A stretch of 64,000 nucleotides of DNA from Enorma massiliensis phI (GCF_000311845.1 NZ_HE978574.1:1401346-1465345); one strand, 5' to 3'; numbered from the stretch's first letter, positions 1 to 64,000 are shown. The notes: generated by a model not told the origin, from the sequence alone. Translations and numbers: made by a program.

Positions 1-779
1 TTGAGCTCGCGCGTGGTCACCGGCCCGCAGGACAGGGCCTCCATGAGCTGGCGCTGGCGATGCGCGTTGACGGCGGGCCTATAGCCGCGGCCTTCGTCGG
101 TAAGGGTCACCCACCGCTCGTGCACCTCCTTCGTCTTGGGTCGCTCCACCTCGTAGCTGCCGTCCTCGAGCTTGCGCACGCGCGGCGTTGCCTTGGGAGG
201 CAAGAAAAGACGGAGGCATTCAGCGACCGAGGCAACGTATTCGCGCGACATCCAGAAGGCGAGCTGCGCAGACACCGGTCCGAAGGCACGCTCGGCGAGC
301 ACGGAGCGCACAGGCAGCACGCGCTCGGGCGCAAGGCCCGCCGCTCCCGGCAGCTCAGCAAGCTCGGAAGCGCGCATGACGACGTAGCCGGCAACCATGC
401 GGCGATGGAACGAGACGAGCACGATGGCGCCCGGCACCGCCTCCCCATCAAACGATGCGGGAACCGCATAGGCGAAGGGATCAGACAGCGCACGCGAGGG
501 AACGTCGACCACCACAGAGACGTAGCCGCACACGGGCTCCGAACCCTGCGCAAGCCGGCGCTCGCCTGAAGCCGTCACGGTATCGGGAACGAGGCCGGCC
601 GCGGCGCGCGTTCTGCCAGCGCCCCGGGAGGACACGGTGCCATCCGGCGCTACAGCCCCCTCCGAAGAGGCATCCGGGGTAGCGTCAGCCGGGCGAAGCG
701 GCTCCATGCCATCGGGAGAGCACGCTCCCCCGGCGCCCTCTTCCCCTACCAAATCCCACAGCGAAAGCTGCTCAGCCAT
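1..779 (-). CDS. priA: Primosomal protein N' (PriA), N-terminal part, truncated by window edge
   Basis: Reading the minus strand from ATG at 779 gives an open frame of 259 codons that runs off the window start. It encodes only the N-terminal DNA-binding region of PriA, the helicase that restarts collapsed replication forks. After a low-complexity lead of about 65 residues there is a 3'-DNA-end-binding-type stretch (VVVDVPSRALSDPFAYAVP, then PGAIVLVSFHRR) and a winged-helix-like segment near the cut. The helicase motifs lie outside the window. It starts 33 nt after the metK stop on the same strand, a metK-priA arrangement seen in other Actinobacteria. The assignment rests on the N-terminal domain alone. 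Confidence 0.8.
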   Translation of the reverse strand, partial: MAEQLSLWDLVGEEGAGGACSPDGMEPLRPADATPDASSEGAVAPDGTVSSRGAGRTRAAAGLVPDTVTASGERRLAQGSEPVCGYVSVVVDVPSRALSDPFAYAVPASFDGEAVPGAIVLVSFHRRMVAGYVVMRASELAELPGAAGLAPERVLPVRSVLAERAFGPVSAQLAFWMSREYVASVAECLRLFLPPKATPRVRKLEDGSYEVERPKTKEVHERWVTLTDEGRGYRPAVNAHRQRQLMEALSCGPVTTREL

Positions 780-812
780 GCACATCAAATCCCGCGAATG
801 GACGCTCGTTGT

Positions 813-2117
813 CTAGAGGCCGCACGCGGCGCGCAGCTCGTCCACGCGGTCCGTATGCTCCCAGGTAAAGTCCTCGTCGTCACGACCGAAATGCCCATAG
901 GCCGCTGTCTTCTCGTAGATGGGACGGCGCAGGTCAAGGTCGCGGATGATGGCGCCGGGGCGAAGATCGAACACCTCTTCCACGGCGCGTTCGATCGCAT
1001 CCTCGGCGACGACAGACGTCCCGAACGTGTCGACCATGATGGAGAGCGGACGCGCCACGCCGATGGCGTAGGCGAGCTGAACCTCGCAACGGCGGGCAAG
1101 ACCGGCGGCGACCACGTTCTTGGCCACCCAGCGCGCGGCGTAGGCAGCAGAGCGATCGACCTTCGTGCAGTCCTTGCCCGAGAAGGCACCACCGCCGTGA
1201 CGACCCGTGCCGCCGTAGGTGTCGACGATGATCTTGCGGCCGGTGAGGCCGGTGTCGCCCATGGGACCGCCCACCACGAAGCGGCCGGTGGGATTCACAT
1301 AGACCCGGGCGCCGTCCCAAGGGATACCCGCCCCATCGAGCACGGGCGCGATGACGTGTTTCAGCATATCCTCTTTGATAACGCCCATGTCCTCGATCTC
1401 GGGGGCGTGCTGCGTAGAGATCACGACCGTCTCCACCGAGACGGGGCGGTCGTCCTCATAGCGCACGGTCACCTGGGTCTTGCCGTCCGGGCGCAGATAC
1501 GGAAGCGTTCCATCGTGGCGAACTGCCGCCAGGCGCTCTGCCAAGCGGCTCGCCAGATAGTGAGGCATGGGCATGAAGGCAGAGGTCTCGTCGGTGGCGT
1601 ACCCGAACATCATGCCCTGGTCGCCGGCGCCGATAAGGTCGAGCGGGTCGGTCGTGGTGCCGGCCTGCACATCAAAGCTCTCGTCCACACCCTGCGCGAT
1701 GTCCGAACTCTGGCCGTGGATCATGTTGATGACGCCGCATGCATGGCCGTCGAAGCCGTACTCTGCCCGGTCGTAACCGATGCGGCAGATGACGTCACGC
1801 GCGATCTGCTGCACGTCGACGTAGGCCTGGGTGCGAATCTCGCCCGAGATGACGACCATACCGGTGGTGAGAAGCGTCTCGGCAGCGCATCGCACGTTTT
1901 CGAGCTTGGCGGGAACGCCGTCCGTATCCACGTAGCCCATGGCTTCGAGGCGCGCCTCCTTGTCGAGGATGGCGTCGAGCACTGCATCCGAGATCTGGTC
2001 GGCAATCTTATCGGGATGGCCCTCTGTCACGGACTCAGAAGTAAAGAGATAGCTGCGCGGCGTGGGTTCGCACGCCGAAGCGCAGGTAGCTGAGGTGGAA
2101 CGAATCTGATCTGGCAT
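813..2117 (-). CDS. metK: S-adenosylmethionine synthetase
   Basis: MetK makes S-adenosylmethionine from methionine and ATP in the cytoplasm. The 434-aa product carries the family signatures [11 protein letters not shown] (residues 30-40), [10 protein letters not shown] (163-172) and GGGAFSGKD (308-316). I place the start at 2117 because AAAGGGG lies just upstream; an in-frame ATG at 2156 has no ribosome site. The first ~22 residues, rich in Ser, Thr, Ala and Cys, extend beyond the usual beginning of the family, making the protein somewhat longer than the typical 380-400 residues. priA follows 33 nt downstream, so the two are probably co-transcribed. No SAM riboswitch was recognised upstream. 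Confidence 0.97.
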
Positions 2118-2280
2118 ATAAGCCCCTTTCGTATGACGTCCGGGGACCGTTACCATTCCCCCGGGCTATTCGGCTACGTGATTGTACCGCGCCGCACGGA
2201 CACGCATGCGCCCGCGCACAAGCGCCACATCCTGCACACCCGACGCTCCAACATGGCCTCTTTTGGGACGGGGTCATTAT

Positions 2281-2357
2281 GTGAGACGCTTGTGCCGGGT
2301 TAAACTGTCTCACCGGCTGCAACGGTGAGACAGTTTAACCCGGCACAAGCGTCTCAC
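2281..2357. repeat. REP pair: perfect 35-bp inverted repeat with 7-nt loop
   Basis: Positions 2281-2315 and 2323-2357 are perfect reverse complements separated by GCTGCAA. Each arm contains one copy of the REP sequence found around the transposase at 17.7-18.5 kb (core GTGCCGGGTTAAACTGTCTC), so this is a head-to-head REP pair. It starts ten bases after the stop of the YhgE/Pip gene and lies upstream of metK. It could act as a strong transcription-terminating or mRNA-stabilising hairpin; there is no adjacent T-run. Confidence 0.9.
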
Positions 2358-2367
2358 CGGCGGCATC

Positions 2368-4923
2368 CTAGGCGAATGCGCGCTCCGGGCGGATGTTGGT
2401 GCGCGCACGCGCGGCGAGCATCGACGCGGCGAGCCCCGCGACCGTCCATACAACCAGAACGGCGCACGCGCCGCCCGCACCCGCAAGGGAGCCGGAGACG
2501 GTGTCGCGCAGCGCCTCGGTCAGCACGGGCATCGGCAGCACCTGGCCCAGCGCGGCGAATACTCCGCCCGTAAAGGCCCCGGGCAGGACGCTCCCCGCGC
2601 ACACGAGCTGGAGCGCCAGCAGGAACACGAGCACGGGGACCGCCGCGCGTCCGCAAAGAGCCCGCGCGCCCTGACCAATCGCCGCGAACGATAGCGCTGC
2701 CAAAACCACGATGGCACAGAACACAGGCATATTCGCAGGTGCGCTCCCCGTGGCAAAGATAACGGCAAGCGCCACGGCAATCGCCTGAACGAGCGCCACG
2801 CCCGCCGAAACGACAAAGCCCGAAAGCGCCGCCGGCAGCGCGCGGCCCGCCAAGACGACGCGTCCATCGAGCGGGGGCACCACGACGGCAACCAGCAGCG
2901 CGCCGAGCCAGAGGGCCACCGCGAGCGCGATCGGCGCGACCTGCATGGGCTCCGAGACGCGGTTGCGCGCTTCCGTGGTAAAGGAAACGGGCGCCGCCGC
3001 AGCCTCAGCCCGCTCCTCCGCCTGGGACGAGGCAGCGCCCAGGCTCTCTCCGGCAGACGACAGCGTATCGTTGATCGTTTCCTGCCCCTCGCGAAGCTGA
3101 CCGACGCCCGACGCAAGCTGCCCTTCTGCCGAGGCCATCACCGAGATGCCCTCACCCAGGCCAGATATGCCCGCGCCCACGGCATCAAGCGCCTGCCCGA
3201 GCGCGACGTTGCCCTGCCCGAGCGCCGCGGTTGCCGTAGAGAACGTATCGAGCACCTGCGGCAAGGCGGCGGTACCCGTGGCAATGCCCTGCACCCCCAG
3301 CCCAAGCATGCCATCGGGCGCAAGCGATGCACCGGTCTGGGTGATGAGGCCGCCGGTCTCGATTAACGCCGGTGCAGAGGCGTCGAGGGTCGCCTTCGCA
3401 ACCTGCGCGTTCACCGCGACCCTCAGGGCCGGCTCCACGAATTGGCCGGCAAGGGAGACGATGTCGTTCGCGGCGCCCGTAGCCGTCTGCTCAGCTTGGC
3501 TGTATTCTTCCGCAGCGCTCGCGAGCGCCTGGCGCTGTCCCTCCAAGCCATCGAGAGAGGTGGCCGCCGAATCAACCTTACCCGCAAGGGACTGTGCGTT
3601 TGCAGCAGCCTGCTCGAGCTCGCCACGAAGACTCTCGCGCTCTAGCTCGAGCTCTTCGATACGCGCCGACACCTCATCAAGCGTGTCGAAACCATCGGTT
3701 ACCCCCGAAGGATCGAAGGTGCCATTCGCTATCGCAGTAAGGCGGTGGACGAGCTCCTCGTATTCAGCATCGAGCGCTTCCATGCGCTGCACGATACCCT
3801 CCTGGCCCTCATCGCCTTGCTCCGAGGACAAGGTGCGCGCGAGCGCCTGCGCGCCCGTCTGCGCCTCCCCCACAGCAGCCTGCGCATCGCCGACCGCCCC
3901 CACAAGCGCCTCGGCGCCCGCTTGGACCGAGGACGAGGCATCGGACATGCTCCCCAGCGCATCGGACAGCGTCTGCGCATGCTCGGAGAATTGCGGCGCG
4001 AGCGAGCCCAGCTCGGCAAGGTCGGAAATGCTCTGATCAAGCTCGGACGAAGCCTTGAGAAGGCCCTCGCCCGTACGCGTGACCGCGGAGCCGAGCGTTT
4101 CAATGCCCTCCCCCGCCGCGGCAACGCCAGCCGCCGTGGCTTCGGCGCCAGCAGCAAGCGGAGCAATGACCTGGTCATTCGTTGCATCCATGCCGGCCGC
4201 GAGCGACTCCGCTCCCGCGCCCGCCGCCGTCACGCCGCTCGCGATCGCACCAACGCCCTCTGCAAGCGCGCCGGTGCCGGACGCCGTCTGCTCAAGACCC
4301 TCCGCCATGGCACTCGTCCCCTGCTCAAGGGCATCGTAGGCGCTATCCAGCATGACTGCCCCATCTGCGGTGAGCGTCAGCGTGGATGCTTGGCTGCGTA
4401 CATTATTGAGCACGTTCAGAAGGTAGTTCTCGCCCAGGTCCGCGCGAAGGCGCGCCTGCACCTGGCGGAGCACGGCCGAACCCTCCTCGGTCGCGAGCAC
4501 GTTCTGCGCGCCGTCCGAGATGATGCGGAGCTGCGCCTGCTCGGGATTCGAACCCGTGAGGCTCGACACCTTCTCCGAATAATCTGCCGGAATCTCAAGG
4601 ATGAGCGCGTATGTGCCGCTGGCAAGACCTTGCTCGGCCTCGGATGCGCCCACCTCGCTCCATGCGAGCTCATCCGAATCGAGGAGCGAATCGACGAGGT
4701 CCGAGCCGGCTTGCACGTTCCGGCCGTCCGCGTCTACCGCGCCCTCGTCGAGATTCACCACCGCCACGGGAATCCGGCTTGAGGCATCGAGTGCGGGAAC
4801 GAGCGCCGCCACGAGAACCGCTGCCGTAAGCGCCGGCACGAGCACGGCGGCCACGAGGATGGAAGTACGGCCGCGACCAAGGCGGGCAGCCAGAGAGCGA
4901 ACGATGTCCATGAAGGCGCTCAT
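2368..4923 (-). CDS. YhgE/Pip-family membrane protein
   Basis: The 851-aa product has the YhgE/Pip ('phage infection protein') layout. A short cytoplasmic start is followed by one membrane segment (about residues 20-45) and an extracellular YhgE-type domain opening with IPVAVVNLDEGA. A very long Ala/Gly/Glu/Ser-rich helical region (about 180-640) follows, then a cluster of about six membrane segments (about 660-840) resembling ABC-2 permeases. Family members are cell-surface proteins of poorly known function, linked to phage entry and type VII-like secretion in some Firmicutes. It overlaps its upstream neighbour by one base, so the two are probably co-translated. That neighbour is an ABC-type protein with lost ATPase motifs, which suggests a non-canonical transporter-like complex. 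Confidence 0.85.
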   Translation of the reverse strand: MSAFMDIVRSLAARLGRGRTSILVAAVLVPALTAAVLVAALVPALDASSRIPVAVVNLDEGAVDADGRNVQAGSDLVDSLLDSDELAWSEVGASEAEQGLASGTYALILEIPADYSEKVSSLTGSNPEQAQLRIISDGAQNVLATEEGSAVLRQVQARLRADLGENYLLNVLNNVRSQASTLTLTADGAVMLDSAYDALEQGTSAMAEGLEQTASGTGALAEGVGAIASGVTAAGAGAESLAAGMDATNDQVIAPLAAGAEATAAGVAAAGEGIETLGSAVTRTGEGLLKASSELDQSISDLAELGSLAPQFSEHAQTLSDALGSMSDASSSVQAGAEALVGAVGDAQAAVGEAQTGAQALARTLSSEQGDEGQEGIVQRMEALDAEYEELVHRLTAIANGTFDPSGVTDGFDTLDEVSARIEELELERESLRGELEQAAANAQSLAGKVDSAATSLDGLEGQRQALASAAEEYSQAEQTATGAANDIVSLAGQFVEPALRVAVNAQVAKATLDASAPALIETGGLITQTGASLAPDGMLGLGVQGIATGTAALPQVLDTFSTATAALGQGNVALGQALDAVGAGISGLGEGISVMASAEGQLASGVGQLREGQETINDTLSSAGESLGAASSQAEERAEAAAAPVSFTTEARNRVSEPMQVAPIALAVALWLGALLVAVVVPPLDGRVVLAGRALPAALSGFVVSAGVALVQAIAVALAVIFATGSAPANMPVFCAIVVLAALSFAAIGQGARALCGRAAVPVLVFLLALQLVCAGSVLPGAFTGGVFAALGQVLPMPVLTEALRDTVSGSLAGAGGACAVLVVWTVAGLAASMLAARARTNIRPERAFA

Positions 4924-5984
4924 TACGCCATCACCTCCCGCTTGGGCGCAAGGGAATCAGGGGCGGCATCGCCTCCGCGCGCGAAGTCTCTGGGGGAGTC
5001 AGACGCGACACCAGCTCCGGGCATCGAGGCCGCGGGGACGGGCTCACTGGGACGGCCGCTTGCACGCATCGCATCGAGAGCCTCTGCCGCGGGGATATCG
5101 AGCGCGCACGTGGAACAGCCGAAAGCCTCGACCGCGTGGGCGCACGCCGGATCGCTCGCTGCAACGAGAACCGCCGTGCCCATTCGCACGGCAACGGAGC
5201 ACACATCTTCGACAAGCATCGAGGCTTCGGCGGCAGAAAGACCCGTGACGAAGGGATCGGTCAAATCGATTACGGCGACGCGCGGCGCGCCCGCCAGCGC
5301 AAGCGCGGCAGAGAGGCGCGCACGCTGCGCGGGATTAAGCCGGTCTATCTCCTGCTCAGATGCCGTAGCAAGACCAAGCGCGGCGAGAAACGGGAGAACA
5401 TCGGACGCACGAGACCCTGCGCCAAAGGGGTTCTGCTTGGCGTCGCGCTTTCCCATCGCGTCGACAGCGGGCTCGCATTCTGGGCTGGACGCGGCAGCAT
5501 ACTCCGCGCCGCCCTCCGCAACACCCGCCGCGAGATCCGCGGCATCGCCCGCACGTGATGAACCGTTCGTGCCCGCTGCACCGCGCACGCGCGCCGCGCC
5601 ACCGCGGCGCGCTCGCAACCGGGCTTCACGAGCGACCGCTTCCTCGACCGTCCACGCGCCCGATACCTCGGCCACTCGCTCAAACACGCCGAGGCCCACC
5701 TGCGCCCGAGACAGCCGCTCGCGCGGAGCAAAAGCTCGCCGCAGAGCAGCAAGACCGCTGGCTGGCGCGCCGCCGGCCAACTCCGCCCCGCACACTACAA
5801 GCGAGCCCGATGTGGGCCTAACGAGCCCCGCCACGGCAAGCAGCACGTCGCGCGCCGGCGCATGCTCGGTCGAGAGCAGCACGCACACCTCACCTGGAGA
5901 AACTTCAAACGAGGAGAATTCGAACGAACGATACGCTCCGCTGCAGTAAGAAACGTCGTGAGCTACGATTGCCGGTGCTTCCAC
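4923..5984 (-). CDS. Degenerate ABC-ATPase-like protein, predicted ATPase-dead
   Basis: The 353-aa product begins like an ABC ATPase (VSYCSGAYRSFEFSSFEVSPG), but every catalytic motif is altered. The P-loop position (residues 39-46) reads TEHAPARD instead of GxxGxGKS/T. The signature (216-225) is LNPAQRARLS instead of LSGGQ. Walker B (236-244) reads VAVIDLTDP without the Glu, and the switch region VAASDP has no His. A disordered Ala/Gly insert lies around 125-190 and a Pro/Ala tail follows 305. GTG at 5984 follows GGGAAGG. Its stop overlaps the start of the YhgE/Pip gene by one base, so the two likely work together. I infer a structural or regulatory partner rather than an energy source. Confidence 0.7.
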   Translation of the reverse strand: MEAPAIVAHDVSYCSGAYRSFEFSSFEVSPGEVCVLLSTEHAPARDVLLAVAGLVRPTSGSLVVCGAELAGGAPASGLAALRRAFAPRERLSRAQVGLGVFERVAEVSGAWTVEEAVAREARLRARRGGAARVRGAAGTNGSSRAGDAADLAAGVAEGGAEYAAASSPECEPAVDAMGKRDAKQNPFGAGSRASDVLPFLAALGLATASEQEIDRLNPAQRARLSAALALAGAPRVAVIDLTDPFVTGLSAAEASMLVEDVCSVAVRMGTAVLVAASDPACAHAVEAFGCSTCALDIPAAEALDAMRASGRPSEPVPAASMPGAGVASDSPRDFARGGDAAPDSLAPKREVMA

Positions 5985-6325
5985 GGTCTACCTTCCCGAC
6001 GCATGGTGACAGATATTCTTAGGTTCATACCCATTTGTTATCTCCACAGCCCAAAAAGATGCAAAGTTGCCGTGAAGAGCGGACCATGCCTATAGCGGAC
6101 CATGCCTATGGCTATGGCTTGATACCGAAATCGTGTACACGAGCGTCACGAATCGTCGATTTTGCGAATGTTTTTGACGCTCGTGTACATGTTTTGACGG
6201 AGCCTGGCCCTATTCCGACCGTCTCACGGCCCTATTCCGGCGGAGCCCGCACCCCGCACCCGAGCTCGCTGCCCGCGCATTCCTGCATACCGCCTCCCCT
6301 GCCCCAACCCCTGCGCTCGCGCTGC
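5985..6325. other. Divergent intergenic region with short direct repeats
   Basis: This gap separates the divergent pseudo-ATPase gene and gltX. I see no convincing coding frame. It holds two abutting copies of AGCGGACCATGCCTAT (6078-6093 and 6094-6109) and two copies of GGCCCTATTCCG 22 bases apart (6206-6217 and 6228-6239). A separate inverted repeat is listed on its own. Confidence 0.7.
6134..6189. repeat. 15-bp perfect inverted repeat
   Basis: TGTACACGAGCGTCA (6134-6148) and its reverse complement (6175-6189) flank a 26-nt, AT-rich spacer that contains an additional small CGAATCGTCGATTTTGCG structure. There is no T-run after it, so it does not look like a classical terminator. It could be a regulatory or mobile-element remnant. 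Confidence 0.75.
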
Positions 6326-6331
6326 TATAAT
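6326..6331 (+). promoter_or_regulatory. Candidate -10 box of gltX
   Basis: A consensus TATAAT lies 62 bases before the gltX start. No good -35 hexamer is visible at the usual distance, so the call rests on the -10 alone. Confidence 0.45.
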
Positions 6332-6393
6332 CAGGGGCGCAAAACCGCAAGCTCACGGCCCGCGAGCCGCACGACCATCAGAGGAGCACACTC

Positions 6394-7872
6394 ATGTCCA
6401 ACGTCCGCGTCCGCTTCGCACCCTCGCCTACCGGCAAGCTGCATATCGGCGGCGCCCGCACGGCGATCTACAACTGGGCGTTCGCGCGCGCTAATGGCGG
6501 CACGTTCATCCTGCGCATCGACGACACCGATCCCACCCGCTCCACCGAGGAGAATACGCAGATCATCCTGCGCGCAATGCGCTGGCTTGGGCTCGATTGG
6601 GACGAGGGCCCCGAGGTGGGCGGCGCATACGGCCCCTACTCCCAAACCGAGCGCCTGGACATCTACCGCGAGGCGGCCGAGCGCCTGCTCGCCGAGGGCA
6701 AGGCATACCCCTGCTTTTGCACGCCCGAGCAGCTCGCCCAAGACCGTGCCGAGGCGCAAGCCCGCAAGGACCCCTTCCAGGGCTACAACCGCCGCTGCCG
6801 CAACATTCCGGCCGACGAGGCGCGTGCCCGCATGGAAGCCGGCGAGCCCTACACCCTGCGCATCAAGGTACCCGAGGACCGCGGCGACGTGGTTATCGAC
6901 GACGCCGTCCACGGCAAGGTGACGTTCGCAGCCAAGGAGCTCGACGATTTCGTGATCTTCCGCTCCGATGGCACGCCCACCTACAACTTCGCGACCGTGG
7001 TTGACGATGCCGCCATGGGCATCACCCACGTGATTCGCGGCGACGACCACCTCTCCAACACGCCGCGCCAGGTCATGGTCTACGAGGCCCTTGGCGCACC
7101 CGTTCCCACCTTCGCGCACATCTCGATGATTCTCGGCGCAGACGGCAAGAAGCTCTCCAAACGCCACGGCGCCACGAGCGTCGAAGAGTACCGCGACGCG
7201 GGCTACCTTTCTGATGCCTTTGTGAATTACCTCGCGCTTCTTGGCTGGTCACTCGACGGCGAGACCACGATCATCCCCCGCGACGTGCTTGCGAGCAAGT
7301 TCTCGCTCGAGCGCATCTCCAAGAACCCGGCGACCTTCGATCCCAAGAAGCTCGACTGGGTGAACGCGGAGTACATCAACGCCATGACCGACGCCGATTT
7401 CGCCGACCAGATCATGCTCCCCGAGCTTCACGAGGCCGGTCTTCTTGCCGGCGGCACCGAACTCGACGAGACATGGGTCGACAAGCTCGCCGCTATCGTG
7501 AAGCCGCGCACCAAGATGCCTGCCGACGCCGCAACCGTTGCCGCGCCCGTCTTCGCCACCGCCGAAACCTTGGAATACGACGAGAAGTCCGTAAACAAGG
7601 GCCTTGCCAAGGAGGGCATGGGCTCTGTGCTCGACGCCGCGCGTGCCGCGCTTGAAGCGCTACCGGAGGACAGCTGGACGGCCGAAGCAATCGACAGTGC
7701 CCTGGAGCCCCTGCCCGACGCGCTTGACCTCAAGAAGCGCGTGGTGTTCCAGGCAGTGCGCGTTGCCGTGTGCGGCAACATGGTGAGCCCTCCGCTCGGC
7801 GAGACCATGGAGCTCATTGGGCGCGCCGACTGCATCGCGCGCATCGACCGTGCTCGCACGATGGCGCTCTAG
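6394..7872 (+). CDS. gltX: Glutamyl-tRNA synthetase
   Basis: The 492-aa protein charges tRNA-Glu with glutamate. The class I signatures are present: RFAPSPTGKLHIGGART at residues 7-23 (the HIGH-type motif is HIGG) and KLSKR at 253-257 (the KMSKS-type motif). Length and domain order fit a bacterial GluRS, with a C-terminal anticodon-binding helical domain. GAGGAG precedes the ATG at the right spacing. A tRNA-Glu gene lies elsewhere in the window at 28.3 kb. The N-terminal motif also occurs in GlnRS, but the overall protein matches the bacterial GluRS type, which in many Gram-positives also charges tRNA-Gln. A discriminating or non-discriminating role cannot be read from the sequence. Confidence 0.97.
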   Translation: MSNVRVRFAPSPTGKLHIGGARTAIYNWAFARANGGTFILRIDDTDPTRSTEENTQIILRAMRWLGLDWDEGPEVGGAYGPYSQTERLDIYREAAERLLAEGKAYPCFCTPEQLAQDRAEAQARKDPFQGYNRRCRNIPADEARARMEAGEPYTLRIKVPEDRGDVVIDDAVHGKVTFAAKELDDFVIFRSDGTPTYNFATVVDDAAMGITHVIRGDDHLSNTPRQVMVYEALGAPVPTFAHISMILGADGKKLSKRHGATSVEEYRDAGYLSDAFVNYLALLGWSLDGETTIIPRDVLASKFSLERISKNPATFDPKKLDWVNAEYINAMTDADFADQIMLPELHEAGLLAGGTELDETWVDKLAAIVKPRTKMPADAATVAAPVFATAETLEYDEKSVNKGLAKEGMGSVLDAARAALEALPEDSWTAEAIDSALEPLPDALDLKKRVVFQAVRVAVCGNMVSPPLGETMELIGRADCIARIDRARTMAL

Positions 7873-7936
7873 CGACGCGGCGGAGGCACCAAGACGACGC
7901 GCAGACGCGCTGCGACGCCCCGTGGAAACAAAACTA

Positions 7937-8065
7937 GCCTCAAAGGCTCGAATTTTGAGGGTCCGCTCAAGTAGCGGGCCCTCATCTAGTTACAAACATG
8001 CAGGTAGATGAGGTGGCCATTTTTACGCTACTCAGCAGGTCGGTTAAAATTCGAGCCTTTGAGGC
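7937..8065. repeat. MITE-like structured element, 20-bp perfect terminal inverted repeats
   Basis: GCCTCAAAGGCTCGAATTTT (7937-7956) is perfectly repeated in inverse orientation at 8046-8065, and the match continues imperfectly outward. Between the arms is a second inverted repeat, CCTCATCTA / TAGATGAGG, and a GGGTCCGCTCAAGTAGCGGGCCC stem. The 129-bp unit lies between the convergent gltX and DUF1287 genes and contains no coding frame of note. It may serve as a bidirectional terminator or be a short non-autonomous mobile element. Confidence 0.7.
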
Positions 8066-8109
8066 CAGGTTTGCGCACGAGCCTCCGTTTTGCATGCGTT
8101 GCCTCGTGA

Positions 8110-9318
8110 TTACGGCTGCGCGGAGGCCCCCTCGAGGACGGAGCCCTCATACTCTTCCGGCGTGAGCCACGTTCGCTCGCCAGGCGGGAGCATGCGGCCC
8201 TCGCTCTCTGCAAGATACGTTTCCTCACGCGCCTGCTCGATGCATCCATCCGCGAATTCATCAATCGCGTTCGCATCGTCGTACACGAACTTCGCTCCAC
8301 CGGCCTCACGGTACCACGCATCATCACGCGTCGAAAGGGTCGCAGAGGCAAGCGTTCTGCCGTCTGCCGCAACGAGCGAAAAGCCGGCTGAATAGCCACC
8401 TGCAGCATGTCCTCCGAGCTGAGCGCCCTGCGAGCCACCAGACTCGTACGAGCACGGGCCAGAAAGAAGATCCCATGCTTCATCGATCAGGCCGGGATCC
8501 GTTGTATAGGCCGCTCCCGACGGTCCGAGCAACGGATAGCAGCTCACCCGAAGCGCCACGACATCATATGCGCCACCCGGCTCACCTTGGCCTCGGTATG
8601 GGAGCGCTCCGTCAAACGCAACGAGCACGCTCGCAGGAATCTTCGTCGCGTCGAAGCGATAGTGGGCCGTGGGGCGCATGGCCCATGGATAGGCCAGGTA
8701 GTCCTCCTCGCGGAACGGCTGCCCCATGTTATGGATGATAAACGGAACGCCGCGCGCATCGCGCTGGTCCGAGACGACCCCAATGTGCTCGTCCTCGCCG
8801 AAGATAACGATGTCGCCCGCTTGCCAGAGGGGGGCATCGGAGGTGTCGCAGCTTAACCCCGTGGCATAGCGCGAGAAGAACGCCGAGAGCACGCCTACGC
8901 GGCGAAAGTCGATGTTGGGGTCGGGGCTGGGAGCAACCTGGGCATAGGCGGCGGGGTCGCGTGCGATGTCGGCATCGACCATGGCTTTCAGATCGTAGCC
9001 CGCTGCAGCGAAGGCGCGCCAAACGGTATCGGTGCAGGCACCGCGGTCTTCGGGCGGGTAGCCGCCTTCGTAGTACCCGGAATCGTATGCGGGGGCCGCC
9101 TCAGCCTCCGCACGGGCACCGTCCAGCAGGTCCGTATAATCGTCGACCCCGTCACCATCGAAATCGACCTCGCTCGATACCAGCGGGTACTGCGCCGCAA
9201 CGCCTGCGTCCGGAGCGAACCACCACGACCCCAGCGCAACGAGCGGCGCAGCCACGCACAAGACCACCAGAAACATGGCCCCGGCAATGGTAGCCACCCT
9301 GCGAAGCCCTCTAGCCAT
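8110..9318 (-). CDS. DUF1287-domain secreted or membrane-anchored protein (NlpC/P60-like fold)
   Basis: The 402-aa protein has an N-terminal membrane anchor or signal segment (about residues 10-33) followed by a DUF1287 domain. The recognisable motifs are the Cys-containing GACTDTVWRAFAAAGYDL, the NIDFRRVGVLSAFF segment, WQAGDIVIFGEDEHIGVVSD and IIHNMG. DUF1287 is related to NlpC/P60-type papain-like hydrolases, and the Cys, His and Asn are in the expected order, so cell-envelope hydrolysis is possible but unproven. About 150 C-terminal residues beyond the domain show no motif I know. GGGAGGG precedes the ATG. Confidence 0.8.
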   Translation of the reverse strand: MARGLRRVATIAGAMFLVVLCVAAPLVALGSWWFAPDAGVAAQYPLVSSEVDFDGDGVDDYTDLLDGARAEAEAAPAYDSGYYEGGYPPEDRGACTDTVWRAFAAAGYDLKAMVDADIARDPAAYAQVAPSPDPNIDFRRVGVLSAFFSRYATGLSCDTSDAPLWQAGDIVIFGEDEHIGVVSDQRDARGVPFIIHNMGQPFREEDYLAYPWAMRPTAHYRFDATKIPASVLVAFDGALPYRGQGEPGGAYDVVALRVSCYPLLGPSGAAYTTDPGLIDEAWDLLSGPCSYESGGSQGAQLGGHAAGGYSAGFSLVAADGRTLASATLSTRDDAWYREAGGAKFVYDDANAIDEFADGCIEQAREETYLAESEGRMLPPGERTWLTPEEYEGSVLEGASAQP

Positions 9319-9588
9319 GAGCGCCCTCCCTTACCCGGCTTTCGCACCGGAATCCTCGCAGTTCGACACGGGCGAAGACCACGCCCGGAGCCCGTTTCAC
9401 AATGCGCGGTAAACTCGCGCGGCGTCCATTTCACAGCGAGCGATAAGCGCCCGCGGACCGAACACCCGGTGAGGTCCCGCGGCACCCGCTCGACCGTACG
9501 CGCACGCGCGGCGAACTCACCCGACGCCCGCCCGAACACACAAGGCGGCTGCACCTAGCCCACGCTCAACCGCACACGACAGCATTGC

Positions 9589-9756
9589 CTAGTGCTCGCT
9601 TCCTCCGCCCACGCCAGCGATGTCGCCCTCAGGATGTTCCACGACTGCCTCGAGCGCCGTCGCGATGGCAGCGACCATGATGACCAGGATCGAATCGAGC
9701 TTGCACGCGAAGCCGACCACGATGATCACGATACCGATGAGCTTTAGATACTCCAC
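9589..9756 (-). pseudogene. Truncated DUF969-like membrane protein, 55 codons
   Basis: On the minus strand AAGGAGG is followed, seven bases on, by GTG and 55 codons. The product begins VEYLKLIGIVIIVVGFACKL, which matches the start of DUF969 proteins, membrane subunits usually over 200 residues long and paired with DUF979. Here the match fades after about residue 35 and the frame stops after a Gly-rich tail. No DUF979 gene is nearby. The intact ribosome site suggests it may still be translated, so it is either a decayed remnant or a small one-segment membrane protein. Confidence 0.6.
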
Positions 9757-9992
9757 GACATCGCCTCCTTATCCTCTGTTTTTGTGGAACAACCGCGCAA
9801 TAAAAGGCAGTATCTCATGGAATCGAGCCCAGCGACAAAGTTTAGCGCTGATTATCTGCGCGGCACCGACCTTCCCCGCGGCGCGGCACGCAACCTCTAT
9901 CAGCAACCGCTATCATGGAGTGGCGACAGCTCAAAGCTGGGAGCCCGACAGTACCGCAAGCTCGATTGATCAACCGCCGCAAGGGAGCAGCC

Positions 9993-11615
9993 ATGCCGCA
10001 GCCGCACCTCACCACCTCCACCTTCGAGATCTTAGGCCCCATCATGGTGGGGCCCTCCTCCTCGCACACCGCTGGTGCCCTGCGCTGTGCGCAGGTAGCG
10101 GCCTCGCTCATGGAAGCACCTGTCGCGCGCGTGCGCTTCGTGCTGCACAACAGCTTCGCACACACGTACCGCGGACACGGCACCGACCGCGCGCTCGTGG
10201 CGGGCATCCTGGGACTTGCCACAGATGACGAGCGCATCCGCGATGCCTTCGAGCTCGCGCGCGAGCGCGGCCTCTCCTTCGAGTTCGTTCCCGGCGCCGA
10301 TGACGAGCACCTGCATCCCAACACCGTAGATATCGAGATGGAGGATGCCTGCGGGAGCGTCTGCTCGGTGCGAGGAGAAAGCCTTGGCGGCGGCCGCGTG
10401 CGTCTTTCGCGCGTGAGCGGGGTCGAGGTCGATATCACGGGCGAGTACGACACCATCTTCGTCACCCATCGCGACACGCCCGGCGTGCTTGCAGCGCTCA
10501 CGGTTCGCCTGTCCGAGCACAACGTGAACATCGCCTTCATGCGCACCTACCGCACCGAGAGGGGCGGAGCGGCCTACACCGTCTTCGAGCTCGACGAGCT
10601 TCCGCAGGGCGAGCGACTGGAAGGGCTGCTCAGCGAGCTCCGCGCAAACGAGAACGTGCGCGTGGCCACCCTCATCCGCGTGCCCGGAACGGTTCGTGCG
10701 CCCGAAACGGAAAACCCGGGCTGCACATTCGCCAACGCAGCCGAGCTGCTTGCCTGCTGCGAGGGCAACGACGGCGCGCAGCAAACCATCGGCGGCATCA
10801 TGCGCCGCCGCGAGGAAGCGCTCATCGGAATAGACGAGGCCCACGCCGCTATGAGCCGCGTCATCGAGGTCATGCACGCCGAGACCGCAGAGCCCCTTGA
10901 GCGCCCGCGGCGCTCGCTCGGAGGGCTCATCGGCGGAGAGGCCAAGCAAGTGCAAAGCGCGGCCGAAAACTTCGCCCCCGCCCTCATGGGAGCCGTCCAA
11001 ACCGAAGCCGTCGCCCGCGCGATGGCGGTGCTCGAGCGCAGCGCTTCCATGGGCGTGATCGTGGCTGCCCCCACGGCTGGCTCGGCGGGCGTCGTTCCTG
11101 GATGCGTGCTCGCCACGGCAAAGGCCCTTGGGCTTGACGCGGACGCGATCCAGGACGCGCTCTACGCAGCCGCCGCCGTAGGGCTCATCCTCACGCTGAA
11201 TGCAAGCGTTGCAGGCGCGGAGGGCGGCTGCCAGGCCGAGGTGGGCAGCGCGGCCGCCATGGCGGCGTGCGCGCTCGTGCAGATGCAGGGTGGCACGCCG
11301 CGCCAAGCACTGGATGCGGCCTCGCTCACCCTCGGCAACCTGCTCGGACTCGTATGCGACCCCGTGGGCGGCCTCGTGGAGGTGCCCTGCCAGAACCGTA
11401 ACGCTATCGGCGTGGCCGCAGCGTTCTCCTCGGCGCAGCTTGCGCTCTCGGGCATAGAGGCGCTTGTGCCCCTCGACGAGATGGCAACGGTCATGCGCGA
11501 TGTGGGGCGCGCACTGCCTGCATCGCTGCGCGAGACGGCGCGGGGAGGCATTGCCCAAGCTCCCTCAGCGCGCGCGGTATGCGCCTCGTGCGGCGGGTGC
11601 GCGGCGCTCCCTTAG
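9993..11615 (+). CDS. sdaA: L-serine dehydratase, iron-sulfur type, one-chain beta-ACT-alpha form
   Basis: This 540-aa enzyme deaminates L-serine to pyruvate and ammonia using a [4Fe-4S] cluster. Residues 1-150 are the beta domain (FEILGPIMVGPSSSHTAGA) and about 150-225 an ACT domain (DTPGVLAALTVRLSEHNVNIAFM). From about 250 on comes the alpha domain with its Cys-bearing motifs (PTAGSAGVVPGCVLATAK, GAEGGCQAEVGSAAAMAA, VPCQNRNAIG). Bacillus-type enzymes split these into two subunits, and the one-chain E. coli type lacks the central ACT domain, so this is a less common fusion. ATG at 9993 follows AAGGGAG; upstream in-frame starts have none. Serine-derived pyruvate could feed the Pta-AckA route encoded elsewhere in the window. 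Confidence 0.93.
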   Translation: MPQPHLTTSTFEILGPIMVGPSSSHTAGALRCAQVAASLMEAPVARVRFVLHNSFAHTYRGHGTDRALVAGILGLATDDERIRDAFELARERGLSFEFVPGADDEHLHPNTVDIEMEDACGSVCSVRGESLGGGRVRLSRVSGVEVDITGEYDTIFVTHRDTPGVLAALTVRLSEHNVNIAFMRTYRTERGGAAYTVFELDELPQGERLEGLLSELRANENVRVATLIRVPGTVRAPETENPGCTFANAAELLACCEGNDGAQQTIGGIMRRREEALIGIDEAHAAMSRVIEVMHAETAEPLERPRRSLGGLIGGEAKQVQSAAENFAPALMGAVQTEAVARAMAVLERSASMGVIVAAPTAGSAGVVPGCVLATAKALGLDADAIQDALYAAAAVGLILTLNASVAGAEGGCQAEVGSAAAMAACALVQMQGGTPRQALDAASLTLGNLLGLVCDPVGGLVEVPCQNRNAIGVAAAFSSAQLALSGIEALVPLDEMATVMRDVGRALPASLRETARGGIAQAPSARAVCASCGGCAALP

Positions 11616-11692
11616 CCGCTCATCACCAGCGGGGCGTCCTGCAACGCATCGCGAAAGCTCCAGACGCATATTCCATTGTCCGCACACGCAGG

Positions 11693-11698
11693 TATAAT
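11693..11698 (+). promoter_or_regulatory. Candidate -10 box of the L,D-transpeptidase gene
   Basis: TATAAT lies 48 bases before the chosen start. An in-frame ATG at 11704 would fall almost on the expected transcription start, which is one reason for preferring the ATG at 11746. No clear -35 box is seen. Confidence 0.45.
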
Positions 11699-11745
11699 CG
11701 CTTATGGAATATTACCGTCACAATCCGTTGGAGGTACGCTCCACG

Positions 11746-13422
11746 ATGCGTCCGTCTGATTTCAGCTCATCTTCGGATAGCGATAAGACCATCATCTCCC
11801 CGCTCCCCGCTGCCCCGTCCGCCGGCGCGCGGGCTGGGCGCACGGAGGTTCGGCGCACCCAGCCGGGAAGCCACTTTGCCGCGCCGCAGAAGCCGGAGAC
11901 CAGCTCCCGCAAGGGCAAGCGCGACGAACGCACGCCGCGAAATCTGCGCCGCGTTCCCCTCATCATGCTGGGAGTCATCGTCGCGCTGCTCGTCATCACC
12001 TATGCCGGCGGCGCCATCATCTTCTCGAACGTCTTCTACCCCGGCACTACGATCGCCGGCGCCGACGTCTCGCTCATCGGCCCCGGCAGCGCTGCCACCC
12101 GCATCCGCTCATCCATGAACCGCTACTCCCTCACGGTCGAGGGCTCGGGCTTCAGCTGGACCTATGAGCCCGAAAGCGCGGACGCGCTCTTCGACGCCGA
12201 TGCCGCCGCGCAGGAAGTCCTCGACCAAAACGATGCCCTCCGCTGGCCTGTACACCTCTTCGCCGCACTGACGGGCGCCACCGAGGCGCAGGCGGAAAAC
12301 GAGACGGTCGACCTCACGGCCGAAGCCGATTTCTCGCTCTTCTCCGATTCTTTCGACGTTGCCTCCTTCGAGGAGAGCCTGGGGGCTGCCGTCGATTCCT
12401 TTAACGAGGGGCGCTCGGGCACCTTCGACGCTGCGAGCGCATACGATGCCGAAGCCGGGGCTTTCACCGTCGACAAGGCGCGATCGAACGAGAAGCTCAA
12501 CCGCGACAACATCATCGCCTATGCCAAACTCGCCCTCGCCGACCTAGATGAGAACGCCTCGCTCGATAAGCTCGGCGACGATGCGTTCCTCCCCTTGGTG
12601 GAGGGCATGGGCGACAGCGGCATCCAGGCTGCATGCGATGCCGCCAACGAGCTCTTGGGAGTGAACATCTCGATCAAGATGAACGGCAACGAGGTCGCAA
12701 CGATCTGCTCCGCCGAGGTGGCGCAGTGGATCATGTTCGACGAGAACCTCACGCCCACCATCAACCAGGAGGCTGTCTCGAGCTGGGCAAGCTCCCTTGC
12801 CGACGGCCTCAATACCGTGGGAACGAAGCGCACCTACACGCGGGAAGACGGCAAGCAGATCACCGTCTCGGGCGGGACCTATGGCTGGTCGATCGACAAC
12901 GACACCCTCGTGCAATCGGTCGTCGACGCCGTGAACGCCAAGCAGTCCACCGAGATCGAGGTGCCCACGTCGCAGACCGGCGACGTCTACAACGGGCAGG
13001 GCCAGCGCGACTGGGGCGCATACATCGATATCGACATCTCCGAGCAGCACGCGCGCTACTACGACGCCAGCGGCAACCTGCTGTGGGAATCTGGCGTGAT
13101 CACCGGCAACCCCAACAAGGGCACCGACACCCCCACGGGCATCTATATGCTCAACCGCAAGGCCCGCGGCATCACGCTCCGCGGCCCCAAGGACCCGGAG
13201 ACGGGCGAGTACAAGTGGGAAAGCGACGTCGACTACTGGATGGCCTTCGTGGGAAACTCCATCGGCCTCCACGATGCCACCTGGCAGGCGCCCTCGTCGT
13301 TCAGCAACCCGAACGCCTATAAGAGCGTAGGCAGCCATGGCTGCGTGAACCTTCCGTACGACAAGGCAGCGGCGCTCTACGACATGATTTCACCCGGCCT
13401 CTGCGTCATCGTGCACAACTAA
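11746..13422 (+). CDS. L,D-transpeptidase (YkuD domain) with membrane anchor
   Basis: L,D-transpeptidases form 3-3 cross-links in peptidoglycan or attach proteins to it. After about 70 cytoplasmic residues there is one membrane segment (VPLIMLGVIVALLVITYAGG), then a peptidoglycan-binding/VanW-like region (YPGTTIAGADVS). The C-terminal YkuD domain carries the conserved His (IGLHDA) and the catalytic Cys in SHGCVNLP. GGAGG precedes ATG 11746 by eleven bases. The two-component system begins 27 nt downstream on the same strand, so cell-wall functions may be co-regulated. The product is 558 aa. Confidence 0.92.
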   Translation: MRPSDFSSSSDSDKTIISPLPAAPSAGARAGRTEVRRTQPGSHFAAPQKPETSSRKGKRDERTPRNLRRVPLIMLGVIVALLVITYAGGAIIFSNVFYPGTTIAGADVSLIGPGSAATRIRSSMNRYSLTVEGSGFSWTYEPESADALFDADAAAQEVLDQNDALRWPVHLFAALTGATEAQAENETVDLTAEADFSLFSDSFDVASFEESLGAAVDSFNEGRSGTFDAASAYDAEAGAFTVDKARSNEKLNRDNIIAYAKLALADLDENASLDKLGDDAFLPLVEGMGDSGIQAACDAANELLGVNISIKMNGNEVATICSAEVAQWIMFDENLTPTINQEAVSSWASSLADGLNTVGTKRTYTREDGKQITVSGGTYGWSIDNDTLVQSVVDAVNAKQSTEIEVPTSQTGDVYNGQGQRDWGAYIDIDISEQHARYYDASGNLLWESGVITGNPNKGTDTPTGIYMLNRKARGITLRGPKDPETGEYKWESDVDYWMAFVGNSIGLHDATWQAPSSFSNPNAYKSVGSHGCVNLPYDKAAALYDMISPGLCVIVHN

Positions 13423-13449
13423 CCCGGAACGATTGGTGGGAGCAGCCGA

Positions 13450-14196
13450 ATGGCAACGCGCATACTGCTGGTCGAAGACGACCCCATCATCGTCGAGGCG
13501 CTCGCCGAGCTTCTCGTGGGCGAGGGGTACGCGGTCGACCACGCCGCGCGGCAAGACGAGGCTATCGAGCTTGCCCTGGGTGGCGCGAACCCCCCTGAGG
13601 GGCATGCCTCCCCTGCAAGCCGTGCCGTCGCCGCGATCGGTGCGGCTGCTTCTCCCTATTCGCTCGTGCTTCTCGACGTGACCTTGGCCCAAGGCAACGG
13701 ATTCGCCGTCTGCACGGCGCTCAAGCAGGCACTGCCGCAGCTCCCGGTCATCTTTCTCACCGCTTCGAGCGACGAGTTCACCACCGTTGCCGGCATCCAG
13801 ATGGGTGCAGACGACTACATCTCCAAGCCCTTCCGCCCGCGCGAGCTCCTCGCGCGCGTCGCAGCGACCATCCGCCGCTCACAGCCCGCGAAGCGCGTCA
13901 TTGCCTTCGGGCCCCTCGCCATCGACACCGACCGCGCGCACGTCGAACGGAACGGGTGCGAGGTGGTCCTCTCTGCATTGGAATATCGCCTGCTCCTCCT
14001 TTTCGCCACGCACCAAGGCTCGGTGATTACGCGCGATCAGATCCGCGATGCCCTTTGGGACGATGCGGGTACCTACATTGAGGAGAACACGCTCTCGGTC
14101 TACATCAAGCGCCTGCGCGACAAGATCGAAGACGACCCCGCTCACCCTCGCCTCATCGCTACCGTGCGTGGGCTCGGCTACAAGGCCTTGGGGTAG
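13450..14196 (+). CDS. OmpR/PhoB-family response regulator
   Basis: The 248-aa protein has a receiver domain with acidic pair VEDD (residues 8-11), phospho-acceptor Asp about residue 76 (LVLLDVTLAQGNG), FLTASSD and the Lys in ISKPFRPRE. A winged-helix DNA-binding domain (LSALEYRLLLLFATHQG ... VYIKRLRDKIEDDP) follows. The acceptor Asp is usually near residue 52; here an Ala/Pro-rich insert of about 22 residues (42-68) pushes it downstream. GGGAG precedes the ATG. The partner kinase starts nine bases after its stop. Confidence 0.95.
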   Translation: MATRILLVEDDPIIVEALAELLVGEGYAVDHAARQDEAIELALGGANPPEGHASPASRAVAAIGAAASPYSLVLLDVTLAQGNGFAVCTALKQALPQLPVIFLTASSDEFTTVAGIQMGADDYISKPFRPRELLARVAATIRRSQPAKRVIAFGPLAIDTDRAHVERNGCEVVLSALEYRLLLLFATHQGSVITRDQIRDALWDDAGTYIEENTLSVYIKRLRDKIEDDPAHPRLIATVRGLGYKALG

Positions 14197-14205
14197 GAGG
14201 AACCG

Positions 14206-15261
14206 ATGCTCCGCAACCGCGAAGTTGCCCGCGCCCTCATCGTTTCGCTCGCACTTGTTGCTGTTTGCACCCTCGTCGCAGCCATATGCTGCGGGCCCGA
14301 GACCCTTCCCTGGGTCCTTCTCGCCGGCTCGGCCGCAACGGTGCCGTGGCTTGCGCTTACCCGTCAGCGCTATCGCGCGCTCGCGCGCCTGAGCCAGAAT
14401 ATCGACGCTGTGCTGCATGGGGATCGCGCGCTTGACCTCGGCTCCATGAACGAGGGTGAGCTTGCCATCCTCCAAAGCGAGCTCGGCAAGATGGTCTCGC
14501 GCCTCAACCTGACCGCCGAGGAGCTCGCGCGCGAGAAGCAGATGCTCGCCGATGCCCTGGCCGACATCTCCCACCAGATCAAGACGCCCTTGACGTCGCT
14601 TTCCATCACCACCGAGCTCGTCCGCAAAAGCCTCGCCGCTCGCGGGAACTGCGCCGACGAGGTGGAGAGGCTTCGCCGCATCGAGGAGCTCCAGCTACGT
14701 GTGGAGAACCTCGTCTCCGCGCTCCTGCGACTCGCCCGGCTCGACGCCGGCGCGCTCTCCCTTGCCCACGACCCCGTCGACGTTGCCGGTATGGTTCACG
14801 ATGCGGCCCAGCCCCTCGCCATCGCCTTCGATATTGCCGACATCTCCCTCGTCGTCGATGTTGACGAGGGATGCAGCTTCATCGGCGACCGCGCATGGAC
14901 GGCCGAAGCGCTCGAGAACATACTCAAGAACTGCATGGAGCACACGCCTGCCGGGGGCACGGTGACGGTCGAGGCACATGAGGACGCGCTCGCCTGCCGC
15001 ATCCGCGTGACGGACACCGGACCAGGCATCGCCGACGCGGACCTTCCCCACGTGTTCGAGCGCTTCTACCGGGGAGGACGCGGCGCAGACGAGGCACAGG
15101 GCTCGAAGGTGAACCCATCGGGCGTCGGCATCGGGCTGTCGCTCGCCCAAGGGCTCATCACGGCCCAAGACGGCACCATTGCCGCCTCGAACGCACACGA
15201 CGCATCGGGCGCCATCATCGGCGCACGCTTCGACATCGCCTTCTTCAAAGCCATCGTGTGA
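14206..15261 (+). CDS. Sensor histidine kinase
   Basis: The 351-aa kinase has two adjacent N-terminal membrane segments (about residues 8-28 and 32-48) with almost no extracellular loop. It then shows the H-box DISHQIKTPLTSL, the N-box NCMEHTPAGG, the G1 box DTGPGIADADLPHVFERFYRGG and the G2 box GVGIGLSLAQG. The lack of an external sensor domain resembles intramembrane-sensing kinases that work with BceAB/MacB-like transporters. A transporter of that shape lies 3.5 kb downstream, beyond the repeat cluster. Its TGA at 15259-15261 is immediately followed by a REP copy. AGGAGG precedes the ATG. Confidence 0.94.
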   Translation: MLRNREVARALIVSLALVAVCTLVAAICCGPETLPWVLLAGSAATVPWLALTRQRYRALARLSQNIDAVLHGDRALDLGSMNEGELAILQSELGKMVSRLNLTAEELAREKQMLADALADISHQIKTPLTSLSITTELVRKSLAARGNCADEVERLRRIEELQLRVENLVSALLRLARLDAGALSLAHDPVDVAGMVHDAAQPLAIAFDIADISLVVDVDEGCSFIGDRAWTAEALENILKNCMEHTPAGGTVTVEAHEDALACRIRVTDTGPGIADADLPHVFERFYRGGRGADEAQGSKVNPSGVGIGLSLAQGLITAQDGTIAASNAHDASGAIIGARFDIAFFKAIV

Positions 15262-15290
15262 GAGACAGTTGTGCCAGGTCAAACTGTCTC
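15262..15290 (+). repeat. REP palindrome, copy 1 of a tandem pair
   Basis: Stem GAGACAGTT / AACTGTCTC with the 11-nt loop GTGCCAGGTCA. It begins on the base after the stop codon of the histidine kinase. Together with its lead-in ATCGTGTGA it is repeated directly in the next 40 bases. Confidence 0.9.
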
Positions 15291-15301
15291 ATCGTGTGAG
15301 A

Positions 15302-15330
15302 GAGACAGTTGTGCCGGGTTAAACTGTCTC
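15302..15330 (+). repeat. REP palindrome, copy 2 of a tandem pair
   Basis: Stem GAGACAGTT / AACTGTCTC with loop GTGCCGGGTTA, the commonest loop form here. It is preceded by a second copy of ATCGTGTGAGA, which is the end of the kinase coding sequence. The duplication therefore included the last codons of the kinase gene, not only the REP. It ends 16 bases before the convergent tetR-family stop. Confidence 0.9.
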
Positions 15331-15346
15331 GTGCCGCAAACCTTCC

Positions 15347-15955
15347 CTAGGAAGCGATGTCCAAGCTCTCGATGCCGTGGATGACGAGCTGGTTGATGAC
15401 GTCGGTAATCTCCTCAAGCGATGCCTCCTGGCTCGAAAGCAGCCAGGAACGGTACACGGAGAGCATGCCGCCGAATAGAAACGACACGCACCACGATACG
15501 TACTGTCCGGGGAGATGCTTCGATAGGATTCCGCGCTCGATGATCCCTCGCTCAAAAGGCTGCCTTAGGCGCTCGATGAGCCTGTCGGTGGGGATGCCCT
15601 CAAAAAAGCGCCGGTTGAGCACGATGTCGCGGCACATGACCTCGTTCACGCTCTTAAGAAATGCATGAAGGTCCTGCTCGGTATCGGCCGAACCGCGCTC
15701 GTCGCGCGCACGCTCGACATCGTCCAGCACCCGTTCGACCTCTTCGGAGACGACATAGTCTATAAGACCGTCAATCGAGCCGAAGTGCTGGTAGAACGTC
15801 TTCCGGTCAATATCCGCCTCGCGCGCGATGGCGCTCACGGTAATGTCTTCGAGGGATTCTTTCAGCAAAAGGCGTTCGAAAGCGTCGATGATGAGGCGCC
15901 GGCTTCGAACGACCCTTCGATCTAGCTTCTTCGCACCCTGCACGGCGTCGCCCAT
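15347..15955 (-). CDS. TetR-family transcriptional regulator
   Basis: The product has an N-terminal TetR helix-turn-helix (IIDAFERLLLKESLEDITV, AIAREADIDRKTFYQHFGS) and an all-helical ligand domain of the AcrR type. Of two possible starts I chose 15955, which has GGGGGA seven bases upstream; the ATG at 15970 gives five more residues but has no spaced ribosome site. It is divergent from the radical-SAM gene, with a shared intergenic region of about 270 bases, and probably represses it or both. The effector is unknown. Confidence 0.88.
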   Translation of the reverse strand: MGDAVQGAKKLDRRVVRSRRLIIDAFERLLLKESLEDITVSAIAREADIDRKTFYQHFGSIDGLIDYVVSEEVERVLDDVERARDERGSADTEQDLHAFLKSVNEVMCRDIVLNRRFFEGIPTDRLIERLRQPFERGIIERGILSKHLPGQYVSWCVSFLFGGMLSVYRSWLLSSQEASLEEITDVINQLVIHGIESLDIAS

Positions 15956-16047
15956 AACCTCATCCCCCATCCTTGCACGCGGATCTTACTGTGGATTATC
16001 CCACGCCGCCAACGCCTTTGTTGAATAGACACATATCAATTCTACAG

Positions 16048-16076
16048 TTGTTGATTTTTCTATACTTGGGTATAAC
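16048..16076 (+). promoter_or_regulatory. Promoter of the radical-SAM gene with possible TetR operator
   Basis: TTGTTG (16048-16053), a 17-base spacer and TATAAC (16071-16076) form a reasonable sigma-70-type promoter. The small inverted repeat TATAC-TTGG-GTATA (16061-16074) overlaps the -10 box, a natural place for the divergent TetR regulator to bind. Confidence 0.5.
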
Positions 16077-16229
16077 TGGGGCCAGAGGGGCAGGGCGCGC
16101 CCGGCCACTACCGAACCGTTACCCCGAGCGAACCCGTTGCATGCGAGCACGCGCCCCCACGCACTCCCAACCATCGCATGCAGCCCCTCACCTGCATCCG
16201 TCTCGCGGCCTCTCGCAGAAAGGACGACC

Positions 16230-17675
16230 ATGGCACTCACCCAGAAGGCAGAGCGCGCCGCGCTCAACAAGCTTATCGATTATCTTGACGAGAATCCGGA
16301 GGAGCACATACCTCAAATAATGGAGCTCATCGACAAGCTCGTGCCCGCGTCTGTGTTTCCCGCTCAGCGCACGGCCATCTCGAGCGCCATTCGCGATCGC
16401 AGCAACTGGTACGAACTCATCATGCGCATCTTCCATCTCAATCCGAGCATGCGCTCTCGCCTTCTCAAAACGCTTATCGTCGATGCCAACTTGCTCGCTT
16501 GGCCCGTTCAGCAGAAATCGCGCGAGCGCGAGCAGTGCAACATTCCATGGGCGATCCTGCTCGACCCTACGAGCGCCTGCAACCTGCACTGCACGGGCTG
16601 TTGGGCTGCTGAGTACGGGCATGCGCTCAACCTGAGCTATGACGACATCTGCTCGATCATCGACCAGGGACGTGAGCTTGGCACCCATATCTACATCTAC
16701 ACCGGCGGCGAGCCGATGATGCGCAAACGCGACCTGATTCGCATTTGCGAGAAGTACCCGGACTGCGCGTTCCTCTGCTTTACCAACGCCACGCTCATCG
16801 ATGAGGAATTCTGCGAGGACATGATCCGCGTGGCGAACTTCATACCCGCCATCAGCGCCGAGGGCACCGAAGCGACCACCGATGCACGGCGCGGGAAGGG
16901 CACCTACGCCAAGATCATGCGCGCCATGGAGCTCCTGCGCGGTCACGGGCTGCCGTTCGGCATCTCGGCATGCTGGACGAGCGCCAACGCCGACGCCATC
17001 GCGAGCGAGCGCTATTTCGACTGGATGATCGATCAAGGAGCGCTCTTCTGCTGGTTCTTCCACTACATGCCCGTGGGCAAGGGGTCGCCCGCCGAGCTCA
17101 TGCCCACGGTGGAGCAGCGCGAGCGCATGTACCGCTTTGTGCGCGAGATGCGAAACGAGAAACCGCTCTTTACGCTCGACTTCCAAAACGATGGCGAGTA
17201 CGTGGGCGGGTGCATCGCCGGCGGTCGTCGCTACCTGCACATCAATGCAGCGGGTGACGTGGAGCCGTGCGTCTTCATTCACTACGCCAACGCAAACATT
17301 CACGAGGTGAGCCTTCTCGAGGCGCTTAAGAGTCCGCTCTTCATGAAGTACTACGAGGGGCAGCCTTTCAACCAGAACCATCTGCGCCCGTGCCCCATGC
17401 TCGAGAACCCCGAGCGTCTGGGCCAGATGGTGCAGGAATCCGGTGCCCACGGCACCGACCTCGTGGAACCGGAAAGCCCCTCGGAGCTACGCGCCAAGAC
17501 CGAGCAGCGCGCCCGCGAGTGGGAGCCCGTGGCCAATCGCCTGTGGGGCGACGAAGGCGATGAGATGTTTGCAAAGCGCCACGACCCCTACCAAGGCATG
17601 GATGATATCGAACGCAAGAAGTTCCAGCGCTTGGGCCGCGACGTCGAAGCCGAGCGCGCCGCCGCCTTCTCCTGA
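16230..17675 (+). CDS. Radical SAM protein with SPASM-like C-terminal cysteines
   Basis: The 481-aa protein has a helical N-terminal lead of about 100 residues. A radical-SAM core follows with the cluster motif CNLHCTGC (Cys 117, 121, 124) and YTGGEP. Further Cys residues in GGCIAGGRRYLHINAAG, VEPCVF and RPCPMLENP suggest an auxiliary Fe-S cluster. The substrate cannot be told; no peptide precursor or partner enzyme is visible, only the divergent TetR regulator. ATG 16230 follows AAAGGA. The stop codon is TGA at 17673-17675, whose last two bases are the first two of a REP copy, so the repeat contributes to the end of the gene. Confidence 0.88.
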   Translation: MALTQKAERAALNKLIDYLDENPEEHIPQIMELIDKLVPASVFPAQRTAISSAIRDRSNWYELIMRIFHLNPSMRSRLLKTLIVDANLLAWPVQQKSREREQCNIPWAILLDPTSACNLHCTGCWAAEYGHALNLSYDDICSIIDQGRELGTHIYIYTGGEPMMRKRDLIRICEKYPDCAFLCFTNATLIDEEFCEDMIRVANFIPAISAEGTEATTDARRGKGTYAKIMRAMELLRGHGLPFGISACWTSANADAIASERYFDWMIDQGALFCWFFHYMPVGKGSPAELMPTVEQRERMYRFVREMRNEKPLFTLDFQNDGEYVGGCIAGGRRYLHINAAGDVEPCVFIHYANANIHEVSLLEALKSPLFMKYYEGQPFNQNHLRPCPMLENPERLGQMVQESGAHGTDLVEPESPSELRAKTEQRAREWEPVANRLWGDEGDEMFAKRHDPYQGMDDIERKKFQRLGRDVEAERAAAFS

Positions 17676-17702
17676 GACAGTTGTGCCAGGTTAAACTGTC
17701 TC
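17674..17702 (+). repeat. REP palindrome overlapping the radical-SAM stop codon
   Basis: Stem GAGACAGTT / AACTGTCTC with loop GTGCCAGGTTA. With the preceding T it reads TGAGACAG, and this TGA is the stop codon of the radical-SAM gene. Confidence 0.9.
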
Positions 17703-17722
17703 AGGCTAAACCGCCTCACGCC

Positions 17723-17759
17723 GCATGAGACAGTTGTGCCGGGTCAAACTGTCTCATGC
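17723..17759. repeat. REP palindrome overlapping the transposase stop codon
   Basis: Extended 13-bp stem GCATGAGACAGTT / AACTGTCTCATGC with loop GTGCCGGGTCA. Read on the minus strand, the TGA inside GCATGAGACAG is the stop codon of the RAYT gene (17754-17756). Confidence 0.92.
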
Positions 17760-18530
17760 CGTCACGCGGGCGACGGTGTTTCTCCCGATTCCCGTCAGCT
17801 GCTCGATCTGCCTGATGGAGATGCCCGCATTCCGCAAGGCACGCAGCACCTCGTCTCGCTTCGCTCGATCAAGGCTCGGCGCCTCCCTGAGCGAAGCGAG
17901 ATGATAGGTCTGCATGATGGGTTTTGCGCGCTCTTTCGCCCTATCGAGGGGAGCAAGTCCGGGAACGCGCACTTCATAGGTAGAGAACCCTCCGTCCCCC
18001 TGCAGGCCCCTCGAGAACCGCACGAAGCCGGCAGGACCGCCCAACATGTTCAGGACAAGATCGGAATCTACGACCTCGAACTCTGATGCCCCTGGATGAG
18101 CGTATTCGTTGTAGCTGCTCCATCGGTATTGATCCATCGGTCCCGCGCCCGCTTTCGCGGGATTGGCGTGAACATATGTCACCGCCCTCAGGAGGTAGGC
18201 ATCGTCCTCGACGGGTGCCGCCGAAAACCGGTCCTGAAACACGTGCCCCACGTGGTTCGAACGCTTATTAAAATATCGAGCATAGGGCGAGAGCAGCGCA
18301 TGCATCGCATCGCTGAGCCTACACGCCTCATCATGCACGATGAGATGCACATGATTATCCATAAAGCACCAAGCGATGATATGGATATCGCCGGCGCGCA
18401 TCGCATGCCTCATAAGATTGAGGAACCGATATCGGTCCTCATCGTCCTCGAATATCACCTGCTTGCCGTTCCCCCGAACGACTACATGGTAGTATCCCGA
18501 CGCCGCAACAGCCCGAGGTCCCCGCGTCAT
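17754..18530 (-). CDS. REP-associated tyrosine transposase (RAYT, Y1/HUH family)
   Basis: The 258-aa protein belongs to the IS200-like Y1 superfamily. YYHVVVRGNGKQVIF opens the domain, the HUH metal-binding pair is in DNHVHLIV, and the catalytic Tyr is in TYVHANPAKAG. A C-terminal extension ends in a helix-turn-helix (RDEVLRALRNAGISIRQ, then IEQLTGIGRNTVARV) that may recognise DNA. RAYTs cut single-stranded REP hairpins and are thought to be domesticated enzymes that spread REPs. The gene is single, lacks IS ends and TnpB, and is bracketed by two REP copies on each side. ATG 18530 follows GGAGGGG. Its own stop codon lies within a REP. Confidence 0.93.
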   Translation of the reverse strand: MTRGPRAVAASGYYHVVVRGNGKQVIFEDDEDRYRFLNLMRHAMRAGDIHIIAWCFMDNHVHLIVHDEACRLSDAMHALLSPYARYFNKRSNHVGHVFQDRFSAAPVEDDAYLLRAVTYVHANPAKAGAGPMDQYRWSSYNEYAHPGASEFEVVDSDLVLNMLGGPAGFVRFSRGLQGDGGFSTYEVRVPGLAPLDRAKERAKPIMQTYHLASLREAPSLDRAKRDEVLRALRNAGISIRQIEQLTGIGRNTVARVTA

Positions 18531-18616
18531 ATCTATCCCCCTCCCCATGATTTCCCTGTGAGCACGTTATTCCCCGTCGAGCCACGGCTAGTCTTGAGAT
18601 CGAAACACCCGCATCA

Positions 18617-18647
18617 TGAGACAGTTGTGCCGGGTTAAACTGTCTCA
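18617..18647 (+). repeat. REP palindrome upstream of the transposase
   Basis: Stem TGAGACAGTT / AACTGTCTCA with loop GTGCCGGGTTA, the commonest form. It lies 87 bases upstream of the RAYT start and forms an inverted pair with the next copy. Confidence 0.92.
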
Positions 18648-18667
18648 GTCTGTATCCAGCTGCCTCA

Positions 18668-18696
18668 GAGACAGATTGACCCGGCACAACTGTCTC
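18668..18696 (-). repeat. REP palindrome, inverted partner
   Basis: Reverse-oriented copy: read on the minus strand it is GAGACAGTT, loop GTGCCGGGTCA, then ATCTGTCTC, with one mismatch in the stem. With 18617-18647 it makes a head-to-head pair separated by 20 bases, the BIME arrangement typical of REP systems. Confidence 0.9.
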
Positions 18697-18796
18697 CCTT
18701 TAAGGTGACAGATGTGTCATGCGGTGGTCACATAGGCGCAAGCAGCAAAGTCCAGTATCGTAGGTGACGTATCCCTTCGACCCAAAGGGGCCACCT

Positions 18797-19582
18797 ATGA
18801 ACATCCTTTCTGTCGAACACCTCACCAAGGTCTACGGCACCGGCGCCACCGCCGCGCGAGCCCTCGACGACGTCTCGTTCACCGTCGAGGCAGGCGAGTT
18901 CATCGCCATCATCGGCAGCTCGGGCTCGGGCAAATCGACCCTCCTGCATCTCATGGGCGGGGTGGACCGCCCCACTTCGGGTACCGTGCGCCTGCAGGGG
19001 CAGGATATCTTCGCCCGCAGCGACGAGGAGCTCGCCGTCTTCCGCCGCCGCGAAGTTGGCCTCGTTTACCAGTTCTACAATCTCATCCCCATCTTGGATG
19101 TCGTTGAGAACATGACGTTGCCCGTGCGCATGGACGGACGCGATGTCAACGAGAAGCGCCTCAAGATGCTCCTTCGTTCGCTCGGCCTCACCGGCCGAGA
19201 ACACTATCTGCCCAACCAGCTCTCAGGCGGCCAGCAGCAGCGTGTGGCAATCGGCCGCGCGCTCATGAACGCCCCGGCCGTCGTGCTCGCCGACGAGCCC
19301 ACGGGCAACCTCGACTCCAAGAACTCGGCAGAGATCATGCAGCTCCTGCGCGATTCCAACCGGCAACTCAAGCAAACGCTCATCGTAATCACCCACGACG
19401 AGGACATCGCCCTCATGGCCGACCGCGTGCTCGCTATCGAAGACGGACGCCTCGTGCGCGACGAGCGCCGCCGCGAGGTTCGCACGGTTTCGGTGCGGAG
19501 CGAGGCGGGACGTGGCGGGGCGGCCCACAACGCCGCGCATGAGACAGTTGTACCTGGCACAAGTGTCTCGGGGGTGCGCTAA
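18797..19582 (+). CDS. ABC transporter ATP-binding protein, MacB/LolD type
   Basis: The 261-aa ATPase has Walker [10 protein letters not shown], the family Q-loop region, signature [15 protein letters not shown], Walker [13 protein letters not shown] and the H-loop ITHDED. It powers the FtsX-type permease encoded directly after it. ATG 18797 follows AAAGGGG. The last residues ([14 protein letters not shown]) are encoded by a REP palindrome at 19541-19569, so an insertion has replaced or extended the original C-terminus. The ATPase core is untouched and should work. Confidence 0.95.
19541..19569 (+). repeat. Translated REP variant inside the ABC ATPase gene
   Basis: GAGACAGTTGT-ACCTGGC-ACAAGTGTCTC has the outer GAGACA/TGTCTC stem of the REPs with an altered loop. 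It lies in frame within the last 14 codons of the ATPase gene and ends just before the GGGGG that probably serves as ribosome site for the permease. Confidence 0.85.
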
Positions 19583-19583
19583 G

Positions 19584-22466
19584 ATGAGCATCTTTTCTCG
19601 CTTCGCGCTGTGTTCGCTCAAGCGCAACCGCACGCGCACCATCGTGTCGATCATCGGCGTGGCGCTCTCGGTCGCACTCATCACTGCCGTACTCACGAGC
19701 GTCGTGTCGCTCACGAACATGCTCATCGAGCGCACCGCCTCCGATGAGGGCTGGTGGTACGCGGAAGCCGCCGGTATCACAGCGGAAGACCTTAAGCGCT
19801 TGCAGAACGATCAGGAAGTCACCGACCTCACTGTTATTACCGACATGGGCACCATATCGCTCGGCGAGGATAACTCGGACATCTTCGGAAAATACCTGTA
19901 CACAAAGACGTTTCCGCATGACCTAGATGCGAGCGAGCCCCTCATCTCAACGCCAGAAATCGTTGCCGGCCGCGCGCCCGAGGCCCCAGGCGAGATCTTG
20001 CTCCCCCACCCGCTTCAGAACGCCGAGCTCGCCCCGTGCGGCCTGACCACAGCAGATGGCGGCCCGATTGAGGTCGGCAGCCGCATCACGCTCGATTTGG
20101 GCACGCGCACGGTCACCAACCGGGAAGACGGAGCGAGCGTCACGGCGACCGCAATACGCGGCGATTATATCGACGAGACCGCTCAGACCGAGACATACGA
20201 GGCGGACCTCGGACACATCGAAGGGACTGTCGTGGGCTTCTACCGTGCGTACGGTTACTCCAGCCTCTATTCGCTCCAAGGAAACATCGCCTACGTCTTT
20301 GACGATGGCAGCGCCGTCGACCGCGCCATCACCGACGATTCCGCCGCCACCTGGGCGGGAGCGATCTTCCGCACCGCGAACCCCGCGGACGCAGAGCCCC
20401 TCGCCGACGAGATCGTCAATGTGCACGAACGGACCACCGATGGCGCGTCAACAGTCCATTCCTCCCTCATCCGCTGGATGGGTGTGACGCCCGACACGGC
20501 CATCTGGAACACGCTCTACCAAATCGCCGGCATTCTGGCCGCCGTCGTGGTGGTAGCAGGCGTCTCTCTCGTCTACAACAGCTTCGCCATATCGGTGGCC
20601 GAGCGCACGCGGCAGTTCGGCCTCCTTTCGAGCCTGGGCGCCAGCCGCCGGCAGCTGCGCCGCACGGTACTCATCGAAGCGCTTGCCATCGGCGGAGTTG
20701 GCATCCCGGTGGGAATCGCCCTCGGCGTCGCCGGATGCTTCGTAGTGTTCGGTCTTCTTGGCGAGGGCATTGCAGCGCTTTCCGGTGGGACCCAGGCGAG
20801 CGTGATCGTGAGCCCCGTGGCACTTGGCATAGCCGCAGTGCTCGGCCTCGTCACGCTCCTGGTAAGCGCATGGATCCCCGCCATCCGCGCCAGCCGCGTC
20901 TCGGCTGTAGACGCCATCCGCCAAACACAGGACGTGCACCTTACTCGGCGAGCCCGGCGCGCGCAGCGAAAAGCTGCCCGGCGCAGCGCGTCCGAAACCA
21001 CCGAGCGCTCGCTCGGCCTCGCAGGCCGCATCTTCGGCATCCCGGGATTCATCGCCCATAAAAACCTTACCCGCGCTTCCTCGAAGGGACGCGTCACCGT
21101 AGCCGCCCTCGCCGTCTCGGTTGCCCTCCTCATCACGTCCGGTTCCATCGCCGATGTCATGAGCTATGCAAGCGGTACGACCGTCGACACCATGGAAGGT
21201 CAAGACCTGCTGCTCTATATAGATGTGACCGGCGCCGGCGCCGACCAATCGCTCGCGCTTGCAGACGGCAAGGTCGATGGTCCCGGCATGCAGGACGCCC
21301 TCTCGCGCTTCTATGCGGACGTGCAGTCCGTTGATGGGGTAACGCCCAATGGATACATGACAAGCTATGTCGCCGACGCGTTCATCCCTGCGGGTATGCT
21401 GAACGATGGCATCATGGGCCTCGACGGAAGCGCACCGCTCCTCGCGAACGGCTCATGGTATGGGTCTGCCTATGTAAACTTCGTCGATGGGGCAACGTGG
21501 GAAGCCTACATAGACTCGCTCGGACTTGACCGCGCCACGTTCTGCGACCCCGCCCGCCCGCTCGCTATCGCGGTGAATTCCTACGATGTCAACAACGGAG
21601 AGACATACGGCAACTACCAGCCGTTCAAAGCCACGGGAACGATCGAATCCCTTGAGTTTGCCGACCTTAACGGGCATTTCGTTTCCAGCATAGAAGACGA
21701 TCCTGCAGGTGGACTGCGCGCCCTGTATTACGACAACGAAGGCAATCCGGTCTACCTGCCCTATGACGAAGCGGTCGCGAACACGCAGGAGATCGAGGTT
21801 GGCGCGCTTGCGGAAACCCGCCCCGTCTGTGTGGACTCATCGGGTACGCTCCAGCTCATCCTGCCCTCCTCCGCCATCGACCTCTCCGCGAACACGGGAT
21901 ACCTGCGAGCGAGCATGTCCATCGACACGGGCGGAGACGCCGCGGCCGCCACGCAAGCCCAAGAGACGCTCGAATCGATTGCCGAGGATTACCCCGAGCT
22001 CGACATCACGTATACGAACGTCGCCCAGGGCAAGCTCCAGGCGCGCCTCATGGCTACCACGGTCAACACCTTCATCTACTGCTTCGCCGTCATCACGGGG
22101 CTCATCGCGGTGGCAAACGTCTTCAATACGCTCGCAAACGCCCTCATCCTTCGCCAGCGCGAGTTCGCGATGCTCAAATCTGTTGGCATGGGCAACCGAG
22201 CCTTCCGTCGCATGATCGCCTACGAATGCGCAAGCTACGCGGTGCGTGGCTTCCTGATCGGCTCCGCCCTCGCCCTGCTTGTTTCCTGGGGGCTCTACCA
22301 ATCCATGATGCTCTCGTACTCGACCTATGAATTCCACCTGCCCTGGGTACAGATCGGCATCGCCGTTGTCGTGGTCATTGCGGTCATCGTCGCGAGCGTG
22401 ATGTATGCGCTCCGCCGCACCCGCACCGCAAGCGTTGTCGAAGCCCTGCGCGAAGACACCGTCTAG
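19584..22466 (+). CDS. FtsX/MacB-family ABC transporter permease
   Basis: The 960-aa permease has the duplicated FtsX layout. One membrane segment lies near the N-terminus (RTIVSIIGVALSVALI), followed by a large extracellular domain. Three more segments lie around 310-430. A second copy starts near residue 500 (GRVTVAALAVSVALLITSG) with its own extracellular domain and three C-terminal segments. This fits lipoprotein- or peptide-handling exporters of the BceB/MacB kind. ATG 19584 lies one base after the ATPase stop, so the two genes are one operon. The two-component system at 13.4-15.3 kb is a plausible regulator, though other genes lie between. Confidence 0.93.
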   Translation: MSIFSRFALCSLKRNRTRTIVSIIGVALSVALITAVLTSVVSLTNMLIERTASDEGWWYAEAAGITAEDLKRLQNDQEVTDLTVITDMGTISLGEDNSDIFGKYLYTKTFPHDLDASEPLISTPEIVAGRAPEAPGEILLPHPLQNAELAPCGLTTADGGPIEVGSRITLDLGTRTVTNREDGASVTATAIRGDYIDETAQTETYEADLGHIEGTVVGFYRAYGYSSLYSLQGNIAYVFDDGSAVDRAITDDSAATWAGAIFRTANPADAEPLADEIVNVHERTTDGASTVHSSLIRWMGVTPDTAIWNTLYQIAGILAAVVVVAGVSLVYNSFAISVAERTRQFGLLSSLGASRRQLRRTVLIEALAIGGVGIPVGIALGVAGCFVVFGLLGEGIAALSGGTQASVIVSPVALGIAAVLGLVTLLVSAWIPAIRASRVSAVDAIRQTQDVHLTRRARRAQRKAARRSASETTERSLGLAGRIFGIPGFIAHKNLTRASSKGRVTVAALAVSVALLITSGSIADVMSYASGTTVDTMEGQDLLLYIDVTGAGADQSLALADGKVDGPGMQDALSRFYADVQSVDGVTPNGYMTSYVADAFIPAGMLNDGIMGLDGSAPLLANGSWYGSAYVNFVDGATWEAYIDSLGLDRATFCDPARPLAIAVNSYDVNNGETYGNYQPFKATGTIESLEFADLNGHFVSSIEDDPAGGLRALYYDNEGNPVYLPYDEAVANTQEIEVGALAETRPVCVDSSGTLQLILPSSAIDLSANTGYLRASMSIDTGGDAAAATQAQETLESIAEDYPELDITYTNVAQGKLQARLMATTVNTFIYCFAVITGLIAVANVFNTLANALILRQREFAMLKSVGMGNRAFRRMIAYECASYAVRGFLIGSALALLVSWGLYQSMMLSYSTYEFHLPWVQIGIAVVVVIAVIVASVMYALRRTRTASVVEALREDTV

Positions 22467-22548
22467 CAGCCATCTAGCGTGCGGGCGCAAGGCAAGTCGC
22501 TCGGCACCAAGATCGCCTCCGAAGCGGGCGCACACTCAACGATAATAC

Positions 22549-22584
22549 GTGCCCGGCCCCGGATAGTATGCCGGAGCCGGGCAC
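22549..22584 (+). terminator. Hairpin after the ABC permease gene
   Basis: GTGCCCGGCCCCGG pairs with CCGGAGCCGGGCAC across an 8-nt loop with one mismatch. There is no T-run, so it may terminate weakly or protect the 3' end of the transcript. Confidence 0.5.
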
Positions 22585-22603
22585 CACCCGCATAAAGCAT
22601 GAT

Positions 22604-22661
22604 TTGACAACTCCGCGGAACAGTAGTATTAGTTTGAATATAAACTGTTTGTATTCAAACT
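22604..22661 (+). promoter_or_regulatory. marR-family promoter with autoregulatory operator
   Basis: TTGACA (22604-22609), 17 bases and TATTAG (22627-22632) make one of the clearest promoters in the window. The perfect inverted repeat AGTTTGAATA / TATTCAAACT (22631-22640 and 22652-22661) begins at the -10 box and covers the transcription start. It is 12 bases before the marR-family start, so autorepression is likely. Confidence 0.8.
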
Positions 22662-22673
22662 GAATGGACGACC

Positions 22674-23243
22674 ATGACTCCTGCCACGCATCGCTCGGGA
22701 GAGCCGACGTCTGACGGCTCTCCAACGCTTGACCGACGCACGAGCAAGGGTTCGAACGCCATCGAGCGCAAACCCCTTCGCACCACCGATCCGCGCAACA
22801 CCATAGAGCTAGAGCCCATCCATCACCAGCTGCTCGTGGCATTCTCACATTCCAACCGAGCCATGCAGATGCGCACGCGCGCATGCGGGCTCAAGCCCGG
22901 ACAGCCCAAGGTGCTCGAGCACCTTGCATTCCACGAAGGCTGCACCCAGCAAGACATCGCACGGGCATGTGTCATGGACAAATCGACGGTTACGAGCGTG
23001 CTCGGCCGCATGGAGGAAACAGGGCTCATCGAACGGCGCGCCAAGGCGGAAGACCGCAGGGTCGCCGCCGTCTTCCTCAGCGAGGCGGGCAGATCGGCCG
23101 CGTCGAAGGTGCTCGACTGCCGAACCGAAGTGGACACCATCGCATGGGCGGGCCTTGACGAGCAAGAACGAGCCCAGCTCTGCAGCCTTCTCGATCGAGT
23201 CATCGCAAATCTTGAGCAAAGCGAGCGAGAGGAGCGCTCATGA
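22674..23243 (+). CDS. MarR-family transcriptional regulator
   Basis: The 189-aa product has about 45 extra, poorly conserved N-terminal residues and then a MarR winged helix (QPKVLEHLAFHEGCTQQD, MDKSTVTSVLGRMEETGLIERR, DRRVAAVFLSEAGR). It overlaps the YczE-like gene by four bases (ATGA), so the membrane protein is its likely target and co-product. The near-perfect operator upstream points to autoregulation. The effector is unknown. Confidence 0.92.
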   Translation: MTPATHRSGEPTSDGSPTLDRRTSKGSNAIERKPLRTTDPRNTIELEPIHHQLLVAFSHSNRAMQMRTRACGLKPGQPKVLEHLAFHEGCTQQDIARACVMDKSTVTSVLGRMEETGLIERRAKAEDRRVAAVFLSEAGRSAASKVLDCRTEVDTIAWAGLDEQERAQLCSLLDRVIANLEQSEREERS

Positions 23244-23965
23244 CGGAAGCCGATACCGCTCAACAGCTGCGTCTCAAAGAGCGGCTACATTCCGAACGCC
23301 TGGTGCAGCGATACCTCTGGTTCGTGCTCGGCGTGTGCATCAACAGCTTTGGCGTCGCCTTCATCACCAAGGCGGCGCTCGGCACCTCTCCCATCTCGAG
23401 CGTTCCCTATGTGCTCGACCTCGAGCTCCCGCTCAGTTTTGGCGAAACGACCTTTGCTATGAACCTCCTGTTCATTATCGCGCAGGTCGGCCTTCTTCGC
23501 CGCGATTTCAAACCCATCCAGCTCCTGCAGGTAGCGGTCAACCTTTTGTTCAGCGCACTCATCGACGTGAGCATGGGCGCGCTCTGGTGGCTCAACCCCA
23601 CCGAGCTCCCCTTGCAACTTGCCTCGCTCGCCCTCGGATGCGCCATTCTCGGCTTCGGCGTCTCGGTCGAGGTCGCGCCGAACGTCATCGTGGTTCCCGG
23701 CGAGGGCATCGTGCGCGCCATCGCCTCCGTTACCGAAAAGCCGTTTGGAACGGTGAAGATGTGCTTCGATTGCACGCTCGTCATAGCGGCGTGCGCCCTC
23801 TCGTTCGCATTCTTCGGCTATCTCAACGGCTTAGGAGTTGGCACCATCATCTCCGCTCTTGCCGTGGGACGCCTCTGCAACCTCTTCAACCGGCATGTGC
23901 CGCTTCTCGCCCACATTGCACGGCTCACGCGCACCGCCGCCGGCGCCCCGGAAGAGGCGCTCTAG
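23240..23965 (+). CDS. YczE/YitT-like integral membrane protein
   Basis: The 241-aa protein has about five membrane segments and the YczE-type opening (LWFVLGVCINSFGVAFITKAALGTSPIS). Family members are membrane proteins of unknown transport role; YczE in Bacillus is linked to secondary-metabolite production. Translation is coupled to the MarR gene by a four-base overlap. The next gene is convergent and ends 35 bases away. Confidence 0.82.
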   Translation: MTEADTAQQLRLKERLHSERLVQRYLWFVLGVCINSFGVAFITKAALGTSPISSVPYVLDLELPLSFGETTFAMNLLFIIAQVGLLRRDFKPIQLLQVAVNLLFSALIDVSMGALWWLNPTELPLQLASLALGCAILGFGVSVEVAPNVIVVPGEGIVRAIASVTEKPFGTVKMCFDCTLVIAACALSFAFFGYLNGLGVGTIISALAVGRLCNLFNRHVPLLAHIARLTRTAAGAPEEAL

Positions 23966-24000
23966 CAATAGCATGTCGAAAAGACTTTCAGGCAGCCCTT

Positions 24001-25059
24001 TTAGAAGAGATAGCGCTGAAGAAAGGAGCCGACGGCGCCCCAATAGCGGTCAGGATCTACGGTCGAAGAAAGGCCATGCCCTGCACCCTCGATGATCAGC
24101 TTCTCCTTCACCGGGCTCGCGCACGCATCATAGACGCGGTCGAGCATCCAGAATGGCACAAACCGATCTTCCGACCCATGGATAAAGAGCATGGGAACCG
24201 CAGCCCGGCGCAAGCGGCGCTCCGCCGAGGCCTCCTTGAACCCGTATCCCGCACGCGCGCGGCACACGGCGCTCGCAGCGTTGAGCAAGGGCACCGCGGG
24301 CAACTTGAGCTGCATGCCAATCTGAACCGAAAACTCGTCCCACACGCTCGTGTAGCCGCAATCTTCGACAATGCAGCGAACATTAGGGGGCAAGGCAAGA
24401 CCGGAGGCCATCATCACCTCGGCGCCGCCCATCGAGACCCCGTAGAGCGCGATGCGCGCCGCAGGATCAAACGCCCGGATAAGGTCTATCCATCCAAGCA
24501 GGTCGTTCGCATCGCGCCACCCCATCGTGACGTAGCGGTCGTCGTTGCGCTCATGGCCGCGCGCGGCGGGCGCGAGCACCGTGATGCCGAACGAGTGCGC
24601 AATCTGCGCCTCGATGCACAGGTCGGATGGGCGGCCGCTGTATCCATGGCACAGGATGCCGAACACCCTGCCTCGGGGCTTTCCTGTAGCCCCGTCGAGC
24701 GACTCAAGGGCACGACCATCATCCGATGCCCGGATGCCCTCGACGGGCAGCAGCCACCCCCGAAGGGAACCGCCGTCGGAGGCTTCAATCTGCACACCCT
24801 GCTTAGATTCCTCGAACCAGCGCCGCGCCTCAAAACGCCGCGGATCCGACGCAGCCGCCTCGGAATCGAAGCCCTCTGCCTCCCCTGCCCGCAGCCGCGC
24901 CATCACGGAACGCTCGGAGCGCGGGTTCAGGGCAAAATCGAAAAGGGCGCTACCGGTAACGCCCGCAGCGCCCAAACCAGCTGCGGCAAGCACCCCGAAA
25001 ACCGGAATCAGCACGTATGCCCCAACGCCTTCCAATCGTGTGCCTACAGAGCATGACAT
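24001..25059 (-). CDS. Alpha/beta hydrolase with N-terminal membrane anchor
   Basis: The 352-aa protein has an N-terminal hydrophobic segment (AYVLIPVFGVLAAAGLGAAG) and an alpha/beta-hydrolase domain. The oxyanion/cap motif CHGYSGRPSDL is present, as are the nucleophile elbow GVSMGG (Ser), an acidic residue in HGSEDRFVP and the catalytic His in EGAGHGLS. It resembles the peptidase S9/BAAT-like 'alpha/beta hydrolase' group of Firmicutes and Actinobacteria. The substrate is not evident. The ribosome site before 25059 is weak, so the true start may be slightly downstream. Confidence 0.85.
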   Translation of the reverse strand: MSCSVGTRLEGVGAYVLIPVFGVLAAAGLGAAGVTGSALFDFALNPRSERSVMARLRAGEAEGFDSEAAASDPRRFEARRWFEESKQGVQIEASDGGSLRGWLLPVEGIRASDDGRALESLDGATGKPRGRVFGILCHGYSGRPSDLCIEAQIAHSFGITVLAPAARGHERNDDRYVTMGWRDANDLLGWIDLIRAFDPAARIALYGVSMGGAEVMMASGLALPPNVRCIVEDCGYTSVWDEFSVQIGMQLKLPAVPLLNAASAVCRARAGYGFKEASAERRLRRAAVPMLFIHGSEDRFVPFWMLDRVYDACASPVKEKLIIEGAGHGLSSTVDPDRYWGAVGSFLQRYLF

Positions 25060-25152
25060 GAGTAATCGTCATGCTACGTGGTACCCCGTCCACAGGGAAC
25101 ATTGCACGGAGGACAGCCGGATATCAAATGGAAACCTTTGGCAGCGCAGCGA

Positions 25153-26463
25153 TCAGCGCTTCGGCTTCCTGCGCTTGAGCGCGCTCGGCGAAACCGTGAT
25201 GCCGCCGGAGGTCTGGCGGATGCGCTGGCCGCGATGGCGACGGGAAGGGCCGGCCTGCCGCGACGGCGCCTCGGATGGGGCGGCAGCGCTTGCTTGCGGG
25301 GCATCAGGGGCGCCAGCAGCCCTCGCGGGCCTCGACGCACGGTGAGAACTCTTCCCGCCGTGTACGAGGCGATCCCAGCGAGCATGAATGCTCGCGTGAT
25401 GAGACGAGCGCAGGCCAAGGAGCGGCGCGCATGCGATCGTAGGACCGAAGAACGTGACGAGACGCCAGACCAGATAGCCCGCCGTGGCGGAAGCGCCGAA
25501 GAAGTGCCCCAGGAAGAGCGCGAAGCCACCCTCGGCACCGCCCGTACCGCCCGGCAGCGGAACGGCCGAGGAGAGCAGCTGGATGAAGGCTCCCGCCGCA
25601 AGGCAGGAGATGAAGTCGACATCATGGTTGCCGAATGCACGCAGCACGAAATACGGCACCATGTACAGGCAAGCGAGCTGCGCCATGGTGACGACCAGGG
25701 TGACGCCCATGGACGAAAGATGCACCGCGGCATGTTTGAAGTGCTCGGAGAACGAGTAAATCTCGGTATCCACATAGGTGCGCCAACCGCGCGTGCGGTC
25801 GTTCGCGCCGCCCACGCGCTCGGCAAGACCGATGGCCCAATGCGCGACGCGGATCACGAAGCGCGGGCAAAGCGAGATCACGAAGAGCCCTGCGAGCAGC
25901 ACCACATGGCCGCCGAAGCTGAAGAGGCACAGAAGCGTCATGTCGCCGTAGAGCGAGGTGAAGAACGGCAAGCGCACCGCGAGCAAAATCGCAGCCCAGA
26001 GCACCAGACTCACTTGGAATACGATGTAGCGCGTGAACTGCGTCGCGCCGGCCTCGCCCACCGGTTGCCCCGCCTTGGTGAGGCGGTAGATCTGGGCGGG
26101 GGTTCCACCAACCATCATGGGAGTCAGGTTGCCGAAAAACGTGCCGGCGGCCTCGACCGAGATAAGGTCGCGAATACCCACCGGCGACTCAGGATCGAGC
26201 CACACGGCGATCGCGTAGGCAACGACACCGAAGATGATGTAGAACACCATGCAGATGCTCGCGACCACGATCCATGAACCCTGGACGGTCGACATGGCTT
26301 CGACGAACTCGGCGAATTGCCCCGTCACCACGAGGTAGGCGAGGTAGGCAATGAGAACGAACCCGATGAAGATCGCACCACGGCGGGCGCCCTTGCGGTC
26401 GTCCCCGCCCGCGGAAGCAGCGTCAACGCGCGGCTTAGGGACGGTATGTGGGGACTCGGACAT
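25153..26463 (-). CDS. Lysylphosphatidylglycerol synthase-type (YbhN/UPF0104) membrane protein
   Basis: The 436-aa product has about eight membrane segments and the LPG_synthase_TM pattern, including GTFFGNLTPMMVGGTPAQIY and SSAVPLPGGTGGAEG. These are the conserved loops of the flippase-like domain of MprF and stand-alone YbhN proteins. No synthase domain is attached, so it is more likely a lipid translocase or accessory protein than a lysyl transferase. The last ~80 residues are basic and low-complexity (SSHRASRPARAAGAPDAP). ATG 26463 follows GGAGG; upstream in-frame starts lack a site. Confidence 0.88.
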   Translation of the reverse strand: MSESPHTVPKPRVDAASAGGDDRKGARRGAIFIGFVLIAYLAYLVVTGQFAEFVEAMSTVQGSWIVVASICMVFYIIFGVVAYAIAVWLDPESPVGIRDLISVEAAGTFFGNLTPMMVGGTPAQIYRLTKAGQPVGEAGATQFTRYIVFQVSLVLWAAILLAVRLPFFTSLYGDMTLLCLFSFGGHVVLLAGLFVISLCPRFVIRVAHWAIGLAERVGGANDRTRGWRTYVDTEIYSFSEHFKHAAVHLSSMGVTLVVTMAQLACLYMVPYFVLRAFGNHDVDFISCLAAGAFIQLLSSAVPLPGGTGGAEGGFALFLGHFFGASATAGYLVWRLVTFFGPTIACAPLLGLRSSHHASIHARWDRLVHGGKSSHRASRPARAAGAPDAPQASAAAPSEAPSRQAGPSRRHRGQRIRQTSGGITVSPSALKRRKPKR

Positions 26464-26735
26464 GGTCCTCCTTACGTCGGAGCAGCGGACTTCCATTCGT
26501 CGGCGGTGCACAAAGCGGCGCACCTCTCTATTCCTTCTATTGTACGGCAACGGCGTCCTCCCTCCTTTGGGCTAGACGTCTTCTGCTGAACTCCATTCCT
26601 CAACCCGACCTTTAGCATTCGCGTCGTATAGGAGCCTCTGGCGGAGCAATCTTCGAGTGAGCGCGCAAACGCGGTGATTCCCCGCAAGGCAATGGGGGTA
26701 CGATACACGCGAGCAACGCGACTGAGGAGTACCGC

Positions 26736-28181
26736 ATGTCCCATGAACCCTGCAGCCATATCCCGTCTTTCACCGGGTCCTTTCGCGAGAACCTCGAGGC
26801 TCTGATCGCCGTGCTCGAACACGGCGACAAAGATCCCGCCGGAAAACGCATCGGCTTCGAGCTGGAGCGCATTCTCATCGACGATCAGGGGCGAACGGTC
26901 CCCTTTGCCGGCGAACGTGGTGTTGGCGCGCTCATCGCAGAGCTCGCCCGTAGCCGAAGCGAAAGCGAGCTCGTCTATATCGACGGGCACCTTCTGGGGC
27001 TCGACTACACATTCCACGGCGAGCTCGAGACCGTGGGCGTGACCGTATCGCTCGAGCCCGCGGCCCAGCTCGAGGTGTCGGCCGGCCCCGCGCATTCGGT
27101 AAAGGCCCTCTATGATGCTATCTGCGCCTTCGATGCCGAGGTGGAGCGCGCCTGCGCCGCCATCGGGCTCGATGCCTCCCTCGTTCCCGTAGGCTACAAC
27201 CCCGTGGTCTCGAGCCCGCTCGACTTGGAGCTCATCCCCAAGGAGCGCTACCGCGATATGGACGCGTACCTCTCGCGCCGCGGACGCTACGCGCGCGACA
27301 TGATGCGCTGCACGGCATCCACCCAGGTTTCACTCGATTATGAGGACGAGCGGGATGCGGCACGCATCTATCGCATGGCGACGCTTCTGGGGCCGCTCTT
27401 CGCTTTCCTGTTCGACAATGCTCCCATCTTCCGCGGCGAGCCCTCCCCCGGCATGGCTCGCTCACGCATCTGGCACCATGTGGACGTGGACCGCTGCGGC
27501 ATCGTGCCCGGCGCGATCGAAGGGCTTTCATTCGAAGATTACATTCTCTGGGTCTCGGGCGTGAAGCCGATCCTCTTCACCGATGCCGAACACGTGACCA
27601 CCTCGACCGGCGACTGCTACACGCGAGACATCATGTCGAATCGCCCGCTCGAGCCAGCAGAGCTCATGCACCTGCTTTCAATGGTCTTCCCCAACGTGCG
27701 CCTCAAAGGGTTCGTGGAGCTGCGCGAGATGGATTCGTTGCCACCGCGCCTCGCCGCCGCCTGCACCAGCTTTACGGGTGCCCTCTTCTACGATAAGTGC
27801 CTTGAACAGAAACTAGCCGAGCACCTGCGCGACTATCTTCCCCACGGGTTTGCCGGCATGGACGAGAACGACGCAGTGGTGGCGCGCCTGCATCTCGAGG
27901 AACAGGGATGGGATGCCCAGGTGTACGGCATGCCCGTAGAAGCGCTCGTTGATGCCATGGTTGCCGTCGCATGCGAGAACGTCGCGCTCGGGTGCGGATG
28001 CACGGGCATCGGCAAAGATGAACCCGCCAGCGTCACCGTACCCGTGGTGCGCGAGACCGGCCCTGCAAGCGCCTTCGACCTCGAGGGCATCCAGATGCTT
28101 GCGCAGCTCTGGGGAAACCGCCTGCTCCCCCGCGACGAAACGGCGCGCGAACTCGGCAACGAATTGGGTTGTGTCCACTAG
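26736..28181 (+). CDS. Glutamate-cysteine ligase family protein (GCS2/GshA-like)
   Basis: The 481-aa protein belongs to the glutamate-cysteine ligase superfamily. The N-terminal ATP-grasp-like core has FELERILIDD (acidic metal ligand), SLEPAAQLEVSAGP, MRCTASTQVSLDY and HHVDVDRCG. Members catalyse ATP-dependent joining of glutamate to cysteine or similar amines. No glutathione synthetase or ergothioneine genes are in the window, so whether it makes gamma-glutamylcysteine is inference. GAGGAG precedes the ATG. Confidence 0.85.
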   Translation: MSHEPCSHIPSFTGSFRENLEALIAVLEHGDKDPAGKRIGFELERILIDDQGRTVPFAGERGVGALIAELARSRSESELVYIDGHLLGLDYTFHGELETVGVTVSLEPAAQLEVSAGPAHSVKALYDAICAFDAEVERACAAIGLDASLVPVGYNPVVSSPLDLELIPKERYRDMDAYLSRRGRYARDMMRCTASTQVSLDYEDERDAARIYRMATLLGPLFAFLFDNAPIFRGEPSPGMARSRIWHHVDVDRCGIVPGAIEGLSFEDYILWVSGVKPILFTDAEHVTTSTGDCYTRDIMSNRPLEPAELMHLLSMVFPNVRLKGFVELREMDSLPPRLAAACTSFTGALFYDKCLEQKLAEHLRDYLPHGFAGMDENDAVVARLHLEEQGWDAQVYGMPVEALVDAMVAVACENVALGCGCTGIGKDEPASVTVPVVRETGPASAFDLEGIQMLAQLWGNRLLPRDETARELGNELGCVH

Positions 28182-28258
28182 AATCGGGAGCCCCTGGCCC
28201 ATGGGGCATAAAGCGTGCCCGATTGGTCCCGGCCCGCCGCCAACGTGCGGCACTAGTA

Positions 28259-28286
28259 ACAAAAAGCCCCAACCGAAGTTGGGGCC
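28259..28286 (-). terminator. Rho-independent terminator of the tRNA-Glu gene
   Basis: On the minus strand GCCCCAAC-TTCG-GTTGGGGC is followed directly by TTTTTG. The UUCG tetraloop and U-run make it a textbook terminator, eleven bases after the tRNA. Confidence 0.9.
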
Positions 28287-28296
28287 TTGCAATCGT

Positions 28297-28373
28297 TGGT
28301 AGCCCGTACCAGATTCGAACTGGTGATCTCCGCCTTGAGAGGGCGGCGTCCTAAACCGCTAGACGAACGGGCC
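28297..28373 (-). tRNA. tRNA-Glu (anticodon CTC)
   Basis: The minus strand folds into a full cloverleaf. The acceptor stem GGCCCGT/ACGGGCT is followed by A and an encoded CCA. The anticodon stem CGCC/GGCG encloses loop CTCTCAA, giving anticodon CTC, and the T arm is ACCAG-TTCGAAT-CTGGT. It reads GAG codons, which are common in this GC-rich genome. Confidence 0.96.
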
Positions 28374-28529
28374 ATATGGCTCGCGGGGCGTGCTGCCCTC
28401 GCGCAGGTAGACATATTACGGGAACCCCTGTGCCCGCGCAAGCCTCAATGTCAGGAAACGTAAAAGTTGTGGGCATCTCGTGAAATAAGTGCGATACCTG
28501 CGGGAACGATGGGGGCAGATCGCAGGCCT

Positions 28530-30011
28530 CTATCGATGGTAGAACGTGTGGCGCTCGTACTTGGGCTCGCAGCACACATTAATGCCGAGCTTCTTGAGCA
28601 GCGCCTCATCCGTCGAGGAGATGATGACCGAGAAGAACGCATCGCAACCCCTGAGCTTCGGCAGGCCCGCGAGCACACGAGCCGCCACCTCGCTCGTTGC
28701 CGAGGTGATCGAAAGCGCGATGAGCGTCTCATCAGGGTGCAGACGAGGGTTCCTGCTTCCGAGCTGCGCGGTCTTGAGCCGGCTGATGGGCTCGATAGCC
28801 TCGTCTGCGATGACCTCGAGCTCCATGTCGACGCCGGTCACGCTCTTGAGCGCGTTCATGAGGAGCGAGCTTGCAGCACCGAGGCGCTCCGAGGTCTTAC
28901 CGGTCACGACCGTCCCGTCGGGTAGCACCATCGCACCCACCGGAGCACCCGTGGTCTCCTCCTTGAGCAGCGCAGCCGATCGCGCAGGCGAGTAATCCTT
29001 GGTGACCCCCGCCTTCTTCATGATGACCTTGAGCTTATCCACCTGCTCCTGGCCGGTTCCGGTGCGCTTGACGTTCACGGCAGCCGAGAAGTAGCGCCGC
29101 ACGATCTCCATGCGCGCCGCCTCGCGACAGGCCTCATCGTCCTCGATGGCGAACCCAACCATATTGACGCCCATATCCGTGGGGCTCTGATAGGGGCTCT
29201 CGCCCAAAATCTTCTCCATAAGCGACTTGACCACCGGGAACGCTTCGACGTCGCGGTTGTAGTTCACCGTCGTCTCGCCATAAGCGTCCAAATGGAAGGA
29301 GTCGATGATGTTCGAATCGTCGAGGTCCACGGTGGCCGCCTCGTAGGCAATGTTCACAGGATGGTTGAGCGGCAGGTTCCACACGGGGAAGGTCTCGAAC
29401 TTCGCATAGCCCACCGAGACGCCACGGCTATGCTCGTGGTACACCTGGGAAAGGCAGGTTGCGAGCTTGCCCGAACCGGGGCCCGGCGCCGTCACCACGA
29501 CAAGCGGGCGCGTGGTCTCGACGAACTCGTTCTTGCCGTACCCCTCCTCCGAAACGATGAGGTCGATGTCGTGGGGATATCCCTCGATGGGATAGTGCAG
29601 CTTGCAGGTGATGCCAAGCATCTCAAGACGGCGGCGGAACACGTCGGCAGCGGGCTGCGCCGCATACTGCGTGAGCACGACCGCTGCGACGGGAAGACCG
29701 TTGCTGCGGAAGATGTCGGCTAGGCGCAAGACGTCCTCATCGTAGGTGATGCCAAGGTCTCCGCGAGCCTTGTTCTTCTCGATATCGTTCGCATTGATGG
29801 CGATGATGACCTCAACGTCCTGCGAGATGCTCTTGAGCATGCGAAACTTCGCCGAGGGCTCGAAGCCGGGAAGAACGCGCGAGGCGTGGTAGTCGTCAAA
29901 GAGCTTGCCGCCGAATTCGAGGTAGAGCTTGCCGCCGAATTGTTCGATCCGCTTCTTGATCTGCCCTGCCTGCAACTCAATGTACTTCTCGTTATCGAAT
30001 CCTTGGCGCAT
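28530..30011 (-). CDS. DUF1846 (UPF0371) protein
   Basis: The 493-aa product matches the conserved DUF1846 family across its length, from MRQGFDNEKYIELQA through the P-loop-like VVVTAPGPGSGKLATCLSQ to the end. The structure of a family member is known, but the function is not settled; nucleotide or acyl-phosphate handling has been suggested. ATG 30011 follows GGGAG, and the frame upstream of it has no family match. It is a single-gene unit between tRNA-Glu and a repeat element. Confidence 0.92.
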   Translation of the reverse strand: MRQGFDNEKYIELQAGQIKKRIEQFGGKLYLEFGGKLFDDYHASRVLPGFEPSAKFRMLKSISQDVEVIIAINANDIEKNKARGDLGITYDEDVLRLADIFRSNGLPVAAVVLTQYAAQPAADVFRRRLEMLGITCKLHYPIEGYPHDIDLIVSEEGYGKNEFVETTRPLVVVTAPGPGSGKLATCLSQVYHEHSRGVSVGYAKFETFPVWNLPLNHPVNIAYEAATVDLDDSNIIDSFHLDAYGETTVNYNRDVEAFPVVKSLMEKILGESPYQSPTDMGVNMVGFAIEDDEACREAARMEIVRRYFSAAVNVKRTGTGQEQVDKLKVIMKKAGVTKDYSPARSAALLKEETTGAPVGAMVLPDGTVVTGKTSERLGAASSLLMNALKSVTGVDMELEVIADEAIEPISRLKTAQLGSRNPRLHPDETLIALSITSATSEVAARVLAGLPKLRGCDAFFSVIISSTDEALLKKLGINVCCEPKYERHTFYHR

Positions 30012-30158
30012 GCATCGCTCCCATCGCTCGTTTGTAACTTCGACAGCATACCAGAGCCCGTCTGTGCGCCCACCCCCGGCTTCCCGCACCCCATTCCCCG
30101 CACACAATAGGGCGCGCAGAGGCGAAACCCGCCACATAGGACACAGATCGCAGACGAC

Positions 30159-30293
30159 TTTTCAACTTTTGGGCACTCAAACAGCGATGCGCCAAGTAGA
30201 CAATGCCAAGCTGGCACCAAAACCACAGGTAGACGGCAAGTAAGAAACGACCGTACTTGAGTGCCCGGGCTTAAAGTGCCCAAAAGTTGAAAA
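30159..30293. repeat. MITE-like element with 19-bp perfect terminal inverted repeats
   Basis: TTTTCAACTTTTGGGCACT (30159-30177) is perfectly inverted at 30275-30293. A third, internal copy of part of the arm (TTGAGTGCCC, 30257-30266) can pair with GGGCACTCAA at 30171-30180. The two folds are mutually exclusive. The 135-bp unit has no gene and lies between the DUF1846 and YfcC genes. Its sequence is unrelated to the REPs. Confidence 0.8.
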
Positions 30294-30384
30294 TGCCTTT
30301 GCTCATGCGAACGCGAAGACAGATTCCGCGAAGCGGCGAGCACCACAGGCTTGGCAGCACGCCGGACCGGGAACATACAAAGTC

Positions 30385-30415
30385 GCCCCCTTCCGCGCAC
30401 GGTACGGAAGGGGGC
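30385..30415 (-). terminator. Hairpin downstream of the arcA-arcB-yfcC operon
   Basis: GCCCCCTTCCG and CGGAAGGGGGC form a perfect 11-bp stem with a 9-nt loop, 137 bases after the yfcC stop. On the minus strand a weak U-rich stretch (GACTTTGT) follows. It is the best candidate for the end of the arginine operon. Confidence 0.55.
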
Positions 30416-30551
30416 AGAAAGGTAGGGTCTTACCGGGCATTCGCCCATGCGCATGTCCGGCTCGACGATACGCTTACCCGCTGCGAACCACAGGAGACAA
30501 GCGGTGCGCAGGGTTCACGTCGACTAGCGGTGAGAGAGGAGTGTAGAGCCG

Positions 30552-32129
30552 CTAGAGGACCATAATCGCAACGGTGCAGATGACCGCGGACACCACAGAG
30601 AGCACCACAACGATCTTCAGCGCAAACTTGAGCCAGGTGGTCCACTCGATACGGGCGAGCGCAAGGCCACCCATGATGGCGCCGGAGGTCGGGGTGAAGA
30701 GGTTCACCACGCCGATGGCAGAGCTGAAGATCATCACCATGACCTCAGGCGAGAAGCCGAGCTGAGCGGCCAGCGGGCCCATGATGGGCATGGACACCGT
30801 CGCCATACCGGAGGTCGAGGGGATGAGGAAGCTGAGGCCGAAGTAAAGGATCCACGCGAGCGGCGCGAAGAGGATGCCGGACACGCCGGAGAGCGCGTTT
30901 GCCGCCTGCGTGAGCACGTAGGTATCCAGGCCCGTCGCTGCCATGAGGACGGAGATGCCGCGCGCAAGCGCGATGATCAGCACGACGCTCATCATATCGG
31001 CGGCACCGGCGATGAAGGTGTTCACGATCTCTTTCTCGGAGAGGCCACCCACGATGCCGATGACGATAGCCATGATGAAGAACCACGTGGAGGCCTCATC
31101 GAAGTACCACTGGCCGATCGGAAGGCCGGTAACGATAGCAGACCAACCCTGCGAAGTCTGGACCTCGGACTCAGAGACGCCCTCAACGGTGCCGTCCATG
31201 GTGGTCACAGACCCGTTCGAGTCGTCATACGCAGCGGCAAGGTCGTCGCTCGTAATCTCAGTCTCGACGGTCTCATAAGCAGATCCGGCATCGAAGAAGC
31301 CGGCAACGTCGGCGTTGAGGTCGCCGATGGGGATGAAGCCCAAGATCATGACGACGAAGGTGAAGGCGAAGATCACGAGAACGCCCTTCTGGCGACCGGT
31401 GAGCTTGACGTCCTTGTTCACCTCGGCCGCAGCAGCACCGTGCGCCTCTTCGGCGTTCTGGAGCTCCTGCATGGAGAGGATGGTCGAGCCCTTGTCGGCC
31501 TTGACCTTCTTGGCATAGCTCATCACGAAGAAGATGGAAATCGCGGTCGTGGCGATCCAGAGGACCGCGCCGAGCCCGATGATGATGGCCTGGTTGACCT
31601 CAATGCCCACGCCGCGCAGGGAGTCCACCGCGGCGCCGACGGCGAACGGGTTCACCGTGGAGCCAAGGCAGCCGCAGCCAGCGCCCAGAAGGACCGTCGC
31701 GGCACCCACGAGCGGATCGAAGCCGGCGGCCATCATGGTGGCGGCAAGCAGCGCGTAGAACGGAACGGTCTCCTCGCACATACCATAGGTGGTACCACCG
31801 AGCGAGAAGATGATCATAAGAACGGGGATGATGGCGAGCTCATTGCCCTTGAGCTTCTTAACGAGCACAGCGATGCCGTTATCGAGGGCGCCGGTCTTGG
31901 TCATCATACCGAGGAAGCCGCCCAGGATCATCACGAAGAGGCACACCGGCAGAGCATCAGTGAAGCCCTTGACGGGAGCGGTGAAGAAGTCGCTCAGCTT
32001 GGCCGCCGTTACCTGGTCGGGGGCAAATCCCGCCACGATAACGGTGATGACCGCCACGATGGCGAGCAGGAGAAGAAGAATGGTGAAGGACGATAGCATA
32101 CCGCGCTTTTTCTTGGTAGCTTCAGCCAT
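30552..32129 (-). CDS. YfcC-family (DcuC-like) transporter of the arginine deiminase operon
   Basis: The 525-aa protein has about twelve membrane segments and the conserved YfcC stretches (LFVMILGGFLGMMTKTGALD, GGTTYGMCEETVPFYAL, LIPSTSGMATVSMPIMGPLA). YfcC proteins are often found beside arcA and argF and are thought to carry arginine or ornithine. A hydrophilic loop is inserted around residues 255-300. GGAGG is nine bases before ATG 32129; an ATG six bases upstream is too close to it. Third gene of arcA-arcB-yfcC. Confidence 0.9.
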   Translation of the reverse strand: MAEATKKKRGMLSSFTILLLLLAIVAVITVIVAGFAPDQVTAAKLSDFFTAPVKGFTDALPVCLFVMILGGFLGMMTKTGALDNGIAVLVKKLKGNELAIIPVLMIIFSLGGTTYGMCEETVPFYALLAATMMAAGFDPLVGAATVLLGAGCGCLGSTVNPFAVGAAVDSLRGVGIEVNQAIIIGLGAVLWIATTAISIFFVMSYAKKVKADKGSTILSMQELQNAEEAHGAAAAEVNKDVKLTGRQKGVLVIFAFTFVVMILGFIPIGDLNADVAGFFDAGSAYETVETEITSDDLAAAYDDSNGSVTTMDGTVEGVSESEVQTSQGWSAIVTGLPIGQWYFDEASTWFFIMAIVIGIVGGLSEKEIVNTFIAGAADMMSVVLIIALARGISVLMAATGLDTYVLTQAANALSGVSGILFAPLAWILYFGLSFLIPSTSGMATVSMPIMGPLAAQLGFSPEVMVMIFSSAIGVVNLFTPTSGAIMGGLALARIEWTTWLKFALKIVVVLSVVSAVICTVAIMVL

Positions 32130-32224
32130 AATCATTCCCCTCCTTTCTGTGATTTGGAGAAGATGGTCGAAAAAGCGCCATGGCTGCCGTGCCGTGCTAT
32201 CCAGTCATGACGCGGAGAGGACAT

Positions 32225-32255
32225 GCCCGGGCGCGGGGCACAGGTGCGCCCGGGC
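32225..32255 (-). terminator. Hairpin between arcB and yfcC
   Basis: Perfect 10-bp stem GCCCGGGCGC / GCGCCCGGGC with an 11-nt loop and no U-run. It may set the ratio of enzyme to transporter by partial termination or mRNA protection. Confidence 0.55.
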
Positions 32256-32274
32256 GACGTCCGAACAGCCAAGA

Positions 32275-33270
32275 CTACTTGAGCGTCGCGTACATCACGG
32301 CCTTGATGGTGTGCATGCGGTTCTCGGCCTCGTCGAAGACCTTGGACTGCGGGCCCTCGAAGACCTCGTCGGTGACCTCCATCTCGGTGACGCCGAACTT
32401 CTTGGCGATATCGGCGCCGATGGTGGTGTTGGTGTCGTGGAAGCTCGGGAGGCAGTGCAGGAAGATCGCCGAAGGATCAGCGAGGTCCATGAGCTCCTGG
32501 GTAACACGATAAGCCTCGAGCTGATTGATGCGCTCGGTCCAGACCTCGTCGGGCTCACCCATGGAGACCCACACGTCGGTGTAGATGACGTGGGCACCGG
32601 TGCAGGCAGCCTTAGGATCCTCGGTGAGGGTGATGGTGCAGCCGTTGGCCTTGGCGATCGGCTCGCATGCATCGACGACGTCGGAAGCGGGCATGCACTC
32701 CTTCGGGCCGCAGGCCACGAAGTTCATGCCGAGCTTAGCGCACACGACCATGAGGGAGCGGGCCACGTTGTTCTTGGCGTCGCCCATGAAGACGAGGGTC
32801 TTGCCCTTGATGTCGTAGTTGAAGTTCTCCTGAACGGTCAGGATGTCGGCGAGCATCTGGGTGGGATGCCAGAGGTCGGTGAGGCCGTTCCACACCGGCA
32901 CGCCGGACTTGGCGGCGAGCTCCTCGACGTCCTCCTGGGCGAAGCCACGGAACTCGATGCCGTCATACATGCGGCCGAGCACGCGGGCGGTGTCCTCGAT
33001 GGACTCCTTCTTGCCCATCTGCGAGCTGCCCGGGTCGAGGTAGGTCACGCCCATGCCGAGGTCCATGGCGCCGACCTCGAAGGCGCAGCGGGTGCGCGTG
33101 GAGGTCTTCTGGAACAGCAGGACGATGTTCTTGCCCTCAAGATAGCGGTGCGGGGTGCCCGTGCGCTTGAGATCCTTGAAGTTGCGGGAGAGCTTGAGCA
33201 GGTACTCGATCTCCTCGGTGGAGAAATCGAGCAGACGCAGGAAGCTGCGGCCGGAGAGGTTGACACCCAT
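32275..33270 (-). CDS. arcB: Ornithine carbamoyltransferase, likely catabolic
   Basis: The 331-aa enzyme interconverts citrulline plus phosphate and ornithine plus carbamoyl phosphate. The carbamoyl-phosphate site STRTR, the [11 protein letters not shown] loop and the ornithine/citrulline loop [10 protein letters not shown] are intact. Being encoded just after arginine deiminase, it most likely works in the catabolic direction; sequence alone does not separate ArcB from anabolic ArgF. ATG 33270 follows AAAGGA. No carbamate kinase (arcC) is present in the window to complete the pathway. Confidence 0.95.
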
Positions 33271-33333
33271 GGTTAGTCCTTTCGAATAGAAATCCGTGCA
33301 TTGTGGGCACCACGTGCCCTGGATAGTAAGTAT

Positions 33334-33361
33334 GACGGCGCCCCGGGCGCGGGGCGCCGTC
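33334..33361 (-). terminator. Hairpin between arcA and arcB
   Basis: Perfect 11-bp GC stem GACGGCGCCCC / GGGGCGCCGTC with a 6-nt loop, 12 bases after the arcA stop and without a U-run. Probably a partial terminator or 3' stabiliser that lets arcA be expressed above arcB. Confidence 0.6.
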
Positions 33362-33373
33362 AATATCCAACTG

Positions 33374-34615
33374 TTACAGGTCCTCGCGCCAGAACGGCAT
33401 GCTCATGCAGCGCGGGCCGCCACGGCCACGGGAGAGCTCGGCCGAAGGCACGACGAGCAGCTCCATGCCCTCCTTGTAGAGGACGTCGTTGGTGACGTTG
33501 TTGCGCTGGTACACGCAGATCTTGCCAGGGGCGACGGCGAGGGTGTTGGAGCCGTCGTTCCACTGCTCGCGGGCAGCCGCGATCGGGTCGCCGCCACCGC
33601 AGGGGATGAGCTTCACGGCGTCGATGCCGAGCGCCGAAGCGAGCACGTGCTCGAGCGTATCGGTGGTCTCGGTGATATCGACCTCGCCGGGGTTCTTGCC
33701 CGGGGTGAGCTTGTACACCTTGAGGGTGCCCATGATGGCGGGATGGATGGTGAACTTATCGACATCGATCTGCGTGAACACGGTGTCGAGGTGCATGAAG
33801 GCACGGGACACGGGGATGTCGAACGCGAGGATCGTGTCGATCTTGGAGTCGGAGTTCCAGAACATGTTCTGCGCCATGACGTCGATGGCCGCAGCCTGGG
33901 TGCGCTGGGAGATGCCGACCGCGATGGTGTGCTCGTTGATGTTGAGCACGTCGCCGCCCTCGGTGTGGAAGGAGGCGTCGCGACGGAAGTACAGCGAGAC
34001 ATCCTTGTAATCGGGGTGATACTTGAAGATGTACTTGCCGTACAGGGTCTCGCGGTTACGGGTGACCGAGTACATACGGTTCAGGTTCACGCCAGTGCCC
34101 ACCACGGCGAACGGGTCGCGGGTGAAGTAGAGGTTGGGCATCGGGTCGACGATGAGGTCGGACTCGCTCTCGGTGTTCACCAGGGAGTCGAGGGTCACCG
34201 AGCTCGTGTGCGGCATCTCGACCTCGGCCTTGGTGATACCGGCCATGGTCTTCTTGACGTACTCGAAGTTGTCGGTGATGGAATCGAGGAGCTCGCTCAC
34301 GGCCTGCGGGGCCATCTTGCCCTTGATTCCGGCCTCATCGAGCCACTGCTTCTGGAACTCAGCGCGCGCCTCGGGCACCGCGTCGAAGGCCTCAGCGACG
34401 AGCTTCTCGAGGTACAGCACCTCGACGCCCTGCTCGCGTAGGATCTCGGCGAAGCGATCATGCTCCTGCTGCGCGACCTCGAGGAACGGAACATCGTCGA
34501 AGAGCAGGCGCTCGAGCTCATCGGGCGGCAGATTGAGCAGCTCGTCGCCCGGGCGATGCAGGCAGACTTTCTTCAGCTGCCCGATCTCGCTTGTTACATG
34601 CAAGCCTTTCGTCAT
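33374..34615 (-). CDS. arcA: Arginine deiminase
   Basis: The 413-aa cytoplasmic enzyme hydrolyses arginine to citrulline and ammonia. The guanidino-modifying enzyme motifs are all present: [12 protein letters not shown], catalytic His and Glu in HTEGGDVL, and the nucleophilic Cys in [11 protein letters not shown] near the C-terminus. Length is normal. AGGAGG precedes the ATG. It is the first gene of arcA-arcB-yfcC and is probably transcribed from the AT-rich region upstream. Confidence 0.97.
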
Positions 34616-34669
34616 GTCCTCCTACCTTTCTTTCTCGGCTGCCGGGTTATTCGCCCACGCAGCCAGCCA

Positions 34670-34691
34670 AGCACCCGGGTGCCCGGGTGCT
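34670..34691 (-). promoter_or_regulatory. Leader hairpin upstream of arcA
   Basis: AGCACCCGGG-TG-CCCGGGTGCT is a perfect 10-bp stem about 55 bases before arcA, between the gene and the AT-rich stretch (TATAGTTATATCC around 34705) where a promoter is expected. It could be part of the 5' leader or an operator. Confidence 0.5.
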
Positions 34692-35231
34692 GTATGCACA
34701 CAGTTATAGTTATATCCAATATTTCGACGTATGCCGAAAGCATCCGCCAACGGTATCAAATTAGAGGGGAACGGTATATCTCGTAATAATTGCCACGTAG
34801 CTCACTTTGCTTAAATAAAGTGATTACGTGGGCAAATATTGACGCTTTTTTTTCTTTCGTACATATCAAATGGATAAATTTGCTATTAATTTGCATATTG
34901 TTACCTCAGCTATAACGCACGGGCCATGGCATCAACAGGGTTTTGCCTTTCGTTTCATATTCATTCGTAAGTTGCTTTTATTCACATATTGCGAGTTTTG
35001 GACCGTTTACGGCCCGATTAGCACCGCTCGCCCACGGAACGGGTGCCGTTCACCGGTTTTTGCGTGCCGCGAACGGCAGGGCACCGTTGCCCCCGGCACG
35101 CTGCCCCAAGACGTAAGCAGTTCATAAAGCTTTCGAAACGTCACTGCAATCATCTGCTAACACGTATAAAGTAGCTGCATGCATATATACTGCGCGCGGG
35201 GGCGCGCTCATACCTAGATAACGGAGCAACC
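34692..35231. other. AT-rich divergent intergenic region (arcA / ppk)
   Basis: This 540-base gap is clearly AT-richer than the rest of the window, mainly at 34,700-35,000. It carries an imperfect inverted repeat at 34790-34835 (TTGCCACGTA...TCACTTT pairing with AAAGTGA..TACGTGGGCAA), followed about 11 bases later by an eight-T run. On the plus strand this resembles a terminator with no gene before it. A TATACT at 35186-35191 may be the ppk -10. A reading frame at 34870-35127 has no ribosome site and no family match. Confidence 0.6.
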
Positions 35232-38081
35232 ATGGCATCTTCTAAGGACGCAAAGGCCACCAAGGACGCTAAGCCGAAAGACCCCAAGAGGGATAAAGGC
35301 GCGAGGAAGCGCCACAAGAGCGCCGAGGTCATCGACAAATCGTCGCGCTATGACTTCTCGTACACGCAAAACCGCGAAATCAGCTGGCTGCGCTTTGACG
35401 ACCGCGTGCTCGAGGAGGCCTACGACGAGACGGTTCCTCTTTTCGAGCGCCTCAACTTCGCCGCGATCTTCCAATCGAACCTCGACGAGTTCTTCATGAT
35501 CCGCGTGGGCGGCCTCTCCGACCTCGCCACGCTTAAGCGCCAGCCAGTCGACAACAAGAGCAACCTCACCCCCTCCGAGCAAATCGAGCTCATCTTCTCG
35601 AGCTTGCCGCCGCTCATCAAACGGCAGAACGACATCGTCGAAAAGATCGAGAGCGAGCTGCAGAGCTACGGCGTCTACCGCATCGGGGCTGACGAGCTCA
35701 CCGGAGACGAGCGCACGTTCGTGGAGGGGTACTTCCAGTCGTACGTGTCGCCGGTCATCTCGCCGTTCGTGATCGATCCGCGGCACCCCTTCCCCAACCT
35801 GCGAAACGGCGCGCTGTATATCGTCTGCGCCCTCGAAAGCGAGGAAGAGGAGAACCTCATCGGCCTCATCGAGGTCCCCGCCTCTATGAACCGCGTGGTA
35901 GCGATGCCCTCCGAGACGGGCACGTTCCGCTTCATCCTGCTCGAGGATGTCATCCTCGCCTGCCTTCCGAGCTGCTTCGGCGCGTATGCACCGGCCGGCC
36001 GTGCCGTCGTGCGCGTGACGCGCAACGCCGATATCGACCCCGACGGTGAGGGCGTCGAGGAAGACGAGGACTATCGCCAGCACATGAAGAAGATCCTGAA
36101 GAAGCGCCTGCGCCTCCAGCCGGTTGCCCTCCAGGTCCAAGGCTCGCTCGAAGCGACCACGCTCAAGAGCATCCGCAAATCGCTCGGGCTCCCGGCGCGC
36201 TCCGTGCTCTCCTACGCCACGCCGCTCGACCTCGGCTATATCTACAGCGTCGAGAACCATCTGCCCAACCATCGAGCGGACCTGCTCTTCCCGCCCTTCA
36301 AGCCGCAGACGAGCTCGATGTTCGACATGTCTCGCCCCATGCGCGAGCAGGTCATCGAAGGCGACAAGCTCCTGTTCTACCCGTATGAATCGATGAGTCC
36401 GCTGCTCGACCTCATGCATCAGGCCGCCTTCGACGACTCGTGCATTTCCATCAAGATCACCCTCTACCGCGTGGCCAAGCAGAGCCGCCTGTGCGAATCG
36501 CTCATCGATGCCGCCGAGAACGGCAAAGAGGTCACGGTGCTCATGGAACTCCGCGCCCGTTTCGACGAGCAGAACAACATCGAATGGGCAGAGCGCTTGG
36601 AAGAGGCCGGGTGCACCGTCATCTACGGTTCCGAGGGCTTCAAGTGCCACTCCAAGATCTGCCAGATCACCTATCGCGAGGGCATGGCGCTCACGCGCAT
36701 CACGCTCCTGGGTACGGGCAACTTCAACGAGAAGACCGCGCGGTTGTACTCCGACTTCATGCTCATGACCGCCCACCCCGGCATCGGCGAGGATGCGAAC
36801 GCGTTCTTCCGCAACCTGGCGCTTGGCAATCTCTCCGGCGACTATCGCTACCTGGGCGTAGCGCCGGCAGGCCTGAAGCCGCTCATCATGAACGGGCTGA
36901 ACCGTGAAATCGACCGCGCCCGCGCAGGCGAGCCTGCACGCGTCTTCTTCAAGATGAACTCGCTCACCGACCGTGAGGTCATCGACAAGATCGCCGAGGC
37001 CTCGCAAGCGGGCGTCGAGGTGGAGATGATCATTCGTGGCATCTCGTGTTTGCTGCCGGGCATCGCGGGCAAGACCGAGAACGTGCACATCCGCTCCATC
37101 GTCGGGCGCTTCCTAGAGCATGCCCGCGTGTACTCCTTCGGCGTTGACAACGATATCGTGTACCTTTCTTCCGCCGATATGATGACGCGCAACACCGAGC
37201 ACCGCGTGGAGATTGCCTACCCCGTGCTCGACGCCACTTGCCGCGAGATGGTACAGAGCTATATGCACGCGCAGCTGGAAGACAACGTGAAGGCGCGCGA
37301 GCTCTCGAATACGGGCACCTGGGAGAAGATTGGGCGCAGCGATGATGCCATGCCCTTCAACTCGCAGGAATACCTGCTTAAGCATGCCTATGCGCGCGCA
37401 GCCGCGGCGGCAGAGCAGAAGCACAAGAAGGAAAAGCAGGCGGAGCCTCAGGTAGCCGAGAGCCAGGAAGACTACGAGGCAGCGAAGGCGGTGCTTGCCG
37501 CGGCCGCGCGCGCGGTGGCGCAGCAGAAACGAGAGGCAGCAGCCGTGGCGGCTGCCGACGCTCGCGTCGCGTCGTCCGACGGCGCCGGCACAGAAGCCGC
37601 CGGCATCGACGGCACTAAAGCAGCAGCGGCGCCTGCCGCGGCACCCGCATCTACCGCGGGGGCGGACGGCGCGCGCATCGATCCCGCGATGGATCACATA
37701 GCCGATCGTTCCTCTGCTGCAGAGCAAGCTGCGCAGGAAGCCGAAGCAGTTTCCTATCGTGATGCGACGCCGCAATCGGCGGACGTTGCGCCCGAACCGC
37801 CCGCTGCAGTAACCGAGTCATCTTCCTGCGCCGAGCCGAAGGCAGTCCCTGTAGCACCGCCCGCAACCACCCAAGAGGCGCAAGCGACCAGCGTGAAAGC
37901 AACGGTTATAGACCCCGAAGACGAGCATGGTGAGCAGGCAAAAGACTCCAGCTCAGCTCGTTTTGCTGCCACCACCACGCTTGCCAAGCGCAAGCCCGGC
38001 CGCTTCCGTGCAGGCCTCGCCCTTATCGGCATCGGCCTCAAAACGCTTTTCGTAGGCACGCCTGAAGAGCGCGGTAAGTAG
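35232..38081 (+). CDS. ppk: Polyphosphate kinase (PPK1) with long disordered C-terminal tail
   Basis: PPK1 polymerises ATP gamma-phosphate into polyphosphate. Residues ~45-716 form the kinase, starting NREISWLRFDDRVLEEA. The phospho-acceptor His is in CHSKICQI (about residue 473) and the second active-site His in RNTEHRVEIAYPV (about 657). From ~717 to 949 follows an Ala/Glu/Gln-rich, probably coiled then disordered tail not found in typical PPK1 (about 690-730 residues). It ends in a short basic hydrophobic patch (GRFRAGLALIGIGLKTLF) that might touch membrane. The N-terminus is Lys-rich. GGAG precedes the ATG. Confidence 0.95.
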   Translation: MASSKDAKATKDAKPKDPKRDKGARKRHKSAEVIDKSSRYDFSYTQNREISWLRFDDRVLEEAYDETVPLFERLNFAAIFQSNLDEFFMIRVGGLSDLATLKRQPVDNKSNLTPSEQIELIFSSLPPLIKRQNDIVEKIESELQSYGVYRIGADELTGDERTFVEGYFQSYVSPVISPFVIDPRHPFPNLRNGALYIVCALESEEEENLIGLIEVPASMNRVVAMPSETGTFRFILLEDVILACLPSCFGAYAPAGRAVVRVTRNADIDPDGEGVEEDEDYRQHMKKILKKRLRLQPVALQVQGSLEATTLKSIRKSLGLPARSVLSYATPLDLGYIYSVENHLPNHRADLLFPPFKPQTSSMFDMSRPMREQVIEGDKLLFYPYESMSPLLDLMHQAAFDDSCISIKITLYRVAKQSRLCESLIDAAENGKEVTVLMELRARFDEQNNIEWAERLEEAGCTVIYGSEGFKCHSKICQITYREGMALTRITLLGTGNFNEKTARLYSDFMLMTAHPGIGEDANAFFRNLALGNLSGDYRYLGVAPAGLKPLIMNGLNREIDRARAGEPARVFFKMNSLTDREVIDKIAEASQAGVEVEMIIRGISCLLPGIAGKTENVHIRSIVGRFLEHARVYSFGVDNDIVYLSSADMMTRNTEHRVEIAYPVLDATCREMVQSYMHAQLEDNVKARELSNTGTWEKIGRSDDAMPFNSQEYLLKHAYARAAAAAEQKHKKEKQAEPQVAESQEDYEAAKAVLAAAARAVAQQKREAAAVAAADARVASSDGAGTEAAGIDGTKAAAAPAAAPASTAGADGARIDPAMDHIADRSSAAEQAAQEAEAVSYRDATPQSADVAPEPPAAVTESSSCAEPKAVPVAPPATTQEAQATSVKATVIDPEDEHGEQAKDSSSARFAATTTLAKRKPGRFRAGLALIGIGLKTLFVGTPEERGK

Positions 38082-38228
38082 GCGTACAGAGCCGAACGCT
38101 ATCGGAAGCGACCCGGCGCCCATGCCAGAGCCGTACCGATACTGCTGCTTTTGAGCGCAATCGGAAACGCTGCCAGACATGGCCTGATCGTCGTACGCCA
38201 ACGAACGCGTTTGCCGCATACACCAACC

Positions 38229-38281
38229 CGAGCGCCCGCCGCAAACCCCCTTATCTTCACGGGGTTTGCGGCGGGCGCTCG
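38229..38281. repeat. Perfect 21-bp hairpin after ppk
   Basis: Positions 38229-38249 and 38261-38281 are exact reverse complements (core GCGCCCGCCGCAAACCCC) with an 11-nt loop. It lies about 150 bases after the ppk stop with no T-run. It may end ppk transcription or be a REP-like element of another family. Confidence 0.8.
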
Positions 38282-38665
38282 CATAAGCAAAGCATTGGCT
38301 CAGGCGGAACGCACTGGAATGAATGCCGGGGCTTCCCAGTTGCTGGGCGCCCAATACCTGTAGGCGATACGCGGCGCCCTCGCCGCTCCAAATGATCGAC
38401 CGCAAGGCCATCCGATGAGACACAAAACGATTCTTCTATTTAATGCCCTCCCACCTTTTCGATTTCTAGCCAAAAATGCGCCAATAGTGGGTGCATTAAT
38501 TTCTATTTCCGTGGCAACCGCGCTGCGCCAGCACCACCGGCGCCTGCACCTGCATTCACAACATGCGGATGCAGGGCTGCGATTCGAGAGGAGCTGCGCG
38601 CACCGGCAACCCTAACCGCTGCTTTCGGCTACACTTTTGACGAACACTACGACCGAAGGGGTTTC
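38282..38665. other. Non-coding gap before the RNA methyltransferase
   Basis: No gene can be supported here. An open frame at 38415-38615 lacks a ribosome site and has no recognisable product. A small inverted repeat CCTGCAT/ATGCAGG lies near 38,550, and a TACACT at about 38,629 could be a -10 box for the next gene. Confidence 0.5.
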
Positions 38666-39979
38666 ATGAGGCTCACCATTGAACGCATGGGTTACAGTGC
38701 CGATGGCATCGCGCATACCGACGAAGGCAAGACGGTCTTCGTCGCGGGAGGCGTCGTCGGCGACGTGGTAGATGCCGAGCTAACTTCAGACGGTCCATCG
38801 TTCTCGCGAGCCCGAGCCACCAATATCATCGAACCATCCGGGATGCGCGTCACGCCCCCCTGCCCCTTCGTGGGTGTTTGCGGTGGCTGCCCTTGGGGAG
38901 CGCTCGACCGAGAGACCCAGTTGCACGCTAAAGAAGAAAACCTGCGCTCGGCGCTCCAGCGCATAGGCCATTTCACCCCCGAAGAAATCAACGACCTCGT
39001 GCAGCCGATTCGCTACACGAAGGATGCATGGGGCTACCGCAACAAGGTCGAGCTCGGCGTGCACAGCGAAAACGGTCGCCTTCGACTTGGGATGCATGGC
39101 ATCGACCCCGACCAGATCATCAAGGTTGATCGGTGCCCCCTATTCGAGAGCACTGCGTCCAAGGCAATCAAGGCGGTCACGGGCGCCCTCTCCTATCTCG
39201 GTAATTCGCGCGACCTCAACCTTGAGCGCGTGGGCATTCGAGCGAGCCGGCGCACCAAAGCGCTCGAAGTTGCGCTCTGGACCCCGACGGGCGGGTTCCC
39301 GCGTGCCCACGTGGCGCGCGTGCTCGATGACGCCGTCAAACCCACGAGCGTCGTCCGCGTACTCACCAAGGGAGACCGCGCGGCGCGGCGCGTAGAGAAA
39401 AACGAGCTTCTCGCTGGCCAGGGGTCTTGGACAGAGCGAATCGGCGAGGAAACCATGCGCATCTCCGCGCCCTCGTTTTTCCAGGTCAATACAGCAGCAG
39501 CCGAGCTTCTCATCGAGCTTGTCGTCGACGCCCTCAAACCCGGGCCCGACGACGTTGCGCTCGATCTGTATTGCGGCGCGGGAACGTTCACGCTGCCGCT
39601 CGCACGCCGATGCAGCTGGGTCGCAGCGGTTGAATCATACGGCCCCGCCGTTCGGGACCTGCGCCGCAACATCGAGCGCGCCGGGCTCGACAACGTCGAC
39701 GCGATCGGAGGCGACGCGGTGCGCGAATTCCCCGGCGACGATGCCGACGTGCTCGTGGTCGACCCCCCGCGCGCCGGCCTTGCGGCCGAAGCCATCGAGC
39801 TCATCGCTGGCACCTCCGCGCGCGACGTCGCTTACGTATCCTGCGATCCGGCAACGCTGGCGCGCGACCTCGCCCGTTTCCGCGAAGACGGAACGTTCAA
39901 GGCGACGGCGATCACGCCGGTAGACCTTTTCCCGCAAACGTATCACTGTGAGACTGTCGTGCACCTTTCGCGCGCCTAG
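38666..39979 (+). CDS. 23S rRNA (uracil-C5)-methyltransferase, RumA/RlmD-TrmA family
   Basis: The 437-aa enzyme has a short TRAM-like N-terminus (IERMGYSADGIAHTDEGK), a four-Cys iron-sulfur motif (CPFVGVCGGCPW plus the later CPLF), the SAM-binding motif LDLYCGAGTFTLPLA and DPPRAGL. The catalytic Cys lies in YVSCDPATLARD. It methylates C5 of a uridine in rRNA or tRNA; the exact base cannot be told. AAGGGG precedes the ATG. Confidence 0.92.
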   Translation: MRLTIERMGYSADGIAHTDEGKTVFVAGGVVGDVVDAELTSDGPSFSRARATNIIEPSGMRVTPPCPFVGVCGGCPWGALDRETQLHAKEENLRSALQRIGHFTPEEINDLVQPIRYTKDAWGYRNKVELGVHSENGRLRLGMHGIDPDQIIKVDRCPLFESTASKAIKAVTGALSYLGNSRDLNLERVGIRASRRTKALEVALWTPTGGFPRAHVARVLDDAVKPTSVVRVLTKGDRAARRVEKNELLAGQGSWTERIGEETMRISAPSFFQVNTAAAELLIELVVDALKPGPDDVALDLYCGAGTFTLPLARRCSWVAAVESYGPAVRDLRRNIERAGLDNVDAIGGDAVREFPGDDADVLVVDPPRAGLAAEAIELIAGTSARDVAYVSCDPATLARDLARFREDGTFKATAITPVDLFPQTYHCETVVHLSRA

Positions 39980-40098
39980 CGCTGCGTCGATACGGATGGC
40001 TCATCGCCGCATCTCGTGTCTTGCGCCCGTGCAGTTCGGGTATAAGTCGTCTGAAATCTGCGAAGATCGCAGGACGCATACGTATGAAGGGAGCCCCT

Positions 40099-40644
40099 AT
40101 GAGCGCAGTCGCCGTGCTCGTTGCCGATGGATTTGAAACAATCGAATGCCTCACGATGGTCGATGTGCTTCGGCGAGGCGGCGTGCGCGTCTCCCTCGTG
40201 TCTACCATGTCGACTCGCGATGCCGTGAGCTCGCAGCAGATCGAAATCACCTGCGACTGCACCCTCGAAGAGGTCGATTTCGACGACTATGACTACATCG
40301 TGCTTCCCGGCGGCCTGCCCGGCGCGACCAACCTGCGCCGTGACGAGCGCGTGTGCAACCTCGTGCGCGAGTTTGCCACGAAAAAGCATGTCGCCGCAAT
40401 CTGCGCCGCTCCCTCCATTCTCGGCGAGCTCGGGCTTCTGGTCGGACGCCGTGCCACCTGCTTCCCCGGTTTCGATAAGAGCTTCCCAGCAGGCACGTTT
40501 GCGGGCGAAAAGACCGTCATTGTAGACGGCAACATCATCACCGCGTCCGGCATGGGCCAGGCGCTGCCGTTCGCACTCGCCGTGCTCGGCGATATCGCCG
40601 GTGAGCGAGCCGTAGAGAAGGTGCGCGAGGGCATCCAGCTATGA
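40099..40644 (+). CDS. DJ-1/PfpI family protein
   Basis: The 181-aa protein matches the DJ-1/YajL type. VLVADGFETIE opens the fold with its conserved Glu, PGGLPGATNL is present, and the reactive Cys sits in the nucleophile elbow AAICAAPSILGE. Proteins of this family are protein-repair or stress factors. AAGGGAG precedes ATG 40099. Its end overlaps the maf start by four bases (ATGA), so the two are co-translated. Confidence 0.93.
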   Translation: MSAVAVLVADGFETIECLTMVDVLRRGGVRVSLVSTMSTRDAVSSQQIEITCDCTLEEVDFDDYDYIVLPGGLPGATNLRRDERVCNLVREFATKKHVAAICAAPSILGELGLLVGRRATCFPGFDKSFPAGTFAGEKTVIVDGNIITASGMGQALPFALAVLGDIAGERAVEKVREGIQL

Positions 40645-41225
40645 TACTCGCCTCGCAATCCCCGCGCCGCATCGAGCTCATGCGCGAGGCGGGCTACGAC
40701 GTCCGCATCCTGCCCGCCGACGTGAACGAGGCGCCGCTTCCGGGAGAAGACCCCTTCTCGCTCGTCGACCGCCTCGCGTGCACAAAGGCCGCAACCGCTC
40801 TGCGCGCACACGCCGAGCCCTCAGAGGTCGTTCTCGCCGCTGACACCATCGTCACCATCGACGGCATCGTCCTCGGCAAGCCCGTGGATGCCGAGGATGC
40901 GCACGCCATGCTCCGCCGCCTCTCCGGGCGCACCCACACCGTCGCGACCGGCGTCTGCATCGCGCAGTGCGCCGAGGACGCTCCGCGGTGCCTAGGGGAC
41001 GAACCGCCCATCTCGTTTGTCGCCAAGACGTCCGTCACGTTTTACGAGCTCAGCGATGAGGAAATCGATGCCTATATCGCGACGGGTGAGCCCATGGACA
41101 AGGCTGGCGCCTACGGTATCCAGGGAGCGGGCGGACGCATGCTCGTCCGCGGCATCGAGGGAGATTTCTACAACGTCGTTGGGCTGCCCATCGCCGAGGT
41201 CGTGCGTCGGCTGAGAACGCTCTAG
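40641..41225 (+). CDS. maf: Maf-family nucleoside triphosphate pyrophosphatase
   Basis: The 194-aa product begins LASQSPRRIELM, the classic Maf P-loop-like motif. It also contains VVLAADTIV and the GAYGIQGAGG segment. Maf enzymes hydrolyse non-canonical NTPs (dTTP/UTP or modified bases) to monophosphates. It starts inside the DJ-1 gene stop and is followed 26 bases later by the P1 peptidase gene. Confidence 0.94.
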   Translation: MILASQSPRRIELMREAGYDVRILPADVNEAPLPGEDPFSLVDRLACTKAATALRAHAEPSEVVLAADTIVTIDGIVLGKPVDAEDAHAMLRRLSGRTHTVATGVCIAQCAEDAPRCLGDEPPISFVAKTSVTFYELSDEEIDAYIATGEPMDKAGAYGIQGAGGRMLVRGIEGDFYNVVGLPIAEVVRRLRTL

Positions 41226-41251
41226 ACACCGTCCCAGAGAGGAGGATAGCC

Positions 41252-42268
41252 ATGAGCGCATCGAGCACCTGGCAACCCATTCCCATCAGCAGCATCGAAG
41301 GGTTCCGCATCGGCCACTTTACGAATCGGGACGCCGCCACGGGATGCACCGTCATCGTTGCAGAGCAAGGTGCCACGGGAGGCGTTGACGTGCGCGGCGG
41401 AGCACCGGCTTCGCGCGAAACCGACCTACTTCGTCCCGAGAACACCGTCGATGTCGTGCATGCCGTCTGCCTTTCCGGCGGCTCAGCCTTCGGCCTCGAG
41501 GCTGCATCGGGCGTGGCACGTGAACTCGAGGCTCGCGGTATCGGACTCGATGTTGGCCCGACGCGCGTGCCCATCGTATGCTCAAGCTGCATCTTCGACC
41601 TCGCATTCGGCGATGCGAGCGTCCGTCCCGGCGTTCAGGAGGGCATCAGCGCGACCCGTGCAGCCCTCGACGGTGACAGCACCTGTGTCCCCGAGGGCAC
41701 GGTGGGAGCCGGAACCGGAGCCACGGTGGGCAAGCTCCGCGGGCCGAGCATGCTCATGAAGGGCGGCCTCGGCGCGCGCGCCATCGAACTTGGCCTGCTT
41801 CGCGTTGGTGCCGTCGCCGTCGTCAATCCCTGCGGTAACGTCGTTGATCCGCGCACCGGTTCCTTCATCGCGGGCATGCGCAGCGCACCTGACAGCCTCG
41901 AGATCGTCAGCATGGAAGAAGCCATGCTCGCCGACTCAGACGGCCTCTCCATGCCGCTCGACCGCACCAACACCACCATCTCGTGCATCATCACCAACGC
42001 CCGGCTTACCAAAGCCCAGGCAACCAAAGTCGCGCAGATGGCTGCCGACGCCTACGCGCACACGATCCGTCCTACGCACACCTCGAATGACGGCGACACC
42101 ATCTACGTCCTCGCCTCCGGGGAACTTGGGTGCATCGATATTCCCATCGACCTCATGGGCCTCGCCGCCACCCGCGTGCTCGAAGAGGCCATCTGCGCCG
42201 GATGCATGACCGCTGACGGAATTCATGGCGCCCCTTCGTATAAAGATGTAGCCAAATCCGTATCATAA
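41252..42268 (+). CDS. P1-family (DmpA-like) aminopeptidase
   Basis: The 338-aa protein is an N-terminal-nucleophile hydrolase of the DmpA/P1 type, with GFRIGHFTNRDAATGCTV, the CLSGGSAFGLEAASGV stretch and PEGTVGAGTGATVGK. The nucleophile region LDRTNTTISCIITNA is where these proteins cut themselves into two chains to free the catalytic Thr/Ser. Substrates are N-terminal amino acids or amides; specificity is unknown. GAGAGGAGG precedes the ATG, and a good terminator follows. Confidence 0.9.
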   Translation: MSASSTWQPIPISSIEGFRIGHFTNRDAATGCTVIVAEQGATGGVDVRGGAPASRETDLLRPENTVDVVHAVCLSGGSAFGLEAASGVARELEARGIGLDVGPTRVPIVCSSCIFDLAFGDASVRPGVQEGISATRAALDGDSTCVPEGTVGAGTGATVGKLRGPSMLMKGGLGARAIELGLLRVGAVAVVNPCGNVVDPRTGSFIAGMRSAPDSLEIVSMEEAMLADSDGLSMPLDRTNTTISCIITNARLTKAQATKVAQMAADAYAHTIRPTHTSNDGDTIYVLASGELGCIDIPIDLMGLAATRVLEEAICAGCMTADGIHGAPSYKDVAKSVS

Positions 42269-42277
42269 TGAATATAG

Positions 42278-42331
42278 AGGCAGCCTTTTAGCACGTTACA
42301 GCAGTACTAAAAGTGGTTGCCTGTATTTTTT
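42278..42331 (+). terminator. Rho-independent terminator after the P1 peptidase gene
   Basis: AGGCAGCCTTTTAG pairs with CTAAAAGTGGTTGCCT, with one mismatched position, and is followed by GTATTTTTT. It separates the DJ-1/maf/P1 operon from the APC transporter gene. Confidence 0.85.
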
Positions 42332-42351
42332 GGACGGATAGGGAGCTTGCC

Positions 42352-43812
42352 ATGGATCAGACGACTGAGACCTCTGCCACCACCGCGCCTCACAAGAAGG
42401 GCATCGGGCTCATAGGCCTCATCGCGCTCGTCATCTCCTCCTCGATCGGCTCGGGCGTCTTCGCCCTCTCGACGGATATCTCTGCCGCCGCAGCACCCGG
42501 TCCCGCCATCATCGCATGGCTTATCACCGGAATCGGTTTCATCGCGCTTGCGAACACGTTCGGCAGACTGTCGCTCGAGCGCCCCAACCTCGATGGCATC
42601 GTCGCCTATGCGCGCGAGGGCTTCGGCCCCTTCGTGGGCTTCGTCTCGGGATGGGGCTACTGGCTCTCCATCTGGATTGGCAACGTCGCATTCGGCGTCA
42701 TGCTCGCCACCGCCATCGGCTACTTCTTCCCACCGTTCGCGGGAGAGCTCACCGTGGGCGCCGTCATATTCATCTCGGTGATCAACTGGCTTATCGTGCT
42801 CCTCGTGAACCACGGCATCGAAGAGGCCTCAGTGGTGAACGCCATCGTGATGATCTGCAAGCTCGTCCCCATCTTCGTGTTCATCGTCGCGATGCTGCTC
42901 ATGTTCAGCTTCGATGTCTTCACCGCCGATTTCTGGGGCAATGTCGCCAACAACCTTGGCGGCCCCGATGCGCCCGGAAGCGTGGGCACCCAGATCATCA
43001 ACTGCTTCATGGTCATGATGTGGGTGTTCGTCGGCATGGAGGGCGCGAGCGTGCTCGGGCACCGCGCCGAGCGCAAAAGCGACGTGTCGCGTGCGACGAT
43101 TCTCGGGGTGACGGCGCTCGTTGTCATCTACGTTGCGGCATCGGTTCTCCCCTATGGCTACCTCACGCGCGACGAGCTGCTGCAGATGGGGTCTCCGTCC
43201 ATGGCCTACATCTTCCAAGAAGTCGTCGGACCCTGGGGCGGCGCCTTCATCTCGGGCGGGCTCGTCATCTCGATTTTCGGCGCATGGCTCTCGTACACCA
43301 TACTGGCCTCCGAAGCCATGAACCGCATGGCCCGCATGGAGCTGCTACCTCGCTCGTTCAGCAAACTCAACGACCACAACGCCCCTACGAGCTGCCTCAT
43401 CATCACCGGGTTCATGATCCAGCTACTCTCGATCGTGATGCTGTTCTCCGAGGCGGCGTATCAATTCGCCTATTCGCTCTGCACCGCATCGATCGTCATC
43501 TCGTGGGCCCTCGCGTCCGCATATATGGTCAAGCTCGCGAAGCGGCGTGAAGTCGAGCATTCCGGTTCCGCGCTCGCCCTCTCGGTGTTCGCAACGGCGT
43601 TCCTCGTCATCGCCATCCTTCTCGCCGGCGTAGACCTGCTCATGCTCTGCTGCATCGGCTATGTTCCGGGGCTCGCGTTCTACGTCAAGGCCCGACATGA
43701 TTATGGAAGCGCAACCGTGATCTCCGGTCGAGAGAAGCTGCTCGCTGCCTTTATCGTCGTGGTCGCCGTCATCGCCGTGGCGCTCCTCGCCACCGGCCAG
43801 ATCACGATCTAG
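42352..43812 (+). CDS. APC-family amino acid transporter, ArcD/basic amino acid antiporter type
   Basis: The 486-aa protein has about twelve to thirteen membrane segments and the APA-type start (KKGIGLIGLIALVISSSIGSG), with FVGMEGASVLGHRAERKSDV in the middle. This resembles arginine/ornithine or lysine antiporters of the ArcD group. The gene is 8 kb from the arc operon and stands alone after a terminator, so an arginine-ornithine role is suggested but not shown. AGGGAG precedes ATG 42352; an earlier in-frame ATG lies in the terminator. Confidence 0.85.
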   Translation: MDQTTETSATTAPHKKGIGLIGLIALVISSSIGSGVFALSTDISAAAAPGPAIIAWLITGIGFIALANTFGRLSLERPNLDGIVAYAREGFGPFVGFVSGWGYWLSIWIGNVAFGVMLATAIGYFFPPFAGELTVGAVIFISVINWLIVLLVNHGIEEASVVNAIVMICKLVPIFVFIVAMLLMFSFDVFTADFWGNVANNLGGPDAPGSVGTQIINCFMVMMWVFVGMEGASVLGHRAERKSDVSRATILGVTALVVIYVAASVLPYGYLTRDELLQMGSPSMAYIFQEVVGPWGGAFISGGLVISIFGAWLSYTILASEAMNRMARMELLPRSFSKLNDHNAPTSCLIITGFMIQLLSIVMLFSEAAYQFAYSLCTASIVISWALASAYMVKLAKRREVEHSGSALALSVFATAFLVIAILLAGVDLLMLCCIGYVPGLAFYVKARHDYGSATVISGREKLLAAFIVVVAVIAVALLATGQITI

Positions 43813-43994
43813 CGTAAACGTCAGGCAACGGGCGACATCCGGGACATCCTACCGCCCAAATTTGCGCAAGTGCATATCGAGCAGGTGCCCGGGCATATCG
43901 TTCCGCGCGCAGTTACGCAGAAGGCCTGGCAGCGCCGGGCCTTCGAGTATGTTTGAGCACGGGGCGATATGCCTGGGCACCGACGGGAGCGATA

Positions 43995-45026
43995 TTAATT
44001 GAATTTGAAGATCTTGCTCGCTGCGCGATAGAGCCCGATCGAGGCCTTCTCCCCCGCCTTCGTGGGCAGGTTCGTGCCGATACCCAAGATGCCACAGCGC
44101 GCATGGCGGTACATGCGCTCGTCGTACTCCTTGAGTTCGGCCCAGAGGCGTTTGTTCTCCTCTTTCCAGCGATCTTCCTCCGAAAGCTTGGAGAAGATGG
44201 AGCACACCGACATCATCATGGTGAAATACCCCATCATATAAGACGCAAGGCGCGGTTCCTTCACGTCGGTATAGAGGTGATACGCGTTCATCATGATGCG
44301 CGTGATGCGGAACTGCTGGTCGAGACGGCGAATCATGGTCGCCTCGTTCACGCTCTGCCCCTCGCGCCCGATGAAGTAGCGATAGAGGTCGATGTCGGCG
44401 TAGTACATGGTCTTGCAGTGCGGCAGCGGCACGTAGGCATAGATGTTATCCACGTAGAACGTGTGCGCCGGAAGCGGTAGGTTGGCCTCGCGCAGAACGT
44501 CGACCCGGTAGCAAAGACTGTGCATGAGCAGGTTCTGGTCGGGGCGGAAATACCCGATCTTATCCCACGTGAAGACCTTCTTACGGGGCAGGGCACCGTG
44601 ATAGCTGATGGTCACGTGCTTGCCTTCGTAAACCTTCTCGTACACGTAATTCGAGATGAAGAGGTCAACGCGCATGTCGCGCTCTTCGAAGCCGCGCAGG
44701 AGGCTCAGCATGGTGGAAAGCGCCGCGGCGTCGAGCCAGTCGTCGGAATCGACGACCTTGTAGTACGTGCCCTGCGCCTCGCGCAGACCGGCGAGCAGCG
44801 CGATGCCATGACCACCGTTTTCCTGGTGAACCACCTTGATGATGCTCGGATAGCGCGCGGCCCATTCATCGGCCTTGGCGGGCGTCTCGTCCTTACTGCC
44901 GTCGTCGACGATGATGATCTCGACGTCTTCGGCAAAATTGCTCCCCTCGAGAATCGAGGTGATGCAATGGTCCATATCGGCGGCAGAGTTGTAGCAGGGA
45001 ATACCGAAAGAGATGATTTTATGCAT
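43995..45026 (-). CDS. Glycosyltransferase family 2
   Basis: The 343-aa protein has the GT-A fold motifs SFGIPCYNSAADMD, EIIIVDDGSKDET and the metal-binding DSDDWLD, with a C-terminal region found in cell-wall or teichoic-acid glycosyltransferases. Its start overlaps the end of glf by eight bases, so it is made together with UDP-galactopyranose mutase and may transfer galactofuranose. It has no membrane segment. The sugar donor is inferred from the neighbour only. Confidence 0.9.
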   Translation of the reverse strand: MHKIISFGIPCYNSAADMDHCITSILEGSNFAEDVEIIIVDDGSKDETPAKADEWAARYPSIIKVVHQENGGHGIALLAGLREAQGTYYKVVDSDDWLDAAALSTMLSLLRGFEERDMRVDLFISNYVYEKVYEGKHVTISYHGALPRKKVFTWDKIGYFRPDQNLLMHSLCYRVDVLREANLPLPAHTFYVDNIYAYVPLPHCKTMYYADIDLYRYFIGREGQSVNEATMIRRLDQQFRITRIMMNAYHLYTDVKEPRLASYMMGYFTMMMSVCSIFSKLSEEDRWKEENKRLWAELKEYDERMYRHARCGILGIGTNLPTKAGEKASIGLYRAASKIFKFN

Positions 45027-46221
45027 GGCAGGAAATGATTTCGTCGGAGAGTTCGAGGGCAGAATCGGTCACCGCGTCCATGTCGTAATAGCGGTACTCG
45101 GCAAGGCGACCGACCGGATGGAAGTTCGTGAGGTTCTGGACACGCTCAAGGTAGCGCTCGTACAGCGCGCGGTTCTTAGGATCGATGATCGCGTAGTAGG
45201 GTGTCTGACCGCTGCCCGGCTCGTAAGCGTGGCTGAACTCCTTCATGATGGTGGTCTTTCCAGGAACCACCTGACCGGTCATGTTCTTGAACTCGGTGAT
45301 GCGCGTGAAGTCCTCGCTCGTGGTGTAGTTCACCGTGCCAACGGGCTGGAACTGGTCCTGCTCGAGCGTCTCGAACTGCATGTCGAGCGTACGGTACGGA
45401 AGCGCGCCAAGGTCGAGGTTGAAGAGCTCGTCGAGGGGACCGGTGTAGACGATCTCGCCGCCATAGACCTTGCCGCAAACGCTCACGTTGTTCTCATCGA
45501 GCGTGAAGATATCGCGAGCGTCGACGCCAACGAACACGTCGATGAGGTCGTGGTCGAGCATATGCTCGAACAGAACGGTGTAGCCATCCTCGGGCATGCC
45601 CTGATAGGGAGCCTGCGGGAAGTAGCGGTCGTCATCGCCGATGAACACGGGCACGCGGCCGGTCACCGACGGATCGATCTGGTCGGGCGTTTGGCCCCAC
45701 TGCTTCATCGTGTAATAGAGGAAGACGTTCTCGTAGACATAGTCCGCGACCTCCTGGAGGTCCGGATCGTTCTTTTGGCGGAGCTCCATGATGGGGACCT
45801 TCTTGTCCTCACCGAAGGTGTCAACGAGCTTACGATACAGCTCTTCGCCACGATCTTCGCCGAACGCGAGCTTAAGGCTCGTGTGGTTGAAGGGAACGGG
45901 CATAAGGGTGCCGTGGATGTTGGCAAGCACCTTGTGCTGGTAATCCGTCCACTTGGTAAAGCGCGAGAGGAACTCGTGCACGCGCTCGCTGTAGGTGTGG
46001 TAGATGTGCGGACCGTACTTGTGGACGAGGATGCCCTCGTCGTTCACGTAGTCGTAGGCGTTGCCCGCGATGTGCTCGCGGCGCTCGAGCACCGCGACGC
46101 GAAATCCAGCGCCCTCCGCCACACGGCGCGCGCATACCGAGCCGGCGTACCCGGCACCCACCACGATCATGTCGTACGCATCGGGGTTGAAGGTTGCCGG
46201 AAGACCGTTAGAGATCTGCAT
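45019..46221 (-). CDS. glf: UDP-galactopyranose mutase
   Basis: The 400-aa flavoenzyme converts UDP-galactopyranose to UDP-galactofuranose for cell-surface glycans. The FAD motif VVGAGYAGSVCARR, GNAYDYVNDEG, HKYGPHIYHT and the active-site region VPVFIGDDDRYFPQAPYQGMPEDGY are typical. AAGGAG precedes ATG 46221. First gene of a two-gene operon with the glycosyltransferase. Confidence 0.96.
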   Translation of the reverse strand: MQISNGLPATFNPDAYDMIVVGAGYAGSVCARRVAEGAGFRVAVLERREHIAGNAYDYVNDEGILVHKYGPHIYHTYSERVHEFLSRFTKWTDYQHKVLANIHGTLMPVPFNHTSLKLAFGEDRGEELYRKLVDTFGEDKKVPIMELRQKNDPDLQEVADYVYENVFLYYTMKQWGQTPDQIDPSVTGRVPVFIGDDDRYFPQAPYQGMPEDGYTVLFEHMLDHDLIDVFVGVDARDIFTLDENNVSVCGKVYGGEIVYTGPLDELFNLDLGALPYRTLDMQFETLEQDQFQPVGTVNYTTSEDFTRITEFKNMTGQVVPGKTTIMKEFSHAYEPGSGQTPYYAIIDPKNRALYERYLERVQNLTNFHPVGRLAEYRYYDMDAVTDSALELSDEIISCHA

Positions 46222-46421
46222 ACATGCTCCTTGCAGGGTTTTTCTGACTGCGATCGATTGCCGATCCGTCAATTATCTAAGCGATTATAGCGCTCAGCGC
46301 CCTATAATGGTCATGCCACACAAGGAAAGCTCAACATGCCGCGGCAATGGAGGCAATCGCTCGGTTCGACGACCGAGACGGTGCCCGTCGTGGGTGCCGA
46401 GCCCGAAACTCGAGGAGAACT

Positions 46422-47408
46422 ATGAGTGACTTCCTAGACCGCATGAAGCAGACGGCGAAGCAGGATCTGAAGACCATCGTGCTGCCCGAGGGCGAGGACC
46501 CGCGCACCATCGAGGCCGCCAAAAAGATCATTGCGGAGGGCCTGGCCAATATCGTGATCTTGGGCGACCCCGCTGAAATCGACGTGCCCGGCGCGCAGGT
46601 CATCAACCCCAAGAGCCCCACGGCCCCCAAGCACGAGGCCTATGCGCAGAAGTTTGCCGAGCTTCGCGCGAAGAAGGGGGTCACCATCGAGCAGGCCCGC
46701 GCGCAGATCATGGATAACACCTACTACGGCACCATGATGGTGAAGATGGGCGACGCCGACGGCCTCGTCTCGGGCGCGTGCCATTCCACCGCCGATACAC
46801 TGCGCCCCGCCCTTCAGATCCTGAAGACCGCCCCCGGCACCAAGCTCGTGAGCGCCTTCATGGTCATGTGCACCCAGACGCCGGACTTCGGCGCCAACGG
46901 CACCGTGATCTTCGCCGACTGCGGCCTGAACATCGCCCCCACCTCCGATGAGCTCTCCGAGATCGCCATCGCCTCCGCCCACTCCTGGAAGACCTTCATG
47001 GGCGAGGTCGAGCCCAAGGTAGCGCTCCTCTCCTACTCCACGATGGGGTCGGCCGGCGGCGATACCGCCAAGAAGGTGCAGGAAGCCGTTGCCTTCTGCA
47101 AGGAGAAGGCACCCGAGATCGCTATCGACGGAGACCTGCAGCTCGATGCCGCCATCGTTCCCAAGGTGGCCGAGCTCAAGGCCCCCGATTCGACGGTTGC
47201 CGGGTCGGCGAACGTGCTGGTGTTCCCGGACCTCGCTGCCGGCAACATCGGCTACAAGCTGGTGCAGCGCTTCGGCCAGGCCGAGGCCTACGGCCCCATC
47301 CTGCAGGGCATCGCCAAACCGGTCAACGACCTGTCCCGCGGATGCTCCGCAGACGACATCGTGGGCGTGGTGGCCATCACCTGCGTGCAGGCGCAGCTGA
47401 GCGCGTAG
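46422..47408 (+). CDS. pta: Phosphate acetyltransferase
   Basis: The 328-aa enzyme converts acetyl-CoA and phosphate to acetyl phosphate. It is the short single-domain Pta type (TIVLPEGEDPRTIEAA, GACHSTADTLRPALQ, DGDLQLDAA). GAGGAG precedes the ATG, and a TATAAT lies at 46303-46308. Acetate kinase, the next step, is 4 kb away on the other strand, whereas many genomes have pta-ackA as one operon. The ECF importer genes lie between the two. Confidence 0.96.
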   Translation: MSDFLDRMKQTAKQDLKTIVLPEGEDPRTIEAAKKIIAEGLANIVILGDPAEIDVPGAQVINPKSPTAPKHEAYAQKFAELRAKKGVTIEQARAQIMDNTYYGTMMVKMGDADGLVSGACHSTADTLRPALQILKTAPGTKLVSAFMVMCTQTPDFGANGTVIFADCGLNIAPTSDELSEIAIASAHSWKTFMGEVEPKVALLSYSTMGSAGGDTAKKVQEAVAFCKEKAPEIAIDGDLQLDAAIVPKVAELKAPDSTVAGSANVLVFPDLAAGNIGYKLVQRFGQAEAYGPILQGIAKPVNDLSRGCSADDIVGVVAITCVQAQLSA

Positions 47409-47418
47409 GCTCCCGGTT

Positions 47419-47507
47419 GCTCCCTGCCCCGTTGTCCGTTCGCTGGTCCTCGGAATTCGGCGTGCCGAATTCCTGCGGAATCGCTCACGGACAACGGGGC
47501 AGGGAGC
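47419..47507. repeat. Nested inverted repeat (21-bp perfect arms)
   Basis: 47419-47439 and 47487-47507 are exact reverse complements (core TCCCTGCCCCGTTGTCCGT). Inside is a second perfect palindrome, GGAATTCGGC-GT-GCCGAATTCC (47452-47473). It starts ten bases after the pta stop and separates pta from the convergent ECF operon. The cruciform may act as a bidirectional terminator. Confidence 0.85.
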
Positions 47508-47561
47508 GCGCTTAGCGCTCAGGGGCTGCGGGGATGGTGGACTGAGGGGGTTGGGACCCTG

Positions 47562-47586
47562 CTTTTCAAGGCGCAGCCTTGAAAAG
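47562..47586. terminator. Hairpin downstream of the ECF S gene
   Basis: CTTTTCAAGGC-GCA-GCCTTGAAAAG is a perfect 11-bp stem 44 bases beyond the end of the ECF operon. On the minus strand the 3' arm itself ends in CTTTTC but no long U-run follows. Confidence 0.55.
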
Positions 47587-47630
47587 GGCGGGATCGTGCA
47601 TGGGTGACGATCAAGATTGTGGCAGCAGGG

Positions 47631-48419
47631 CTATTGATTGCTGAAGCCGTATTTGGTCTTGATGCGCTCGATCTTCTGTTGCATGGGAGCGCCGAGCACG
47701 AAGAGAAAGAAGACGCTCGCTGCTGCATGGACGAGGTCGAAGGGCAATGCGCTCGCATAGCACGCGATGATCGCCGCCGGAGTGAGCGGCATGCCCATGA
47801 TGAGAAGCGATCCCAGGTTGATCACGCCCCCATACAGCACAAGCGTCGAAATGCCTCCATATACGCAAAGCGCGCCGCGCGTAGGCTTGAGGGGCCCCTT
47901 GTGAAAGAGCAGGCCCGCAACGAAGCCCACGATGCCGAAGCAAAACATCTGCCATGGCGTATACGGGCCCTGCCCGAAGAAGAAGTTGGACACGAATCCG
48001 GCAACGGCGCCCACGAGAAAACCTGACTCCCCGCCAAAGCAGGCACCGGCTATCACCACGATGGCGCAGACCGGCTTGAACTGCGGCAGGAAGAAGAATG
48101 CGACGCGCCCCGCCACGGCAAGCGCCGAAAGGGTAGCCAGCACCACGAGCTCGCGCGCTTGGGAGCGCCTGCGCTCGAATACAGCGAAGAAGGGGATCAT
48201 CGTACCTACGATGATGAGCAATGCGACGAGGTAATAGAGGCGCCATTCAACATCGACGCCGGCCACGCTGAACGAGATGCCCGCCGTCTGCAGGCGAACG
48301 CCGCTCGCCAGCAAAAAGGCAAAAAGCGCAACGATGACGCCGAGCGCGACCAAGGTACGCCAGTTCCGCGGCGTCTTGCGCTCTTCTCGCCCCGATGGTG
48401 CCCCTATCGTATCTGACAA
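47631..48419 (-). CDS. ECF transporter substrate-binding (S) component, importer 1
   Basis: The 262-aa protein has about seven membrane segments; the first two precede an ECF S-type core (ELVVLATLSALAVAGRVAFFF, then VVIAGACFGGESGFLVGAVAG and FGQGPYTPWQMF). This core resembles the cobalamin/queuosine-type S families, but the substrate cannot be named. It overlaps the fused ATPase gene by 16 bases and ends the operon ecfT-ecfAA'-S. No riboswitch was recognised upstream of the operon to help. Confidence 0.82.
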   Translation of the reverse strand: MSDTIGAPSGREERKTPRNWRTLVALGVIVALFAFLLASGVRLQTAGISFSVAGVDVEWRLYYLVALLIIVGTMIPFFAVFERRRSQARELVVLATLSALAVAGRVAFFFLPQFKPVCAIVVIAGACFGGESGFLVGAVAGFVSNFFFGQGPYTPWQMFCFGIVGFVAGLLFHKGPLKPTRGALCVYGGISTLVLYGGVINLGSLLIMGMPLTPAAIIACYASALPFDLVHAAASVFFLFVLGAPMQQKIERIKTKYGFSNQ

Positions 48420-50074
48420 GCTCGAATCACATCCTCATCGATGATGGCGGCGGGCACGATACCGCGCGCCATGCGGTTCGCCGCGGTCGTGTAGAAGCTG
48501 TTGCCCGCGAAGAAGGATCGGGTCGGCGCCGTATGGACGATCTCGCCCGCGAACATCAGCGAGCATGCATCGGCATTCCGCGCACAGAACTCGATATCGT
48601 GGGAAACCATGATGATGGTTACCCCATCGTCTTGCAAGCGATGGATGATCTGGGCAAGCTTGCGCTTGAACGGAGCGTCAAGCCCCTTCGTGGGTTCGTC
48701 AAGCAAGAGCACGCGCGGGGCCTGGAGCAAGATCTTGGCGAGCGCGACGCGCTGCTGTTCCCCGCCCGAGAGATCGAAGGGGTGTTTGTCAAGCAGGTGT
48801 TCAATCTCCACGAGCTCGCATACGCGGCGTACCTCTGCCGCATGAGCCGTGGTATCCAGCGCCGGCGAGAGCATCTCCCCCACGTCGAGCCCGACGGTCC
48901 GCTCAACGAAAAGCGCTTGGGGGTTCTGCGGCATCACGCCAAGCAGCCCCTTGTAGCGCTCCCGCGCAGGAATCTTGTGCACGGGGCGGCCGTTCACGAG
49001 CACCTTCCCCCGGTACGGGCGATCGAGACCGGCAACGACCCCTAGCATCGTCGATTTACCGGCGCCGTTTGCCCCCACGATGCAATGCCAGGAGCCGCGA
49101 TCCACCGCGAGCGCGCAGCCACGCAAAACGTCGTCTCTGCCCTTCTCGTACCGGAACCACACCTCCCTGAGCTCGACCATGGGGCGCTCCGAAGAACGAC
49201 GCGGCGCTTCAGGGACCTCGACGATCCCATGAAGCTGACGCTGAACCAGCCACGACCGACCGTCGCGCACGGTAAGCGGCACGTGCTCGGAAGCGCGAAG
49301 GGAAGCGCCCTCCACCGCGGCGCACACCCGCGCGGCAGTCGGCATCGCCTGGAACATATCGCTACCCGCCGCGGCGAGCGCACGGCAAACGGCGCGCGGT
49401 TCGTCGTAGGCGAGCACGCGCCCGCCCTCAAGCGCAAGCACCCGGTCGGCCCATGGCAGGGCCTCCTCTAGCCGCTGCTCGGAGAGCACGACCGTCGTTC
49501 CAAGTTCCCTGTTGATTCGGCGAAGCGTGTCGAAGAACTCAGTTGCCGCCATGGGGTCGAGCTGCGCGGTCGGCTCGTCGAGCACGATCAGGCGAGGCTG
49601 GAGCACCATCACGGCGGCGAGGTTCACGAGCTGCTTCTGCCCGCCCGATAAGCTCGATGCCTCCTCATCGAACCAGTCCTGGATTCCGAAGAAACTCGCC
49701 ATCTCCGCGACGCGCAGGCGAATCTGAGGCCCTGGAACGCCAAGGTTTTCAAGCCCGAACGCAAGCTCATGGGCAACGGTATCGCAGACGAACTGGCTAT
49801 CGGGGTCCTGGAGCACGAAGCCGATCTCGGCTGCCTGGCGGCGATCGTCCACCTCTTCTATGGGAGTGCCGAAGAACGCAACGCCACCCGCGCGCTCACC
49901 GTGAGGGGCGAGCGAGGCCTTCATATGACGAAGCAGGGTCGATTTGCCGGACCCAGAGCGGCCGCACACCACAACGAAGTCTCCCGAGGCAACCGAGAAC
50001 CGCACATCGAGCAGTGCAGGCTCCTCGCAACCCGGATACGTGAACGTTAGGCCCGTGACATCGAGCGCGCCCAT
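48404..50074 (-). CDS. ECF transporter ATPase, fused EcfA-EcfA', importer 1
   Basis: The 556-aa protein is two ABC ATPases in one chain. The N half has Walker A GRSGSGKST (38-46), LSGGQ (142-146) and Walker B IVLDEPTAQLD. The C half has GANGAGKST (334-342), LSGGEQQRV and LLLDEPTKGLD. In the N half the switch His is replaced by Gln (LSEQRLEE, about residue 200), while the C half keeps it (VSHDIEF), so the two sites may not be equal. GGGAGGGG precedes ATG 50074. It overlaps ecfT by 28 bases and the S gene by 16. Confidence 0.93.
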   Translation of the reverse strand: MGALDVTGLTFTYPGCEEPALLDVRFSVASGDFVVVCGRSGSGKSTLLRHMKASLAPHGERAGGVAFFGTPIEEVDDRRQAAEIGFVLQDPDSQFVCDTVAHELAFGLENLGVPGPQIRLRVAEMASFFGIQDWFDEEASSLSGGQKQLVNLAAVMVLQPRLIVLDEPTAQLDPMAATEFFDTLRRINRELGTTVVLSEQRLEEALPWADRVLALEGGRVLAYDEPRAVCRALAAAGSDMFQAMPTAARVCAAVEGASLRASEHVPLTVRDGRSWLVQRQLHGIVEVPEAPRRSSERPMVELREVWFRYEKGRDDVLRGCALAVDRGSWHCIVGANGAGKSTMLGVVAGLDRPYRGKVLVNGRPVHKIPARERYKGLLGVMPQNPQALFVERTVGLDVGEMLSPALDTTAHAAEVRRVCELVEIEHLLDKHPFDLSGGEQQRVALAKILLQAPRVLLLDEPTKGLDAPFKRKLAQIIHRLQDDGVTIIMVSHDIEFCARNADACSLMFAGEIVHTAPTRSFFAGNSFYTTAANRMARGIVPAAIIDEDVIRACQIR

Positions 50075-50934
50075 GCGAGCCCCTCCCAACAATCGAGAGC
50101 AAACGGAAGCAGGCAGAGCAGGCCCCAGACAGCGTACACGAAACCCTCCGGCGCGCCAGCAGCGGGAAGAGCAATCGCCGGAAGATATGAGACGGCCGTG
50201 GCTCCCGCCAGGGACCCCGCAAGCACGAGGGCCTCTGCAATCGCGATAATCGAGGCAACCACGCCGTCGCGAACGGTGAAACGGTACGCCGCGCAGCGCG
50301 TACGCCCCGGCAAACCGTACCCGCGCGAACGCATGGAATCGGCAGCGTCGACGGAGCTCTCCAGCGCCCAGCTCGTCAAGATGGAGATGACCTTGAGGCC
50401 GCGGCGCGCCCGCTCCACGACGGTCCCCTCCCCCACGTCGCAGCCAACGCCTCGCTGAGCGCGGATGATGGCATGGGCGCGGGCGCCCAGGTGCGGAACG
50501 AGCCGGACCACCATCGTGACGAGCAGGGCGAGCGAGGGCGCGATTCCACCAAAGAGATAGAGCACCGCATCGGAAGCCATTACCCTGTTGCAGCAGTAGA
50601 ACCACGTGATGACCGAGACGAACATACCGCCCGCGGCGAGACCGTAGGCAATCGACTCCAATGTGAGCGGCGCGCCGAGCACCGTGGCAAGCACGGTGTC
50701 CCCGGCATGGTTGACCACGGGATTAAGCACCGCGAACAGCACCAGCATGGGAACTGCCGCCGTGAGCACGAACCGGAGGGCACGCCGGCGGCCAAGATAG
50801 AGCGCATATGCGGTTGCAGAGAGCAGCGAGATGGCCAGGCACACCGGATGCATGATGAACATGCTCGCCACGATGACGCCGGCAAAATAGAGCATGAGCA
50901 CGCCCGGGTGAAGCGTCGAAAACGCGTCTCTCAT
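50047..50934 (-). CDS. ECF transporter transmembrane (T) component, importer 1
   Basis: The 295-aa protein has about six membrane segments and the two coupling helices of EcfT, including the Ala-Arg-Gly-type motif SMRSRGYGLPGR that docks on the ATPase. It energises the S component together with the fused ATPase. ATG 50934 follows GGGAGGTCAGGA. It is the first gene of importer 1; ackA lies upstream on the same strand with a hairpin between. Confidence 0.9.
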   Translation of the reverse strand: MRDAFSTLHPGVLMLYFAGVIVASMFIMHPVCLAISLLSATAYALYLGRRRALRFVLTAAVPMLVLFAVLNPVVNHAGDTVLATVLGAPLTLESIAYGLAAGGMFVSVITWFYCCNRVMASDAVLYLFGGIAPSLALLVTMVVRLVPHLGARAHAIIRAQRGVGCDVGEGTVVERARRGLKVISILTSWALESSVDAADSMRSRGYGLPGRTRCAAYRFTVRDGVVASIIAIAEALVLAGSLAGATAVSYLPAIALPAAGAPEGFVYAVWGLLCLLPFALDCWEGLAWARSMSRA

Positions 50935-50964
50935 TCCTGACCTCCCATCTCCGCATGATAGACA

Positions 50965-50997
50965 AGGGGTCTGCAAGCATAACGCAAGCAGACCCCT
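50965..50997 (-). terminator. Hairpin between ackA and the ECF operon
   Basis: Perfect 10-bp stem AGGGGTCTGC / GCAGACCCCT with a 13-nt loop. On the minus strand it lies about 80 bases after the ackA stop and 30 bases before ecfT. There is no U-run, so it may be a terminator or a leader structure of importer 1. Confidence 0.55.
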
Positions 50998-51076
50998 GCA
51001 AACAATTCCATGAGCTCGCGCACACCGAACGTTAACCGCTGGACGTCCTACGCGACCACCCGGTGAGATGTGCCGG

Positions 51077-52246
51077 CTAGCCCAGCAGCGCCTCGACGTC
51101 GAGGGCGATCATAAGCTCCTCGTTGGTGGGCACCACGAGCACCTTGACGGCAGAGTCGGGTGCAGAGATAACGCGCGCGTCGTCGGACTGGATCTCGTTG
51201 AGCTCGGGGTCGATCTTGACGCCCAGCCAGCCGAGCAGGTCGCAGACCTTGTAGCGAATCTCAGACGAGCCCTCGCCGGTGCCCGCGGTGAAGGCGATCG
51301 TATCCATGCCCTGCATCGATGCGGCCATCTCGGCGATGAGCTGAGCGCAGCGATAGTTGTACATGGAGATGGCCATGATGCACTTCTCGTCGCCTTCGTG
51401 CTCGGCGGCGCGAATATCGCGCGAATCGGAGGAAAGGCCCGAGACGGCGAGCAGGCCGGACTGCTTGTTCATCATGGTGTCGATCTCATCGATGGACATG
51501 CCGGCCTCGCGGTAAAGGTAGAAGACCGTCGCAGGGTCGAGGGTGCCGCAACGCGTTCCCATGATGAGGCCGTCGAGCGGGGTGAGGCCCATGGTGGTGT
51601 CCATGCAACGGCCGTCCTCGATGGCGCAAAGCGACGCGCCCGATCCCAAATGGCAGCTCACGAGCTTGTGGGTGGAACCGCCCGTGAACTCGTTGACCGT
51701 ACGCCAGATATAACGATGGCTCGTGCCGTGCGCGCCGTACTTGCGGATGTGGTACTTCTCAACCACATCGCGCGGGAGGGCGTAGCGCCATGCGTGCTCG
51801 GGCATGTTGTAGTGGAATGCGGTGTCCGGCACGATCACGTTGCCGAGCTCGGGATACATGTCGCGGCAGATCTCGATGACGTCGGCCTCCGCATAGTTGT
51901 GGAGCGGCGCGAGGGGCGCGACCTCGCGAACCTGGGCGAGCGTCTCGTCGGTCACGACAGCTGACTCGGGGAAGTACCAGCCACCCTGAACCACGCGGTG
52001 GCCGATGCCCTCGATCTTGACGTCAACGCTTTTGAGCAGCTTGAAGATCTCCTGCAAAGCGGCGCGGTGATCCGGCAGCTCGACCGGGGTCTTGGCCTTG
52101 GGACCACCATGCTCGCTATGGCCGATGAACGACCCATCGATTCCGATGCGCTCGGCGTTGCCCTTGGCAAACACCTCACGAGTCTTGGTGTTGAGCAGCT
52201 GGTATTTAAGCGATGAGCTACCTGCGTTGATAACGAGAACGTTCAT
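51077..52246 (-). CDS. ackA: Acetate kinase
   Basis: The 389-aa enzyme makes ATP and acetate from acetyl phosphate. It has the ASKHA start NAGSSSLKYQLL, the DTAFHYNMPEHAWRYALP loop, HLGSGASLCAI and FTAGTGEGSSEIR. GAGGGAG precedes ATG 52246. Together with pta it gives substrate-level ATP, fitting a fermentative anaerobe. HIT, xseB and xseA lie just upstream on the same strand. Confidence 0.97.
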   Translation of the reverse strand: MNVLVINAGSSSLKYQLLNTKTREVFAKGNAERIGIDGSFIGHSEHGGPKAKTPVELPDHRAALQEIFKLLKSVDVKIEGIGHRVVQGGWYFPESAVVTDETLAQVREVAPLAPLHNYAEADVIEICRDMYPELGNVIVPDTAFHYNMPEHAWRYALPRDVVEKYHIRKYGAHGTSHRYIWRTVNEFTGGSTHKLVSCHLGSGASLCAIEDGRCMDTTMGLTPLDGLIMGTRCGTLDPATVFYLYREAGMSIDEIDTMMNKQSGLLAVSGLSSDSRDIRAAEHEGDEKCIMAISMYNYRCAQLIAEMAASMQGMDTIAFTAGTGEGSSEIRYKVCDLLGWLGVKIDPELNEIQSDDARVISAPDSAVKVLVVPTNEELMIALDVEALLG

Positions 52247-52330
52247 GTGACTCCCTCTAGTCGGGCGGTTGGACCGCATATGGACGCTGCATAGGATTAA
52301 TCATACCCCGAATCACCATCGGGGCGGCGG

Positions 52331-52672
52331 CTAGAGAAGCCCTTCGCCAAGCGGCTTTCCGCCGAGAACATGCATGTGGAAGTGCATGACCGTCTGCCCG
52401 GCATCCGCACCCTTGTTGGTAATGACACGGAAGCCGTCGGTAAGCCCCTTCGCGCGCGCCACCTCATCGATGGCATGGGTCATGGCAGCGAGCGTTTCCG
52501 CGGGCACGCCGTCCGTGATATCCCGGTAGTGATCCTTGGGAATTACCAACGTGTGCACGGGAGCCTGCGGAGAAAGGTCATCGAACGCGATGACCAGATC
52601 GTCCTCGTACACGATGGTCGAGGGAATCTCGTGGGACGCGATTTTGCAGAAGATGCAGTCGGTGTCGGTCAA
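52331..52672 (-). CDS. HIT-family nucleotide-binding protein
   Basis: The 113-aa protein has DCIFCKIASHEIPSTIVYED at its start and the histidine triad in HFHMHVLGG at its end. Such proteins hydrolyse adenosine phosphoramidates or dinucleoside polyphosphates. I place the start at TTG 52672, which has AAAGGAG six bases before it; an in-frame ATG at 52720 would add 16 unconserved residues and has no ribosome site. Confidence 0.92.
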   Translation of the reverse strand: MTDTDCIFCKIASHEIPSTIVYEDDLVIAFDDLSPQAPVHTLVIPKDHYRDITDGVPAETLAAMTHAIDEVARAKGLTDGFRVITNKGADAGQTVMHFHMHVLGGKPLGEGLL

Positions 52673-52752
52673 AGCGAGCTCCTTTCGAAGTGGGTCCCAG
52701 TGCGGCCCCGTTGCTCCCATTGTAGCGCGCCGCGCCTGCCTCGCAGGGCAAG

Positions 52753-53019
52753 CTAGAAGCTCAGCTTGTCGTCGGTAGAAGCTGCGTCGGCGGGCACGAG
52801 GGTATCCGTGCCATCAACGTCCTGAAGAAGGATGGAGACCTTCTGCTCGGCCTCGCTCAAGCGGCCGCGAAGGCTCTTCAGCAACTCGACGCCGCGCGTA
52901 TAGCTCTCAAGCGACTCCTCGAGCTCCATATCGCCGGACTCAAGGGAGCGAATGATTCGCTCAAGCTCCTGCGAAGCCTCTTTGTAGGTCAGCTCCTCGA
53001 CCTTTTTCTGCTCTGCCAT
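52753..53019 (-). CDS. xseB: Exodeoxyribonuclease VII small subunit
   Basis: The 88-aa, mostly helical protein has the XseB core (LTYKEASQELERIIRSLESG, then DMELEESLESYTRGVELLK). It binds the large XseA subunit. It starts 12 bases after the xseA stop with AAAGG upstream, so the two are translated together. Confidence 0.95.
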   Translation of the reverse strand: MAEQKKVEELTYKEASQELERIIRSLESGDMELEESLESYTRGVELLKSLRGRLSEAEQKVSILLQDVDGTDTLVPADAASTDDKLSF

Positions 53020-53031
53020 AGCCGTACCTTT

Positions 53032-54519
53032 CTATTCATGCCGGGATGCCCGCGCATCGAGCATCTCCACCTTTGTTACCGATCCGTACACGTCGCCGTC
53101 TGCCATGCGCACGCGAACGGGCGCACCCGGAGCAAACGAGGCGGCGCGGGTGGCTACACCAGATTCCCCGTAGGCGATGGCGTACCCGCGCGCAAGGACC
53201 TTGAGGGGTGAAAGCGCCTCGAGCGAAGCCGCGCTGGACGCAAGCTCTGCCAACCGCGCCCGCACCAGGCCGCGGCCTTGGTTGGCCAGGCGTTCCGATG
53301 CGAGTGCAAGTGCATGGCCGCGCACCTCGAAGCCCGATGTGCTCGCAGATAGGCGGTCGGCGGTCTGCGCGAGCTCGGCGCGCCGGCGCTCCACGATAGC
53401 TTGAGGGCTCTTGAGGCAGGGGCGCGATGCTGCCGCGTCGAGCGCGGCGCCGAGCCCCTTGAGCCGCGAGGCCATGGCGTTCGATATGCGCCCGTCCAGG
53501 CCCTCGATCTGCACGCGAGCGCCCTCGACCCTCGAAGACGCCGCGAGCGCGAGACGATGCCCACGCGACGAAAGAAGGTCCGCCAGGTCGCTCATGGCAG
53601 GGGCCACCGACTCCGCCGCAGCGGTGGGCGTCGAGCAGCGCCGGTCGCTCACCATGTCGCAAATCGAGGTATCCGGCTCGTGCCCGATGCCCGTCACAAC
53701 CGGAACGGGACACGACGCCACCGCACGCGCGAGCGCCTCGTCGTTGAAGGTCATGAGGTCCTCGTAGGATCCGCCGCCGCGAACGAGCAGGATGCAATCG
53801 GGGGCGGGACTCATGGCCGCCGCGCGCCCCAGGCCCGATATGAGCTCGGCAGGCGCCCCCTCCCCTTGGACCTTGGCTCCGACGCACACGAGCTCCACCA
53901 ACGGGTTGCGCCGACGGAGCGTACGCTTCACGTCGTCGATCACCGCCCCCGAGAGCGACGTGACCACGGCCACGCGCGTGCAGAACGCAGGGATGGGGCG
54001 CTTGCGGGCCTCGTCCATAAGGCCTTCGCGGCGAAGTTTCTCGGCAAGCGCAGCCACCTGCTGACGCAGCAGCCCCTCCCCCGCCAGCGAGAACGTCTTT
54101 GCCACGAAGCTCATGCGCCCCGTGGGCTTGTACAGGTTGAAGTTGCCCGTGAACTGGACCTGCATGCCGTCGCGCAGGTCGAAGGTCCGCTTCCCGTACA
54201 CACCGCGCCAGATGATGCAGTCGACCGCCGCGTCGTCGTCCTTAATCTGGAAATAGCAGTGACCGCTTCGCGCGTTAGGACCGCGAAACCCCGTGACCTC
54301 ACCTATGACGGTTAGCGTTGGCAGCGCGTCAAGCGCGCCGGCAGCAAGCTCGACGGCCTGCGATACCGAGAGCGCGTCATCGTCGCGGCTGGCGGCAGCT
54401 GGGGTATCCGGGCCCTCCCACGGAAAGCCTCCCTGAGACCCCCCGCTTCGGCGCGCGGAAGGGCGCTGCCCGGCGGCAGACGACCCTGCACGAGCCCCCG
54501 TTAGATTCCATCCCTCCAC
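53032..54519 (-). CDS. xseA: Exodeoxyribonuclease VII large subunit
   Basis: XseA is the catalytic subunit of ExoVII, which degrades single-stranded DNA. After a disordered Gly/Ser/Arg lead of about 45 residues come an OB-fold domain (LTVIGEVTGFRGP, SGHCYFQIKDDDAAVDCI) and the nuclease core (ILLVRGGGSYEDL, VVTGIGHEPDTSICDMVSD, TPTAAAE). A long coiled-coil region and a short C-terminal segment that packs with XseB follow. GTG 54519 has AAGGGAG six bases upstream; the in-frame ATG at 54546 has none. Confidence 0.94.
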   Translation of the reverse strand: MEGWNLTGARAGSSAAGQRPSARRSGGSQGGFPWEGPDTPAAASRDDDALSVSQAVELAAGALDALPTLTVIGEVTGFRGPNARSGHCYFQIKDDDAAVDCIIWRGVYGKRTFDLRDGMQVQFTGNFNLYKPTGRMSFVAKTFSLAGEGLLRQQVAALAEKLRREGLMDEARKRPIPAFCTRVAVVTSLSGAVIDDVKRTLRRRNPLVELVCVGAKVQGEGAPAELISGLGRAAAMSPAPDCILLVRGGGSYEDLMTFNDEALARAVASCPVPVVTGIGHEPDTSICDMVSDRRCSTPTAAAESVAPAMSDLADLLSSRGHRLALAASSRVEGARVQIEGLDGRISNAMASRLKGLGAALDAAASRPCLKSPQAIVERRRAELAQTADRLSASTSGFEVRGHALALASERLANQGRGLVRARLAELASSAASLEALSPLKVLARGYAIAYGESGVATRAASFAPGAPVRVRMADGDVYGSVTKVEMLDARASRHE

Positions 54520-54587
54520 ACCTGGCTCCCTTCTCTCATGCTCCATGCAGTCTAACGCGCCGCCCGGACACGTTTTTTGGCAGGGCG

Positions 54588-55304
54588 CTAGTCGTTCTGC
54601 GAGCGCTGCGTGCGCGCCAACAGATACAGGAGCTGCAAGATCGAGGTAAGAGCCGCGGCCACATAGGTGAGCGCCGCAGCGGTGAGCACCTTGCGCGCGC
54701 CCTCGACCTGCTGCGCGCTCATACCCGATTCCTGGATGTAGGCGACCGCACGGCGGCTTGCATCGAACTCAACGGGAAGCGTGACCAGCTGGAAGACGAC
54801 CGAGAACGCGAAAAGCGCGATTGCGATCGTGGTGAGCCCCGCCATGTTCATGAAGATGCCGAGCAAAAGCACGATCATCCAGATGCTCTGGGTGAAGTTA
54901 ACGACCGGCACGAGCGCCTGGCGCATCTTGAACATGCTGAAACCGCGGGCGCGCTGCACCGCGTGCCCCGCCTCGTGACAGGCGACCGCGACCGAGGCGA
55001 CCGATCCGCCGAGCATGTTCTCGCTCGAGAGGTAGAGGTTGTTATCACGCGGGTCGTAGTGGTCGGTAAGGTGCCCGTTCACGCGGCGGATGCCCACCGC
55101 CCCGCAGCCGTTCGCCTCGAGCATGCGCCGGGCGACGTCCTCACCGGAACATCCATCTGAGGAAACCTTGGACCAGGTGCGGTAGGCGCGGTTGATATAG
55201 GCCTGCGCCGCGAGGCCCAAGACGAGCGAAACGATAACGACCACCAGGTACAACGGGTCGAACATCGCCCCGTAGCCATACCCGTATCCATAATAGAGCG
55301 GCAT
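54588..55304 (-). CDS. Zinc metallopeptidase, YugP type
   Basis: The 238-aa membrane protease has a Tyr/Gly-rich start and one membrane segment (LYLVVVIVSLVLGLAAQA). The zinc motif HEAGH lies in VACHEAGHAVQRARG and a third-ligand candidate in LPVEFDASRRA, with two or three more membrane segments after it. Family PF04298 members are predicted membrane-bound neutral zinc peptidases without a known substrate. It lies between rnd and xseA on the same strand. Confidence 0.92.
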   Translation of the reverse strand: MPLYYGYGYGYGAMFDPLYLVVVIVSLVLGLAAQAYINRAYRTWSKVSSDGCSGEDVARRMLEANGCGAVGIRRVNGHLTDHYDPRDNNLYLSSENMLGGSVASVAVACHEAGHAVQRARGFSMFKMRQALVPVVNFTQSIWMIVLLLGIFMNMAGLTTIAIALFAFSVVFQLVTLPVEFDASRRAVAYIQESGMSAQQVEGARKVLTAAALTYVAAALTSILQLLYLLARTQRSQND

Positions 55305-55379
55305 ATGCCCTCACTTTCTCGCATTGATGACGAACGAGCATGTTGTACCCATATCGGCGGGGAACATCTATGACAAGGC

Positions 55380-55414
55380 GCCCGTTCCCCATCTTCATCA
55401 AGGAGGGAACGGGC
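55380..55414. terminator. Hairpin after rnd
   Basis: GCCCGTTCCC and GGGAACGGGC form a perfect 10-bp stem with a 15-nt loop, in the gap between the rnd stop and the metalloprotease start. On the minus strand no U-run follows; on the plus strand CTTTAGG does. Either a weak terminator or an mRNA stabiliser. Confidence 0.5.
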
Positions 55415-55437
55415 TTTAGGCGAGAAATCTTCCCGCT

Positions 55438-56571
55438 CTACAGGATTTCAATCTTGCGGTCCTTGACCGTGAGGCCCATGTTGCCCGAGAGCAGATCATC
55501 CAGGCGCGTGCCCAAAAGCTCGAAGCGCCAGCCGTCGCGAAGGCGGCTCCGCTCGGGATGATCGATGTACTCGGCGAGATCGTCGCGCGATGCGATCATG
55601 GCCGTCGCCACGCCCGACTGATCAGAAACCAAGCGGATGAGGGCGTACATGAGGTCCGTGACGCTCTCCAGATCGCTTGAGGGCGCTTTCCGCGCATGGA
55701 AGACGGGCGGGAGATGGTCGGACGGGCAGCTGAGGCCGCGCCCGATAGCCATGAGGGCGGCCGTCACATCGTCTTCGGAAAGCTGCTCGGTCCCTCGGAT
55801 GCTGCGGAAATTCGAAACGTCACGCGGCGCGCGCTTAACGAGGGCGAGCAGTACCTCGTCGGACATCACCCATTTGCGCGGGATGTTATACCGCTCGGCC
55901 CTCCCCTCGCGCCAGGCAGCGAGCTCGCGAGCCACGCCCAGCTGGCGACGCGTGCAAGAGCTCACGCGCTTCACGCGCTTATAGACCTGCCGGCGGTCGA
56001 CCTCGTAATGAGCGCGCTCGGCGAGCGGCCGAATCTCGTCAAGCACCCACGAGAGCCTGCCGAGCCGCTGCAGCCGCTCGACCATGACGTGATAGGCCTG
56101 AATGAGATAGCGCACATCATCGAGGGCGTACTCGAGCTGCTTCTCCGTGAGAGGGCGGCGCGACCAATCGGTGAGCGACTCGCTCTTGGGCAGCGAGATT
56201 CCCAAGAAGGCATGAACGAGGCCGTTGTATGAGGTCTGCAGGCGCTCGCCCAAGAAGGCTGCCGCGACCTGCGTATCAAAGATCGGAGCGGGAAGCACGC
56301 CGAGCGACTGCAGCAGGACCTCCATATCTTGCGGGCACGCATGGAAGACTTTGATGACGCGCTCGTTTGCAAGCAGGTCCGCGAGCGGGGCGAGGTCGTC
56401 GAGGGCGATGGGATCGATGGCGACCGATTCTTCGGGCGTTGCGACCTGCACCAGGCAGAGCCGCGGATGATAGGTGCGCTCACGCAAGAACTCGGTGTCG
56501 ACCGCAACGGCGTCGAAGGCGGCCGCGCGGTCGCAAAACGCTGCAAGATCCGCTTCTGTGGAAATATACAT
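55438..56571 (-). CDS. rnd: Ribonuclease D
   Basis: The 377-aa 3'-5' exoribonuclease trims tRNA precursors. The DEDDy motifs are present: VDTEFLRERTY, VFHACPQDMEVL, and YALDDVRYL with the Tyr and Asp. One HRDC domain is visible (about residues 210-290) and a second, less clear one at the end. GGGGGAG precedes ATG 56571. Divergent from the diacylglycerol-kinase-like gene. Confidence 0.94.
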   Translation of the reverse strand: MYISTEADLAAFCDRAAAFDAVAVDTEFLRERTYHPRLCLVQVATPEESVAIDPIALDDLAPLADLLANERVIKVFHACPQDMEVLLQSLGVLPAPIFDTQVAAAFLGERLQTSYNGLVHAFLGISLPKSESLTDWSRRPLTEKQLEYALDDVRYLIQAYHVMVERLQRLGRLSWVLDEIRPLAERAHYEVDRRQVYKRVKRVSSCTRRQLGVARELAAWREGRAERYNIPRKWVMSDEVLLALVKRAPRDVSNFRSIRGTEQLSEDDVTAALMAIGRGLSCPSDHLPPVFHARKAPSSDLESVTDLMYALIRLVSDQSGVATAMIASRDDLAEYIDHPERSRLRDGWRFELLGTRLDDLLSGNMGLTVKDRKIEIL

Positions 56572-56671
56572 GCTCCCCCGTCGTCTCGAGGAACCCCGAC
56601 GCGTCACGGGGTAGGATAACGGCATTACTGTCTGTAACTATACTCGCCTTCGGCTAGAACGGGAACAGGGT

Positions 56672-57601
56672 ATGCGCTGTCTCATCGTCCACAACCTTGC
56701 GTCGGGTCCGCATTCGGATGAAATATTCACCTTCATTCATGCCTTGCTCGCCACTGGCGACGAAGTCGTGATGAGGTGCATCGGCGAGGCATTGGAGACC
56801 GAGGAGGCCGTGGCCGACGCCCGGTCCTTTGACCGCATCGTCGTCTCGGGCGGCGACGGAACGGTCGCGAACGTTCTCGACCACCTCCGCGACTGCGGCG
56901 TTCCCATCCTCGTGTTCCCTTCCGGCACCGCGAACCTCTACTTCCAAAACGTAGGCAACGCCCCGGACGCAGCCGCGCTCGCTCAGGCCTGCCGCGCCGG
57001 CATCACGGCGAAGGTCGACATGGGAGAGCTGTTCTGGGTCGATGAATCCGGCGAGACGCGCCGACACGGCTTCATCAACATCGCCGGGTCGGGCTTCGAT
57101 GCCACCATCATGGAGAAAGCAGCGCCCACGAAAAACGATATCGGCGAGATCGCTTACGTGCTCTCAGCCCTCTCCACCCCGGAGCCGCAGGTGGCTCACT
57201 TCACCATCGAGCATGACGGCGAAGTCGACGAACTTGACGGCATCTCGTGCATGGTGGGCAACACCGCCGGCATCCAGAATGAAATCAACCTGTTCCCCGA
57301 TTGCCGCATGGACGATGGGCTCATCGACATCGCCGTCGTGGAACCCACGACGCTCGTAGGGCTTCTGCCCACCGTGGCCGCCGCGGTATTCGACCCCGCC
57401 GGGCGCGGGCTCGGGCGGCCGCAGTTCAAGACCTTCCAGGCGAAAACCGCCAAGATTACCTGCACGCCCTCGCTCGGCATGCAGTTCGACGGCGAGGTCA
57501 TACCCAATAACTCGGGTGTGTTCGGCGCTCGGGTGCTGCCGAAATGCCTTGATATCATCGTTGACGAGTTCTCGAACCTCCGCGCTGATTCCCAAGAGTA
57601 G
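56672..57601 (+). CDS. Diacylglycerol kinase catalytic-domain (YegS/DgkB-like) lipid kinase
   Basis: The 309-aa product has the DAGK nucleotide-binding motif VVSGGDGTVANV and LVFPSGTANLYFQN, with the C-terminal half typical of YegS/BmrU lipid kinases (GNTAGIQNEINLFPDCRMDDG). It should phosphorylate a lipid such as diacylglycerol. The ribosome site is weak (ACAGGG). Substrate not determinable. Confidence 0.9.
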   Translation: MRCLIVHNLASGPHSDEIFTFIHALLATGDEVVMRCIGEALETEEAVADARSFDRIVVSGGDGTVANVLDHLRDCGVPILVFPSGTANLYFQNVGNAPDAAALAQACRAGITAKVDMGELFWVDESGETRRHGFINIAGSGFDATIMEKAAPTKNDIGEIAYVLSALSTPEPQVAHFTIEHDGEVDELDGISCMVGNTAGIQNEINLFPDCRMDDGLIDIAVVEPTTLVGLLPTVAAAVFDPAGRGLGRPQFKTFQAKTAKITCTPSLGMQFDGEVIPNNSGVFGARVLPKCLDIIVDEFSNLRADSQE

Positions 57602-57728
57602 CAGCGCTCGCGCATCGCATGCCCCGTGTTGCCGGGCGGAATCTGGACGCCGCGTGCGCTGCCGGGCGTGTTTCATGGGGCGCTTCGAAACGCGCTGGAA
57701 ATATTCCCCGCGGCGCGCTCCGCTGTGC

Positions 57729-57734
57729 TATAGT
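57729..57734 (+). promoter_or_regulatory. Candidate -10 box of the Trp-leader operon
   Basis: TATAGT lies 56 bases before the leader-peptide start, which would give a leader of about 50 untranslated bases. No good -35 hexamer is seen at 17 bases. Confidence 0.4.
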
Positions 57735-57789
57735 GCGACGCAAGGTAGCTCGGCTACGAACTCTCGATTGACCGAAAGGAGCCGCCACC

Positions 57790-57861
57790 ATGATGTCCAT
57801 GCTCAACAACTCCCTCATGAACTGGTGGTGGCGTGATGCGAATACGGTCGGTCGACGGTAG
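57790..57861 (+). CDS. Tryptophan leader peptide controlling the ECF importer
   Basis: A 23-codon frame preceded by AAAGGAG (eight-base spacing) carries three consecutive Trp codons at positions 12-14 (57823-57831) and ends in TAG 30 bases before a Rho-independent terminator. This is the layout of ribosome-mediated tryptophan attenuators, such as actinobacterial trp leaders with NWWW. With ample charged tRNA-Trp the ribosome moves on and the terminator forms; on starvation it stalls and an alternative fold can form. The downstream genes encode an ECF importer with a TrpP-like S component, not trp biosynthesis. Confidence 0.88.
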   Translation: MMSMLNNSLMNWWWRDANTVGRR

Positions 57862-57890
57862 CTCCTGCGCCTTACCCATAGGTATCTAGC

Positions 57891-57920
57891 AAGGCCTCCG
57901 CTTCGACCGGGGGCCTTTTT
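57891..57920 (+). terminator. Attenuator (Rho-independent) of the Trp-leader operon
   Basis: AAGGCCTCCG and CCGGGGGCCTT make a stem of about nine pairs with a short loop, followed by TTTTT. CGACCG (57904-57909), which includes bases of its 3' arm, can instead pair with CGGTCG (57845-57850) at the end of the leader-peptide region, giving a competing antiterminator. Confidence 0.85.
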
Positions 57921-58023
57921 CGTATCACGCGCCTCAACGAACGCTCTCCGGGCGCCCGCCGCCAATGAGAGCAGCAACTCACTTTCACCTCCCCTCTTCC
58001 ATCAACAAGAAAGGTTGATCACC

Positions 58024-58593
58024 ATGCCTCAGAACAACTTCTCCCAGCCCCGCACCGTAACCGCCTCCGAGCGTGGCGGGCTTGACATCCGCAACCTCGT
58101 GCTGCTCGCCATCTTGCTGGCAGCCGGCTTCATCCTCAACATGACGGTCGGCAAGGCGCTTTCTGCCCTCACCATGGGCACGCTCAGCCCCGAGTTCATC
58201 ATCGCGGCGTTCTGCCTCGAGATCCTCATCGTCAGGCCCAAGCCCGCGCAGGCGCTCGTCATCGGACTCATCGCGGGCGCCGTCATCCAAATCTCGGCTT
58301 CGGTCAAGGGCCCGGACCTCATCGCCGAGCCTATCGCGGCCCTCGTTATGGCGCTCATCGTCGCAGCCGGCATGAAGGGCAAGGCCAAGGCGATCGTGCC
58401 CGTCCTCGGCACCTTCGTTACCACGACGCTCTCCGGTCTCATCTACGCCGTCATCGTCATCTATGCCCTCCGCACCGTCAACGCCACCCTCCTCATCATG
58501 CTCCCCGTCGTGCTGGGTACGGGCGTGGCCAACGCTATCATCGTGGGTGCGCTGTACCTGCCCATCAAGAAGGCGCTCAAGCTCGCTGACTAG
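58024..58593 (+). CDS. ECF transporter S component, TrpP-like (tryptophan), importer 2
   Basis: The 189-aa membrane protein has about six membrane segments and the compact TrpP-like pattern (FILNMTVGKALSALTMGTLS, VIGLIAGAVIQISAS, IAEPIAALVMALIV). The Trp-rich leader upstream supports tryptophan as substrate. It is the first structural gene of the operon, about 100 bases after the attenuator. GAAAGG precedes ATG 58024. A GC hairpin separates it from the ATPase gene. Confidence 0.82.
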   Translation: MPQNNFSQPRTVTASERGGLDIRNLVLLAILLAAGFILNMTVGKALSALTMGTLSPEFIIAAFCLEILIVRPKPAQALVIGLIAGAVIQISASVKGPDLIAEPIAALVMALIVAAGMKGKAKAIVPVLGTFVTTTLSGLIYAVIVIYALRTVNATLLIMLPVVLGTGVANAIIVGALYLPIKKALKLAD

Positions 58594-58602
58594 AAACCAT
58601 GT

Positions 58603-58630
58603 TCCGCCCCGGCCATGCAAACGGGGCGGA
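58603..58630 (+). other. Intra-operon hairpin between the S gene and the ATPase gene
   Basis: TCCGCCCC / GGGGCGGA, 8-bp perfect stem with a 12-nt loop, ten bases after the S gene stop. It probably protects the S-gene mRNA or reduces downstream transcription so that S exceeds the energising module. Confidence 0.55.
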
Positions 58631-58662
58631 CGAACGCCCAAAGGAAGGGGAACCGGCCCGCA

Positions 58663-60534
58663 ATGGACCCCATCATTCGCATCGATCATGTATCGTTCTC
58701 GTATGGCGAGGCAAGCGCTCGAGCGCTTGACGATGTCACGCTCAGCGTGAGCCCTGGAGACTTCCTCGGCATCATCGGACCATCCGGCGCTGGCAAAACC
58801 ACACTCGCCTCGGCTATGTCCGGGGCGATCCCCCATCACTACACCGGCCCGCTCTTCGGCAGCGTCCTCGTTGACGGCAAGGATACCTGCGCGGTCACCT
58901 TAACCGATATCTCCCAGGTCGTGGGGAGCGTATTGCAGGACATCGACACGCAGATGGTGGCCTCCGTCGTAGAAGACGAGATGCTCTTCGGGCTCGAGAA
59001 CTTCGGCGTTCCGCACAGCCAAATCGAGGAGCGCGTCATTGATGCACTTGAAACCGTGGGCATCGCCGATTTGCGCGAGCGCGATATCGCCACGCTATCC
59101 GGCGGGCAGAAGCAGAAGGTTGCCATCGCCGCCATCCTCGCCCTTCGGCCGCGCGTCCTCGTTCTCGACGAGCCCACGGCAGCGCTCGACCCCGCCAGCT
59201 CGCGCATGGTTTTCGAGACGCTGCGCAGCATCAATCGGGAGCTCGGCGTCACCGTGGTCATCATCGAGCAAAAGGTCGCGCTTCTCTCTGAATATGCGAG
59301 CCGCATCGCCGTCATGCAGGGTGGACGCATAGCGCTCGAGGGCACGCCGAGCGAGGTGTTCTCCCATAGCGCTGAGCTGCGGAGCATCGGCGTCGACAGC
59401 CCGCGCGTAACGCGCATCTCGAACAGCCTTGCCGCGCGCGGGCTCATAGAGGCCGGCGAGCCCTGCCTGAACGTTCGGGAGGCCTCGCTGCTCATCCAGA
59501 ACCTGTGCAAAGCCTCCTCCCCCGCCCCTAGAGCCGCGGCGACCGCAGGCGCCGACCGCGCAATTGCCACCGCCCATGCGACCGCAGGCGCCGACCGCGC
59601 TGCCGCTGACGCCCATGCGACCGCAGGCGCCGACCGCTCCACCATCGCGAGCCCCGGCGAGTGCGGCATGGCAGAGAGCCCGCGCCGGCCCGCCGTGAAA
59701 CCAGGGGCCTCGCCCGTCGTGCGTCTGCGAGACGTTACCTACACCTACCCTGGCGGCGGCGCCTCGGTGCGCCACCTTAATCTTGAGGTCTATCCCGGCG
59801 AATTCGTAGGGCTCGTAGGTCAAAACGGCGCAGGCAAGACGACGGCGACCAAGCTGGTGAACGGTCTTCTCAAGCCGTCCTCGGGAACGGTCGAGGTGGC
59901 GGGGCTCGACACGCGCACGGCGAGGACGAGCCAGATCGCGCGCCACGCGGCGACGCTCTTCCAGAACCCAGACCATCAGATCTGCCGCGACACGGTGCTC
60001 GATGAGGTCGCGTTCGGCCTTGAGCTGGGCGGCGTGGACGCCGAGACGGCCCGGGAACGGGCGCGCGCAGTGGCAGAGGACTTCGGCTTGCCGCTCGGCG
60101 AGGTGCCCTTCTCGCTTTCGCGTGGACAGCGCCAAATGGTTGCGCTTGCCTCGGTCGTAGTCCTCGAGCCTGAGCTCGTGATCCTAGATGAACCGACGAG
60201 CGGCCTCGACTATCGCGAGTGCATGACGGTCATGGAAACCGTGCGCCGCATGGCGGACCGCGGGAGCGCCGTCATCATGGTCTGCCACGACATGGAGGTC
60301 GTCTCGGATTTTGCCGAGCGCCTCGTCGTCATGGCCGATGGCGAGATCGCCGCAGCCGGCCCCACGCACGACCTCTTCGCCGATGAGAGCCTCATGAAGC
60401 GAGCGAGCATGAGGCCCCCTCAGGTGGTTGAGCTCGCGAACGAGCTTGCGCACACGGTTTCGCCCCGGTTCCTCGGGCTCTACGAGGTCTTAGATGTCGT
60501 CTCATGCACCGAGGAGCTGGTTCTTCATGGTTAA
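58663..60534 (+). CDS. ECF transporter ATPase, fused EcfA-EcfA', importer 2
   Basis: The 623-aa protein joins two ABC ATPases. The N half has Walker A GPSGAGKTT (39-47), LSGGQKQKV and LVLDEPTAALD, but its switch His is Gln (VIIEQKVALL, residue 203). The C half has GQNGAGKTT (386-394), the altered signature LSRGQ (485-489), VILDEPTSGLD and an intact His (VMVCHDMEVV). The linker (about 290-350) contains three copies of a 13-residue repeat, ATAGADRA-type. It overlaps ecfT by eight bases. ATG 58663 is preceded by AAGGAAGGGG at rather long spacing. Confidence 0.93.
   Translation: MDPIIRIDHVSFSYGEASARALDDVTLSVSPGDFLGIIGPSGAGKTTLASAMSGAIPHHYTGPLFGSVLVDGKDTCAVTLTDISQVVGSVLQDIDTQMVASVVEDEMLFGLENFGVPHSQIEERVIDALETVGIADLRERDIATLSGGQKQKVAIAAILALRPRVLVLDEPTAALDPASSRMVFETLRSINRELGVTVVIIEQKVALLSEYASRIAVMQGGRIALEGTPSEVFSHSAELRSIGVDSPRVTRISNSLAARGLIEAGEPCLNVREASLLIQNLCKASSPAPRAAATAGADRAIATAHATAGADRAAADAHATAGADRSTIASPGECGMAESPRRPAVKPGASPVVRLRDVTYTYPGGGASVRHLNLEVYPGEFVGLVGQNGAGKTTATKLVNGLLKPSSGTVEVAGLDTRTARTSQIARHAATLFQNPDHQICRDTVLDEVAFGLELGGVDAETARERARAVAEDFGLPLGEVPFSLSRGQRQMVALASVVVLEPELVILDEPTSGLDYRECMTVMETVRRMADRGSAVIMVCHDMEVVSDFAERLVVMADGEIAAAGPTHDLFADESLMKRASMRPPQVVELANELAHTVSPRFLGLYEVLDVVSCTEELVLHG
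59541..59637 (+). repeat. 39-nt tandem repeat in the EcfA-EcfA' linker
   Basis: GACCGCAGGCGCCGACCGC recurs exactly at 59541, 59580 and 59619, a period of 39 bases or 13 codons, so the frame is kept. It encodes the flexible Ala-rich linker between the two ATPase halves and could vary in copy number between strains. Confidence 0.9.
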
Positions 60535-61273
60535 TGTCATCGATTACGTACCGGGCACCACGCTGCTCCACCGGCTGAATCCGGTCACCAAGATCGCGCT
60601 TGCCGTCGCGCTCATCGCTTCGTCGCTCACGGCGGATTCCCCCATCGTGCTCGTCTCGCTGCTTGCGCTCACGCTCGCTGCGAGCGCCTATGCGCACGTC
60701 ATGCGCCAGGTACGGTCGTTTCTCAAACTGCTTATTCCGCTTTCCATCATCATGTTCGTCATGCAGGCGATCTTCGTGCGCTCGGGAACGCCCGTTTTCC
60801 TCTCCATAACAAATGAGGGCCTCATGCTCGGCCTCATGGTATGCCTGCGCCTTCTCTGCCTTGCGCTGCCGCTCATCCCCGCGCTCGTAACCACCAAGCT
60901 CACCGACCTCGCGAACGCCTGCGTCGAGGTGCTGCACGTACCGTACCAATATGCATTCACCTTTACCACGGCGCTTCGCTTCGTCCCGGTATTCAGCCAG
61001 GAGATGAACGCCATCATGGAAGCGCAGACCGCGCGCGGCGTGGAGTACGACACGCCCAACCCTCTCAAGAAGCTTCGCCTCATGCTGCCGCTCTGCATTC
61101 CGCTGCTCATATCGAGCGTGGGCAAGACGGATGCCACAGCGCTCGCGGCAGAGCAGCGCGGCTTCTACCTGAGAACCCGTGCTTCCGCGTACAAGCGCTA
61201 CCCCCTTGCCGGGCGCGATATCGCCGCGCTTGCGCTCTGCGTGGGGCTTATCGTTCTAGGAATAGCGTACTAG
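60527..61273 (+). CDS. ECF transporter transmembrane (T) component, importer 2
   Basis: The 248-aa product has the EcfT layout: YVPGTTLLHRLNPVTKIALA at its start, about six membrane segments and the coupling motifs EAQTARGVEYD and AAEQRGFYLRTRAS with the ARG-type sequences. GAGGAG lies inside the end of the ATPase gene before ATG 60527, an eight-base overlap. Last gene of the Trp-leader operon. Confidence 0.92.
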   Translation: MVNVIDYVPGTTLLHRLNPVTKIALAVALIASSLTADSPIVLVSLLALTLAASAYAHVMRQVRSFLKLLIPLSIIMFVMQAIFVRSGTPVFLSITNEGLMLGLMVCLRLLCLALPLIPALVTTKLTDLANACVEVLHVPYQYAFTFTTALRFVPVFSQEMNAIMEAQTARGVEYDTPNPLKKLRLMLPLCIPLLISSVGKTDATALAAEQRGFYLRTRASAYKRYPLAGRDIAALALCVGLIVLGIAY

Positions 61274-61430
61274 GAGCCCCTGGGTTGGCCCCGACGCCTC
61301 CAAATCCTTGCATGCGCCCGCGCGGGCGCGTGGCGTCATGTCCGTGCGCGCGCGGGGTGTCATCTGCTACCATGCAGAAACCGATACAAGGCGCGGGCAG
61401 CACCGCGCGACACGCTCTCTGAGAGGCCTC

Positions 61431-62438
61431 ATGAACGCAGGATCAACCACCACGCCATTGCCCCGCACGCCGGAGCTCATCGCCCAGGCATATGCAGCTA
61501 TGAGCGACCAGGAGGCCGAACGCGTCCAGGCTGGGTTTGCGGCCGCCGCAGCTCGCCCCGTCACCCTGCGCGCCAATGCCCTTAAGACGACGCCAGACGA
61601 AGTGGCGGAAAAGCTTACCGAGAGGGGCATTCCGTTCGAACGCGTTCCATGGTATGAAGACGCGTTCGTGTTGGGCGATGGCGTGCGCGAGAAAACGGTA
61701 TGGGAGCTTGAGCTCTATCAGGAAGGTAAGGTCTATCTGCAGAGCCTTTCCTCGATGCTTCCGCCGCTCGCCCTTGCCGCACGCGATGGGGCCGATGTCC
61801 TCGATATGTGCGCCGCACCGGGCGGCAAGACCTCCCAGATTGCCGCCCTCACAGGCGGCACGGCGCATATCACCGCGTGCGAGATGAGCGCGCCGCGCGC
61901 CGAAAAGCTCGCCTACAACCTCAGCAAACTTGGCGTGCACGGCGTTAACATCATGCGCACAGACGCGCGGCGGCTCGATGAGTTCTTCTCCTTCGACCAT
62001 ATCCTGCTCGACGCACCCTGCACGGGAACGGGAACGTTTCGCCTGGACGACGATCGCGCGGAGAGCCGCATGACAGGCAAGCTCCTCGCCAAGACGGCCC
62101 GTTCGCAGCGTGCGCTTCTCGACCGTGCCCTCACCGTCCTCAAACCCGGCGGCACGCTCCTTTACTCCACGTGCTCAATCTTGCCTGAGGAAAATGGCGA
62201 GCAGGTGGCGGCCGCGCTGCGGCGGCATCGCGATTGCAGCATCGTGCCGCTCGCAGTGCAGCAAGCTGGGGTTACAGACGATGACGCCAAGCCCCTGCCT
62301 GCCAGCACACGCGCGCTTGCTGGCGCATTTGAAGACGGGTCGATCCCCACGCTGAAAAGCGCCGTCGAGGGAACTGTTACCGTCTGCCCCTCCCAGCGCT
62401 TCGAGGGCTTCTACCTTGCCCTCATCAAAAAGCAATAA
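61431..62438 (+). CDS. RsmB/NOP2-family RNA (cytosine-5)-methyltransferase
   Basis: The 335-aa enzyme has the SAM motif VLDMCAAPGGKTSQIA, catalytic motif LLDAPCTGTGTFR and the second Cys in YSTCSILPEENGEQV, all typical of m5C RNA methyltransferases (RsmB/RsmF type). It lacks the N-terminal NusB-like domain of full RsmB. GAGAGG precedes ATG 61431; the longer frame upstream is GC-rich and unconserved. The exact RNA target is unknown. Confidence 0.9.
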   Translation: MNAGSTTTPLPRTPELIAQAYAAMSDQEAERVQAGFAAAAARPVTLRANALKTTPDEVAEKLTERGIPFERVPWYEDAFVLGDGVREKTVWELELYQEGKVYLQSLSSMLPPLALAARDGADVLDMCAAPGGKTSQIAALTGGTAHITACEMSAPRAEKLAYNLSKLGVHGVNIMRTDARRLDEFFSFDHILLDAPCTGTGTFRLDDDRAESRMTGKLLAKTARSQRALLDRALTVLKPGGTLLYSTCSILPEENGEQVAAALRRHRDCSIVPLAVQQAGVTDDDAKPLPASTRALAGAFEDGSIPTLKSAVEGTVTVCPSQRFEGFYLALIKKQ

Positions 62439-62513
62439 AGCGCGCGCTGCCAGCGGGTGCCCACCTCGCCTCCTGGTGCCCACGGGACCTGCGGAGCAGC
62501 TCCGGCCCATCCA

Positions 62514-62571
62514 TCAAAATGGGACAGTCCCAAATTGACCCACGAAAGCGTCAAAATGGGACTGTCCCAAA
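62514..62571 (+). repeat. Pair of GGGAC-N-GTCCC palindromic repeats
   Basis: Two direct copies (62514-62534 and 62551-62571) share TCAAAATGGGAC, then A or T, then GTCCCAAA. Each is a small palindrome centred on the variable base, and the two lie 37 bases apart. This is a different repeat family from the GAGACAG REPs. Confidence 0.8.
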
Positions 62572-62598
62572 ATCAGCCAAAAAGGATTAGCGTCGTGC

Positions 62599-62634
62599 AA
62601 AAAAGCGAGCCAGCTGCCAAGGCAGCCAGCTCGC
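62599..62634 (-). terminator. Rho-independent terminator after the 49-aa membrane protein gene
   Basis: On the minus strand GCGAGCTGGCTGCC-TT-GGCAGCTGGCTCGC (with two G-U pairs) is followed by TTTTTTG. It fits the end of the small gene at 62686-62835 and nothing else on that strand. Confidence 0.85.
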
Positions 62635-62685
62635 CTGCAACATAGCTGAGCGATCGATACTACGGCACCACTCGCCGCTTCATCG

Positions 62686-62835
62686 CTACCGGCGGTGCCG
62701 CCCACCGCGGCCCGACTGAGCACGGCGCTCTTCCCTGCGCGCCTTGATAGCCGTGCCAGCAAAGTAGACGACGGCAACGATCACGATCACGCCGACGACG
62801 ATACCCAGCGGCTGGATGATATCCATGGCGCTCAT
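62686..62835 (-). CDS. Small single-pass membrane protein, 49 aa
   Basis: A 49-codon frame has AAGGGA upstream of ATG 62835 and its own terminator 50 bases beyond the stop. The product is one hydrophobic segment (GIVVGVIVIVAVVYFAGTAI) followed by a strongly basic tail of Arg, Lys and Gly. I recognise no family. The basic tail after the helix predicts a cytoplasmic C-terminus. It is a monocistronic unit between rsmB-like and degV genes. Confidence 0.65.
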   Translation of the reverse strand: MSAMDIIQPLGIVVGVIVIVAVVYFAGTAIKARREERRAQSGRGGRHRR

Positions 62836-63004
62836 AGTCACCGTCCCTTCTTGCAACCCCTATCGCCCGACAGCTTACCAGATACCGGAAGCCGAGGGCG
62901 GCAGAACCATCGCATCAAGAAAAATCGAGTTCGCGTGGCAGCGGCCCGCAACACGGGCATGCGAAGCAGCGCGCGATGCCAGCTGGCAAGCAGCAGCGCG
63001 TTCG

Positions 63005-63892
63005 CTAATCGACGCGCTTATCGCCCATGAAGAACAGCGCAACGGTGCCCGGGCCCGTATGCGAACCGATGACGGTGCCGATATTGTTGATGGCGATGTT
63101 GCCCTTGAGCGCGGGAATCTGCTCACCGATGAGCCGCGCGACCTCTTCTGCATCCTCCCTGCAAGCAGAATGCGAGATCGAACATTTACCGGTGTACGCG
63201 GCGCCGTTCTCAACATGGGCCATCATGTTCTTCACAAGCTCGGTGATGGCCTTTTTCTTGGTGCGAATCTTTTCGCGCGGAATCAGTTTTCCCTGATAGT
63301 CGACGTTCATGACCGAGCAGATCTTGAGTGCCGTCGCAATGAGCGCGCTGGTGGAGGAAACGCGGCCGCCGCGCTTCAGGCAATCGAGGTCAGAGACGAA
63401 GAACCAATGGTTGACGTTAAGCTTATGCTCCTCGGCCCACGTAGCCGCCTCGTCGAGCGTTGCCCCGGCATCGCGCATGTCGGCAAGGTAATCCATGAGC
63501 AAACCGTAGCCCGCCGATGCGGCAAGCGAATCGACCACGCGCACCGTTCGATCGGGATACTGGGCCTCAAGGTCGCGCGCCGCAATGACCGCGGAGTTAT
63601 AGGTGCCCGAAATGCCGGAGGAGAGCGTGAGGTGCAGGACGTCTTTGCCCGCCTCGAGCATCGGCTTCCAGAACTCGGTGTACTCGCCCACGCTCACCTG
63701 CGAGGTCTTTGAGGTCGAACCCGCTTTGAGCGCACCGAAGAACGCTTCGGGCGTGACAGATTGGTACAGGTCGTCCTCATGAACGACGCCATCGAGCTCG
63801 TAGTGGAACATGATGTACTCGATGCCGCGCGCCTCGAAGAACGAGCGCGGATAATCCGCCGTCGACTCACAAGACAAGACGAAGGAACCCAT
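63005..63892 (-). CDS. DegV-family fatty-acid-binding protein
   Basis: The 295-aa product has the DegV fold motifs: SFVLSCESTADYP at the start, TSQVSVGEYTEFW, LTLSSGISGTYNSA and VVDSLAASAGYG, and GTVIGSHTGPGTVALFF at the end. DegV/FakB-type proteins carry fatty acids for phosphorylation by FakA; no FakA is in view, so FakB function is inference. GGGAG precedes ATG 63892. A few residues upstream in frame start with TTG and are less likely. Confidence 0.92.
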   Translation of the reverse strand: MGSFVLSCESTADYPRSFFEARGIEYIMFHYELDGVVHEDDLYQSVTPEAFFGALKAGSTSKTSQVSVGEYTEFWKPMLEAGKDVLHLTLSSGISGTYNSAVIAARDLEAQYPDRTVRVVDSLAASAGYGLLMDYLADMRDAGATLDEAATWAEEHKLNVNHWFFVSDLDCLKRGGRVSSTSALIATALKICSVMNVDYQGKLIPREKIRTKKKAITELVKNMMAHVENGAAYTGKCSISHSACREDAEEVARLIGEQIPALKGNIAINNIGTVIGSHTGPGTVALFFMGDKRVD

Positions 63893-64000
63893 AGCTACTC
63901 CCAACCATTCGAGGGCGGCTCACTCAACCCCGATCATCCGCCCAAGCGTTATTGACTATTCGTCATTATCCCACATAATAACTGTCCCGTTGCTCTCATT

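Follow-up and report, generated by a model that had tools for sequence, protein, structure and literature searches.

Introduction

The leader described here shares with the trpL attenuator of Escherichia coli (RF00513) the logic of strands 1 to 4, but it departs from trpL as commonly described in that strand 2 lies inside the ORF, before the stop, and in that the stop is reached 12 codons after the first Trp codon. In Actinobacteria, Trp attenuators have been described for trp operons and for trpS (Seliverstov et al., 2005; PMC1262725). Those of Corynebacterium and Streptomyces resemble ours in having two to three adjacent Trp codons, a GC-rich terminator and a competing antiterminator, as well as in their actinobacterial hosts. 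They precede trp biosynthesis operons or trpS, whereas the attenuators reported below precede an ECF importer, trpB2 or an SNF transporter and, unlike them, are mostly found in genomes without the Trp pathway.

In Firmicutes, regulation by TRAP is known for Trp transport genes. TrpP of Bacillus subtilis (PF17099), a tryptophan ECF S component, is TRAP-regulated and works with a shared ECF module, whereas the S protein studied here, which can be placed in the same Pfam family through its relatives, has its own fused EcfAA' and EcfT and lies behind a probable attenuator. B. subtilis TrpP has been listed among ECF S proteins (PMC11487621). The trpXYZ genes of Streptococcus suis carry a Trp T-box (PMC9382623), likewise an RNA leader through which Trp uptake is controlled by tRNA-Trp charging, but the T-box binds the tRNA directly whereas the sensor here would be the translating ribosome. 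Attenuators have been predicted for a histidine transporter (PMC9413887), and we found no description of leader-peptide attenuation of an ECF importer in the open-access literature. The locus analysed here lies in a stretch of 64,000 nucleotides from Enorma massiliensis phI (hereafter the window).

A Trp Leader in Front of an ECF Operon

A preliminary description of the window had proposed that a leader peptide with three adjacent Trp codons and a good ribosome site, followed by a Rho-independent terminator and a competing pairing, controls the genes of a TrpP-like ECF importer. Its coordinates and description proved correct to within a few bases (Table 1). The Trp codons and the ribosome site are read directly in the sequence and are in frame in 46/46 relatives, and the terminator was recovered both by a terminator scan and as a conserved pairing in relatives. 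The attenuator reading is thus upheld by conservation, but it had omitted a hairpin, P1, and two further targets, trpB2 and a transporter of the SNF family.

Table 1. Features of the attenuator and of the ECF operon in the window.
Feature	Coordinates	Strand	Basis and remarks
Extended -10 element TGCTATAGT	57726..57734	+	sequence reading
Leader ribosome-binding site (SD), AAGGAG	57776..57781	+	sequence; SD and ATG share the frame of WWW in all 46 distinct relatives
Leader ORF, MMSMLNNSLMNWWWRDANTVGRR	57790..57861	+	23 codons; ATG at 57790, stop TAG at 57859-57861
Sensor, three adjacent Trp codons UGG-UGG-UGG	57823..57831	+	invariant alignment columns in relatives
P1 hairpin, 5' arm	57830..57835	+	overlaps third Trp codon and Arg codon; partner 57866-57871
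Antiterminator strand 2	57848..57863	+	3' part of leader ORF, stop included; core 57848-57855
P1 hairpin, 3' arm	57866..57871	+	non-coding, directly 3' of leader stop
Rho-independent terminator	57891..57920	+	terminator scan; hairpin 57891-57917, U-tract 57916-57920
Antiterminator strand 3	57893..57910	+	terminator 5' arm and loop; core 57903-57910
S component, TrpP-like	58024..58593	+	189 aa; TrpP matches of relatives, fold of AlphaFold model
Fused EcfA-EcfA' ATPase	58663..60534	+	two ABC domains in one ORF; TIGR04520 E 8e-135, TIGR04521 E 4.5e-125
EcfT transmembrane component, CbiQ family	60527..61273	+	PF02361 E 3e-26; start codon by inspection

An alternative ATG of the leader ORF is present at 57793. 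A generic sigma-70 scan returned no full promoter; 39 of 46 distinct relatives have a -10-like box about 76-106 nt 5' of the Trp codons, and transcription of the leader probably starts near 57741. The terminator, which stands before the structural ECF genes, reads AAGGCCTCCG-CTTCGAC-CGGGGGCCTT followed by five T.

Conservation Across the Coriobacteriia

A search for relatives of the S protein gave matches in 40 of the 60 related genomes and at 33 loci of named Coriobacteriia, Collinsella, Enorma, Olsenella, Tractidigestivibacter, Slackia and Parafannyhessea among them. The preliminary description had named a lack of conservation of the Trp codons upstream of orthologues as one observation that would refute it. 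Across the Coriobacteriia, wherever the DNA upstream of the S gene could be read (61 loci), an in-frame WWW leader and a terminator were present; this count leaves out two loci beginning at a contig end. At one locus (L061) the matched S gene is the second of a tandem pair and the WWW leader precedes the first.

The first SD and ATG fell in the WWW frame at all 46 distinct loci, and the leader core NWWWR...G(R/Q)x-stop was recovered in nearly all relatives read, mostly in the form ...NWWWR(D/G/N)...G(R/Q)x-stop. The stop followed the first W by 12 codons in 52 of the 58 ECF and trpB2 elements (the latter are presented below), a spacing that would be expected if a single strand has to be exposed by a ribosome at one position and hidden by a ribosome at another. 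The pattern TGG3 ... CCGRRRGSC occurred about once per genome of the window's family and was nearly absent from the reversed control. Outside the 61 loci, the leader of one genome (G007, locus L179) reads WAW instead of WWW and retains its terminator, one control codon having been naturally lost.

Competing Secondary Structures

The competing pairing originally proposed does exist, since CGGUCG at 57845-57850 can pair with CGACCG at 57904-57909. The repeat CGGTCGGTCGA permits a shifted register, however, and the pairing first proposed is the alternative register on the repeat CGGUCGGUCGA. In an alignment of 37 distinct sequences of relatives (A1), columns 23-26 are variable whereas columns 27-31 are nearly constant; we thus preferred the conserved register, shifted by 3-4 nt, which pairs 57848-57855 with 57903-57910 and is extended by 57856-57858 with 57898-57900 and 57861-57863 with 57893-57895. 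This core formed standard pairs in 93.2% of the cells of A1, and P1, in which GGCG(UGA) of the third Trp, Arg and Asp codons faces (UCA)CGCC 3' of the stop, was paired in 89.9%. Taken jointly, P1 and the core were paired in 91.7% of cells, compared to 31-46% when the partners were slid by 1-3 columns, and none of 500 shuffles reached their covariation score, a significance that the shuffles overstate because the sequences are related. In three relatives (L028, L057, and L060) the Arg codon CGN is replaced by a His codon CAN and the P1 partner is U instead of C; this change was read by hand, L057 and L060 being shifted in the automatic alignment. The terminator was 86.8% paired across relatives, with both sides changed in three pairs in the alignment test, and its pairing dropped when the partners were slid on the alignment.

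A ribosome was placed with its A site at the second Trp codon and only the RNA beyond its downstream edge was folded; each of the 46 distinct ECF leaders was then predicted to form the antiterminator, with a mean of 14.3 pairs. For a ribosome at the stop, strand 2 was covered by construction, so that the absence of the antiterminator in this state is no independent evidence. In the transcripts ending before strand 3, P1 averaged 5.7 pairs versus 2.9 with shuffled tails (46 leaders) and reached at least four pairs in 32 of the 46, while none formed in the window itself, where P1 is weak (two G-U pairs) and does not appear in the fold predicted for the window alone. At ribosome-free equilibrium the antiterminator was often predicted as well, so the off-state would depend on the kinetics of P1 or on a ribosome at the stop. 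The ribosome-free state is the least certain part of the model, since P1 of the window is unformed and other upstream pairings dominate its minimum free energy (MFE) fold. Two of the pairings in this fold, 57762-57775 with strand 2 and the ribosome-binding region with the Trp codons, were regarded on inspection as local to the window, the upstream sequence being variable among relatives.

Shuffle tests on single sequences gave moderate significance only for the antiterminator (median p 0.058 for the ECF leaders) because the composition of the strands by itself favors pairing. Since such tests are weak for GC-rich strands, it is the comparative tests that carry the argument.

The ECF Transporter and Its Probable Substrate

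The S, EcfA-EcfA' and EcfT genes expected downstream of the leader were confirmed by family matches and by the fold of S, except that EcfA and EcfA' form a single fused ORF, in which TIGR04520 and TIGR04521 each match two stretches. S, two EcfA ATPase domains and EcfT are therefore encoded together, as an ECF transporter with its own energizing module. The linker joining the two ATPase domains contains near-exact repeats (ATAGADR..ATAHATAGADR; 59541-59640).

The S protein of the window had no match in Pfam, and its assignment as TrpP-like, already made in the preliminary description, holds via intermediate relatives: 26 of the 33 members of the family match TrpP (PF17099), the sole family matched, with a best E of 3.7e-7. 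The curated TrpP cut-off was exceeded by the relatives in two genomes (G038 and G005), the direct orthologues remaining below it (E 1.7e-4 to 4.6e-4). A sequence search of the PDB for close relatives of S returned none. The AlphaFold model of S (pLDDT 80.7) was compared with the PDB using Foldseek, and the eleven best matches were all ECF S proteins (RibU, ThiT, PanT, biotin S and others), mostly with a probability of about 1 and a TM of about 0.5-0.6, but with E of only 0.03-0.6. These similarities, together with the leader, suggest that tryptophan is the substrate of the importer. Tandem S genes, about 45% identical, were observed in six genomes (G005 at locus L105, G011, G020, G021, G029, and G034); the second copy, which matches TrpP better in G005, may differ in substrate.

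Indole-glycerol-phosphate synthase (IGPS) was detected in none of 37 genomes of the window's family, and no TrpB exceeded the cut-off in the 23 family genomes searched, the control searches being positive in all 14 reference genomes. The members of this family thus appear to be Trp auxotrophs. Many hosts are also without trpB2 and, as they apparently cannot make Trp from chorismate, they would need Trp itself.

Further Targets of the Attenuator

In the window genome, the sole other match to the attenuator pattern precedes trpB2, which encodes a TrpB-like PLP enzyme (NF009057/TIGR01415) with a predicted role in indole salvage. Its leader peptide, MTAIVNNANTLHLMQQAAAWWWNKRIPSLSD, and its strands, CGGAUUA and UAAUCCG, are unlike those of the ECF leader in sequence and repeat the same architecture. 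Native strand pairs reached -21.4 and -17.0 kcal/mol versus -15.5 and -14.0 kcal/mol for pairs swapped between the two classes, a gain of about 3-6 kcal/mol. The trpB2 attenuator is an independent second attenuator with differently sequenced, matching strands, and more copies were found in front of trpB2 in other genomes of the window's family and order. In one genome (G042) a single WWW leader serves trpB2 and then a fused S-EcfA gene; this fusion is a single ORF of 498 aa on the minus strand (L101:138-1634), downstream of trpB2.

A third type of target was found in G184, where a WWW leader (GWWWRCSHAVGRS) and a terminator (L199:194-300) lie upstream of the gene of an SNF-family transporter (504-1865; PF00209, E 2.9e-49, SNF/neurotransmitter:sodium symporter). 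The best PDB match of this transporter is 4us3, the structure of MhsT solved with bound tryptophan. The leader of G160 (L197) is as in G184, and neither genome had a match to S or TrpB2 there. We also looked for a leader or attenuator at trpS of the window genome and found none.

T-Boxes in Sister Lineages

In sister lineages without the WWW leader, a T-box often occupies its position: G045 and G053 have one upstream of the S homologue, and G039, G044, G049, and G058 have one upstream of trpB2. The specifier of these T-boxes is UGG, as read from cmscan alignments and, for G053 and G058, also by inspection; in G041, G045, and G047, UGG T-boxes occur 5' of genes for Trp biosynthesis as well. Both systems coexist in one genome, G053, where the S/ECF operon carries a UGG T-box and trpB2 a WWW attenuator (L103, L183). 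Since orthologous S and trpB2 genes carry UGG T-boxes elsewhere, the same genes would be served by two unrelated sensors of tRNA-Trp charging. In a trpB2 protein tree of 19 rows both regulator types were clustered, and a single origin of the WWW group is possible on this tree, with weak support (42/65). It seems likely that the tryptophan-acquisition regulon of Coriobacteriia (ECF-TrpP, TrpB2, and SNF) exchanged its sensor, T-boxes or ribosome-stalling attenuators being used according to lineage and sometimes both in one genome, and that the attenuator is a reusable module of largely fixed geometry.

Discussion

Computation established how the leader is built and how far it is conserved, which pairings compete, which genes are targeted and that a biosynthesis enzyme is missing. 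Very probably, the leader works as a transcription attenuator of the classical, ribosome-mediated kind: the charging of tRNA-Trp would be its signal, and the acquisition of tryptophan by auxotrophic hosts the process under its control. With ample charged tRNA-Trp, the ribosome would pass WWW, reach the stop 12 codons on and cover strand 2, so that strand 3 would pair with strand 4 to form the terminator and the ECF genes would stay silent. With uncharged tRNA-Trp, the ribosome would stall at WWW, its footprint lying over the 5' arm of P1 and leaving strand 2 free; strands 2 and 3 would then form the antiterminator and the polymerase would continue into S-EcfAA'-EcfT, whose products would import tryptophan. 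In the absence of a ribosome, P1, a candidate anti-antiterminator (1:2) hairpin formed before strand 3, probably holds strand 2 off strand 3. The response to Trp starvation and the direction of regulation are those suggested by the sequence, and an antiterminator free under the stalled ribosome and masked by a ribosome at the stop is a prediction of the folding model.

Could the leader instead be a TnaC-like arrest peptide, sensing free tryptophan in the ribosome rather than acting as a passive sensor of charging? The N before and the R after WWW are strongly conserved in ECF leaders, beyond what codon stalling needs, but trpB2 leaders retain WWW without these neighbors (AWWWN, AWWWT, and AWWWY), conservation 3' of WWW is accounted for by RNA pairing and the T-boxes on orthologous genes read tRNA charging, which makes such a peptide improbable. 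Somewhat less improbable, while still unlikely, is a genuine attenuator serving the import of a related molecule, such as indole, another aromatic amino acid or a Trp peptide. The similarity to TrpP is remote, some genomes have a tandem second S paralogue, and the co-regulated TrpB2 would use indole; against this, TrpP is the sole family matched, hosts that apparently cannot make Trp from chorismate, many of them devoid of trpB2, need Trp itself, and both the attenuator and the T-box read Trp.

The idea that the WWW ORF and the hairpin co-occur by chance, the operon being unregulated and the hairpin the ordinary terminator of the upstream gene, could draw on single-sequence pairings that are only moderately better than shuffles. 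It is already contradicted by the universal conservation, the frame, the recurrent spacing, the promoter box and the independent trpB2 copy, and we regard it as very improbable. Least credible of all is that a TRAP-like protein or a T-box senses Trp at this locus. Both are known on Trp transport genes of Firmicutes (for the T-box on trpXYZ, see PMC9382623), but the idea is already contradicted: a TRAP gene was found in 0/40 genomes, the two T-boxes of the window genome, with specifiers AUC and UUC, sit at other loci, and the ECF leader gave no convincing covariance match in Rfam, whether to a T-box, a riboswitch, Trp_leader (RF00513) or another family.

While the mechanism of a ribosome-mediated attenuator is known, there appears to be no earlier description of the set of genes targeted here, of the exchange with T-boxes or of the RNA family, which has no match in Rfam. 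A probable substrate and mode of control can now be assigned to an importer that otherwise lacks a name, in gut bacteria as common as Collinsella and its relatives, which appear unable to make tryptophan. Leader-peptide attenuation, classically associated with biosynthesis, could serve scavenging alone, and T-boxes beside attenuators on orthologous genes would offer a natural case of one RNA sensor replacing another. The competition for tryptophan and indole in the gut becomes testable. In the window genome itself, trpB2 contains an in-frame TAA (L100:2362-2364, minus strand; G000 contig C2, around 546862) and is uninterrupted in relatives, the TAA being either the mark of a recent pseudogene or a sequencing error.
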